A DNA stretch of 39,724 nucleotides from a virus. The stretch is from IMG/VR virus record IMGVR_UViG_3300024262_000093, positions 1 through 39,724 of that record; one strand, given 5' to 3'. The notes under the pieces were generated by a model that worked only from the letters and a program-made list of their open reading frames with translations, was not told the DNA's origin and made no database searches. Position numbers and translations under genes: made by a program. Positions 1-39,724 of the stretch are shown piece after piece. How positions within the stretch are numbered: position 1 is the first letter of the stretch; each line of letters starts with the position of its first letter.

Positions 1-169
1 CGGCACATGGTTTTTGTCCTCGGTTTCCTGCAAGGCCAGCCATGCTGCCTTCAGCGCGTTCTCGATGCTGTAGTTGTCCGGTAGCCTCAACTCCCCGCGT
101 TCGGTGAATTTCCTCAGTGTAGCGGTGGTTGATTTCACGATGTCATAGGGCTTTGCCACTGCCTTTGTT
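1..169. repeat. Terminal direct repeat, left copy
   Basis: These 169 bases repeat at 39556-39724. The first 126 bases are identical. Positions 127, 145, 151 and 157 differ (G/T, A/G, C/T, C/T). The copy falls inside recT and the reading frame continues across the junction, so the repeat is best read as overlap of a circular assembly rather than as a physical terminal repeat of the virion DNA. The four differences, two of them in third codon positions at least, look like strain variation. Confidence 0.9.
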
Positions 170-192
170 TCCTGTTTGTTTACTTCTGCCAT
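1..192 (-). CDS. recT: RecT single-strand annealing protein, N-terminal part (gene continues at right end)
   Basis: This is the N-terminal 64 codons of RecT, whose body lies at 38824-39555 once the circle is closed. Reading starts at the ATG at 192-190, preceded by a strong AGGAGG ribosome site, and opens MAEVNKQETKAVAKPYD before joining the sequence encoded at the right end. The joined protein is about 307 residues, a usual length for phage RecT. The ATG is preferred over the internal GTG at 138, because the GTG has no ribosome site and would remove 18 residues. The gene lies 5 bases after the stop of the SbcC-like gene, in the same leftward operon. Function is described under the right-end part. 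Confidence 0.9.
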   Translation of the reverse strand, partial: MAEVNKQETKAVAKPYDIVKSTTATLRKFTERGELRLPDNYSIENALKAAWLALQETEDKNHVP

Positions 193-196
193 GTTC

Positions 197-2158
197 TTAA
201 TCCTCCTTTTTTATTCTTAAAACCTTGTCAGCCTCGCTCACATAGAGCTTTATTTGCTGGCCTTTGGTTGGTAGCAATCGAGCTACTGCTTCACAGTTGT
301 CAACCCATATCGGGGCCACGAATTGATAATGCTCGGATAGGGTGTTGATGATGTCCAGGCCTATGTTTATCCTCTCCGAGTTGCTCAGTGCGGTGGCGTA
401 AGGGGATCCGTGGTAGGTGGTTTCGCAACACTCTGCGATTGCCCCATTGACCTGCTCATCGAACATCTTAAACCTGGCCATCTCAAACTTGCTGTTGATT
501 TTGCCCTCCAAGAGCTGCACCTTTGTTCTGACAAACTGCTCAGTCAGGTAAAGTTCCTGCTCCATCTTCTCAAACTCTGCTGCGAGTAGCTTTTCCTGGT
601 GCTTGAGGTCCTCAATGCGCTGGAGCCCGGATGCGCGTTGCTGGATTTCAGCGATGGTGGCCTCATATTCCGCGATGCTTACGTCCGTTGCCTGGCGCGC
701 TGCTATTGCGCGATCAACCTCTTCCGTGCTCGCTGCCTTGAGTTCTTCTATCTGCTGCTCAATGGCCCCTTTCTTTTCCTCAAGCTGGAGATAGGCGGGA
801 GTCTTGGCATAGTCGGTTTCTGCCTGCTCCAAGGAGGCGACTGTTTCCTCAGCCCTGGCAGCCTCATGGGTGGCTGCGACCAGCTCGGTGTGAGCATTAG
901 AGCCCTCCGTCATAAGTCTGACGTCCTGGGCCGAGGCCCTCTCCTTCCTGAATTTGATTGCGTTACCTTCGGCAACGATTTCCTCTAGCCTTTCTGCCTT
1001 CGAGAGGTTGAAGTCGGCTTGCGCCTTCTCCCTGGCTGCATCTAACTGTGCTACCGGCAATGCCTGTCCACAGGTAGGGCAAGTGTCGCTTTGCTCGAAG
1101 GCAAACTCCTCGCCGTAAACCGCTGCATACTTTTCTCTCAGGGAGACCAGTTTGTTTTCGTTGAGAGTGACCTCCTCTGACGCCTCCGTTGATAGGCGTT
1201 GATTAGTGCCTATCCTTGCCTCAATCTCTCTGATTTTATCCTCCAACCTCCTCAATTCAGCCTTGGCCTTCTGCGTTTCGCCGGCCGACTTTACCCAGTG
1301 GTTTTTCTGCAACTTCATCTGCTCGGCCTCGACCTCTCTCAGTTCTATGTTCTTTACTGCTACTCCTCCCCCTGCCACCAAGGTCGCTATCCTTTGGCTT
1401 ATTCCGGCGCTGTCATTCCTCAAAGAGGAGAGCAGCGATTGTACTTCAGCTTCCCCTTCTCTCTCCCCTGGTAACCCCCGCTGGGTCTCATCGATCCTAA
1501 CGGGGATCATGGCCAGCTCCTTGTTTATCTCAGTCCTCTTGGCCATTACTATCTTTCGATGATCTTCGAGTTTATGCCCGTTGAGGATGTCGGGGAGACT
1601 GGCTAAGGCACCATCGCTGGCTATCACGTCCTCATCCTTAACGTCGCCGCATACTTCCAGCAGCACCTTCCGGCGTTCCTGCCAGTGCAGCACCTCGTTG
1701 AAGTGCCGGGGGTTAGTGAGCAACTTGAAAGCATCCTCGTCCACGATGAGCGATATCTTCGCCTCGTACTCGTTCTTTTTCACCGGCACGCCATCAATGC
1801 AATAGTCTGTGCTGTGCCCCGTGAATTCCTTGGATGGAGACCCTCTCTTCTTCGTCCAGTTCTCGGAATAAACCTTTCTCAGCGTGAGTGCCGCGTCCCC
1901 TAGGAGCAAAACTCCCTCAACCTCATGCTCCAGTCCATGCACGGGCGCCCCGTTTTCCAGCGTTTTAATCTCGAAGTCGGTCTTATTCAGGCTGTCCTTG
2001 CCGAACAATAGCCAGAACCACGCGTCTGCCAGGGTAGTCTTTCCTGTTGCGTTGTCGCCGTAAACGGCGATGTCTTCACCCCCTGGCTCAAAAGTAAATT
2101 CCTTTACCCCCTTGAAGTTCCTCAGTGATAATCTTTCCAGTTTCATTTCATTTTCCAT
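197..2158 (-). CDS. Rad50/SbcC-like AAA ATPase with zinc hook
   Basis: A 653-residue SMC/Rad50-type ATPase, probably acting with RecT in DNA end processing or recombination. The N-terminus has a Rad50-like start (LRNFKGVKEF) and a Walker A motif GDNATGKTT near residue 35. The middle is long coiled coil interrupted near residue 360 by a CPTCG zinc hook, the dimerising element of Rad50/SbcC. The C-terminal ATPase lobe has an ABC signature LSNSERINIGLDI and a Walker B-like APIWVDNCE, with Asp-Asn-Cys-Glu in place of the usual Asp-Glu. It is shorter than bacterial SbcC (about 1000 residues), as is normal for phage versions. The start has an AGGGAGGT-type ribosome site. No SbcD-type nuclease partner is visible; the VRR-NUC protein is the only candidate early nuclease besides HNH. 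Confidence 0.9.
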   Translation of the reverse strand: MENEMKLERLSLRNFKGVKEFTFEPGGEDIAVYGDNATGKTTLADAWFWLLFGKDSLNKTDFEIKTLENGAPVHGLEHEVEGVLLLGDAALTLRKVYSENWTKKRGSPSKEFTGHSTDYCIDGVPVKKNEYEAKISLIVDEDAFKLLTNPRHFNEVLHWQERRKVLLEVCGDVKDEDVIASDGALASLPDILNGHKLEDHRKIVMAKRTEINKELAMIPVRIDETQRGLPGEREGEAEVQSLLSSLRNDSAGISQRIATLVAGGGVAVKNIELREVEAEQMKLQKNHWVKSAGETQKAKAELRRLEDKIREIEARIGTNQRLSTEASEEVTLNENKLVSLREKYAAVYGEEFAFEQSDTCPTCGQALPVAQLDAAREKAQADFNLSKAERLEEIVAEGNAIKFRKERASAQDVRLMTEGSNAHTELVAATHEAARAEETVASLEQAETDYAKTPAYLQLEEKKGAIEQQIEELKAASTEEVDRAIAARQATDVSIAEYEATIAEIQQRASGLQRIEDLKHQEKLLAAEFEKMEQELYLTEQFVRTKVQLLEGKINSKFEMARFKMFDEQVNGAIAECCETTYHGSPYATALSNSERINIGLDIINTLSEHYQFVAPIWVDNCEAVARLLPTKGQQIKLYVSEADKVLRIKKED

Positions 2159-2164
2159 TATAAT

Positions 2165-2383
2165 TTACCTCCCTCCTGTGTCTCCTGCTAATGGTGCTTG
2201 TCTCCATGTTTCTCCCGATAATGGAGGCATCCAGACCTCCGGTCCCACCTCACGAGTCATTCTTACCCGCCTCAGTGCCTCGATGCCTAAAGAGATTGCC
2301 TCTCTTCTGTCGTTTTCATCGAAGCCCTGCCGTGGCTGGATGTTAGCTACAATCAACGTGTCTATGGCCTTATCTAACGTCAT
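2165..2383 (-). CDS. Small early protein, 72 aa
   Basis: A short protein of unknown function. The first 40 residues form an amphipathic helical segment (EAISLGIEALRRV) of a kind common in small proteins of Gram-positive phages. The C-terminal 25 residues are Pro/Gly-rich. The start is supported by AAAGGAGGTAATAAAAA before the ATG. It overlaps the end of the 58-residue gene upstream by 14 bases and is followed after 6 bases by the SbcC-like gene, so it belongs to the same leftward message. Confidence 0.75.
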   Translation of the reverse strand: MTLDKAIDTLIVANIQPRQGFDENDRREAISLGIEALRRVRMTREVGPEVWMPPLSGETWRQAPLAGDTGGR

Positions 2384-2546
2384 TTTTTATTACCTCCTTT
2401 CTGCCAGCGGCTACCCCTGCGGCATACGCGTCGTTGATCGCCTTGTTGATGCTCTCCAGTAGCTCTGCCACTGTGGTCTTGTTAGTGAGAGAGAACCCTT
2501 GCAGTTCGCTAACCCTGTGTTCTGTGCCCTTCGATGGTAAATGCAT
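2370..2546 (-). CDS. Small early protein, 58 aa
   Basis: A 58-residue ORF starting MHLPSKGTEH, preceded by GGGAGGTAGATT. It fills the only gap between two well supported genes and overlaps the next gene by 14 bases, the pattern of translational coupling seen throughout this operon. It is predicted to be mostly helical (TVAELLESINKAINDAYAAG). No family is recognised. Confidence 0.7.
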   Translation of the reverse strand: MHLPSKGTEHRVSELQGFSLTNKTTVAELLESINKAINDAYAAGVAAGRKEVIKNDVR

Positions 2547-2575
2547 AATCTACCTCCCTTTTTTACTCGTGAGAT

Positions 2576-2869
2576 TTAACGCAGGTGGCGTTTTACCTCT
2601 TCAATAGCCGATTGCACCACTCCAATGCTTTCGCGCCTGTCCTGCCTCACTTTGCTGGTTAATCCGCGGAACATCTTGTGATGCTGAGAGTCCGCGGCCT
2701 TTCTCAAGGCTGGGATGTTGTTTGCCACGCCGCTCAGGATCGTGTCGCTCAATGGGAGCGTGCCGGTGCGAGTAGCCTGCCAGAGTTGCCGAGTGCAGCC
2801 AATGGATGTAGCAAATTTGGAGTCACTCATGCTGCCTTGCTGCTTCTTTATCTCCTCTAAGATGTCCAT
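2576..2869 (-). CDS. Helix-turn-helix DNA-binding protein, 97 aa
   Basis: A probable transcription regulator of the Cro/CI-like helix-turn-helix type. Residues about 15-45 (SDSKFATSIGCTRQLWQATRTG) show the pattern of two helices around a short turn, although the recognition helix is divergent. The rest is basic and helical. Its ATG overlaps the stop of the 67-residue gene upstream (TAATG), so the two are coupled. It is the best candidate in the window for an early regulator that could bind the palindrome at 5600-5628, but that link is inference. Confidence 0.6.
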   Translation of the reverse strand: MDILEEIKKQQGSMSDSKFATSIGCTRQLWQATRTGTLPLSDTILSGVANNIPALRKAADSQHHKMFRGLTSKVRQDRRESIGVVQSAIEEVKRHLR

Positions 2870-3072
2870 TATATTGCCTCGTCATGTTCGAAGGATTTAC
2901 AGTGCTCACACCCTGGGGCAAACTTTGCAGTCCCGATAACCGAATTAAGGGTGATGTCGTATTTATGCACTCCTAGACGGTAGCCTTGGTCACAATGAAC
3001 CGCCCCCCCCTGAACCTTTGCATGGACACAGTTCCGTGTGCTTTCCTCGTTGAATTTCCAACCTATTTTCAT
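2869..3072 (-). CDS. Small cysteine/histidine-rich protein, 67 aa
   Basis: A 67-residue protein with Cys and His spread over the chain and a C-terminal CEHCKSF pair. This suggests a small metal-binding protein, though no classical ribbon with two CxxC knuckles is present. A strong ribosome site (GGAAGGGAGG) lies upstream, and TAATG coupling links it to the following helix-turn-helix gene. Function unknown. Confidence 0.65.
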   Translation of the reverse strand: MKIGWKFNEESTRNCVHAKVQGGAVHCDQGYRLGVHKYDITLNSVIGTAKFAPGCEHCKSFEHDEAI

Positions 3073-3119
3073 GCTGATATTCCCTCCTTCCTTTTTTTAT
3101 TGTTGCCCTTCTCCCTCCG

Positions 3120-3204
3120 CTATCCTCCAGGATAGGGAGTAGGATACTGTTCATAATCAAAATATTTCTCTATGTTTTTATAGACTACTTCAATTTGTTG
3201 CCAT
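3120..3204 (-). pseudogene. Possible frameshifted mini-gene after a strong ribosome site
   Basis: A GGAGGG site is followed by ATG at 3204, but the frame stops after four codons. The neighbouring frame stays open to 3120 and encodes a protein-like string ending DYEQYPTPYPGG. Removing one G right after the ATG would give a single 27-residue ORF. This could be an indel in the phage or in the assembly, or chance. It would fill the only gap between the genes on either side. Confidence 0.3.
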
Positions 3205-3208
3205 GTCT

Positions 3209-3421
3209 CTATCCCTCCTGTATTTTATTTAACTCCGCGCCGTATAGCCGCGCATAGTTTGTGAAACCTGCCTGGTCAGCAATCGTGGCGTTCCGGTGAA
3301 GCCCCCTGGCCTTTCGGTAGGCTATGCCCACCCGGGCCATCCATTCCAGAAATCCTGTAAGAGTAGGGCTTTTGGCCTGCTCTGTGTATGCTACCCAGCG
3401 TGGATTGGTTCGGTTCATCAT
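3209..3421 (-). CDS. Small early protein, 70 aa
   Basis: A 70-residue basic protein of unknown function (WVAYTEQAKSPTLTGFLEW near the N-terminus, a Tyr/Arg-rich middle). The start has an AAAAAAGGAGGG ribosome site. That site lies directly downstream of the structured intercistronic element at 3441-3504, so its translation may be affected by that element. Confidence 0.7.
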   Translation of the reverse strand: MMNRTNPRWVAYTEQAKSPTLTGFLEWMARVGIAYRKARGLHRNATIADQAGFTNYARLYGAELNKIQEG

Positions 3422-3440
3422 TTTCCTTGCCCTCCTTTTT

Positions 3441-3504
3441 TAGCCTGTCTCTTCAGTGCCAGGTGGCTAATCCTGACAGACGCCCCGAAGGGCGTTTCGA
3501 CTTA
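3441..3504. repeat. Duplicated intercistronic structured element, copy A
   Basis: About nine in ten of its 64 bases match copy B at 5167-5229. It contains a 6-bp hairpin, ACGCCC/GGGCGT (3480-3495), with a four-base loop that reads UUCG on the minus strand. Next to it is a second stem, CTGTC (3445-3449) with GACAG (3475-3479). The element starts on the minus strand at the stop codon of the upstream gene and ends just before the ribosome site of the next gene. Confidence 0.75.
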
Positions 3505-3873
3505 GGCCATTACAGCAGCCTGATATTTCGACAAGTTCCTCTCCTTAATCCCTCGCACGAATGCATTGCATATCTGTGCTTCGCGTCCCCGTTCATGCAC
3601 CTGGATATAGCAGTTGTACGAGTCCAGTTCTACCCCTGTGTCCTTATCAACGGAGCGTTTATACACTAACTGTAATCGGGTGCCATCCCCTTCGTAGTCT
3701 AAGAGTTCGCTTAACCTGGATAATACAGAGTCAATAAACTTCTGGCTACCTGTTATCCTGATGCCGTCCTCATCATAAGTGCTGCCCTTGTGCTTATATG
3801 CTACCGCTCCAATGGATATTGATTGATTGGGCTTAATCCCTCTCCAGTGTTCTAGTATTTCGGCCTTTCTCAT
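3502..3873 (-). CDS. Early protein, 123 aa, unknown function
   Basis: The protein begins MRKAEILEHWRGIKPNQ. That ATG is preferred over one further upstream because AAAGGAGGC lies at the right distance and the longer version would include promoter sequence. The chain mixes beta-type and helical segments, with a helix (FIDSVLSRLSELLDYEGDG) followed by alternating strands (TRLQLVYKRSVDK, LDSYNCYIQVHERG). I recognise no family. It is the first gene downstream of the promoter at 3906-3935. Confidence 0.75.
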   Translation of the reverse strand: MRKAEILEHWRGIKPNQSISIGAVAYKHKGSTYDEDGIRITGSQKFIDSVLSRLSELLDYEGDGTRLQLVYKRSVDKDTGVELDSYNCYIQVHERGREAQICNAFVRGIKERNLSKYQAAVMA

Positions 3874-3905
3874 TTTCCTTTGCCTCCTTTTATTTCGCTG
3901 CCAAT

Positions 3906-3935
3906 ATACTAGCATCTTTCCTACTCTCATGTCAA
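3906..3935 (-). promoter_or_regulatory. Sigma70-type promoter, leftward
   Basis: A perfect -35 box TTGACA (3935-3930, minus strand), an 18-base spacer and TAGTAT (3911-3906). It sits 33 bases before the start of the 123-residue gene and shares the flank AGACTTGACA with the promoter at 5554-5582. Confidence 0.7.
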
Positions 3936-4040
3936 GTCTAAATTAGCTATGACGCTGGCAAAATTAAGACAAAATGCAAAGAAAATTAAGGTTGACTGGG
4001 GTTGTGCCGCGTGGTAGTATGTAATTGGTACCCATATCAT
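3927..4040 (-). CDS. Possible 37-aa hydrophobic peptide
   Basis: A short ORF with an excellent ribosome site (AAGGAGGTAGAAA before ATG). It encodes one hydrophobic stretch (TLIFFAFCLNFASVIANL) that could span the membrane, and has no Lys or Arg. Its leader is the hairpin array at 4054-4123, and a plus-strand promoter candidate fires antisense to its start. The arrangement recalls type I toxin-antitoxin loci. The lack of basic residues is unlike most such toxins, and the ORF could be spurious. Confidence 0.4.
   Translation of the reverse strand: MIWVPITYYHAAQPQSTLIFFAFCLNFASVIANLDLT
3992..4020 (+). promoter_or_regulatory. Candidate rightward promoter for an antisense RNA
   Basis: TTGACT, a 17-base spacer and TAGTAT on the plus strand. 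No plus-strand gene follows. A transcript would start near 4027, run through the complement of the ribosome site at about 4045, and end at the GC-rich hairpin at 4102-4123 followed by TTCTTTG, giving an RNA of about 100 nt. Confidence 0.35.
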
Positions 4041-4053
4041 TTTCTACCTCCTT

Positions 4054-4123
4054 GAAGCCCTGGGGGTTGGTCTCCCTGGGGCTTCTCTATTACAAAGTAA
4101 AGGGGGGCTGGTCGAAGCCCCCC
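4054..4123 (-). promoter_or_regulatory. Attenuator-like array of mutually exclusive hairpins
   Basis: Four complementary segments alternate here: GAAGCCC (4054-4060), GGGGCTTC (4078-4085), GGGGGGCT (4102-4109) and GAAGCCCCCC (4114-4123). Adjacent pairs form two hairpins, the outer one followed on the minus strand by TTTACTTT like a terminator. The middle segment can instead pair for 8 bp with the last. The array lies between two leftward genes and abuts an AAGGAGG ribosome site. The GC-rich hairpin could also terminate plus-strand RNA. Confidence 0.6.
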
Positions 4124-4140
4124 TTCTTTGAGTAAAACGG

Positions 4141-4299
4141 TTATTTTTCTCGTTGTTCTTTGAATGTCTCCAGGTCTTTATCCTCTATGATCCACACGGC
4201 CCCAATCCGCTGTGCCGGCAAGTGTCCCAGTCTGACGTGAAACCAAGTTGCTGTGTGGGATATACCCAGGATTTTAGCTGCTTCGGTTATTGTGTGCAT
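4141..4299 (-). CDS. Small helix-turn-helix protein (excisionase/MerR-like fold)
   Basis: A 52-residue ORF matching the minimal winged helix-turn-helix of the HTH_17/excisionase group. It opens MHTITEAAKILGISHTATWFH, then has a basic wing (PAQRIGAVWIIEDKDLETF), as in AlpA/Xis-type proteins where the wing ends in a strand and a short helix. It starts at a TAATG overlap with the 90-residue gene. No integrase is present, so a role in transcription control is likelier than excision. The family match rests on motif pattern only. Confidence 0.75.
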   Translation of the reverse strand: MHTITEAAKILGISHTATWFHVRLGHLPAQRIGAVWIIEDKDLETFKEQREK

Positions 4300-4571
4300 T
4301 ATATCTCCTCCATTGCCTTCATTGCCTGTGCTCTGGTTTGGTATGCCTGAAATTCTCCAATAGTATCCATATGTCCGTTGTCCAGGTTACAGACTCTTAG
4401 TGAGTATAATCTAGGTTGGGCATAATCCCGTTCTGAAGTGACGAAATAAGCCAGAGTGCCCTTAACCTTGACTGTGCTACCTATCCTGCTGTTGAAGAAT
4501 CTCATAGTATCGGGGCTGAAAAAGTGATGCCCTGCCTGTTCGTTCAGTTGTTTAATTTCATTGATTGTCAT
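4299..4571 (-). CDS. Conserved small phage protein, 90 aa (DUF7447-like)
   Basis: The sequence pattern, IKQLNEQAGHHFFSPDTMRFFNSRI followed by YFVTSERDY and a GEFQAYQTRAQAMKAMEEI tail, matches a small protein that I know from many phages of Gram-positive bacteria. Its function is not established. It is probably a compact alpha/beta fold. The ribosome site is AGGAGGTAGAAA. It is coupled by TAATG to the downstream helix-turn-helix gene. Confidence 0.75.
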   Translation of the reverse strand: MTINEIKQLNEQAGHHFFSPDTMRFFNSRIGSTVKVKGTLAYFVTSERDYAQPRLYSLRVCNLDNGHMDTIGEFQAYQTRAQAMKAMEEI

Positions 4572-4582
4572 TTTCTACCTCC

Positions 4583-4918
4583 TTATTGCTCCTGATTGCT
4601 CATCTCTTGCCAGATATCCTCTTGTGATATCTCTGTTTCGCAGCCCCAGATTTCCTTGGCGCAGACTAGCCTGTAGTTATGCGACCAGCTACCCTGGTCG
4701 CACGCTTTGTGCATGGCGCGAGTGTGGCGTTGTAATGCCATGACTGCCGTGCGGAGACTGTTATGCCGGCTTATCTCGATGGGATCGTCACCATAGGTAG
4801 GCCAGGTTGTGTGTGCTCTGTGCGTTCGTTGCAGGATGATTTTCATTTTCCTGTCTCCTTTACCTCTGATTATTTTATCCTCTTTCTTCATGTGCTCTGC
4901 CCATTCTGCGTCTGTCAT
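4583..4918 (-). CDS. Early protein, 111 aa, unknown function
   Basis: A basic, His-rich protein. The first ATG has the better ribosome site (AGGAGGTAGAGACA). A second in-frame ATG 24 codons later also has GGAGA at good spacing and begins a more compact sequence (MKIILQRTHRAHTTWP). A shorter product, or a fusion of two short frames, is therefore possible. No family is recognised. Confidence 0.65.
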   Translation of the reverse strand: MTDAEWAEHMKKEDKIIRGKGDRKMKIILQRTHRAHTTWPTYGDDPIEISRHNSLRTAVMALQRHTRAMHKACDQGSWSHNYRLVCAKEIWGCETEISQEDIWQEMSNQEQ

Positions 4919-4930
4919 TGTCTCTACCTC

Positions 4931-5149
4931 CTAAAACTTCATCCAATTTACCCTGTACCAGTTGCCTGTAATCCCTGCATAGGCTATCTGATACAAACCA
5001 TGTGGTGCATCAAACGGCAGGGTGTCCCACTTTTCGTTAGCGTCAGCCATGTTCCCGCTGTATATTACCTCGTCCGCATTGTTCAAGATTACAGCACTGG
5101 TGTCCGGGTAATCTCTATTTAATCGGTTCTCTAAGTCTGTCATTTTCAT
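4931..5149 (-). CDS. Small early protein, 72 aa
   Basis: It opens MKMTDLENRLNRDYPDTSAV and has a central Asn/Asp-rich part and an aromatic C-terminus (GNWYRVNWMKF). Function unknown. Its ribosome site follows copy B of the structured intercistronic element, mirroring the arrangement at 3209-3504. A second ATG two codons in is equally possible as the start. Confidence 0.7.
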   Translation of the reverse strand: MKMTDLENRLNRDYPDTSAVILNNADEVIYSGNMADANEKWDTLPFDAPHGLYQIAYAGITGNWYRVNWMKF

Positions 5150-5166
5150 TTCTCTTTGCCCTCCTT

Positions 5167-5229
5167 TAGCCTATCTCTTCAGTGCCAGGTGGCTACTCTG
5201 GTAGACGCCCCGAAGGGCGTTTCGACTTA
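5167..5229. repeat. Duplicated intercistronic structured element, copy B
   Basis: It matches copy A at 3441-3504, with the CCCCGAAGGGCG hairpin unchanged. In the neighbouring stem, CTGTC/GACAG has become CTATC/GGTAG. On the plus strand this keeps pairing through one C:G to T:A exchange and one A:T to G.T wobble. It lies between the stop of the 97-residue gene and the ribosome site of the 72-residue gene. Confidence 0.75.
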
Positions 5230-5523
5230 TTAACTTCCCTCCTCTTGATTTTCTAGTAAGGTTTCTACCTCATCAGCGAGATACCAGTCTCCCTTGACCT
5301 CGACTATTCGATTGTCACTATTCTCACTATCAAGCCAGTCAGCTTTCCCGCATCTGTAAGCTGTAGGATCGAGTTCTTTTAATGCTGTGGAGGTGTCATA
5401 ACTATTTCCTGCAATATTTACTTCTCCAAAAACATCATCTAACCATGCATCGTATTCTTGCTCTTCATCAATAGGCGATAACTCCTGTGCTACCAAATTC
5501 TCTTGCTCTACTGTTAATTCCAT
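5230..5523 (-). CDS. Acidic early protein, 97 aa
   Basis: First gene of the leftward early operon, about 30 bases behind a consensus promoter. The C-terminal half (LKELDPTAYRCGKADWLDSE, then WYLADEVETLLE) matches a small acidic domain common in phage proteins of unknown function. The high Asp/Glu content and the position as first transcribed gene are typical of host-takeover or anti-defence proteins, but no specific role can be assigned. Confidence 0.75.
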   Translation of the reverse strand: MELTVEQENLVAQELSPIDEEQEYDAWLDDVFGEVNIAGNSYDTSTALKELDPTAYRCGKADWLDSENSDNRIVEVKGDWYLADEVETLLENQEEGS

Positions 5524-5553
5524 TTCGCACCTCCTGTTTTATTAACTGCCTAT

Positions 5554-5582
5554 ATCATATACTCATCAACCACATGTGTCAA
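5554..5582 (-). promoter_or_regulatory. Strong sigma70-type promoter, leftward early
   Basis: TTGACA (5582-5577), a 17-base spacer and TATGAT (5559-5554) on the minus strand. It drives the gene starting at 5523 and, by lack of strong terminators, probably much of the leftward block. Confidence 0.85.
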
Positions 5583-5599
5583 GTCTCTCTGTACGAGCG

Positions 5600-5628
5600 A
5601 ATCACCAGAACATCAAGTTTCTGTGATT
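5600..5628. promoter_or_regulatory. Imperfect palindrome, operator candidate
   Basis: AATCACCAGAA and TTCTGTGATT form an inverted repeat (one extra C in the left arm) around an 8-base centre. It lies between the two divergent promoters, the usual place for a phage repressor or Cro operator. The binding protein is not known; a short GTCA/TGAC palindrome lies further right at 5641-5654. Confidence 0.5.
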
Positions 5629-5666
5629 ATTTTATGTTATGTCATGCCCGTGACCTGCCCTGTAGG

Positions 5667-5695
5667 TTGTAGGATATAGCTCTCTGTGGTACTAT
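5667..5695 (+). promoter_or_regulatory. Candidate rightward late promoter
   Basis: TTGTAG, a 17-base spacer and TACTAT on the plus strand, 75 bases before the small terminase gene. It is weaker than the leftward early promoters, which fits late genes that may need activation. Confidence 0.55.
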
Positions 5696-5720
5696 GGTTG
5701 TAGTGATCAAGTGGGAAGCA

Positions 5721-5758
5721 ATGCTCATTATGAGGCAATGGGGTGGGATGCCGAGCAT
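5721..5758 (+). promoter_or_regulatory. Bulged stem-loop before terS
   Basis: ATGCTC (5721-5726) pairs with GAGCAT (5753-5758), and GGCA (5734-5737) with TGCC (5749-5752). A 7-base bulge lies on the left side. It is in the leader just upstream of the small terminase start, so it may act in translation control or as part of a packaging recognition site. Confidence 0.4.
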
Positions 5759-5770
5759 AACAGGTAGGTA

Positions 5771-6289
5771 ATGGCTACTCGCAAAAAAACCAAGAACAGA
5801 AAAACTACGCCCAGCACGGAGGCACTCGCCGCCTTACCCGTCATGCATCATCCTCACGGCTCACCGGCTATTATCCCAATTGATTTCTTGGCCCTGGAAG
5901 AGCTGTGCGGACTGCAGTGCACCGAAGAGGAGATCGCAGAGTATTTCCATTGTTCGATTGATACCCTGGGCAGGCGCATACAGGAAGAGTATAGTATCTC
6001 GTTTGCCGACTACTACGATCAGAAAAAAGGTGAGGGCAAGGTATCCCTTCGTAGATTACTCCGCCGGCACAGCGAGAAGAACTTTGTCCCTGCCATATTC
6101 GAGGCTAAAAACCACCTGGGCATGGCTGACAAGCAAGAGGTAGTAACCAAGACGTTTAATTATGACGTGGCTAAGCTATACAGTACCTTCATTGAGGCCC
6201 AACGGCAGCTGCAAAAGGGGCCAGCAGAGCTGACACCTGGTAACGAGAGCAACGAGAGCGAGGGATTCAAGGAGATAAAGGAGGGATAA
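5771..6289 (+). CDS. terS: Terminase small subunit
   Basis: A 172-residue DNA-packaging protein that recognises phage DNA and loads the large terminase. After a basic N-terminus, residues about 37-80 carry the helix-turn-helix typical of small terminases (LALEELCGLQCTEEEIAEYF, CSIDTLGRRIQEEY). This is followed by the KGKVSLRRLL-like segment (here EGKVSLRRLLRRH) and AKNHLGMADK, which recur in this family. The C-terminus is acidic and low in complexity. It is the first gene after the rightward promoter and lies two genes upstream of terL. GTAGGT before the ATG is a weak ribosome site. Confidence 0.85.
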   Translation: MATRKKTKNRKTTPSTEALAALPVMHHPHGSPAIIPIDFLALEELCGLQCTEEEIAEYFHCSIDTLGRRIQEEYSISFADYYDQKKGEGKVSLRRLLRRHSEKNFVPAIFEAKNHLGMADKQEVVTKTFNYDVAKLYSTFIEAQRQLQKGPAELTPGNESNESEGFKEIKEG

Positions 6290-6558
6290 TGAACAAGAAT
6301 AGTTTGATTACATTAAATGAGTTCTTATGCGAGTGTGGAGAGTACAAGGTCGTTGGGATGGTGTTGGCGTCTAACGGCACCCTAACCTGCCCTGTATGCG
6401 GAAGGATATACTCATTCAGATGCGTGGGGATGGATGAGCCTAAGGGGTATAACATCACTGGCTTGGTTGATGAGTGGAGTGGTACTGATGCCCAAACTGC
6501 CCCAACAGAGACAGAGATAGAGGGCGGGCAGTGTGGCGGGGGTGTATGTGAGCTATAG
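6289..6558 (+). CDS. Small zinc-ribbon protein, 89 aa
   Basis: A short protein with a zinc ribbon: CECG near residue 14 and CPVCG near residue 34 (ECGEYKVVGMVLASNGTLTC lies between them). An acidic tail and a terminal Cys cluster follow. It starts at a TAATG overlap with the terS stop, so it is coupled to terS. Its role is unknown; it may contact DNA or the packaging proteins. Confidence 0.75.
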   Translation: MNKNSLITLNEFLCECGEYKVVGMVLASNGTLTCPVCGRIYSFRCVGMDEPKGYNITGLVDEWSGTDAQTAPTETEIEGGQCGGGVCEL

Positions 6559-6794
6559 GATGCTTGCCATTGGGCAAACCCAAAGTGCGCCCCCCTTTGT
6601 GATTTATATAATTAACCCCCGAGAAAATGCGCAAGCATTCCAGCGATTTGCTTGCTAAAAAAAATAACAAAAAAACTAATAAAAGGGGATAAGCGAGAGT
6701 GGGGAATAGAAGGCATGGAATTAGAGACTAATGTGGGAGAGAGGGTGCGGGTGACATATAGTATATTGTCAAGTGCAGGTTTACGAACAAAAGA

Positions 6795-6869
6795 GGGCAC
6801 ATTTTGGTACCCTTTTTTAAGAGGTAGGGTACATTTTGGTACCCTTGCAAAACTGCAAAACGGCAAGGG
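6795..6869 (+). promoter_or_regulatory. Tandem GGTACC hairpins and overlapping stem before the RepL-like gene
   Basis: In the 348-base gap between genes (6559-6905), two near-identical 18-base hairpins occur 32 bp apart: GGGCAC-ATTTTG-GTACCC (6795-6812, one mismatch, followed by six T) and GGGTAC-ATTTTG-GTACCC (6827-6844, perfect). A third stem, CCCTTGC (6842-6848) with GCAAGGG (6863-6869), overlaps the second hairpin, so the two exclude each other. This may be a terminator-attenuator or an operator pair. The rest of the gap is A-rich and holds no gene I can support. Confidence 0.55.
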
Positions 6870-6905
6870 TGATAGCAGATAAGGGATATAACAGGAGGCT
6901 ATAAG

Positions 6906-7478
6906 ATGCAAATAACCAAACAAATGAATGATGATAATGGGAAGTTTATAGGGGACAGGGTGACGACGTTCCCTGACCCGATGACTGAGGAGGGATATCA
7001 CTTCCCGTCTCATAAGATGGGTGCTAGAATGTTTATGGATGTAAGGATGCCTGTGGAGATGACGAAGGCGGACAAGGGGCGGATGCAGGACTTGGCCAGA
7101 TATAATATGATTGCTAGTGCGAATATGTTGGGATACAGGCAGGGACGGCACATTGAGGCTTATACAGCTAAGGAGATAGGCAACCTGGCAGAGTTATCCA
7201 AAGGTGGGGGGAAACGGTTTGTGGCTAAAATGTTAAGGCTAAGGATAATGCAGAAGGTTAAGGTTAATACAGGGGTGCAGTTTTATGTTAATCCTGCCTA
7301 TTATATGGCCAACGGGCATAGGCTGTCGTTAAACTTGTTCTTGCTTTTTAAGGAGGAGTTGATGCCGATACTCCCCGACTGGGCGGCAGATGAGTTTCTG
7401 TCGATGGCGCAGTGCAAGGACTGGCGAGGAGGACTTTCTCAGTTGACCAATGAAGGTGATTATGCTGGGTTAAAGTAG
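6906..7478 (+). CDS. RepL-like winged-helix DNA-binding protein
   Basis: A 190-residue protein with the layout of the Firmicute plasmid RepL family. A winged helix covers residues about 60-130 (ARYNMIASANMLGYR, then AYTAKEIGNLAEL and KRFVAKMLRLRIMQKV), followed by the family's characteristic FYVNPAYYMANGHRLS segment. RepL proteins initiate plasmid replication, but phage relatives may be transcription regulators. A position between terS and terL is unusual. The hairpin pair upstream may be its binding site. The ribosome site is AGGAGG. Confidence 0.7.
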   Translation: MQITKQMNDDNGKFIGDRVTTFPDPMTEEGYHFPSHKMGARMFMDVRMPVEMTKADKGRMQDLARYNMIASANMLGYRQGRHIEAYTAKEIGNLAELSKGGGKRFVAKMLRLRIMQKVKVNTGVQFYVNPAYYMANGHRLSLNLFLLFKEELMPILPDWAADEFLSMAQCKDWRGGLSQLTNEGDYAGLK

Positions 7479-7479
7479 T

Positions 7480-8937
7480 ATGAATGAGGAAGAATGCTTA
7501 GCTGAGCTGTTCAAGTTAAAGGGAAATCCCTTAAAGTTCTTGGACTATGTTTATATAACAGATGCCGAGAAGGGGTTGGTCAAGTTAATCCAGTGGCCGC
7601 ACATCTGCGAAACGATAAAGATGTTTCATGAGGAGAAGTTTTCTCTTATAGTGAAGTCGCGGCAGATAGGGATTAGCTGGACAAGCGCGGTGTATGCGTT
7701 ATACACAGCGTTGATGAATGAGTATGCAAAGATATATTTAATGTCCCGTAGGGAGGAGGATGCGATAGAGTTGCTGGACAAATGCAGGAAGATTCATTCA
7801 AACCTGCCTGAGTGGTTAAGGCTTCCGTTGGTTGGCGGCGGTTCAACGAAGATGCTGGAGTTTGAATCAACGGGGTCTAAGATAATAGAATTGCCTGCAA
7901 CAGAGAGCGCGGGAAGGTCAGCGGATGCTTCATTGATAATCTGTGATGAATGGGACTATCACCCGTTCGCAGAGCAGAACTTCAGTGCTACCAAGCCTGC
8001 CATTGACATGGGGAGCAGGAAGTTTATTGCTGTTACGACAATAGATGCGTTTGAGCCTGACACTTTCTGTAAGAGGACAATCAATAGAACACTGGAGGGG
8101 AAAGGGAGCTTCAAATTGAAGTTTCTTGGGTGGAATGTCCGTCCTGATCGAGATGAGGCATGGTACGCCAAGATATCAACCGAAATGTCAGACTACATGA
8201 GGTATAAGGAGTACCCGAGATCATTAGAAGAGGCGATGTCTCCGCTGTCGTCTATTTCGCCTTTTGATAAGGAGGCTTTAGCCAGGTTATTACGAAATGC
8301 CGGTGAACCTATGGAGACCAGGCGTGGGTATGTGCATATTATTCACCCTCCGAGAGTTGGTGTGCATTATGTGGGTGGTGGAGATGTAGCTGAAGGGGTA
8401 GGGCTGGACTCCTCAGCGTTTGTTATTCTGGGGACAGATGGGGTAAGTTCTGAGGTTTGTGCGGTGATACATTCTAATTCCATACGGACGGATATGTTTG
8501 CGTGGGAGATTAACGAACTGTGTAAAGAGTATCGCGACCCTGTGGTGGGGATTGAGAATAATTCTATCGGGGTTGCGACATTAAATACGTTACAGGACTT
8601 GGGCTACCGCAATTTGTATTTTAGTGATAAAATTAAAGCAAAGCCTGGCTGGACTAATACCGAGTTCACCAGAGGTGTAGCGATAAATGAATTAAGTGTA
8701 GCGATTAAAGATGCCAGTGTTATTACTAAGTTTAAGCCACAAGTATTAGAAATGATGCAGATGCACTACAACGAGAAACGAAACAATCGCCCTGAAGCAG
8801 GCCCGGGGGCGCATGATGATTTGGTTATGAGCTTGGCGATTGGATACCAGATGATGAGAAATTCTCCTAAAATGATACCGTTCAAGAAAATGACGCTTGT
8901 ACGTCAAGAGATACCAAGGACCTTTGTGAGGACATAA
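7480..8937 (+). CDS. terL: Terminase large subunit
   Basis: The 485-residue packaging motor, with N-terminal ATPase and C-terminal RNase H-like nuclease. The Walker A is the terminase variant VKSRQIGIS (residues 58-66), Walker B is LIICDE (152-157), and a coupling-type TT segment (FIAVTTIDAF) follows. The nuclease part shows acidic residues in GGDVAEG, VGIENN and HDDLVMSLAIGYQM, the three places expected for metal-binding Asp/Glu. Length is normal. It follows the RepL-like gene by one base and is followed at once by the portal gene. Confidence 0.95.
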   Translation: MNEEECLAELFKLKGNPLKFLDYVYITDAEKGLVKLIQWPHICETIKMFHEEKFSLIVKSRQIGISWTSAVYALYTALMNEYAKIYLMSRREEDAIELLDKCRKIHSNLPEWLRLPLVGGGSTKMLEFESTGSKIIELPATESAGRSADASLIICDEWDYHPFAEQNFSATKPAIDMGSRKFIAVTTIDAFEPDTFCKRTINRTLEGKGSFKLKFLGWNVRPDRDEAWYAKISTEMSDYMRYKEYPRSLEEAMSPLSSISPFDKEALARLLRNAGEPMETRRGYVHIIHPPRVGVHYVGGGDVAEGVGLDSSAFVILGTDGVSSEVCAVIHSNSIRTDMFAWEINELCKEYRDPVVGIENNSIGVATLNTLQDLGYRNLYFSDKIKAKPGWTNTEFTRGVAINELSVAIKDASVITKFKPQVLEMMQMHYNEKRNNRPEAGPGAHDDLVMSLAIGYQMMRNSPKMIPFKKMTLVRQEIPRTFVRT

Positions 8938-10653
8938 ATGCTGAAAAACATTGAAGAGGTTACGGAAAAGGCTAAAGATTACGAGGATTTCTATCATGAG
9001 TTGCATGAACAACAGAAGGACATTGACGAATATTATGAACTGACTTTTCCCGCAGGTGTGCCTAAAGGATATTCACAGATTACACCTCCGACGGCAAGGG
9101 AATGGGTAGATGCAGGGGTTAGAACATTCATGATGGATAATCCGAAGGTATGGATGCGCGCCAGAGGGGTAAGTGACGAAGACAGGAAGAAAGACGCTGA
9201 CTGTGAAAGTTTATTGAACTTTTGGCTGTCAAGGGAGATTATCGCTATTAAGCGAAACGCCAGGAAGTTGCTAATCAGGGGGGAGTCGTATATCAAGCTA
9301 TGGCCTGATGATACTTTTTATGGCGAGGATTTAAGCGACGAGGAAAAAGAGAAGAGGCTGTTTATCTTTCCTGTCATTTTGTCAACTCCAGACCCCATCA
9401 ACGTATTCCCCTCTCCTGCGCATAACGGGCTTGTCCCCGTAGATGTTGTCGAGCAGTATAAAATAACCGTTTCCGAGGCGAAGAATATTTGCCGTAGGAA
9501 TGGTTGGAAATGGGAGACAAACAAGAAAGATACTGCTTTAGTGAAATGGATTGCATATTCTGATGAGAGCGTCAGGTGTTTCTTGATTGATGGAGAGCCT
9601 ATTTTACCGCAAGAAGTGCAGGATAACTGGTTGAAGTTCTGCCCTTATGTGCATATAGATGCTGGATTTGGGCAGACATCTTATGAAGGAAAACCAGAGT
9701 ATTTATACAGGTCAATTATTTATCCCAGAAAGGACTTCTTAAAGGCTGAGACAAGGATATTCTCGCAGAATGATGCAGTGTGTTCAAGGTATGCATGGAC
9801 AAGAATGGTGATAGACGGAGAGCAAGAGGATGTAGATAAACTATATGGGGACACTGTAATAAATATGAACCCCGATCTTCCAATCAGGACAAGTGACAAG
9901 GTAAAGGTTACTTTCTTGGAGGGGGAGCAGCCTCCTCCCGGGATGTTCCAGCATTTGAGTGTAGTTTCAGCAAAGGCACAGAGTCCAGTGGTGCTAAGCG
10001 GAAACAATCCTACAGGGGTGTATTCAGGAGAGCACGCAGAGGTATTGACAGCAGAAGGGAAATCTAATTATAAAGATGCCTTCAAGAATATGGAGGAAGG
10101 GTTGGCGATTGCTTCCGGCATGGTGTTAAAGATAATAGATAAGGTGCTGGAGTATCCTGTTCAGGTAAAGGACTTTTCTTCATTTGACTCTCGTGGATAT
10201 AGAGAGGTTGGCCCAAAGTCCATTGATGGACATTATGATTGTGAGGTCAAGTTGCTGGCTGAAGCTCCTGAAGCGACCATGATGAAGAAAACACTTGGTG
10301 ATAATGAACAGAAGTCTCACATCATATCTCATTTGACTAATTTGATAAAATACCATGACATGAGTATGGACGAGGCAATGGAGGAGATAGGGCAAGTGTT
10401 TGCAGAGCTGGCGGTAGATCGTGATCCTCAGATAATGGATGCTTTGGGGAGAGTAGCCATTGAGAGATTTGGGATAGAAGAGGCAAAGGCAGCGATTGCA
10501 ACGGAAGGCAGGGAAACTGCCAATATACCGCCTACTCGGACAGGGGCGCAAATGCCTGAAGGGTCGGATATGATGCCACAGAGGGTCTCTTCAGAGGGAA
10601 TGGAGCAGATACCCTCCCCGACAGAAACAAATATCAGCAATGGAGCAGTATAG
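8938..10653 (+). CDS. Portal protein
   Basis: A 571-residue protein that would form the dodecameric DNA gate of the capsid. The call rests on size, position directly after terL, and content. The N-terminus is helical (YEDFYHELHEQQKDIDEYY), then come an alpha/beta core with IYPRKDFLKAETR and a long helical part near EGKSNYKDAFKNMEEGL, as in the stem and wing of portals. The C-terminal 40 residues are low-complexity and polar. The ATG directly follows the terL stop. Confidence 0.85.
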   Translation: MLKNIEEVTEKAKDYEDFYHELHEQQKDIDEYYELTFPAGVPKGYSQITPPTAREWVDAGVRTFMMDNPKVWMRARGVSDEDRKKDADCESLLNFWLSREIIAIKRNARKLLIRGESYIKLWPDDTFYGEDLSDEEKEKRLFIFPVILSTPDPINVFPSPAHNGLVPVDVVEQYKITVSEAKNICRRNGWKWETNKKDTALVKWIAYSDESVRCFLIDGEPILPQEVQDNWLKFCPYVHIDAGFGQTSYEGKPEYLYRSIIYPRKDFLKAETRIFSQNDAVCSRYAWTRMVIDGEQEDVDKLYGDTVINMNPDLPIRTSDKVKVTFLEGEQPPPGMFQHLSVVSAKAQSPVVLSGNNPTGVYSGEHAEVLTAEGKSNYKDAFKNMEEGLAIASGMVLKIIDKVLEYPVQVKDFSSFDSRGYREVGPKSIDGHYDCEVKLLAEAPEATMMKKTLGDNEQKSHIISHLTNLIKYHDMSMDEAMEEIGQVFAELAVDRDPQIMDALGRVAIERFGIEEAKAAIATEGRETANIPPTRTGAQMPEGSDMMPQRVSSEGMEQIPSPTETNISNGAV

Positions 10654-10654
10654 G

Positions 10655-10885
10655 ATGAAAGACAATCTCTTAACTAAATCCTCTGAGGGAGTGCTTAAGA
10701 TTATTAAATCTGCGGATAAGCAGATGAAGGGCATGGCAGGGGATATGCCGTTTAACTATCGCAAGGCTACACCTGAGGAGATGAAGGCAAGGAGGGCGAG
10801 CTTAACCCCTGAAAGACTGCAAGCTTTGGTGTTAAAGTATGGGCATAAAGAGGTCAACGAATTCCTGAAGAATACGGAGGGATAA
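10655..10885 (+). CDS. Small basic protein after portal, 76 aa
   Basis: A basic helical protein (KSSEGVLKIIKSADKQMKG, then TPEEMKARRASLTPERLQAL) of unknown function, possibly a minor virion or assembly protein. The start MKDNLL is chosen because GGAG lies nine bases upstream. An ATG five codons earlier, inside the portal gene, has no ribosome site. Confidence 0.65.
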   Translation: MKDNLLTKSSEGVLKIIKSADKQMKGMAGDMPFNYRKATPEEMKARRASLTPERLQALVLKYGHKEVNEFLKNTEG

Positions 10886-10886
10886 A

Positions 10887-11921
10887 ATGGCAGAAGGTAA
10901 AGAAAGTGTAACGACAACCCGTAGTAGGTCGGAATGGCAACAGAAATATGGAGGGTTACCTAAAGAACAGCAACCTGCATGGACTGGCTTTAATCCACAG
11001 ATTTCTCCATTACTAGAAAGGGTGCAGGGTTTGGATGAGGTGTTGAAAGCATCATTAGACGCAAAGGCTAAAATCCATGCAGAGATAGAGAGACTAACCG
11101 AACTTCAGAAAAGTTTAGGGACTGATGATTTTATTGGGAAGTGGATATTTGGCAATAAGATAGGGGAACTCAATCAGCAACTTGCACAGATGGATGCCAC
11201 TTCTGCAATCGGGAAGCAGGAAATGCTAATGAACCAGGCAAAAGCTATTGAGTCAGGGGCATGGGAAAACCTGCCTGTTAATGAAGAATGGGGGCAGATT
11301 GCAGGAGTTACACCTAGAATTAACTCTCCTTCTCATGCCATGTATCCAACAGTTCCAACAATTGGGCCGTATCAAGAACCTGCTTCATGGCGATCGTTTC
11401 CTCAATATGGGGGGGGGGTTATAAGCCATGGGCCTGCAACAGGGTCTATTGATAAAAGACCATCAGTTGTTGGCGGTTATCCATCATTCAATGAGATGAG
11501 TACGAATTTTGCTGCAAGACAAGCAGAAGATGCTTTTTGGACTAGGGTGTTGGGAGAACAGGGGGCATCAGGAGCATCCCAAGCGTCTAAGCTCCCTATG
11601 CCTTCATGGTTAACATCTGTCCTAGAGCCTTCTATGATAGCAGGGAAGGAAGCGAAGTCTAAGATGGAGAAAGGGACAGAGACAGGGGCTGCCTTTACTC
11701 CACGGCCTTTGGGGGCACAGGCTGAACTGACTCCTGCGCAGTTGCAGCAACTGGCATTATATGGTGGTTGGGGACAAAGTGGGGCTACGCTAAACCCTGA
11801 TGAGTACATTGCAAATTTGTCTAACGTGCAACCGTGGTTTGAACAGTATCAGACATTGAGTAAGAAGTTAGCTCCAAAATCTACTAAATTAGCAGCTCCA
11901 ACATGGAGCAAGAGGAATTAA
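10887..11921 (+). CDS. Putative virion protein, 344 aa
   Basis: Residues about 45-140 form a helical or coiled-coil part (LDEVLKASLDAKAKIHAEI, IGELNQQLAQMDATSAIGK). A long Pro/Gly/Ser-rich, probably unstructured stretch and a short helical end follow. It has no catalytic motif. Its position between portal and ejection-type genes suggests a minor capsid or ejected protein. A run of nine G at 11410-11418 inside the gene is a place where assembly errors are likely, although the frame stays open. Confidence 0.65.
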   Translation: MAEGKESVTTTRSRSEWQQKYGGLPKEQQPAWTGFNPQISPLLERVQGLDEVLKASLDAKAKIHAEIERLTELQKSLGTDDFIGKWIFGNKIGELNQQLAQMDATSAIGKQEMLMNQAKAIESGAWENLPVNEEWGQIAGVTPRINSPSHAMYPTVPTIGPYQEPASWRSFPQYGGGVISHGPATGSIDKRPSVVGGYPSFNEMSTNFAARQAEDAFWTRVLGEQGASGASQASKLPMPSWLTSVLEPSMIAGKEAKSKMEKGTETGAAFTPRPLGAQAELTPAQLQQLALYGGWGQSGATLNPDEYIANLSNVQPWFEQYQTLSKKLAPKSTKLAAPTWSKRN

Positions 11922-11922
11922 A

Positions 11923-12117
11923 ATGGACTTTGGAGATATCTTAATAAAATGCACTCGACCTGTAGTAACCATCATCTGCATGGGAACTTTAGCACAAGTA
12001 ATAACACAGCAGATAGAAATGCCAGCATGGGCGATTAGCCTATTGAGTGGCGTTGTTTTGTGGTGGTTTACTACCAGAACAATAGAGAAGGTGAAGGATG
12101 CTAAGAAAACCGACTAG
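11923..12117 (+). CDS. Small membrane protein, 64 aa (holin-like?)
   Basis: It has two likely membrane segments (VVTIICMGTLAQVI and PAWAISLLSGVVLWWF) and a charged C-terminus (KVKDAKKTD). Size and topology fit class II holins, but the gene lies among virion genes, so a virion membrane-interacting protein is also possible. It overlaps the next membrane protein gene by 20 bases, so the two probably work as a pair. Confidence 0.6.
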   Translation: MDFGDILIKCTRPVVTIICMGTLAQVITQQIEMPAWAISLLSGVVLWWFTTRTIEKVKDAKKTD

Positions 12118-12334
12118 TTTTTTCCATTACCTCGGTGGGTTGATAATCGCCTGCCTGTTTTGGCAAGGGGATATCCTCTATGCTGTCTCATTGCTTGTTT
12201 CCTTTGGAGTTTTTGAGTTCTGGCAAGAGCACAAAATAAAGGATACTGGCGCGCTGGACTTCCTTGACTTATTGCAGGCATTGTTTGTGGGAGGTGGTAT
12301 TTTGGTGATACTTAGGTTGTGCAATATTTTATAA
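12098..12334 (+). CDS. Small membrane protein, 78 aa
   Basis: It has two or three hydrophobic segments (YLGGLIIACLFW, ILYAVSLLVSFGVFEF and LLQALFVGGGILVILRL), separated by a polar FWQEHKIKD loop. A membrane protein of this type is seen in other phages without a defined role. It overlaps the preceding membrane protein gene. It could be a holin partner. Confidence 0.6.
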   Translation: MLRKPTSFFHYLGGLIIACLFWQGDILYAVSLLVSFGVFEFWQEHKIKDTGALDFLDLLQALFVGGGILVILRLCNIL

Positions 12335-12350
12335 AAAGAAGGAGAGAATT

Positions 12351-12764
12351 ATGCCGACAACTAGAATGAAAGGGCGGATGATAACCAAAGTAGTAGGAGA
12401 GCACAGAATAGGTATTTGTGAAAAGTGTGGGGTTAAAACGGTGAAGGAATTTTATATGGATGGGGAAAGAAGGCGAGTAAGGATGGTGTGCCCGAATTGC
12501 GGAGAGTTGGGGAAACTTATTGCTAGAACCACTGCTGTGCAAGCTCCACAACCTCTTCGATGTTTCCGCTTTAAGTGCGTGGCTAAATTTATTAAGGACA
12601 GCTTATTCTGTGCGCTTTTGTCGGATTACCATAAGAGAAGGATAGCCTATGCTGAAAAGAATAGGCACAAAGTGATACCTGAGAAATACAGGACTGGTGA
12701 GCCGTCGCCTAAAACTATATGGCAACTTCTAGTTGCTACCCATAAATTGATTTATACTTCGTAA
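12351..12764 (+). CDS. Zinc-ribbon protein, 137 aa
   Basis: The N-terminal half holds a zinc ribbon (CEKCG near residue 24, CPNCGELGKL near 48). The C-terminal half is basic and helical (AKFIKDSLFCALLSDYHKRR). Function is unknown; the fold suggests nucleic-acid or protein binding. It has a GAAGGAGAG ribosome site. It lies between the membrane protein pair and structural genes and so is expressed late. Confidence 0.65.
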   Translation: MPTTRMKGRMITKVVGEHRIGICEKCGVKTVKEFYMDGERRRVRMVCPNCGELGKLIARTTAVQAPQPLRCFRFKCVAKFIKDSLFCALLSDYHKRRIAYAEKNRHKVIPEKYRTGEPSPKTIWQLLVATHKLIYTS

Positions 12765-12786
12765 AAACGATAGGAGGAAATAAAAA

Positions 12787-13203
12787 ATGGCACAAACTCA
12801 GACTTGGACAAACACGGGGATTGCAGAATTAATCTTACTATTGAGGGAGGAAGCGGCAACAGGCATGGAGAGCATCGTAGCTCTTAATATGGCTACACCA
12901 TGCACGGCAGCGGTGGCTTCAACTTTTGCAGACCCAGCAGACACGGCAACCCATCACACGGATTCAGGGCTTGCTATACAGGCAATTGACACTGTGGGGG
13001 GAGACACTACTAACACTGCGGGGGATACTATCACCTTTGACCACGTATTCACGGCTACAGCCTCAAAGAACGTGGCGGGCATTCATGTTTGCAATAATGA
13101 CGATGATGTAGCCTTTGTAGAGTGTTGCTTTAACTCTGTGTTAGCAATGGAGAATACGGACACCTTGACCATTGACGGCCAGAGTACGATTGACCAGGCA
13201 TAG
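12787..13203 (+). CDS. Beta-rich structural protein, 138 aa
   Basis: It opens MAQTQTWTNTGIAELILLL and is then Thr/Ala/Asp-rich with alternating strands (DTITFDHVFTATASKNVAGI). This pattern, a helix followed by a small beta domain, is familiar from phage minor structural or decoration proteins. The ribosome site is AGGAGG. No catalytic motif is seen. Confidence 0.65.
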   Translation: MAQTQTWTNTGIAELILLLREEAATGMESIVALNMATPCTAAVASTFADPADTATHHTDSGLAIQAIDTVGGDTTNTAGDTITFDHVFTATASKNVAGIHVCNNDDDVAFVECCFNSVLAMENTDTLTIDGQSTIDQA

Positions 13204-13212
13204 GGGATATAT

Positions 13213-13656
13213 ATGCTAGCCAGGATAAATCCTTCGGGCACTCATATCCATAAGGGGAAGCTAAAGGTGCGGGTCGATATCTACCCTGACGCCACCAGCA
13301 AGACCTTTGCTATGCACCATGTTGACAAATATGACCGTGAGCCTACTGAAGAGGAGCGGGCAGACAAGAATTTGCCGGCTAAAATCGGCACTCACAAAGA
13401 GGACAATCCTTGCCTGTGCCACTTTATCGTGATTGACGAGGACATGACCAGGACTCAGTTAAGTAACCTGGTGATGGTTACATTTAACAAGACCGCTGTT
13501 GATGAACTAGACGATGCTCTAAGCAAAAACGACAGGAGCAAAGTGTCTCAGGTCATGCGGCCCAAGAAAGGCATCGCCGGACTCGTCAAGCAGGGGAACA
13601 TCGAAGATGTGAACGCCAGGTTCAAAGATTTGGAGGTTACTGTTGGCGTTAATTGA
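13213..13656 (+). CDS. Conserved late protein, 147 aa, unknown
   Basis: A charged alpha/beta protein (KLKVRVDIYPDATSKTF, then CLCHFIVIDEDMTRTQL). No family is recognised. It lies between two structural genes and overlaps the next by 14 bases, so it may be a structural or assembly protein. The start ATG lies nine bases after the preceding stop, with GGGGAT as a weak ribosome site. Confidence 0.65.
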   Translation: MLARINPSGTHIHKGKLKVRVDIYPDATSKTFAMHHVDKYDREPTEEERADKNLPAKIGTHKEDNPCLCHFIVIDEDMTRTQLSNLVMVTFNKTAVDELDDALSKNDRSKVSQVMRPKKGIAGLVKQGNIEDVNARFKDLEVTVGVN

Positions 13657-14998
13657 TATTGGGGCTGCTGCGATTGATAGAGATTCCAATGCCGCCGATG
13701 GCTACACTACTATATCCCTAGATAACTATGCCAATGATACAGGTTCACTTGATACCTTTGAAATCTGGGCACTTAGTAGTCTGGCTAAATGTAAGGTTGG
13801 GACATTTTCTGGTAGTGGAACATCGTATGATGACCGTGACTATGAAACAATAGGTTCGGTATCTTCTGGTTCAAAGCAGACATTTTCTGGATTGGATTGT
13901 GATGTTGAGACTGGGGATTTTATAGGGGCTTATTGGACTGATGGTGCAATTGAGAAAGCCAGCGCAGGTGGTGCAGGGTACTATAAAGTTAGTGGAGATA
14001 AGTTTGGGGATGGAGCAAATACTTATTCACTCAGCGAAGATAGAGTTAATAGTCTCTATGGCACAGGGGCAACGGGTGTAACCAATTATCCCATATCGAC
14101 ATCGTCAGATATTACCGTGTCAGCCACTGTAGCAAGAAAGACAGCCTATACTAGGGCTATGTCAGCAGGATTAACTGCGGCTATCACTGTCGCAAAGTCT
14201 TTTGGGCGAAAAGTTGCAATTTCAACAGGATTAACTGCGGCTGTCACAGTTGACAGGGCTTTAACATATACAAGGGCTATGTCAGCAGGATTAACTGCGG
14301 CTATCACTGTCGCAAAGTCTTTTGGGCGAAAAGTTGCAATTTCAACAGGATTAACTGTCTCTGCCACAGTTGACAGGGCTTTAACATACACGCGGGTTAT
14401 AGCAGCTAATCTAGTAATTGCGGTTAATGTGGCAAGGAAAAGGGCAAGGTCTGTTTCTACCACTGCTGGTCTTACAGTTTCCACAACAATATCTATAGCA
14501 AAGGCGTTTGTTAGAAGTGCAATAAGCAATCTGGCATCAACGGTTACGGTAAATAGGGAAGCTACATATTCAAGGGCTTCTACGTCTGATTTAACCGTAT
14601 CAGTCATAGTGGCAAAGAAGAGGAACAGAACAATAATCGCATCTCCAGGGTTAGTTGTTTCGGCTACCATATCAAGAACAATGGCATGGGGGAAAGCTAT
14701 AACAGCAGGATTAACTTCAGTTGTCTCAGTGTCTAGGATGTGGAACAAGGCAATTACTACTGTAGCGGGGCTTATTATATCAACCACGGTTTCCAGAATA
14801 GCAGCTTATACAAAAACACTTTCTCCTGAGCTGGTAATTTCTGTAAGTGTTACTAAAACATTTGCAGTATTGGGGAGGATAATAAGTGCAGTCCTCAAAG
14901 CTACCCATTTGCATAAAACAGAGCTTAAGGCTATGCACCTGTATACTGCAACCCTGGAAGCTACCCATTTATACAGAGCAACATTGGAGGCAAAATGA
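13643..14998 (+). CDS. Virion protein with twelve or more 20-residue beta repeats
   Basis: A 451-residue protein. Residues 1-155 form a Gly/Ser/Thr-rich beta domain (GSGTSYDDRDYETIGSVSSG). From about 160 to 410 come roughly twelve repeats of 20 residues with the pattern GLT-x-x-ITVAKSFGRKVAIST, in which two short strands are split by a basic turn. Three shorter units (ATHLYRATLEA) close the protein. Such regular repeats suggest a beta-solenoid or fibrous appendage used in host attachment. The start is probably the TTG at 13643 inside the previous gene. Repeat number may vary between phages through recombination. Confidence 0.75.
   Translation: MALIDIGAAAIDRDSNAADGYTTISLDNYANDTGSLDTFEIWALSSLAKCKVGTFSGSGTSYDDRDYETIGSVSSGSKQTFSGLDCDVETGDFIGAYWTDGAIEKASAGGAGYYKVSGDKFGDGANTYSLSEDRVNSLYGTGATGVTNYPISTSSDITVSATVARKTAYTRAMSAGLTAAITVAKSFGRKVAISTGLTAAVTVDRALTYTRAMSAGLTAAITVAKSFGRKVAISTGLTVSATVDRALTYTRVIAANLVIAVNVARKRARSVSTTAGLTVSTTISIAKAFVRSAISNLASTVTVNREATYSRASTSDLTVSVIVAKKRNRTIIASPGLVVSATISRTMAWGKAITAGLTSVVSVSRMWNKAITTVAGLIISTTVSRIAAYTKTLSPELVISVSVTKTFAVLGRIISAVLKATHLHKTELKAMHLYTATLEATHLYRATLEAK
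14153..14357 (+). repeat. Recent 120-bp tandem duplication inside the repeat gene
   Basis: Positions 14153-14237 are identical to 14273-14357 over 85 bases, with a period of 120 bp, i.e. two protein repeats of 20 residues. The other repeats in the gene are diverged. This copy therefore arose recently and shows how the array grows. Confidence 0.9.
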
Positions 14999-15285
14999 CA
15001 AAATATGTAAGAACTGAAATAGTAACATTGGAAGGGAAACTTTATGTCAGTGGGGCTTTAACTGATGCCAATGGTGATCATAAAGTTTATGTTGAAGACC
15101 CTGCTGGGGCATTGGTAGTAAACGGAGAGGATGCTACCAAAGTTTCAACGGGATTATACAGATATAATTATACGCTTACCTCCAGCTCCCTGCTTGGTGG
15201 TTATAAGGCAGATATGGTGCTGGAATATGGTTCAGTGCCACAACGCCCACAGATATTCTTTGAAGTAATAAGTGAGGCAAAGTAA
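14995..15285 (+). CDS. Small beta-sandwich protein, 96 aa
   Basis: The sequence reads as seven or so strands (KLYVSGALTDANGDHKVYVE, GLYRYNYTLTSSSLLGGYKA), in the manner of an Ig-like domain. Small Ig-like proteins commonly decorate phage particles. Its ATG overlaps the stop of the repeat protein (ATGA), which hints that the two are made in step and may sit in the same appendage. Confidence 0.7.
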   Translation: MTKYVRTEIVTLEGKLYVSGALTDANGDHKVYVEDPAGALVVNGEDATKVSTGLYRYNYTLTSSSLLGGYKADMVLEYGSVPQRPQIFFEVISEAK

Positions 15286-18200
15286 TGTTGAAATGGTGGG
15301 AAGTCTCGAATATTGCTGAGAGCGAGACAGCAGATTACGTTCGCAAGATGCAGTCTGCACAGCAACAGGCTCAGTATGATGCTGATGCCAGGGCCGACCA
15401 GATTGCCCAACAGAAAGAAGCTGACAAGAAGAGGAAGATGGACTTGCTTGCACAGCAGGCTGCATATAGCTGGCAATGTGCAGCGGCAAGGCAGGAACAG
15501 GAGGTTGCCTACCAAGAACAACAACAGAAGGCACAACAGGCGCAATACGACAAGATGGACAAAGCGAAAGTGTCTGCTACTAACAAGGTTATCAGTGAGT
15601 CTGGCATGAATGATGCTTCTCCTGAAGATATGCAGGCATTCTTGGATGATACTGCAACCAAACAGTTAATCGAGGCTAAGTTATATTCCAGTCTCGCGCA
15701 AGAGGCATTGACCTCAGGGGATACAACTTCATATCAGAAGTATAATCAAGCCTATAATCAAGTAATGTCGCCTCCTGAGACTACACAGACTACGCAGCAG
15801 AATGCTCCGTGGTGGCAGAAGGCACTAGGAGCAGTAGAGGCTGTAGATATCCCATTCATGATACAGCAACATGCGACGTTATTAAAGAACGTGCAGGACA
15901 GTGGGGGTGATGTAAGGCCACAGGACAAAGAGTTCCTAGACTTGCTTCAGAGCGAAATGGGACAGCAAGACTCGTCTATGATAAAGCGACACTTCACAAC
16001 TTGGATTGAAGGATTCAAGAACCTGAAACCATCAGAGGAATTAAAACAGGCATACTACAAAAGCGCAGGCACGGGAGTCTCTATTCTTGAAGGATTTACT
16101 ACTCCTCTTAGTGCAGCGACTATGGCATTGCCTAGCGGAGCAGGGATAAGGGCAGGTATGGCAGGAAAGGGTGCTTTAATGGCAGCAAAGGCGGCTAAAG
16201 CAACTACTACTGCTGGGAAGGTTGGGGCTAAGGCAGGAGAGGTTGCCATGCAGGTTGGGCGAGGGGTGCTGTTGCCTCAAGAGTTGATTGAGAAGGGCAT
16301 GACAAAAGTTCTATCAGCTACTATCAAAGTCCCCAAGTATGCCGTGCAGAGATTTAGCAAGAAGTGGACGCAAACCGCTGAGCAGAAGAAAACCATCGTA
16401 GACCCGATTATGAGGAAGATAGTTGGCGACGAGAAACTCACTCCTGAAGAATTGGCTGTTTTGAAAGATTGGAATCCTGAGTTTGGGGCAAAGGCAGAGA
16501 AATACTATGAGACGTTTGCCGCTCCTGAGAAGGCAAAGATAACTCCTGAGATGGTAAAGCCAGAGGTGAAACCAGTGGTGAAGCCAGAAGTTGCCTCTAA
16601 GAAGGTTGCCACTACAGAGGTTAAGCCTCCTGTGAAGGTTGCTGTGGAGAAGGGGGTTGGATTGCCAGAGGTTGAGGGGCGTAAGTTTATAGGACTTACA
16701 AAGGAAACAAGGCAAACCAGTGCACCGTGGAGGGTTGCTTTTGAAAAGGGAGGAGAAGAACACGCAGGTCATTTTACAAGTAAAATAAAAGCTATCGAGT
16801 ATGCCAAGGGGAAACTTGGTGTAGATTTAGACCCTAAGACACTAAAGCCCTTCGCAAAACCCGTTACAGAGAAAGTTGGTACGCCTGCGGTAGAGGTTAA
16901 GCCGCCTATTGCAAAGTCGGTAGTGCTTAAAACTCCTGTAACAGGAGAGCAGGCTGGCATGTTAGGCGTACCAGGGAAGGTGCATACGCAGAAAAGAGGG
17001 TTTACTTATGCGACTGAAGATATGGGGGATTGGATTAAATACCAGAAGATAATGAAGAAGGAAACTCCAGCTTTTTCTAAGTTGGAAGAAACCTGGAAGG
17101 ACACAGGGAAACAAGTCAAAGAATTGGAGCAGAGCGTTTACGAGAAAGAGGCAACATACCAAACGATGAAAGAAACTCTGCACGAAAATCCTATCAGCGA
17201 CAAGGTTACTCGTTTGGCTGAGATTATCCCCAAAACTAAAGAAGGTGTAGGGGAACTTTCCTATATTACGAAATTCCAATATAAGAAGTGGACTGGGAAA
17301 GAGCCGAGCAAGTTACTCTTGACGGATGATGGGCAACACGTTAAATGGGAACTTGCACTAGATGAGTTAGCTCAGGAATTGGGATATGAACAAAAGGCTA
17401 TTGGAACAAGACTTCAACCTGACGACCTATTGAGACAGGACATTGAAAAAGTAGTTAAAGAACACAAGAAGATAGAAGATATAAGGATGCAGTTAAAGAC
17501 TGATGAAGTGGAACTTGCTGCAATGCGTAAAGAATTAGAGGTAGCATCTGATGAATTGATGCGTATTACAGTAGAAGAACCATGGCGTCTTACTCCGCCA
17601 GTTAGTATAGATGATGCAATAGAACGGACACCCATAACCAAAGGTTTGACTGCCGACGATTTTAGGAATGTGCAGGAAGTGCCCGACGGAGGCATGGCAA
17701 AGAACGTAATCCACGACTTGATGGATATAGAACCGTTTGCAAAGACTGAGGCTAGGCTATATCCAAACGGCACAGAAGGTAATGTTGCGGAGTGGATACA
17801 GAAGAAAGTAACTATCAAAGGGCACGAAATACCCGAAGTCCCAGGGGCAAGGTGGCTTGTTTCTAAGATAGACCCATCAATGACTGCCAGAGACACCATA
17901 AAAGCTAAAGAGACGCAGAGGATATTTGCAGTAGGATTAGATAGGATAGAGCGGCAAGGGGCAAGTGCTAAGAGCATAGTAGGGGATATAGGGCACACTA
18001 TTTTGCCAGATGCTAAAAAGACGTTCCAGCACACTACCCGTGGTATGCAAGATGCTTTTAAGGTTAAGCCTCAGTTCAAGACCGCTGCTTCCAACCTACC
18101 AGGGTTCAAGACGTTGGGAACGCATACAATAGACGATGTTCTTACTCATCCTAATTGGTTTGATGGTGTAACTGATGATGTGATGAAGTTCTACAAGTTC

Positions 18201-20249
18201 AAGAACGAAGTATCAGATGAAGCATTGAGGTTTGCCAAAGAACACGACGTGAAGATTAACGAGATAAAGTATGACGATGAGGGGCACTACTCGCCAAGAA
18301 TGGTACTTGAAGCTCATGGAGAGAAGGTTGCCTTCCCTCATGTTGCACCTGAAAAGGCACGAGTTTATGAGGAGGGGATTGAAGGGGCATTGAATGATGT
18401 AGTCTATAACGCTGATCCTGTGCAGAATTTAGCATCGTTAGTGGATTCTGTTTATAGATTAGTGGCCAGAACAGAGATGATGAAGTCTGTTAATGCGTTG
18501 GGGAGGTTGGCGGCTGACTCAGTCCCGATGGATTTAAGAATAGCAAAAGAGGAAGCCGCTAAGACTGTTGCCAGTTTAGTTAATGCTGGGAAAGTTGTTA
18601 ATCGGATATCAAGGGGGGAAGTTCCCTTAAGGCAGACTCTAAAATCTATCACTGATGTTTCTCCTGAATTAAAACCAGCATTAGATAATCTAATCAAGAT
18701 GAAGAACAAAGGAGTTGCCGCTGAGAGTTTATCTAACGAAATAAAGGAAATGTTAATAGCCGCAAGAACCGAGGCTAAGATTACACGAAGTGAATTATCC
18801 AAAGCCGTGAACATTATGAAGTCTCCTCAACTTGGGGCAAACGAAGCTAAATCAGTAAACAAACTATTCCAGGGGCGTATATTTGACAAAGAGACTGCGA
18901 AGGTGATAGACGAGTTTACTGCCACAAGTCCAGGGAGAGCTTTAACATTAGCCAGAAACCTAAGTGATACCATGAGAACCTCAGTAGCGGCTGGAGACCT
19001 TTCTGTTGGGGTATTGCAGGGGTGGAACATTCTATGGAGGAGACCTGATGTGTGGGGCAAGGCAATGAAGGAAAGTATGCACACAATGTTCAAACCTAGT
19101 TGGATTCCAAAGTTCATGTCCAGAACAGAGAACGTAGCAGTCCAGCAACGGGTTAAGAACATAGCCAGAATGTCAAATGAGTTCTATGAAGGCATGAACT
19201 CTATCCAGAAGATACCTGGAATAGGGAAATACTGGCAAGGCATGCTAGAACCGTTTGAGAGGCAATTCACAGCCTTTGGTGATGTGGCCAGGGTTGAGAT
19301 GGCTAAGGCACTTGAACCTGCCTTCAGGCGTGCAGGACAGATAGATAAATTAGGCACTTACGTCAATAGGTTGACATATACGATGAATACTACTGCTTTA
19401 GGTGTAAGGCCTTCTCAGAGAGCATTAGAATCTGCGTTTGTATTCTTTGCTCCAAGATATACTCGCGCAGGATTAGCCTTTATGGGCACGCTATTTGAGA
19501 AAGGCGTTACAGGCACAGAGGCCAGAAGGACGTTAGCTCAGATGATAGGTGGAGGGTTAGCTGCATATGTGGGATTTTGCAAAGCATTAGGGAAAGAACC
19601 TCGTTTAGACCCATCTAAGCCAACTGAATTTCTAACTGTAGATATTTCAGGAAGAAGGGTGGGTATTGGGGGCATACAGTATGGTTTATTCAAGATGGGT
19701 TCTGAGATTATCGCTACTCTTTCTGAGAGTGGGGGGAGAGAGAAGTCTGATCTATTGAAGATAGATGATAGGAAAAATCCCTTTCTAAAGTTTGCACTTT
19801 CAAGGTCATCTACTTTAACCGGAGCAATGATACAAGGGTTTAGTGAGAGAGACTTCATAGGCGATCCGTTAGAAACGCCTGCTGACTGGCTGCATTGGGC
19901 AGCGGTAGAGCATTTTATGCCTATTTGGGTGCAAGAACAAATCCCTCCTCCTGGCGAGCCTCATCCTGACCCTGCAGCAGCATTTGTAACGGAGATGTTG
20001 GGGTTCAGGTCACGTCAGCTTGGCCAATACTTTTTATTGGGCAATCAGTACGCACAAGAGGCTTATGGAGTCAAGTGGGAAGATTTATACAGAAAAGATG
20101 CAGAGGGGAATATAGACTATTCCAAGTTATCTCCCAAACAGAATATCCTTTTGATGCAACACGCAGACTTAAAGGAGGCATTAGAAAAAGAGAAGGCAGA
20201 CCGTGCCGCTTGGTGGAGAGCAGAGCATGGATTCCGCACTTCTCCTTAA
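15285..20249 (+). CDS. Giant ejection-type polyvalent protein, 1654 aa
   Basis: The largest gene, probably an internal virion protein delivered with the DNA. Residues 1-110 are Gln/Ala-rich coiled coil. Residues 255-330 are Ala/Gly-rich and may insert in membranes. A Lys/Pro/Val/Glu linker (about 420-450) follows, then several charged helical domains. The C-terminal 350 residues contain FVFFAPRYTRAGLAFMG and DWLHWAAVEHFMPIW, which resemble the C-terminal associated domains of polyvalent proteins in short-tailed phages. I see no catalytic motif such as a lysozyme or protease. It replaces the tape measure one would expect in a long-tailed phage. TAATG coupling joins it to the preceding gene. 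Confidence 0.75.
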   Translation: MLKWWEVSNIAESETADYVRKMQSAQQQAQYDADARADQIAQQKEADKKRKMDLLAQQAAYSWQCAAARQEQEVAYQEQQQKAQQAQYDKMDKAKVSATNKVISESGMNDASPEDMQAFLDDTATKQLIEAKLYSSLAQEALTSGDTTSYQKYNQAYNQVMSPPETTQTTQQNAPWWQKALGAVEAVDIPFMIQQHATLLKNVQDSGGDVRPQDKEFLDLLQSEMGQQDSSMIKRHFTTWIEGFKNLKPSEELKQAYYKSAGTGVSILEGFTTPLSAATMALPSGAGIRAGMAGKGALMAAKAAKATTTAGKVGAKAGEVAMQVGRGVLLPQELIEKGMTKVLSATIKVPKYAVQRFSKKWTQTAEQKKTIVDPIMRKIVGDEKLTPEELAVLKDWNPEFGAKAEKYYETFAAPEKAKITPEMVKPEVKPVVKPEVASKKVATTEVKPPVKVAVEKGVGLPEVEGRKFIGLTKETRQTSAPWRVAFEKGGEEHAGHFTSKIKAIEYAKGKLGVDLDPKTLKPFAKPVTEKVGTPAVEVKPPIAKSVVLKTPVTGEQAGMLGVPGKVHTQKRGFTYATEDMGDWIKYQKIMKKETPAFSKLEETWKDTGKQVKELEQSVYEKEATYQTMKETLHENPISDKVTRLAEIIPKTKEGVGELSYITKFQYKKWTGKEPSKLLLTDDGQHVKWELALDELAQELGYEQKAIGTRLQPDDLLRQDIEKVVKEHKKIEDIRMQLKTDEVELAAMRKELEVASDELMRITVEEPWRLTPPVSIDDAIERTPITKGLTADDFRNVQEVPDGGMAKNVIHDLMDIEPFAKTEARLYPNGTEGNVAEWIQKKVTIKGHEIPEVPGARWLVSKIDPSMTARDTIKAKETQRIFAVGLDRIERQGASAKSIVGDIGHTILPDAKKTFQHTTRGMQDAFKVKPQFKTAASNLPGFKTLGTHTIDDVLTHPNWFDGVTDDVMKFYKFKNEVSDEALRFAKEHDVKINEIKYDDEGHYSPRMVLEAHGEKVAFPHVAPEKARVYEEGIEGALNDVVYNADPVQNLASLVDSVYRLVARTEMMKSVNALGRLAADSVPMDLRIAKEEAAKTVASLVNAGKVVNRISRGEVPLRQTLKSITDVSPELKPALDNLIKMKNKGVAAESLSNEIKEMLIAARTEAKITRSELSKAVNIMKSPQLGANEAKSVNKLFQGRIFDKETAKVIDEFTATSPGRALTLARNLSDTMRTSVAAGDLSVGVLQGWNILWRRPDVWGKAMKESMHTMFKPSWIPKFMSRTENVAVQQRVKNIARMSNEFYEGMNSIQKIPGIGKYWQGMLEPFERQFTAFGDVARVEMAKALEPAFRRAGQIDKLGTYVNRLTYTMNTTALGVRPSQRALESAFVFFAPRYTRAGLAFMGTLFEKGVTGTEARRTLAQMIGGGLAAYVGFCKALGKEPRLDPSKPTEFLTVDISGRRVGIGGIQYGLFKMGSEIIATLSESGGREKSDLLKIDDRKNPFLKFALSRSSTLTGAMIQGFSERDFIGDPLETPADWLHWAAVEHFMPIWVQEQIPPPGEPHPDPAAAFVTEMLGFRSRQLGQYFLLGNQYAQEAYGVKWEDLYRKDAEGNIDYSKLSPKQNILLMQHADLKEALEKEKADRAAWWRAEHGFRTSP

Positions 20250-20309
20250 AGTATGAAAAGTATGATATTCCTTACTTTTGTGGTAAAATAAAATAAATAG
20301 GAGGATTTG

Positions 20310-21011
20310 ATGGACGAACTAGAAGAAGGGCTGGCGCAAGAAGAACAGGTAGAAGCTGCCGAAGTTGAAGAAACTCCAGCAGAGCAGCCTAGTTTTGAAG
20401 GCGTAAGTACTTCAGAAGTAGAAGAACTCAAGAGACAGATAAAAGGCTTAGACAGGGCAGCCTCAAAGCATAAGGCTGAGCTAGAGCAAGCACGGGCGCA
20501 AGGGAACTCAATCGAAGCAATCAAAGCACAGCAGGAAGAGACAAAGGCAATGCTGCAAGATTTCCAAGCCCTTTTGAAAGGGGAGGAGGTCGAGACTCAG
20601 AAGCCTATTTCAGCTTATGACAGGCTGATGCAAGAACGTGCGGCAAGGCCAGTTTCACAATCTCAACAGCCACAATACAACCAGGAGGCCGCTTCAGAGG
20701 TTCGAGGGTTAATCAAGCTGAGAGATTGGGAAGTTGACAATCCAGATGTTCAAAAGGCAATAAAAATGGGGACCCCCGAAGAAGCGTTAGATTATCTGAA
20801 AAGTGTGGCGAAAAAAGAAGACGAAAAGGCTATAGGTGACAAGGTGTCTCTGGAGATCCAGAAACAGTTAAAGGCTCATGGCTTAACCGGTGGGGGAGCA
20901 GGAACGCCAAACATACAAGGGACGAAAACGTTAAAGGTTGGCGATTTCAGGAAAGCTGTTGATGAAGCCAAAACTCCGCAGGAGGTACTAGCAAGGTTTG
21001 AAAGGAAGTAG
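20310..21011 (+). CDS. Capsid scaffold protein
   Basis: A 233-residue acidic coiled-coil protein (SEVEELKRQIKGLDRAASKH, then EAIKAQQEETKAMLQDFQ) with a Gln/Pro-rich middle and a small basic C-terminal helix (LKVGDFRKAVDEAKTPQEVL) of the type scaffolds use to bind coat protein. Composition, length and position shortly before the major capsid gene support this. The ATG at 20310 is chosen because AGGAGG lies just upstream; the TTG before it is too close. Confidence 0.8.
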   Translation: MDELEEGLAQEEQVEAAEVEETPAEQPSFEGVSTSEVEELKRQIKGLDRAASKHKAELEQARAQGNSIEAIKAQQEETKAMLQDFQALLKGEEVETQKPISAYDRLMQERAARPVSQSQQPQYNQEAASEVRGLIKLRDWEVDNPDVQKAIKMGTPEEALDYLKSVAKKEDEKAIGDKVSLEIQKQLKAHGLTGGGAGTPNIQGTKTLKVGDFRKAVDEAKTPQEVLARFERK

Positions 21012-21279
21012 AGTTCCGTTAGTTGGAAGGATACCTGCGAGGTATCGGTTCAAGAAGAAAGATCTGAAACCACAGGTAATCCGGAGGATATGGTGCTCTA
21101 TTTGTAACCATGTAATCGCTGAGGAGATTTCGGATTTACATCAAACAGCGTATGAATATTGGTCGATAACAAAAGATAGGCTTTGGGTGCAAGGCAAATG
21201 GTGGGGGAATTCTTATATATGCCCCTACTGTGGGCAGGCAGGCAAATTCCCTATAGATAAACCTTTGACGGAGGATTAA
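20998..21279 (+). CDS. Small zinc-ribbon protein, 93 aa
   Basis: It has two knuckles, CSICNH and CPYCGQ, about 45 residues apart, with aromatic residues between (YEYWSITKDRLWVQGKWWG). A basic N-terminus suggests nucleic-acid contact. It overlaps the scaffold stop; the likely start is a TTG at 20998 with AGGAGG twelve bases upstream. No ATG is available in frame. Function unknown. Confidence 0.6.
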   Translation: MKGSRVPLVGRIPARYRFKKKDLKPQVIRRIWCSICNHVIAEEISDLHQTAYEYWSITKDRLWVQGKWWGNSYICPYCGQAGKFPIDKPLTED

Positions 21280-21280
21280 G

Positions 21281-21673
21281 ATGGCACAGTTGAAACAGAC
21301 AAGAAAGAGAAAACCTGCTCGTGAAGTTGTGAAAGAGGCGTTCAATTCCCTAGAAGGAAGAACTAACATGGTGGTTAATGGAGTAAAGAGTGCTGATGGG
21401 GGTGAAGTCTTTATGAGAGATGATACACCAAGACCAGACGAGGTATTGTCAGAGTTGGAGACGGGGAAGAAAGAGGCATACCTTGAGCTTCTCTTGAATT
21501 GGATTATACCCGTAAAGGCAGGAGTAAAAACAACTGTAGAACAGGACAGGGCTTCTTTTGCAGGGAAGATGAATAAACAGCGGCTTCCTGAATTAAAACG
21601 GTTCTTTGAGATAGAGATACCTCAGGAAGTCAAGGATGCAATTCAAAGAAAATACAAGGATATTAGTCCTTAG
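21281..21673 (+). CDS. Putative head assembly protein, 130 aa
   Basis: A basic N-terminus (LKQTRKRKPAREVVKEAF) is followed by a helical domain (VLSELETGKKEAYLELLLNW, RLPELKRFFEIEIPQEVKDA). It lies between scaffold and capsid genes, so a head completion or assembly role is likely, but no family is recognised. The ribosome site is GGAGGATTAAG. Confidence 0.65.
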   Translation: MAQLKQTRKRKPAREVVKEAFNSLEGRTNMVVNGVKSADGGEVFMRDDTPRPDEVLSELETGKKEAYLELLLNWIIPVKAGVKTTVEQDRASFAGKMNKQRLPELKRFFEIEIPQEVKDAIQRKYKDISP

Positions 21674-21684
21674 GGAGGCTTAAA

Positions 21685-22542
21685 TTGGCAAGTGGAACGA
21701 CGGAATTCATGGACAACACTACTCAGGATAATTATATCCCTGAGATATGGAGTCCTTACGTCTTAGAGGCAAGGGAAAATAACCTTCTCTTTGCTTCATT
21801 GGTGGAAACAAAATATGAGAAGGGGTTGTCGAAAGGCGATGTCATTCATGTGAATGATGTTCCCAGTCTGTCTGCTACTGAGAAAGCAGCGAACACGGCA
21901 GTTAACTATGAGACTGTTTCAATCTCACAGACGGATATCAACATTGACCAGTACTACTACGCCGCCATAGCGGTAGAAGAGGAAACGGATGCTCAGGCGT
22001 TGAAAGATCAAGCTGCATTGTTTGCTCCTAAACTTGGTTATGCACTGGCATTGCAGGAGGACGACACTCTTGCAGGGCTGCCTGACGACTTTTCTCACAC
22101 GGTAGGAACGTTGCTATCTGGCACTTCGGTTGACAACTGGATTAGGGGGATACAGTACCTTGACGATGCAAACGCTCCTGATGAGGATAGGGTTGCTATC
22201 GTGTCTCCGGCAGAATGGGGAAACCTGATACAACAGGACTTCTTTATTCGGCAGGAGTACAAGGAAAGTGTAGGTTCACTTTCAGCTAAAGCCAAGAGGG
22301 GATACTTCGGTGAGGTTCTTGGAGTAAAATTCTTCAAGAGTTCCAATGTCGAAGGGACTAATGCGGCTGGACATGACAATTGTCTGATGCAAAAGTCTGC
22401 TCTGGGTCTTGTAAGGCAAATTGCCCCTACAACCAAGAGTCAGTATGATATTGACTATTTGGCAAGGAAGATTGTGTCTTATGAGCTGTTTGGTACGGCT
22501 GAGATGAGAGACGACCACGGCGTATGGGTTAAAGGGTTATAG
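21685..22542 (+). CDS. Major capsid protein
   Basis: A 285-residue coat protein of the HK97-fold type. It has a short N-terminal arm (EFMDNTTQDNYIPEIWSPYV), a long strand pair of the E-loop kind (LSKGDVIHVNDVPSL to VNYETVSISQTDINIDQYYY) and a long spine helix (ALKDQAALFAPKLGYALALQ). A P-domain follows, with the capsid-typical DRVAIVSPAEWGNLIQQ and GYFGEVLGVKFFKSSNV. The gene starts with TTG, preceded by GGGAGG, and no ATG lies nearby. Length and place after the scaffold gene fit well. Confidence 0.85.
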   Translation: MASGTTEFMDNTTQDNYIPEIWSPYVLEARENNLLFASLVETKYEKGLSKGDVIHVNDVPSLSATEKAANTAVNYETVSISQTDINIDQYYYAAIAVEEETDAQALKDQAALFAPKLGYALALQEDDTLAGLPDDFSHTVGTLLSGTSVDNWIRGIQYLDDANAPDEDRVAIVSPAEWGNLIQQDFFIRQEYKESVGSLSAKAKRGYFGEVLGVKFFKSSNVEGTNAAGHDNCLMQKSALGLVRQIAPTTKSQYDIDYLARKIVSYELFGTAEMRDDHGVWVKGL

Positions 22543-22584
22543 TCTCCAGCCCGAGGGGGACAATAAATAAGGCGAAGGTGAAAA

Positions 22585-23325
22585 ATGCGACAAGTATGGA
22601 TAGATGACCACTTAGAGTTTCGGAACGAAGCGAATAACCAGGGCAACGTTAAAGGGAATGTGCTGGAGGAGAAGGTGCACTTCAGTGACCACTTTACTGA
22701 TGACACGTTGAGCACGGACAAATGGACTGCTACTGTTCCCGGCACAAGCGATGCTGTCGCTCTAGCGGCAGTATCCGGGGGAGTTTGCAGACTTACCACG
22801 GGGACGGTGGACAACGACTCTTGTATGTTGGGTGGTGCTGTGATATGGGCTGGCAACAAGAATGCTGTTATGGAGGCTAGGGTTAAGATAACCGATGTGT
22901 CGGGATGCGGAGTGTTTGTTGGGTTCTCTGATGCTGTTTCAGAGTCTAACAACAAGATAGCAATTCACTATAACGGGGATAGCTTAACCACTGATGCGAC
23001 AGATGCGGTAGGGTTTGTTATTGATGCGGACCATGCGTCTTCAAGCCTAATGTGTTGTGGGGTAGCAGCGGATACGGATGCCACGGCAGCTACAACTACG
23101 CCTACAATGGACATTGAGTTGGCGAGAAGGGTTATTGAGTATGATGTAGCAACAGCTGTTGGGGAAATAGGGATTACCTGTGACCTTCTGTATGAGCCTG
23201 TAGCGCCCATTATAATCAATGGCCCTGCCATGTTGGTGGGATATTGGGGTGGTGATACGGCTACTACAGGTGGGTTCGCCCAAGTCCAGTGGCTTGAGTT
23301 CCCGACTAGCTTCTTCGCAATGTAA
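22585..23325 (+). CDS. Beta-sandwich virion protein, 246 aa
   Basis: The pattern FSDHFTDDTLSTDKWTATVPG, followed by strands and GVFVGFSDAVSESNNKIAI, matches the jelly-roll (concanavalin-like) domain often found in capsid-decoration or adhesion proteins. Its position directly after the capsid gene favours decoration. No catalytic residues are apparent. Confidence 0.7.
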   Translation: MRQVWIDDHLEFRNEANNQGNVKGNVLEEKVHFSDHFTDDTLSTDKWTATVPGTSDAVALAAVSGGVCRLTTGTVDNDSCMLGGAVIWAGNKNAVMEARVKITDVSGCGVFVGFSDAVSESNNKIAIHYNGDSLTTDATDAVGFVIDADHASSSLMCCGVAADTDATAATTTPTMDIELARRVIEYDVATAVGEIGITCDLLYEPVAPIIINGPAMLVGYWGGDTATTGGFAQVQWLEFPTSFFAM

Positions 23326-23338
23326 ATCTAAGCCCCGT

Positions 23339-23363
23339 GGCGGGGAGGGCTGGTATCCCCGCC
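23339..23363 (+). promoter_or_regulatory. GC-rich hairpin in the leader of a late gene
   Basis: GGCGGGG pairs with CCCCGCC around an 11-base loop. It lies 11 bases before the ATG at 23375 and its ribosome site AAAGGGAG. There is no T-run, so it is likelier to affect translation or RNA stability than to terminate. Confidence 0.5.
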
Positions 23364-23374
23364 AAAGGGAGATA

Positions 23375-23575
23375 ATGGACTTAATTGAAAGAAAAAATGA
23401 AATAGAAAAGAAGTTCCAAGAGTTAGAGAAAGCGAGACAAAAGAAAGTCAATGAGATAAACGAGATAGTTCAAGAGAAAATGCGACTGCAAGGTGAATCC
23501 CGCCTTGCGGAAGAGCTAATAAAAGAAACTCAGGAGGGAAAAGATGGCTCAGTCGATAATATCAAGCCCGATTAA
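23375..23575 (+). CDS. Small coiled-coil protein, 66 aa
   Basis: An almost entirely charged helix (MDLIERKNEIEKKFQELEKA and onward) with heptad character. The ATG has AAAGGGAG upstream; the frame is open much further upstream, but that region overlaps the previous gene. It overlaps the next gene by 32 bases. Function unknown. Confidence 0.7.
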   Translation: MDLIERKNEIEKKFQELEKARQKKVNEINEIVQEKMRLQGESRLAEELIKETQEGKDGSVDNIKPD

Positions 23576-24272
23576 GGATATATGGCCTGATGGCGATTCC
23601 CCTATTACTCTTTCAACCACACCTGGCTACTTATGGCGGGACTCTGACGCACAAGAGGTAGAGTTCTTCTGTGATGTAGATTTCCGATTAAACATAAGCC
23701 CAAGAATAAAGTATGCGCTATTCTTTGATGATACAGCGGAGACATACACTGATGGGGCTAATGAACTTCAGGACGGGGATACTGATACCGCGCTCACAAT
23801 CTCTTCAATGACCTCTTCGGACTATATCTATGTAATCACAGATGACCCGATTTTAGGATTTTACATAGATGTAGACAAGCCCAACGGGACTGCCTCAACT
23901 ATGACCGTTTCATATTACAACGGGACAGAATTCACTGATGCCTCGGATACTGATGGGACGGCTGATGGCGGCAAGACGTTTGCCCAAGATGGGTTGGTTT
24001 ATTGGGCTGCCAAGACAGACGAAGCACAGACCTCTATAAACGGGCACACGGGGTATATTTACCGCATAGGGGTATCTGCTACGATGGACTCAGAGGTTAC
24101 TTTATTGCAGATGCTTTCCCTAAGCAAGCGGAGTGACACTCATGCACCGTCAGTTTCAAGGGAAGGTGCAACTTACCACAGTTTCTCAATGAATATAGAA
24201 GAAGTTGGAGGTTTCCAGTTAGATGTTTCTTCAGGCTCTGGAACGCTAGTCGTGAACTGGATAAAGCACTAA
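23544..24272 (+). CDS. Structural protein, 242 aa
   Basis: A Thr/Ser/Asp-rich beta protein (MAQSIISSPIKDIWPDGDSP, later TMTVSYYNGTEFTDASDTDG and GYIYRIGVSATMDSEVTLL). Composition resembles phage baseplate, spike or decoration proteins. No family is recognised and no enzymatic motif is seen. The ribosome site is CAGGAGGG. Confidence 0.65.
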   Translation: MAQSIISSPIKDIWPDGDSPITLSTTPGYLWRDSDAQEVEFFCDVDFRLNISPRIKYALFFDDTAETYTDGANELQDGDTDTALTISSMTSSDYIYVITDDPILGFYIDVDKPNGTASTMTVSYYNGTEFTDASDTDGTADGGKTFAQDGLVYWAAKTDEAQTSINGHTGYIYRIGVSATMDSEVTLLQMLSLSKRSDTHAPSVSREGATYHSFSMNIEEVGGFQLDVSSGSGTLVVNWIKH

Positions 24273-24273
24273 A

Positions 24274-24870
24274 ATAAAAAGAGGAAGTTTAACAACTGAA
24301 CTCGTAATACCTGGATATGCCAGTGGCGACGATTGGTATCCTCTTGGTGACGTTATCCTAGGCGATACCTTTGGCGTTTACACGGGGCTTATCTATGGGC
24401 GAAACTCTACCTACCTCCGTATTGGTGATGCTGCCACTACCGGACACGGGCTTGATGCCGAAGATGATGCAATGTTTACTGCTGAGACTGAGTTCCACGG
24501 GCCTGCATGGTTCGATGCTGATGTCCACATGGGGACTTTGGACATAGATGCGGACTCTGGTGCTGTGACGTTGGTGGATATGGCAGTAAGTGATACCCCT
24601 GCTGCTGGGACTGAGGAGAGTATAGCAGTAGCTATAGACACCACAAAGTTTATAACGGCCTTCTCTGAAGCAGACTCCAGCGGTGGGCTAAGATACAAGA
24701 TGGTGAAGATAGTAGCCGAGGCAACCAAGCCAACTGCTGCTGTGGGGTACAGGAACGGGTTGTGTTTCACTAATGGTGGTGCTGGTGTGGCAGATAAACT
24801 CTATGCCTGCATGAAAGGCGATGATGATAACTATGACTGGATACAGATAGCCATAGGGGAGGCTGTATAA
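24274..24870 (+). CDS. Structural protein without a standard start codon, about 198 aa
   Basis: The frame is open from the TAA at 24262 and reads as convincing protein from KRGSLTTELVIPGYASGDDW onward, but contains no ATG, GTG or TTG before the ATG at 24472. An ATA at 24274 is the only near-cognate start, and AGAGGA lies downstream of it rather than upstream. Starting at 24472 would discard a well formed beta domain. The protein is beta-rich and probably a virion component. Either an unusual start or a sequence change removed the ATG. Confidence 0.6.
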   Translation: MKRGSLTTELVIPGYASGDDWYPLGDVILGDTFGVYTGLIYGRNSTYLRIGDAATTGHGLDAEDDAMFTAETEFHGPAWFDADVHMGTLDIDADSGAVTLVDMAVSDTPAAGTEESIAVAIDTTKFITAFSEADSSGGLRYKMVKIVAEATKPTAAVGYRNGLCFTNGGAGVADKLYACMKGDDDNYDWIQIAIGEAV

Positions 24871-25277
24871 TGAGTACGGATTTATTGAGACCAAAGGGAT
24901 CGGCTTTGGACTGGACTTGGGAGCCTATCTATAAGAAAGGTCATGTGACGTGCACAATAGCAGGAGGGGAGTCTGCTGCTCATGTATACGATGTAGCTGC
25001 TGGCATACTCCCAACTGACCTGCATATCGACAAGATAGGTGTGTCTCTGGAAAATTATCCTGGGGCAGATAAGACTGTTAGTGTAACTATAAGCGATGGC
25101 ACGACTACCATGACTGTGGATATTTCAGGCACAGAAGTTAAAGCAGGCTCAACGACAACTAATAACTTTGACCTTGATGTGAGCGAGAAAGACTTCTTGA
25201 TAGCAATAACAGCAACAGGAGGGACTACTGCTGGCAGTTGTAGCGTTATAATCATTTATCATGAGGTGACTATCTAA
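24870..25277 (+). CDS. Beta-sandwich structural protein, 135 aa
   Basis: An alternating-strand protein (VTCTIAGGESAAHVYDVAAG, TVSVTISDGTTTMTVDISGT), probably a small virion protein. Its start overlaps the stop of the previous gene (TAATG). No family is recognised. Confidence 0.65.
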   Translation: MSTDLLRPKGSALDWTWEPIYKKGHVTCTIAGGESAAHVYDVAAGILPTDLHIDKIGVSLENYPGADKTVSVTISDGTTTMTVDISGTEVKAGSTTTNNFDLDVSEKDFLIAITATGGTTAGSCSVIIIYHEVTI

Positions 25278-25351
25278 TGGGCATAAAGCTAAATCCGAGT
25301 TTATCAACTAAAATAAATCCTGCCACACGAAGTCTAAAGATAACACCATAG
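25277..25351 (+). CDS. Micro-ORF, 24 aa
   Basis: It reads MGIKLNPSLSTKINPATRSL and four more residues. It begins at a TAATG overlap and has GAGGTG upstream, the same arrangement as its neighbours, and exactly fills the space before the next ribosome site. A coupling peptide is possible, or a chance ORF. Confidence 0.4.
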   Translation: MGIKLNPSLSTKINPATRSLKITP

Positions 25352-25360
25352 GGGGAATGA

Positions 25361-26413
25361 ATGAGTACAACATTACTAGCATTTAGAAACAAGCTAAATC
25401 TTTTAATTGATATCCCAGTAACGGGAACGACGGACTCGACAGGGACTACGACTACCATCGTGGACTCTGAGTTAGCCAAGTACGATAAGATTGACTACTT
25501 CGAGGGGTGGGAGGCTTATGTTGCACTGACCACCCCAGAGGCACAGACTGTTGATACGTTCCTCCCTGCTTCAGGGACATTGACTGTTTACTCTGTGTAT
25601 GGTGAGGCGGTGGCTGATAAGACGGTTTATACCTTATGTCGCTTCCCTATGGCAAATAAGCTAAGTGCTATAAACCGTTCTTTGAACGCTGCCTACCCGT
25701 TGTTCTTTGCAAGGGAGATTTCCAAGACCTTATGGGGGCAGAACGCATACGGGGTTGACCCTAACGAGTTCAACAAGTTCACCTATACCGTGCCTTCAGA
25801 GTTCGTGGAGTTTCCTACTGAGATATGGCTTACTTCGGCTTACGCGGGAGAACATTCTGGGGCTGATGATGCAGCGATATTGACGGACTCCTCACGAAGC
25901 TGGAAGGTAAGCGAGTTAATTGGATTGACCTTATATAACAAGACTGATGGAAGTTCGACTACCGTAACATCGAACACAGCAACCACTATCACAGGTACGT
26001 TGGCAGGTGGCACGGACAACGACTGGGACGAGGACGACGAGTATATAATCGCCAAGCCAAGCGTTGCACCCGAAAGGCTCACTAACTTTAGGGTCTTGCC
26101 TTCAGGCGAGGATGCATGGGACTTCTATGCCAGCATACCAGAAGATACCTTAATAACTTTAATCGGGAAGGGCAGGCTGACAGCGTTCACTACCGAAACC
26201 TCAACCACCGAATTAACGGACTCACAGGCGGATATCGTTGCTCTGAAGGCAGCAGCTATATTCTATGAGTTCTATGTTGGTAGTGTTAATTCTCAGGACT
26301 CGGAGCGGTTCGATGCATTAAGCAATAAATTCCACGGAATGTACGAGTATGAGGCAGCTAGATTGTCCAAGCCTGACATGAAGAAAATGAAATTAGATTG
26401 GGGGTTCTTATGA
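25361..26413 (+). CDS. Putative head-tail connector/neck protein, 350 aa
   Basis: The N-terminus is helical (TTLLAFRNKLNLLIDIPVTG), a Thr-rich beta insertion covers about 150-230, and the C-terminus is helical (ADIVALKAAAIFYEFYVGSV). This order resembles adaptor or stopper proteins of short-tailed phages, in which conserved helices bracket variable beta segments. The assignment rests on layout and on position between structural genes and the tail protein. Confidence 0.5.
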   Translation: MSTTLLAFRNKLNLLIDIPVTGTTDSTGTTTTIVDSELAKYDKIDYFEGWEAYVALTTPEAQTVDTFLPASGTLTVYSVYGEAVADKTVYTLCRFPMANKLSAINRSLNAAYPLFFAREISKTLWGQNAYGVDPNEFNKFTYTVPSEFVEFPTEIWLTSAYAGEHSGADDAAILTDSSRSWKVSELIGLTLYNKTDGSSTTVTSNTATTITGTLAGGTDNDWDEDDEYIIAKPSVAPERLTNFRVLPSGEDAWDFYASIPEDTLITLIGKGRLTAFTTETSTTELTDSQADIVALKAAAIFYEFYVGSVNSQDSERFDALSNKFHGMYEYEAARLSKPDMKKMKLDWGFL

Positions 26414-26631
26414 AAACACCTGAAAAGATTACCATGCCAAAAGGGTGGGTTACTCGTGCCTTGTCTGCACAAGACTTTGCTAAACTTGACGAGAAGGGTA
26501 AAGAGAAGCTGAAGAAAGATGTTGAGGATAGCGGTGGAAGTTATGACGAGTACGAGGCTCATGCAAAAAAGATGATGCCTAGGATAGTTTCACCACGGGA
26601 GATTAAATGGCGTATTCGCCCGACGATGTAA
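26410..26631 (+). CDS. Small basic protein, 73 aa
   Basis: A Lys-rich helical protein (KLDEGK-like repeats, DEYEAHAKKMMPRIVSP). The ATG at 26410 overlaps the connector stop (ATGA) and has GGGGGT upstream; a TTG four codons earlier is less likely. It overlaps the tail gene by 25 bases. Function unknown. Confidence 0.65.
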   Translation: MKTPEKITMPKGWVTRALSAQDFAKLDEKGKEKLKKDVEDSGGSYDEYEAHAKKMMPRIVSPREIKWRIRPTM

Positions 26632-29180
26632 CCATTGTTGATGGGAACGGAGAGCGGTTCCACTATATGCTGGCAATAAAGGACAGCATCAAAAAGTGGT
26701 CTGTTGCTGACACCGCCCTCTTGCCTCCAAGTCTCTTAACAGGTTCAGCTTCGTATGCCAACTATTCACCAGAGAGCAAAATCTTCATTGAAGAGACAGA
26801 CTGGCGGAAGGGATTTCAAGACAAGATTTGGCAGGAGCATGGTCGCTATTACACTTCTTCGTGTGACTGTAGGTTTAGAAACCGCATAATGCTACCTCCA
26901 GAACAACAAACTGCCATCGCTGCGCCTACCGGTACAGATAACACCCGTGCTATTGCAGACGGGGGCATGGAGACATGGACTGATAGTTCTAACCTCACCC
27001 ACTGGTCAAAGACTGGTGACGGGACATTATCGAAATCTACTGATGGGCATGGAGGAACTTATTCAGCTAAACTTAGCGGTGGCAGCGGAAACTCAATATC
27101 AATATATCAGGACTTGCCATTTACTTCAGCAGACAGAGGCGCATCGGTTACAGTAACGTTCTGGGGGAAGAGAGAAGCAGGCACTGATCATTCCTATGGG
27201 CAGATAGATGATGGAGTTGGGACCACCGAAACAGATATTACCTCAACTTCCTTTGCTTCATACACAATCACTAGGACACTAGACGACAACGCCACGCGAT
27301 TAAGGGTGTTGTTTTATTCAGAAGATGAAGCAACTTATGGAGATACACATATAGACGATGTTTCAATTACTCGTAGCACGGTAAACCTCGGTACAACCAC
27401 CGACCTCATAAACTTTGGTGACGATATCGTTTATGGGAGTGGGTGCACTTTGTGCAAGATAGACTCAGGCTCAGCAGCGATAGTCATAGACATGGGAGCA
27501 GAAATCACAGCGTTGTGTGTTTTTGAAGACAGGCTTTATATCGCCTTAGGATTGACTAATGCTTATTGGTACACCTCAGACTTAACGACGTTTACAAAGT
27601 CATCTTTTACGGGGAGTGAGAGTTCTGATAGTGCAACGGATACCACGGCGGCATATTCTGATTCAGCAACCAGCATTGCAGTAACGGACTACAGTGTATT
27701 CTCGGCAGATGATGTTTATGCAAGATGGGAAGATGAGGTTATTTTATTAAGCGATAGGTCTGCCTCGCCTATGACAGTTGTTAGAGGGTCGTTGGGGTCA
27801 ACCGCTAAAGCGCATGCTTCAGGAACTACTATCACTGAATTATCGGGCGTATCAGGAGCACAGTTTATGTCCAATGTGAATAGTAACTTTCATATAAACG
27901 ACACAGCTAACACTATTCGCATCTCGGACAATCCAATAAATAATGGTACGCCATTTTCAACTGCCTACACCATGCCAAACTCGAGCTATAATATTACGGG
28001 ATTGAAAGACGACATCGGAGACGGGGTTATCTACGTTAGAAAGCAAGACCAGGTTTACTATCTCAGCGGAGCAGAGGTTCTGCCCGTCGTGCCGTCGTGG
28101 GCGAGCGAAGCATCTACCACTAACTCATACGGTATAGACGGCTGGCAAGGCAGATTGTATGTTCCTGCCGGGGTTAACTCATTCTATGAATATGACGCTG
28201 GTACGGTAACGGACATATCGATAGTCAAGGAAGCGTTCGGAGATACCGACTTTGATGGCAAGATTTTATGCACCGCATGGGACACGGAGTATTTGTATGT
28301 CGTGGTAGAGAACGGGGCTACTTGTGAGATTTTATCAGGATCGTGGCGAAGTATCGGCACGACAGACTGGTACTGGCATCCCTTATATTCTATTACCTCA
28401 AACGACTACACCTCGGCTTTAATCTCCTCGGTAGATGGCTCAAAGAGGCTTTACCTCGGCACGGGCACGGCAGCCGATGGGATAGACCTGTTCATTGTGC
28501 CGTCAAGTTATTCTGATGTATTGAAGGAAAGTTCCTACGAAGTGGAAGCCAGCGGAGACTGGGTGTCTCCGTGGTATGAAACGGACTTCGCAGCTAACGA
28601 TAAGATGTGGATAAACCTCTACATCACTACGCTCAATTTCACGGGCATCACTTCTATCAGGGTTTACTACCAGAAGAAGGGGGATGCGGACTGGACAGAG
28701 TTGGGATACTGTGATGAGGGGGAATACACTTACGTTGCTTCTCCCTGGTCGTTCACCTATCCCGACGAGATAACTAACATCTTCTCCATGAACGCTGTGT
28801 CTCAGAGAGTAAGGTTCAAGTTTACCCTCGCCACCTCGGACAGCAAACTCTCTCCAATAGTCAATGCCTTTTCAATAGAATGCAGATTAGTCCCATCAAT
28901 AGCAGGGCAGTCTATCAAGAAGAAGCAGATAAGGTTCGAGGTTAGAGCTGGCGGAGACACCCCGCGCTCCACGGGCGTGATGGGAAACACCAGAGCGGCT
29001 AATGTCGTGACCGAGTTAGAGACATTATCCAAGTCTCTGGACGTCCTGAAAGTCACCCTCCTTGACGGAGTGGAGCGGACTGCCTTGTTTGAGCCGGACG
29101 GATTTGCCATCTCCCCCTATATCCACGAGAAAACGAAGCCAAGCGAGATAATCGTGTCCTGTAGCCTAAGGGAAGTGTAA
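26607..29180 (+). CDS. Large tail protein with carbohydrate-binding-like and propeller-like parts
   Basis: An 857-residue beta-rich protein, probably the tail tube/nozzle or spike. Residues about 115-255 read as a jelly-roll carbohydrate-binding module (DGGMETWTDSSNLTHWSKTG at the start, GDTHIDDVSI at the end). Residues 265-650 show repeated blades of the type 'ALCVFEDRLYIALG' and 'KILCTAWDTEYLYVVVENG', like the propeller of T7-type gp12 nozzle proteins. The C-terminus is another beta sandwich. The propeller is inferred from repeat spacing. The binding module suggests that it contacts host glycans. Confidence 0.7.
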   Translation: MAYSPDDVTIVDGNGERFHYMLAIKDSIKKWSVADTALLPPSLLTGSASYANYSPESKIFIEETDWRKGFQDKIWQEHGRYYTSSCDCRFRNRIMLPPEQQTAIAAPTGTDNTRAIADGGMETWTDSSNLTHWSKTGDGTLSKSTDGHGGTYSAKLSGGSGNSISIYQDLPFTSADRGASVTVTFWGKREAGTDHSYGQIDDGVGTTETDITSTSFASYTITRTLDDNATRLRVLFYSEDEATYGDTHIDDVSITRSTVNLGTTTDLINFGDDIVYGSGCTLCKIDSGSAAIVIDMGAEITALCVFEDRLYIALGLTNAYWYTSDLTTFTKSSFTGSESSDSATDTTAAYSDSATSIAVTDYSVFSADDVYARWEDEVILLSDRSASPMTVVRGSLGSTAKAHASGTTITELSGVSGAQFMSNVNSNFHINDTANTIRISDNPINNGTPFSTAYTMPNSSYNITGLKDDIGDGVIYVRKQDQVYYLSGAEVLPVVPSWASEASTTNSYGIDGWQGRLYVPAGVNSFYEYDAGTVTDISIVKEAFGDTDFDGKILCTAWDTEYLYVVVENGATCEILSGSWRSIGTTDWYWHPLYSITSNDYTSALISSVDGSKRLYLGTGTAADGIDLFIVPSSYSDVLKESSYEVEASGDWVSPWYETDFAANDKMWINLYITTLNFTGITSIRVYYQKKGDADWTELGYCDEGEYTYVASPWSFTYPDEITNIFSMNAVSQRVRFKFTLATSDSKLSPIVNAFSIECRLVPSIAGQSIKKKQIRFEVRAGGDTPRSTGVMGNTRAANVVTELETLSKSLDVLKVTLLDGVERTALFEPDGFAISPYIHEKTKPSEIIVSCSLREV

Positions 29181-29182
29181 AG

Positions 29183-29305
29183 ATGCAGCCTACAAACAAA
29201 TGTTCACTCGTAAGAAATGCGCAAGGTGGCGTTTTACTATCAATAATGAACAATCACACAGGGCGTATGGTTACGACCCTAGTTTTAGAGGAGGGAAACA
29301 CATGA
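29183..29305 (+). CDS. Small protein, 40 aa
   Basis: It begins MQPTNKCSLVRNAQGGVLLS. It has AAGGGA upstream, starts two bases after the tail gene stop, and its stop overlaps the ATG of the phospholipase-like gene (ATGA). The tight coupling argues that it is translated; whether the peptide itself matters is unknown. Confidence 0.55.
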   Translation: MQPTNKCSLVRNAQGGVLLSIMNNHTGRMVTTLVLEEGNT

Positions 29306-30090
29306 AAAGGTTTCTCGGAATAATTCTGGCCATGGTTGCGGTATTTTTATCCGCAACTCCTTGTTTAGCCTGGGGGCCGGATACTCATTTGGAGATTGAT
29401 AAGTCTCTGGGCGACTCTAACTTATTCAAACAGGGAAGCGTATTTCCTGATTGCGCACTGGGACTTCATGTAGCCGACGGACATTTATTTGCTCCGTGTC
29501 CTGAGAATTACGCGGAGATACATAATACATTCCACTCCAGGGAGTTTGCGGATATCTTATGGATTACTTGCCAGGCTAATGACGTGCAAGAATTTGCAGA
29601 GGGTTGGATAGCTCACACGCTAGGCAGCGACCCGATAGAGTCGGCATACTCACAGGACAAAGTTTCTCAGGGCGCACCCGACGGAGCAGACTGGTGCGTT
29701 GACTATTTCTATTGTGAGAACACTATGGACACAACAATAGGCTCACCGGTGAGGGCTGCTTTGCAATCAGCCATAGATCAGACTGACCTCGACTGGACTA
29801 TCTCTGCTGATGGCTGGCTGGATATAGAGTATGTTTACATGATTTATTTGGACTTTGGAGAGTGGTGGTATGAGATTTACGAGTACGACGTTGTGGCGCA
29901 AGAATGGTACTCAGACCATGAGTGGTATCTCCAATCCTCAATAGCTCACTCCACAGTTGAGATATTAAGTTACCAGGGTTCGGCTACGTTAGCAGACGTC
30001 AACCAGTGCACTAACTGGTGGCAATATGGTGGATACTTAGAAATGAGCGACGTATTGAAGGTGGTAAATCTTTGGTTGTATCCGAGGTGA
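29302..30090 (+). CDS. Secreted zinc-dependent phospholipase C-like protein
   Basis: A 262-residue protein with a signal peptide (KRF, a hydrophobic core, cleavage after CLA) that would leave Trp24 as the new N-terminus. In zinc-dependent phospholipase C and S1/P1 nucleases the N-terminal Trp binds zinc. Further ligand-like residues appear in order: His29 (WGPDTH), Asp50 (FPDC), His74/His78 (IHNTFH), His105 with Asp110 (GWIAHTLGSD) and a HxxxE pair, His216/Glu220 (AHSTVE). The His105-Asp110 spacing is one residue longer than usual. The likely reaction is hydrolysis of membrane phospholipid head groups outside the cell. It sits where an endolysin is expected, beside a membrane-anchored coiled-coil protein. 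A nuclease of the S1/P1 class is the alternative. Confidence 0.75.
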   Translation: MKRFLGIILAMVAVFLSATPCLAWGPDTHLEIDKSLGDSNLFKQGSVFPDCALGLHVADGHLFAPCPENYAEIHNTFHSREFADILWITCQANDVQEFAEGWIAHTLGSDPIESAYSQDKVSQGAPDGADWCVDYFYCENTMDTTIGSPVRAALQSAIDQTDLDWTISADGWLDIEYVYMIYLDFGEWWYEIYEYDVVAQEWYSDHEWYLQSSIAHSTVEILSYQGSATLADVNQCTNWWQYGGYLEMSDVLKVVNLWLYPR

Positions 30091-30093
30091 ATT

Positions 30094-30270
30094 ATGAACA
30101 GCGAGATAAGGATAAGATATTGCGAGTCCTGCCACAAAAAGAAGATGGTGGCTGAACTTCAATTAGAAAGAAAAACCATCTGGTTGTGCGAGAAGTGCTT
30201 GGAAAAGCCATTTCACCAGTTGAGGGCGAAACGCGAATCCCTGGAGGGAGATAGGCCGGCGACACCGTAG
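30094..30270 (+). CDS. Small zinc-ribbon protein, 58 aa
   Basis: It carries CESCHKKK near residue 10 and CEKCLEK near residue 32, a compact two-knuckle zinc ribbon, followed by a basic and Pro-rich tail. It starts four bases after the preceding stop, with GAGGTG upstream. Role unknown. Confidence 0.7.
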   Translation: MNSEIRIRYCESCHKKKMVAELQLERKTIWLCEKCLEKPFHQLRAKRESLEGDRPATP

Positions 30271-30296
30271 GACACTCTATTTCTGAGGAGGCACAT

Positions 30297-30602
30297 ATGA
30301 TCGATCCTGGACTGACGGCAGCAGCAATTACTGGAGGCGTCGCTATCATTGGCGCGGCTTTCTGTCTCGGAAAGTATGCGGGAAGGATCTCCCCCATCAA
30401 CGAGGCTCGGAAGGTACTCTCTAATAAAGTAGATGATTTGGCTCAGGTGGTGACACGCCTCGACAGAACTAACGGTATCCTGGCCGCCCAAGTCAAGGCG
30501 ATTAACGAGACCCTTAATAATGGGATTGTAAACCGTATCAATGGCTGCATCGAAGCCCAGGGCCGCATGGACGAGAGGATAAAAGACTTGGAAGGCAAGT
30601 AA
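30297..30602 (+). CDS. Membrane-anchored coiled-coil protein (lysis-associated?)
   Basis: A single N-terminal membrane segment (AAAITGGVAIIGAAFCLGKY) is followed by a helix with heptad spacing (KVLSNKVDDLAQVVTRLDRT, IEAQGRMDERIKDLEG). The layout recalls XhlA-type or spanin-like lysis proteins. Its neighbour two genes upstream is the phospholipase-like protein, so a role in host lysis is plausible. The ribosome site is GAGGAGGC. Confidence 0.6.
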   Translation: MIDPGLTAAAITGGVAIIGAAFCLGKYAGRISPINEARKVLSNKVDDLAQVVTRLDRTNGILAAQVKAINETLNNGIVNRINGCIEAQGRMDERIKDLEGK

Positions 30603-30730
30603 TGGACAACGAGCTAGTTGCAATCAAGGTTGAAATTCAGGAATTAGAGCGGAGGCTAACCCTCTTGAAAAAGAGGATTAAGGAGTGGGAGCATTGGAAT
30701 TATCTGGAGGGCATAAAAGAGAAGGATTGA
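30602..30730 (+). CDS. Small coiled-coil protein, 42 aa
   Basis: A short amphipathic helix (MDNELVAIKVEIQELERRLT, then KKRIKEWEHW) starting at a TAATG overlap with the membrane-anchored coiled-coil gene. It may pair with that protein. Function otherwise unknown. Confidence 0.6.
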   Translation: MDNELVAIKVEIQELERRLTLLKKRIKEWEHWNYLEGIKEKD

Positions 30731-30888
30731 AATACCCCATAATCCAGCGATGCGGCAACTATTTCCATATAGGAAACGATTGCTACAAGAGAGACTCAAA
30801 AGGGGAAGCTAAACCAATCTCGACGGGGGAATACGAGCGAGCCTGCAAAGGGAAAGAGGTGGGGACTTGGGACCCATTTGTGGTATAA
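30685..30888 (+). CDS. Small protein, up to 67 aa
   Basis: The well formed part is YPIIQRCGNYFHIGNDCYKR and STGEYERACKGKEVGTW. There is no ATG; starts at GTG 30685, TTG 30694 (AAGGAG eight bases upstream) or TTG 30727 are possible. It overlaps the coiled-coil gene in another frame. Function unknown. Confidence 0.5.
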   Translation: MGALELSGGHKREGLKYPIIQRCGNYFHIGNDCYKRDSKGEAKPISTGEYERACKGKEVGTWDPFVV

Positions 30889-30899
30889 TAAGAGGTGCA

Positions 30900-30998
30900 A
30901 TGGTAAAAGTTAAAGCGGTTTATCACGATATGCAGCAGGCAATAAGCGAGTTGCTTAAAAGGCTTATTGATTGCGGTGCAATTTGTTGCGAAAAGTAG
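30900..30998 (+). CDS. Micro-ORF, 32 aa
   Basis: It reads MVKVKAVYHDMQQAISELLK and ends in a Cys-rich GAICCEK. AGAGGTG lies just upstream and a TATAAT hexamer at 30884-30889. It is the last protein-like ORF before the RNA cluster and may be chance. Confidence 0.4.
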   Translation: MVKVKAVYHDMQQAISELLKRLIDCGAICCEK

Positions 30999-31011
30999 GT
31001 ATAATCCGTGA

Positions 31012-31063
31012 CAGAACCTTAACAATAGTGCATAAGTCCCGAGGAACTCAGAACCTTAACAAT
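31012..31063 (+). repeat. 15-bp direct repeat pair before the RNA cluster
   Basis: CAGAACCTTAACAAT occurs at 31012-31026 and again at 31049-31063, 37 bp apart. A TATAAT hexamer (31000-31005, no clear -35 box) precedes the first copy. The pair may mark a transcription start and a processing or binding site, or be the scar of an insertion next to the structured RNA. Confidence 0.6.
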
Positions 31064-31072
31064 TGAATATGT

Positions 31073-31240
31073 GCCATGTGGCGGAATAGCTGACACCGTA
31101 TGGGGACCAGAAAGACGCTAGCTCACCGAGAGGCAGGAGAACTGGGAGTGAACCCGGCTAGCCGTGTGACGACACGGTAACAAACTCGCAAGAGGGAAAT
31201 CTCGGCCCTCGTCCTTGGGGTGTAAGTCCCCAGGCATGGC
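31073..31240 (+). ncRNA. Structured RNA with tRNA-like ends, 168 nt
   Basis: GCCATGT (31073-31079) pairs with GCATGGC (31234-31240) like an acceptor stem, and TGGGG-TGTAAGT-CCCCA forms a T-arm-like hairpin. The T-loop lacks the standard TTC, and no anticodon arm is found. Inside are further stems: CTGGG/CCCGG, CCGTGT-GACG-ACACGG (31162-31177), CTC-GCAA-GAG with a GNRA loop (31185-31194), CCGAGA/TCTCGG, and GCTAGC with GCTAGC. It has no protein-coding potential and lies nine bases before the initiator tRNA. It may be a tRNA interrupted by an insertion, a degenerate tRNA, or a separate phage RNA. Confidence 0.5.
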
Positions 31241-31249
31241 AACACATAT

Positions 31250-31324
31250 CGCGGGGTAGAGCAGCGGAAGCTCGCCGGGCTCATAACTCGGAGGCCGCAG
31301 GTTCGAATCCTGCCCCCGCTACCA
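31250..31324 (+). tRNA. Initiator-type tRNA (fMet), anticodon CAT
   Basis: A complete 75-nt cloverleaf: acceptor CGCGGGG with CCCCGCT, leaving C1 opposite U72 unpaired as in bacterial initiators; D-arm GAGC/GCTC with a 7-base loop; anticodon CAT at 31282-31284 in loop CTCATAA; T-arm GCAGG-TTCGAAT-CCTGC; discriminator A and an encoded CCA. The anticodon stem has the GGG run of initiators, with one G.U pair on the 3' side. It would supply initiator tRNA late in infection. Confidence 0.96.
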
Positions 31325-31335
31325 TTTAATTGTTA

Positions 31336-31369
31336 GGGATGCAACCTTCGGGTTGTGCCCCCTTTTTTT
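31336..31369 (+). terminator. Rho-independent terminator after the tRNA
   Basis: GGGATGCAACC-TTCG-GGTTGTGCCCC (one mismatch, two wobbles) followed by seven T. It ends the rightward late transcription unit. Confidence 0.85.
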
Positions 31370-31406
31370 GTGTGTTATAATAAATATGCGTTAAGACCGC
31401 TGCAAA

Positions 31407-31439
31407 GGGGCATGACTTTTGGGTCATGCCTCTTATTTT
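31407..31439. terminator. Hairpin terminator at the convergent junction
   Basis: GGCATGAC-TTTTGG-GTCATGCC followed by TCTTATTTT on the plus strand. It serves rightward readthrough. On the minus strand it is followed by a weaker T-tract and may also end the early operon. Confidence 0.7.
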
Positions 31440-31714
31440 CTGTGCGCCGAAGGAGTGGGAGCATTAACTCTGTCCTCCTTCGGGAGCCATCTATGCTTGA
31501 AGGGGAAGAACTGGCAGAAGAGCCAATACTTCGCTCTGTTGATAAGAGTGTGCTTGGCACAAAGCTGGATTATCAAGTTGCCTTCTTCTTCCCCTGTTTG
31601 TAGCTCTATGGTATAAGGCGTCCCTACATAAGCGAGATTATCTACGCCTTCGGCGAGGAGCATCCCCTGGGTAACCTCATACCCCTCCGCATCAGGACAA
31701 TTTTTAGCTTCCAT
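31433..31714 (-). CDS. Last early protein, 93 aa, unknown
   Basis: It opens MEAKNCPDAEGYEVTQGMLL, has a beta-like middle (NLAYVGTPYTIELQTGEEEG) and an aromatic, basic C-terminus. It starts with AGGAGGGT at good distance and a TAATG overlap with the HNH gene. Its stop lies inside the terminator. Function unknown. Confidence 0.65.
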   Translation of the reverse strand: MEAKNCPDAEGYEVTQGMLLAEGVDNLAYVGTPYTIELQTGEEEGNLIIQLCAKHTLINRAKYWLFCQFFPFKHRWLPKEDRVNAPTPSAHRK

Positions 31715-32007
31715 TAAATATACCCTCCTATACTAAATCTATTTTCCCTTATGGCGTCCTCAGTTGCGCGATCGGCATGGATTTTCCCATGGCAGAGCCA
31801 GTGAGCGATGAAACAGTTGGCCTTTGTATCGTCACCGCCCTGGCTTTTCCTTGTTTTGTGATGCCCTACCAACGGGTTGAACTCATCGTCTATTCTCCCC
31901 CATTGACCGCAGAACTCACAGATGCCGTCTAGCTCTTCGACCCTTTCAACCGTGGTCTTATGCCACCTGGCCAGAGACTTCCGCCGCTTGGGGCTAATCG
32001 CTCGCAT
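31714..32007 (-). CDS. HNH endonuclease-like protein
   Basis: A 97-residue protein with the HNH (beta-beta-alpha metal) pattern: CEFCG near residue 31, GHHKTRKSQGG (the catalytic His pair), a DDTKANCFIAHWLC strand-helix and the closing CHGKIH. The first and last Cys pairs would bind structural zinc. Phage HNH proteins act in packaging or as free-standing endonucleases. This one is early and far from the terminase, so it more likely acts on host or phage DNA during replication. Confidence 0.8.
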   Translation of the reverse strand: MRAISPKRRKSLARWHKTTVERVEELDGICEFCGQWGRIDDEFNPLVGHHKTRKSQGGDDTKANCFIAHWLCHGKIHADRATEDAIRENRFSIGGYI

Positions 32008-32275
32008 CTATCCCCCATTCTTTTAGCTTGGCTTTCCAAATCTTGGAATTGCCAACAGGCCCTATCATTACCGTCCTAGCGTCTTCATTGACAACGGTAA
32101 AGCAATTCTTTTTTACCCAGTCCACCACCTCTTTTATCATTATTTTAGCAGTGATTTCAGCTTGGGCTTTCAATAACATATCTTCCTGGGACTCACCGGT
32201 AGTCTGCTGATGGCTTCGTGCAACTATCAGCGCTTGCTTTGTCTTTCGGCTCATTACGCTATCTTCAGCTCTCAT
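31994..32275 (-). CDS. Early protein, 93 aa, unknown
   Basis: A helical N-terminus (SRKTKQALIVARSHQQTTGE) and a compact C-terminal alpha/beta part (KIMIKEVVDWVKKNCFTVVN). The ATG at 32275 is favoured because GGAGG lies seven bases upstream; a later ATG has none. It overlaps genes on both sides. No family is recognised. Confidence 0.65.
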   Translation of the reverse strand: MRAEDSVMSRKTKQALIVARSHQQTTGESQEDMLLKAQAEITAKIMIKEVVDWVKKNCFTVVNEDARTVMIGPVGNSKIWKAKLKEWGIDASD

Positions 32276-32666
32276 CTTTCGCCTCCAGCAGTTCAGATAT
32301 TTCAGAAGTTAGGTCACTACAAGCCTTTATTGTTTCGCTGATGGTATCCCCTTTTTTAATCCCACTCCCTTTGCACTCAGGGCAGGTTATTAACTTATTA
32401 CCTTTCAAAACTACCATCTCCCCGTAGCACATAGGGCAGATGTTACTTGACACGCTATCCTCTGTGACTGAGACTACCTCGCAGGTAGGCTCGCCTCTCA
32501 TAAATTTCCTAAAATCTCCCATGCAATGTGGGCATAGAACCACATCATGCCGTGAGTCCAGCAGCCAGCCTAACTTAGCCGCCTCTTCCTCAGGCTTCCA
32601 CCCATAAACTTTTAGTTCTCCATTGCACCGCTTGCACCTGATAATGGTTTTTACTGTGTCTTTCAT
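32265..32666 (-). CDS. Multi-zinc-ribbon protein, 133 aa
   Basis: It has four CxxC knuckles: CKRCNGE (about residue 11), CPHCMGDF (45), CPMCYGEM (77) and CPECKGSG (95). They form two zinc ribbons, the second with the DnaJ-like CxxCxGxG spacing. A helical acidic tail follows. It is probably a nucleic-acid or protein-binding factor. TAATG-type overlap couples it to the YopX gene. Confidence 0.75.
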   Translation of the reverse strand: MKDTVKTIIRCKRCNGELKVYGWKPEEEAAKLGWLLDSRHDVVLCPHCMGDFRKFMRGEPTCEVVSVTEDSVSSNICPMCYGEMVVLKGNKLITCPECKGSGIKKGDTISETIKACSDLTSEISELLEAKDES

Positions 32667-33094
32667 TTTACCTCCAACAGTTCGGGATTTTCAAATACGT
32701 TTCCGATGACTTTACTGCATGGGTCGAGTCCAAAACCACTCTGTTTTATGTAAAATAACTCTCGTGTTTGGAAAGCGGCATCTTCGTCAGACCATTCCAC
32801 TACATGGAGGCAAGGGCCACTCCCATCGGTATATTGTCCAAAGCTGAGTATATCTCCCTCGTATATCTCCTTGCCTTTCCAACTATCTTTTGTTTCTCCC
32901 TTCTCAATCCATGCTTCCTGTTCTTGCTTAGTCAACTCCTCCCATTTAGTGTTGTCGTGTAGCCCCGTGTATTCTCGCACCTTGAACTGTTCTAGCTCGA
33001 CCAAATCCGCGAACGCGTAGTCAGGGTGGTCAAAGGCGTCGGGGTACATGAATTTTAACTCCGTATCCCATGCTTGATATTTATGCTCTCTCAT
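32663..33094 (-). CDS. YopX family protein
   Basis: A 143-residue match to the YopX pattern. The start is REHKYQAWDTELKFMY, then YTGLHDN, KGKEIYEGDILSFGQY (the family hallmark) and a C-terminal SKVIGNVFENPELLEVK. YopX proteins are frequent in phages of Gram-positive bacteria; their function is not known. It overlaps its neighbours at both ends. Confidence 0.93.
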   Translation of the reverse strand: MREHKYQAWDTELKFMYPDAFDHPDYAFADLVELEQFKVREYTGLHDNTKWEELTKQEQEAWIEKGETKDSWKGKEIYEGDILSFGQYTDGSGPCLHVVEWSDEDAAFQTRELFYIKQSGFGLDPCSKVIGNVFENPELLEVK

Positions 33095-33405
33095 ACTACC
33101 TCCAAGATTTCAATCAAAGTCTCCAAATCCCGAACCACGTAATACTCGTGCCCCAAGTTCTTAATAGTCATCTCAAACACTATCTGGTCTGATGATTGCT
33201 TATTCTTGTCCACCTTCAACTCAATGAATATCGCACGATCGTGCACCAAGACCAAGAGGTCTGAGCACCCTGCCCGAACCCCTCGTATTCTGTACCTCTT
33301 GTTGCCAGTCCCAACTATCCTATCTCCTGCATTGAGGCGAAGGAACAAAATCCCCTTGAAGTTCAGGTAGCCCTGTATTTGCCTTGATAGCTCAGTCTCA
33401 GTCAT
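33091..33405 (-). CDS. VRR-NUC nuclease
   Basis: A 104-residue stand-alone VRR-NUC domain of the PD-(D/E)XK superfamily. The catalytic core reads GVRAGCSDLLVLV, then IFIELKVDKNKQSSDQ, giving the Asp and the ExK residues. An N-terminal helix (TETELSRQIQGYLNFKG) is typical. These enzymes cut branched or gapped DNA. It may serve recombination together with RecT and the Rad50-like protein. The ATG at 33405 is preferred for its GAGG site and overlap with the previous stop. Confidence 0.9.
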   Translation of the reverse strand: MTETELSRQIQGYLNFKGILFLRLNAGDRIVGTGNKRYRIRGVRAGCSDLLVLVHDRAIFIELKVDKNKQSSDQIVFEMTIKNLGHEYYVVRDLETLIEILEVV

Positions 33406-33529
33406 TTTCTGCCTCATAATCTTCCACAAGAGCAGCTAGTCTTTTTAACTCCTCTATCTCTGATGCACCTGTGGCATCCATGAGCTTGTCAATCTTAGCG
33501 AGTGCAAGACGATATTCTTCTTCTGTCAC
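33398..33529 (-). CDS. HigA antitoxin N-terminus-like peptide, 43 aa
   Basis: It begins MTEEEYRLALAKIDKLMDAT with a GTG start at a GTGA overlap and GGAGGGA upstream, and continues ELKRLAALVEDYEAEND. This closely follows the N-terminal segment of HigA-type antitoxins (ALARIEELMD, then ELELLATLVEAYE). The DNA-binding half of HigA is missing. No HigB toxin is nearby. It may be a decoy antitoxin fragment against a host toxin, or a remnant that kept coupling. Confidence 0.65.
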   Translation of the reverse strand: MTEEEYRLALAKIDKLMDATGASEIEELKRLAALVEDYEAEND

Positions 33530-33840
33530 ATTCCCTCCTTTATAAATCCTTTTAGCTCTCCGGTAACGCTACTATCATCAAAGTAATAATGCCCGCCTCG
33601 CTCACTCTTTCCCCAATACAGTGACCAGAACATGAAATTCCTCTGCAATGCGCTAATAGTATCTTCGTTTCCAGACCAACCCCCAGTATGCAATTCCAGT
33701 GTATGTTTCTCTCTTTTGAAGCCCCAATCGCTGTTGTGCCATATCTCCTCTATGCAATCTATCAATTCATGGACTGGTCTTTCCAGTAGGTCAAACTCTT
33801 TGATGGCTTTTAGTTGTCTTTTGCTAGGATAGTCGCTCAT
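33526..33840 (-). CDS. Early protein, 104 aa, unknown
   Basis: It opens MSDYPSKRQLKAIKEFDLLE, with a helical N-terminus and an aromatic C-terminal part (FMFWSLYWGKSERGGHYYFD). I recall similar small proteins in other phages, without a function. The ribosome site is AAAGGAGGTAAA. It is coupled to the antitoxin-like peptide. Confidence 0.65.
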   Translation of the reverse strand: MSDYPSKRQLKAIKEFDLLERPVHELIDCIEEIWHNSDWGFKREKHTLELHTGGWSGNEDTISALQRNFMFWSLYWGKSERGGHYYFDDSSVTGELKGFIKEGM

Positions 33841-33851
33841 TTTACCTCCTT

Positions 33852-34010
33852 TTATTCTCTGCCGGCACGCTTGATAAGGCTGCCTCGATATCCTGGCAAC
33901 GGGGCTATCACCCTCTTCTCTTCAAGCCGCTCCTGGATGAGCCTGTTCTCTTTGATGGTCGATTTTACTCTCTCGGGCCGGATAACCAGCCTAATAAATG
34001 CCTCGTTCAC
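33852..34010 (-). CDS. Small basic protein, 52 aa
   Basis: It reads MNEAFIRLVIRPERVKSTIK and continues helical and basic to AGRE. The GTG start has AGGAGGTAAC and overlaps the stop of the cytosine methyltransferase (GTGA). It fills an otherwise empty gap in the operon. Function unknown. Confidence 0.65.
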   Translation of the reverse strand: MNEAFIRLVIRPERVKSTIKENRLIQERLEEKRVIAPLPGYRGSLIKRAGRE

Positions 34011-34702
34011 GTTACCTCCTTTTCAATAAGCGCCCCTTTAACTGCCTTTGCCATTGCTCTCCCCATTGGAATAGGAACTCCGTTCCCTATTACTTTTCGT
34101 TTTCCTTGTACTGTAAAAGGCGACTCGCTAAGAAAATCCTCTGGTAATCCCTGCAATATCGCTATATCTCTAATAGTTGGCTGCACATCCCATTGGGAGC
34201 CGCCTCTTCCCACTGGGCCATGGCCAGCCAAAACGGTTGCGCCAACCTCTTGTTGCTCAAATAGACAAAACTCCACGTTTAATCTAGCCTCTTTAGTGCT
34301 GCCAAAGGTAAACACTCTCTCCCTTTTCTGTACGCCGCCAACCCAACGATTATTTACTAAAATAGACTGAGTAAAATAACCAACAACCTGAGGATGCGGC
34401 GCTTGAGGTACGTTCTCCATCAGCCACCAATCCGGCTGCGCCTCTTCAACGCCTCTCTCAAACTCTGGAATCATGTTGCCGTGTTTTTTGCCGGCGAGAG
34501 GATTTAAAAATCGCAACCTGCTGAAGCATTGGCATGGTGGCCCGCCTATCACTCCACCAAATACTCCTGCCGGCGGATGAAATGTTTTTATATCTCCACC
34601 CCATAGCAAGTCAGGACCACGCACCACACAAAATCCATACTCCTCGAAGGCTCGCCCCAACAGGTCAATCCCGGGAAAGATGCTCAGTACCAGGTTATTC
34701 AT
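34007..34702 (-). CDS. DNA cytosine-5 methyltransferase
   Basis: A 231-residue C5-methyltransferase. Motif I is FPGIDLLGRAFEE (a variant of FxGxG), motif IV is GGPPCQCFS with catalytic Cys57, motif VI is LMENVPQ, motif VIII is QKRERVF, and motif X is near RKVIGNGVPIPMG. It is short because the target-recognition region is small. No cognate restriction enzyme lies nearby, so this is an orphan enzyme that likely protects phage DNA. The ATG at 34702 is chosen because GGAGGT precedes it; the longer frame would overlap the upstream gene. Confidence 0.93.
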   Translation of the reverse strand: MNNLVLSIFPGIDLLGRAFEEYGFCVVRGPDLLWGGDIKTFHPPAGVFGGVIGGPPCQCFSRLRFLNPLAGKKHGNMIPEFERGVEEAQPDWWLMENVPQAPHPQVVGYFTQSILVNNRWVGGVQKRERVFTFGSTKEARLNVEFCLFEQQEVGATVLAGHGPVGRGGSQWDVQPTIRDIAILQGLPEDFLSESPFTVQGKRKVIGNGVPIPMGRAMAKAVKGALIEKEVT

Positions 34703-34956
34703 TCCACCTCCATCGCTTCTTTGAAATGCCTGAATGCCCGTTCTGGGGTGTCCTCGCCCCATGCCTCAATCCAAAGGTCAAACGTATCACTACACAGAAA
34801 CTCCATAACCTCCTCTGGGCATAGCCGGTGGCAATCCTTTGTGATTTTGTAGTCCCTCTGCGCCCTCTCGTAATTTGTATAGTCATGCACCGACTCCGCT
34901 AGCACTGCACTCGCTAGCCCGTTGTACCCTGGACTCCGATGCTCACCGTGCCGCAT
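34699..34956 (-). CDS. Small phage protein, 85 aa
   Basis: It starts MRHGEHRSPGYNGLASAVLA with GAAGAGG upstream and has a basic N-terminus, a helix (ESVHDYTNYERAQRDYKITK) and an acidic, aromatic end (MEFLCSDTFDLWIEAWGED). This resembles small helical proteins of Gram-positive phages with a terminal 'FF-SD-F' pattern and unknown role. It overlaps the methyltransferase start. Confidence 0.65.
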   Translation of the reverse strand: MRHGEHRSPGYNGLASAVLAESVHDYTNYERAQRDYKITKDCHRLCPEEVMEFLCSDTFDLWIEAWGEDTPERAFRHFKEAMEVE

Positions 34957-34970
34957 GTCCTCTTCTGCCT

Positions 34971-35255
34971 TCACCTTCGTGGGTCTCCTGACTGATAATC
35001 TCTGGCCGACTCCAGCAAGCACCCGGGCGCATCACACGGCACCACCTGAGAGTATATCGGAGTGCCGTGATAGCCCGTTGGATGCACAAACCCTGCGCCA
35101 TGGCATCTTTTGCAATATGGATTTGCCCCATAGTTTCCGATGTAATCATCTATCGGGACCATCTCCTCCGCCGGATAATCCCGTGTCATTCCAAGTTTGG
35201 CATAGTGTTTTACCCAGGCTGGCGAGCACGGAAAATCAATCAAATCATCGTTCAT
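34971..35255 (-). CDS. Small Cys-containing protein, 94 aa
   Basis: It has CKRCHGAGFVHP and a later CDAPGC pair, so a zinc-binding knuckle of the CxxCxGxG type is likely. The N-terminus (SPAWVKHYAKLGMTRDYPAE) is mixed. The ATG overlaps the stop of the helicase gene, and it may be a helicase partner; that is inference from position. Confidence 0.65.
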   Translation of the reverse strand: MNDDLIDFPCSPAWVKHYAKLGMTRDYPAEEMVPIDDYIGNYGANPYCKRCHGAGFVHPTGYHGTPIYSQVVPCDAPGCLLESARDYQSGDPRR

Positions 35256-36514
35256 TTATATTCTCCTTTATTTTTATCCCACTCCAAGTCTAATGTGCCT
35301 GTTCCGCCTTGCATCCTGTCCTTGGCAATTATTAACTTTGCCGAGGAGTCCTTCTTATCCCCTGAATAGTAGCTGTCCCTGTAAAGAAAGAGCACCAAAT
35401 CTGCATCTTGTTCAAGAGAACCACTGTCCCGTAAATCTGACAGCTTGGGGATTTTATTATCTCTCGCTTCAACTGCTCGGCTCAACTGGCTTAACACAAT
35501 CAAAGGGAGGTCAAACTCTTTCGTTATGGTGGCGAGCTCCCTTGATATAGTCTCCACTCTCTCATTGCCCGACCTCCCACGATCAGCAAACATCTGGAGA
35601 TAGTCTATTACTACCAACTCCACACCATAAGCAGTTCGCATGCGCTCTATCAATGAGCGTAGTTTCTGAGTAGTAAATGCCCCCGAAGCCAGGTATAAAT
35701 TGTTTTCATCTATCCCTGCAAGGCTACTAACAATCTTGCCATAGTTATCGTCCGAGTAGTTCCCCCAGCGAATTGTCCTTACAGGCTTGCCGGTGAGCGA
35801 TGCGGTAATCTTGTCCACCAATGCCGATGAGGTCATTTCAAGGCTCACAAAGAGCACATTCCTTTTAATCGCTACGTGCCTTGCTATCTGTAACGCCAAT
35901 GTTGACTTCCCCATTGATGCCCTACCAGCTAGAAGGATATAGTCTCCTGCTGATATCCCCCCCGTTTTTTCATCTAAATCCATAACTCCCGTAGCTATCC
36001 CTGGCGAGGTATTCCTTAGCTTTGCATACCTTGCATCTGCCATCTGCGCTATTGCCCTTGGTGTGAGAATATCTCCAGATATTACCTGCTTCCCAATCGA
36101 GGTTATCATCTGCTGGCACTTCTCTAAACTCTCAGCCGGAGATGAATTCCCATATCCCAACTTGGCTATTTCCCCTGATGCTGCAATTAATGCGCGATTA
36201 ATGGCACAGTCCTTAACTATCTGAGCGTAATACTTCCCTGTTACCGAGGTCGGGCAAATAGATATCAGATAGCTTAATGTCCCTGGCCCACCGACTTTCT
36301 CGATATCTTCCCCAAGCTCATGCGTAACCGTAACTGTATCAATTGCAACTTTCTGAGTGCGCAATCTCTCTATTGCTTGATAAATCGTCTTGTGGCTCTC
36401 ATCAAAGAAGTCAGATGCAGTCAAGTCAACATACTCCAGAATAGTATTATCTAACATGACTGAACCGATTACAGCTTCTTCAGCCTCATTTGAGTATGGC
36501 AGTTGTTCGCTCAC
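35252..36514 (-). CDS. dnaB: Replicative DNA helicase, DnaB family
   Basis: A 420-residue DnaB. The N-terminal helical domain opens LPYSNEAEEAVIGSVMLDNT. After a linker, the RecA-type motor starts near residue 180, with Walker A GRASMGKST (197-205), H1a residue context FVSLEMTSS, Walker B LVVIDYLQM (300-308), and an arginine finger region ending LIIAKDRMQGGTGTLDLEWD. It opens the fork for phage replication. The gene starts with GTG (AGGAGGGAAC upstream) and overlaps the initiator gene by 29 bases. Confidence 0.95.
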   Translation of the reverse strand: MSEQLPYSNEAEEAVIGSVMLDNTILEYVDLTASDFFDESHKTIYQAIERLRTQKVAIDTVTVTHELGEDIEKVGGPGTLSYLISICPTSVTGKYYAQIVKDCAINRALIAASGEIAKLGYGNSSPAESLEKCQQMITSIGKQVISGDILTPRAIAQMADARYAKLRNTSPGIATGVMDLDEKTGGISAGDYILLAGRASMGKSTLALQIARHVAIKRNVLFVSLEMTSSALVDKITASLTGKPVRTIRWGNYSDDNYGKIVSSLAGIDENNLYLASGAFTTQKLRSLIERMRTAYGVELVVIDYLQMFADRGRSGNERVETISRELATITKEFDLPLIVLSQLSRAVEARDNKIPKLSDLRDSGSLEQDADLVLFLYRDSYYSGDKKDSSAKLIIAKDRMQGGTGTLDLEWDKNKGEYK

Positions 36515-37271
36515 GTTCCCTCCTTAGCTCCGCCGATAAGTCCGGATAATTGGGGCTATCGTTATGCCCGTTGCCGTGGTTGTTCTTCTTATAATTATTC
36601 CTTACTGTTTCAGGGGGGAGGGTAAACTTCTTCAGCCCCTTGCTTAAAAACTCCTCAACTCCCCAAGTGTAGTTAAAGAAATACTCGTCGCCATGCAAAA
36701 CCTCAGTATAATTTACAATGGCTTGCGCTATCTCCTCAGAAGAATAATCCTTCAATGCTTTCAGGAAAGATGATTTCATCTTATCGGTAAACTTCTTGTG
36801 AACTACTATTTTATGGTCATTCCACTGGTCAAAGAGAGTATATATATCTTCTTCTTTACCCTTCTTCCCCTTCTCTTCCTTCTTACCCTTATTGTTAGTG
36901 GTCGCTTGTTGGTCGCTTGTTGGTCGCTTGTTGGTCGTATCGTTGGTCGCTTCCTCTTGGTATTTCTCCCAATTCAAGATTGTAATCACGCTAAATCTCT
37001 TGGTCGCTTTGATGGTTAGATTTTCCATGTTTTCTAAATGTCGGCAACATGTCCGAATTGTTCTTTCTGAAAGCTTGGTCTCCAGAGATGCCTTGTGCCG
37101 GCCAAAGATAAACTGCCCAGGCCCCAGAGGCACATCCTGATACCCAACTTTCACTACCCTTGCCTTATAAGTTGCTTTCATCAGGCACCACGTCCAGAAC
37201 CGCCACAGGTTTATATTATCCCAGACTGGCGACTCTTGGCTCTTGCGCCAGAGTTTTATATACCCTTCCAT
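36486..37271 (-). CDS. Replication initiator / helicase loader with winged-helix N-terminus
   Basis: A 261-residue protein. Residues 1-110 form a winged helix of the type at the front of phage replication proteins (YIKLWRKSQESPVWDNINLW, GQFIFGRHKASLETKLSERT, ENLTIKATKRFSVITILNW). A Thr/Asn/Lys-rich linker follows (about 115-150), then a DnaD-like helical domain (KSSFLKALKDYSSEEIAQAI, YFFNYTWGVEEFLS). The order matches initiators that bind origin DNA and load DnaB. The linker coding DNA holds the iterons at 36900-36955. The ATG at 37271 lies after the stop of the upstream gene; its ribosome site is weak. Confidence 0.8.
   Translation of the reverse strand: MEGYIKLWRKSQESPVWDNINLWRFWTWCLMKATYKARVVKVGYQDVPLGPGQFIFGRHKASLETKLSERTIRTCCRHLENMENLTIKATKRFSVITILNWEKYQEEATNDTTNKRPTSDQQATTNNKGKKEEKGKKGKEEDIYTLFDQWNDHKIVVHKKFTDKMKSSFLKALKDYSSEEIAQAIVNYTEVLHGDEYFFNYTWGVEEFLSKGLKKFTLPPETVRNNYKKNNHGNGHNDSPNYPDLSAELRRERERTTAILK
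36900..36955. repeat. 11-bp iterons inside the initiator gene: candidate origin
   Basis: Three perfect copies of GGTCGCTTGTT stand head to tail (36900-36910, 36911-36921, 36922-36932). A 12-bp variant GGTCGTATCGTT (36933-36944) and a partial GGTCGCTTCCT follow, and a single GGTCGCTTT lies at 37002. The period of 11 shifts the reading frame in each unit, so the encoded residues differ (NKRP, TSDQ, QATT). A pyrimidine-rich stretch of about 50 bases (36850-36895) flanks the array. Confidence 0.7.
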
Positions 37272-37293
37272 TCCATGTATCCAGAATGGTATT

Positions 37294-37503
37294 TTAGGCA
37301 ATTCGCCAGATAGTAAACGTATCTTTGCTACCCAGAGAACGGGTAACAACTTTAATCCCTATTGAAGATGCACAGGCGCCAACTATGCCCCGCGCTGAAC
37401 GAGGCAAGGTTATACTATCCCCGACCTTAAGTTTTCTTAATTTGCCAGTTGTCCCCCCATTTCTTGAAGTCCAACAACCCGTTCCTTTTTCTGGTATATC
37501 CAT
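37294..37503 (-). CDS. Small phage protein, 69 aa (DUF7303-like)
   Basis: The pattern VGDSITLPRSARGIVGACAS, then GIKVVTRSLGSKDTFTIWRI, matches a small protein I know from many phages, with the signature GDSI.P and a closing TR...WRI. Function is unknown, though it often lies near replication genes. It is the first gene behind the promoter at 37534-37562, with AAGGGGGT upstream of the ATG. Confidence 0.75.
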   Translation of the reverse strand: MDIPEKGTGCWTSRNGGTTGKLRKLKVGDSITLPRSARGIVGACASSIGIKVVTRSLGSKDTFTIWRIA

Positions 37504-37533
37504 TTTGTACCCCCTTTTACTTTAAGATAATTA

Positions 37534-37562
37534 ACTATAACACACCCACGTTATCAAGTCAA
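37534..37562 (-). promoter_or_regulatory. Strong sigma70-type promoter for replication genes
   Basis: TTGACT (37562-37557), a 17-base spacer and TATAGT (37539-37534) on the minus strand, about 30 bases before the 69-residue gene. The 75-base gap around it holds no gene. With the promoters at 5554 and 3906 it shares a TTGAC box inside or beside an ACTTGA sequence. Confidence 0.85.
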
Positions 37563-37578
37563 CTTACTCTGGCAGGGG

Positions 37579-38118
37579 CTAAACTTCGTTGCCCCAACAA
37601 TCCCACCCTTCTACTCGCTGTCTTGCAAAGAGTTCTATTCGGGGTAAATCGCCACACAGTCTGACTATTCTTTCTCTTGCTTCGTCAGGTTTTTGGCTAT
37701 GCTCTCTAACCCGTTCTGTTATAAGTTGATGAACGCCTGCATTTATTCTTTTTGGGTGTCCTTTTACAGCCAACCAGCAATCCTCTGTATTTGATCGAGT
37801 CCAATAACCCATCCCCCAAAACCAACTATCTGCAACCTTGTTCTTCTTTGCCCAACAAAACGCCTTTGTTTTGTATGTAAATCCCCATGTCTTGATTACG
37901 TCTAGTGCTTCCTGTAAACATGGGGGAGTAGTCCATAAAAATAAAGCACAATTGATATCCGCTAGATTGAATACAGGCAAGTCCTTAATATCCCCTATGC
38001 TCATAACAGGATACTTGTTACCAACCCATCTGCTTGCAGTCCTGTCAGCATAATTCTTGTAATGCCACGGCGGGTCAGCATAGATTATCTGATATTTCTT
38101 GTCTGGGAATGGTATCAT
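37579..38118 (-). CDS. MT-A70 family DNA N6-adenine methyltransferase
   Basis: A 179-residue enzyme with the MT-A70 catalytic DPPW (residues 15-18, context IIYADPPWHYKNYADR). It continues with LFLWTTPPCLQEALDVIKTW, FCWAKKN and the KGHPKR segment that are typical of the phage members. These methylate adenine in DNA from S-adenosylmethionine. No target-recognition domain and no restriction partner are present. It lies just behind the MBL gene, with AAGGAGGTAG upstream. Confidence 0.93.
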   Translation of the reverse strand: MIPFPDKKYQIIYADPPWHYKNYADRTASRWVGNKYPVMSIGDIKDLPVFNLADINCALFLWTTPPCLQEALDVIKTWGFTYKTKAFCWAKKNKVADSWFWGMGYWTRSNTEDCWLAVKGHPKRINAGVHQLITERVREHSQKPDEARERIVRLCGDLPRIELFARQRVEGWDCWGNEV

Positions 38119-38127
38119 TCTACCTCC

Positions 38128-38821
38128 TTATGCTATCCTCACTATTTTGCCTGTTACGCCTTGGATTGTTCGCCGGAAGCCCTCAGCGTCTGAGTTGTTA
38201 TTTGATAGGTGTAGCAGCCATATCTCCTCAACCTGGCTCAGGTCGTTTGCCTTCAGGAAAGACACCAAGCTTTCTAAACTGAGGTGTGAGTTTATTACTC
38301 TGCGCCATAGCTCCCTGTCCAAACCACCGGAGGCTATCAATCGCTTTACTATCTCCCTTGAGTAGTTGCACTCAATCATGACGTGCGTTAGTCCGTTGAA
38401 CCTGTTAGGGATGTATTTCGTATCCGTGGCGTAAAGTATCTTGGCTTCGTGATTAGCCAGGAGAAAGCCGAGCGGCTCCGCGGCGTCGTGGATCGCGGCA
38501 AAAGGTTTAATCTGCCAGCCGCCCACCTGGAACTGCTCAAACGCTCTAACGATGTGGACCCGGTGGCCGGTAATCTTCAGTGCTGCTGCCGTGCCCTCGG
38601 ACATGTAGCAGTCTATGCCGGAGCGCACCATTTCCCGAACCGCCTTGCAATGATCAAAGATGCTCGTGGCTGATAATGCAGCCCACGAGCTCTCCTACCT
38701 TGAAATTCAATCCTTGTTGGATACGCCGGAATGGGATGCCGGCCTCTAGGAGCAACGGAGTCTCTCCACCCACATAGTAGGCGTTGCCGCTGCTACCGGA
38801 GGCCAGCGCCTTTATTTCCAT
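38128..38821 (-). pseudogene. Metallo-beta-lactamase-fold hydrolase, frameshifted in the metal-binding motif
   Basis: The start codes MEIKALASGSSGNAYYVGGE, the beginning of the YycJ-like MBL fold, and runs to HEHL, then stops at TGA (38654-38656). In the next frame the sequence resumes as DHCKAVREMVRSG and continues through TDTKYI and NHxx-type segments (INSHLSLESLVSFL) to the end, with HLS at the C-terminus. Removing one T from TTT (AAA at 38656-38658 on the plus strand) restores HEHLDH, the HxHxDH zinc motif, and gives a 230-residue protein. Phage MBL proteins often follow RecT, as here (two bases apart). It is either a sequencing/assembly indel or a true inactivation. Confidence 0.85.
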
Positions 38822-38823
38822 GC

Positions 38824-39724
38824 TTAGAATCCCGGTCCCTCCGTCGGTTGTCGCTTTGTAGCCCTGGGGATAACAGGTTTGGGAGGCTCTTCCTTTTCGG
38901 GAGACTCTTCTACCCCTTCTTCTTCCGTGTCCCCTTCAAGGATTTCCCCCGTCTCTATGTCCACGTCGATGATGTCCCCGTTGGCGTTCTCCTCGATTTC
39001 CTCGGCGACCTCTTCCTCTGCCTGCTCCTCGTCGGACCTGTTAAAGTGCTCCAGGAAGAGATTACTGTCACTTGATGCATTGATGAACTTCTTACAGGCG
39101 CGGCTTATCACGGTGCGCTTGGCCATCTCGTCAGGGAATTGGGAGTGCGTTGACCCTGTCCCTTGCATCTTCGACTTGGCCCAAGATTTTCGGATCTGCT
39201 CTATGGTCATGATCTCGGTGTAGTCTGGCTTGCCGTTCCCAAACTCTATCACACAATAGGCGGCGATGATGTCTGCTCCCACGTTCTCAATCTTCTGCGT
39301 GTGCTTGGTGACGTCCTTCCGGTTGTGCTTAATCTCGTACTCGAACTCATCGCCCTTGTACACGACCTCCGCCCAGATGTCCGTAGCCCCTGCAACTCTT
39401 TCCGCTACCGCCATCGTCCCGAAGTATGACCGCTGGCATAACAGCTTCTTCCCGTAGGCTATGAAGTAGCACTGCTTCTTGCCCGGGTTCAATCCCTGAA
39501 CTGCCATATCCAGCAGGGCATTGGCGATGCTGGCCTGTGAACAAGCCCTCAGTACCGGCACATGGTTTTTGTCCTCGGTTTCCTGCAAGGCCAGCCATGC
39601 TGCCTTCAGCGCGTTCTCGATGCTGTAGTTGTCCGGTAGCCTCAACTCCCCGCGTTCGGTGAATTTCCTCAGTGTAGCGGTTGTTGATTTCACGATGTCG
39701 TAGGGTTTTGCTACTGCCTTTGTT
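38824..39724 (-). CDS. recT: RecT single-strand annealing protein, main part (N-terminus at 1-192)
   Basis: RecT promotes annealing of single strands and strand invasion for phage recombination. The sequence shows the family order: ENALKAAWLALQETEDKNHV, then SIANALLDMAVQGLNPGKKQ (the RecT core start) and CYFIAYGKKLLCQRSYFGTM. Next come YKGDEFEY and GADIIAAYCVIEFGNG, then TEIMTIEQIRKSWAKSKM and MAKRTVISRACKKFI. The C-terminus is a long acidic tail, common in RecT and thought to tune DNA or SSB binding. The frame runs off the right end and joins the left-end start at the equivalent base. The MBL gene follows after two bases. Confidence 0.95.
   Translation of the reverse strand, partial: TKAVAKPYDIVKSTTATLRKFTERGELRLPDNYSIENALKAAWLALQETEDKNHVPVLRACSQASIANALLDMAVQGLNPGKKQCYFIAYGKKLLCQRSYFGTMAVAERVAGATDIWAEVVYKGDEFEYEIKHNRKDVTKHTQKIENVGADIIAAYCVIEFGNGKPDYTEIMTIEQIRKSWAKSKMQGTGSTHSQFPDEMAKRTVISRACKKFINASSDSNLFLEHFNRSDEEQAEEEVAEEIEENANGDIIDVDIETGEILEGDTEEEGVEESPEKEEPPKPVIPRATKRQPTEGPGF
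39556..39724. repeat. Terminal direct repeat, right copy
   Basis: This is the counterpart of bases 1-169, identical over its first 126 bases and differing at four positions in the last 43. It supports circular closure; the two copies encode the same recT segment. Confidence 0.9.

Follow-up and report, generated by a model that had tools for sequence, protein, structure and literature searches.

The Bacillus cereus enzyme is the model of zinc-dependent phospholipase C (PF00882, Zn_dep_PLPC), a family in which most proteins, to our knowledge, are without a tested function. To leave its host, a double-stranded DNA phage is expected to require an enzyme that cuts the cell wall; we know of no enzymatic route of lysis that has the membrane itself as its target, so that such a route would be the first. 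S1/P1 nuclease (PF02265) and phospholipase C are placed in the same three-zinc clan, CL0368 (PMC4144908). By mechanism, the nearest precedent for a late phage enzyme attacking envelope lipids is mycobacteriophage LysB, a lipolytic lysis enzyme that acts after the endolysin to bring lysis to its end (PMC6116114); it is, however, an alpha/beta serine hydrolase (G-X-S-X-G) that works with a true endolysin, and its fold and chemistry are unrelated to those of the protein described here. No account of a phage lysing its host with a zinc phospholipase C was found in the full text of open papers.

The window analysed here is the whole IMG/VR virus record IMGVR_UViG_3300024262_000093 (39,724 bases), which comes from an uncultured phage. 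Bases 1-169 repeat bases 39556-39724 at 98% identity with a few population variants, and the overlap lies inside the RecT gene. Despite the linear class of the record in IMG/VR, this 169-bp end overlap shows a near-complete genome, circularly permuted or circular, and completeness matters because the original prediction, that a secreted phospholipase C-like protein takes the place of the endolysin, depends on an absent gene. That protein, P0001, is described by the following features.

29302..30090, + strand: P0001, a 262-aa secreted protein, probable divergent PF00882 (Zn_dep_PLPC) homologue (Shine-Dalgarno and ATG; hhalign against PF00882; signal peptide 1-23 and mature N-terminus Trp24 predicted)
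29371..29373, + strand: Trp24 codon, predicted mature N-terminus (zinc ligand in the PLC/P1 clan), from the sequence and from the W or F that aligned PF00882 proteins have in this position
29386..29631, + strand: putative conserved ligands His29, Asp50, His74/His78, His105 and Asp110 (WGPDTH ... FKQGSVFPD ... EIHNTFH ... FAEGWIAHTLGSD), from alignments and signature
29947..29961, + strand: His216-Glu220 (AHSTVE), candidate last ligand pair, placed by eye and not aligned by hhalign, resembling [AT]H..[VL]E of PF00882

Probable family and candidate metal site of the 262-aa protein

A strong Shine-Dalgarno sequence (GAGGAGGG) lies just upstream of the ATG at 29302, and no Shine-Dalgarno sequence was seen for the longer mechanical ORF from 29200. 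The N-terminal hydrophobic segment of P0001, in which the highest hydropathy over 17 residues is 2.36 from residue 7 onward, ends in CLA followed by WG, and the N-terminus as a whole (MKRFLGIILAMVAVFLSATPCLA followed by WGPDTH) looks like a Sec signal peptide. The pattern on which the original prediction of an exposed N-terminal Trp was based is thus present: the segment is a plausible Sec signal peptide, and its cleavage would expose Trp24. Residue counting likewise confirmed the ordered His/Asp/Glu set proposed for zinc binding, with W24, H29, D50, H74, H78, H105, D110, H216 and E220 each at the position given. The precursor contains 13 Trp and 16 Tyr, and the mature protein is very acidic, with a pI of about 4.

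Sequence searches of Pfam, PHROGs, NCBIfam and the PDB assigned P0001 to no family (HMMER: none). No relatives were found by tblastn and peptide-pattern searches of INPHARED phages, PLSDB plasmids, viral contigs and GTDB genomes; a search with a degenerate DNA motif pattern brought up nothing, or chance matches only. Weak matches in related phages (a 447-aa frame in L054/L066 and a 63-aa frame in L055) look like chance and were set aside.

For profile comparison, a PF00882 reference set was collected from Gemmatimonadota genomes, 113 of 150 of which carry at least one protein over the Pfam cut-off, and divergent members were added. The profile comprised 38 diverse bacterial members, the divergent ones having been chosen with a motif pattern styled like the signature test described below. 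Comparison of P0001 with this profile in hhalign gave 81% probability (score 40.6; E 1.2e-5, for one comparison), with the alignment running from Trp24. None of 100 shuffles (scores up to 22.5) and none of 300 unrelated real phage ORFs (up to 28.5) reached this score, and Pfam-level divergent PF00882 members used as positive controls scored 26-45 against the other cluster, a range that includes P0001. With a PF00882 HMM, P0001 ranked top of 2257 sequences, at a level short of HMMER significance. Addition of a phage PF00882 domain (from contig L151, below) to the profile lowered the result to 56% (score 35.1); a fall of this size after one added member means that the result depends on the profile, and that membership is probable, not certain.

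The order of motifs in P0001 is shared with Gemmatimonadota PF00882 proteins (W..TH, F..GS..PD, H, FA.GW..H, H...E), WGPDTH corresponding to WGP.TH, FKQGSVFPD to FLHGSLAPD or FLYGSIAAD, and EFAEGWIAHTLGSD to stretches like AFAWGWLSHVLGD. The signature W..TH ... F..GS..PD ... FA.GW..H, which was written after P0001 had been seen, occurs in P0001 and in 24 of the 38 PF00882 proteins, and in none of 3013 viral ORFs or 200,000 shuffles of P0001. The late writing of this signature and the motif-based choice of divergent members are caveats to the signature and profile tests. S1/P1 nuclease, although a member of the same clan as phospholipase C, has no profile similarity to P0001: a five-member PF02265 profile scored 12.3, and 43 of 60 shuffles scored as high or higher. 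Profile comparison therefore bears out the proposed homology to zinc phospholipase C and favours it over S1/P1 nuclease, and we consider it likely that P0001 is a divergent protein of the PF00882 zinc phospholipase C family. Comparing profiles with a varied set of cellular family members can thus place an orphan late gene.

Likeness to PF00882 extends over the signal peptide exposing an aromatic N-terminus, the W/FG..TH, F..GS..PD, H and G[WY]..H motifs, the order and spacing of the first ligands, and the profile match. H29, D50, H74 or H78, and H105 align in order and spacing with conserved PF00882 columns. Differences begin at the next ligands. The aligned PF00882 members have H-x3-D-x3-H, with both the D and the second H invariant, whereas P0001 has H105-x4-D110, which puts the Asp at His+5 instead of +4, and has no His after D110. 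H216-STV-E220 fits the final His-x3-Glu motif (compare AHLRVE in L133) but lies about 100 residues further on than in PF00882, behind a Trp/Tyr-rich insertion of about that length; an alternative alignment places DYFYCE, which is without His, at the final ligand pair. With the acidic pI and a similarity below Pfam detection, these features set P0001 apart from the family, and on the alignments the metal site is not canonical. AlphaFold models of P0001 had a pLDDT of 34 (single sequence) and 32 (with the L151 domain), both too low for the models to be usable.

With the patterns used, one other viral contig coding for a secreted PF00882 domain was found among 2.9 million contigs, L151 (IMGVR_UViG_3300036520_000011). 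Its 913-aa phage protein (4731-7472) adjoins the terminase and has a signal peptide, an N-terminal PF00882 domain (98% probability, full ligand set) and a long coiled coil. This protein resembles P0001 in being phage-encoded and in having a signal peptide and a PF00882 domain (probable in P0001), but differs in its canonical complete ligands, N-terminal Phe, coiled-coil extension and gene position, with 27% global identity and no significant BLAST match between the two. As judged from these patterns, phages seldom carry PF00882, although P0001 does not stand alone.

Late module, holin candidates and lysin searches

P0001 is the first gene after the last tail gene (857-aa tail protein, 26607-29180, with homologues in related phages). 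The genes that follow it, and the other candidate lysis genes of the window, are listed below.

30094..30270, + strand: 58-aa zinc-ribbon-like protein (weak zinc-ribbon matches only)
30297..30602, + strand: 101-aa protein with one N-terminal hydrophobic segment (hydropathy 2.04) and then a coiled-coil-like tail, candidate holin-like partner (phrog_1009, annotated unknown function, E=4.5e-4)
30602..30730, + strand: 42-aa coiled-coil-like protein (weak match to phrog_1193 'hemolysin', E=0.034)
11923..12117, + strand: 64-aa membrane protein with two hydrophobic segments, alternative holin candidate (phrog_3427 holin, weak, E=0.029)
12098..12334, + strand: 78-aa membrane protein overlapping the 11923-12117 gene, possible holin/antiholin partner (membrane segments)
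31340-31357 and 31405-31434, no strand assigned: terminator-like hairpins, end of the late operon (consensus matches)

The + strand module ends near 31340-31434, where it converges with a - strand module; three terminator-like sites were found against 2.6 expected from shuffles, so that these sites are suggestive only. No promoter for P0001 alone was seen in a consensus scan. The membrane-anchored coiled-coil protein said to follow P0001 at the end of the late operon was recovered as the 30297-30602 gene. The placing of P0001 in the endolysin position held in part: the gene lies late and near this holin-like gene, but the overlapping holin-like pair at 11923-12334, mid late module and 17 kb upstream, weakens the case for 29302-30730 as the only lysis module, and related phages are without P0001. 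Position near a holin-like gene is also the only likeness of P0001 to canonical phage endolysins (amidase, lysozyme, peptidase), of which it has no matching domain.

Pfam and PHROGs scans, run on overlapping groups of genes, covered the 62 called genes, with complete or nearly complete family lists for the orphan late genes and small early genes. None matched lysozyme, amidase, transglycosylase, peptidase or endolysin families, and direct searches for Amidase_2, Phage_lysozyme and Peptidase_M15_4 were negative here and positive in named control genomes. Neither the 1654-aa protein nor the 857-aa tail protein had a Pfam, PHROGs or PDB match supporting a hidden lysin. The observation that no peptidoglycan hydrolase can be recognised was therefore reproduced with endolysin profiles across the 62 genes of a near-complete genome. 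The 30 late genes scanned matched five PHROGs in total, however; Pfam and PHROGs are thus blind to most late genes, and the absence of a lysin is weak evidence.

Related phages were identified via the capsid gene and searched for lysins likewise. The closest had no recognisable lysin in their late regions (Pfam, the three direct families, and PHROGs among the first 25 of 100 families listed), and Amidase_2 was present in two distant ones. A P0001 homologue occurred in none of the related phages searched, which carry other short secreted or membrane genes at its place. P0001 is thus not a conserved lysis gene of the group, and since relatives with neither a recognisable lysin nor P0001 exist, the group must have a further way of lysing its hosts. 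From these comparisons, the missing lysin looks like a group-wide blind spot and not a consequence of P0001.

Possible roles of the protein

The explanation we prefer, to which we assign a probability of roughly 0.4, is that P0001 is a late secreted PF00882 enzyme attacking the envelope and helping lysis beside a lysin that the libraries did not recognise; action on the envelope during late infection is, on its own, a plausible if tentative proposal. The protein would be synthesised in the late phase of infection and leave the cytoplasm through the Sec pathway of the host; once the signal peptide was cleaved off, Trp24 would stand at the N-terminus as a ligand of a metal cluster. Outside the cytoplasmic membrane, the enzyme would most likely hydrolyse a phosphodiester-containing envelope component, for which phospholipid head groups are the first candidate, and would thereby weaken the envelope at lysis, helping the holin-like gene and a muralytic enzyme missed by the libraries. 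Even a modest reading of this kind adds to the phage repertoire a family that PHROGs did not recognise here.

It is somewhat unlikely, but compatible with family membership, that the enzyme serves something other than lysis, such as superinfection exclusion by envelope change, the scavenging of phosphate, or the breakdown of lipids or nucleic acid on the outer side of the membrane. Accessory (moron-like) genes commonly occupy the position that P0001 has behind the tail genes, and absence from all related phages searched, with other short secreted or membrane genes in the same place, is as expected of an accessory gene; against this, P0001 lies where the late module ends, two genes from the holin-like gene and apparently in the same operon, and the consensus scan gave it no promoter of its own. 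We think it less probable still that P0001 is catalytically dead or an unrelated secreted protein that only binds something in the envelope, its zinc ligands being partly coincidental. The shifted Asp, the missing conserved His, the long Trp/Tyr-rich insertion, the want of HMMER-level significance and the low pLDDT of both models would all fit such a protein, but the hhalign and signature tests reject chance, and the surviving ligands sit in a conserved motif context.

The original prediction went further, and suggested lysis by attack on membrane lipids, best suited to a host lacking a peptidoglycan wall. P0001 would then replace the endolysin in a peptidoglycan-free host and hydrolyse its membrane phospholipids, after or without a holin. 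If true, this would be an endolysin-independent enzymatic route, with a tailed phage dissolving the membrane of a peptidoglycan-free bacterium, and lipid-attacking lysis would point to viruses of wall-less bacteria, for example some Dehalococcoidia. The negative lysin searches across the 62 genes, including those for three families by direct search, speak for it, as does the existence of such hosts, since a lack of peptidoglycan is reported for part of the Dehalococcoidia (Dehalococcoides, Dehalogenimonas and later orders; PMC10284905). We regard it as quite improbable all the same. A lysin could be hidden among the late genes, most of which match no family, and the late regions of relatives, with neither a recognisable lysin nor P0001, indicate another lysis route in the group. 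Host indications also run against it: SbcC is closest to Aeribacillus and Bacillus phages and RecT to Aeribacillus and Cellulophaga phages, that is, to phages of Bacillota and Cellulophaga, which are walled hosts. Aeribacillus phage AP45 is the closest for both (45% identity for SbcC, 57% for RecT). Nothing points to a wall-less host, and no link of Dehalococcoidia to the phage was found.

Further features of the genome

The SbcC-like, metal-dependent hydrolase (beta-lactamase fold), RecT and MT-A70 genes lie at 197-2158 and 37579-39693, and the terminase is distantly cyanophage/T4-like. A Gemmatimonadaceae host inferred from a provirus was considered and rejected: the only related-capsid locus in GTDB is a 3-kb MAG contig at 37% identity, which is too distant. 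The genome carries two DNA methyltransferase genes, of C5-cytosine and MT-A70 type, at 34007-34762 and 37579-38118.

A 451-aa repeat protein (13643-14998) matches the PHROG 'major tail protein' (phrog_1696), and because of its repeats a 213-aa frame on the opposite strand (14146-14787) stays open as well. Directly before tRNA-Met(CAT), 31072-31247 (+) forms a stable RNA structure of 176 nt (-67.1 kcal/mol, z -2.7). Its closing stem (TGCCATG/CATGGCA) is tRNA-like, and a T-arm-like hairpin in it carries a non-canonical loop; the structure belongs to no Rfam family and has no match in INPHARED phages. Between small early genes lie two type II hammerhead ribozymes (Rfam RF02276; 47.5 and 42.6 bits) at 3439-3502 (-) and 5165-5227 (-), and related phages also carry hammerhead ribozymes in one or several copies (three in L066, one in L087).
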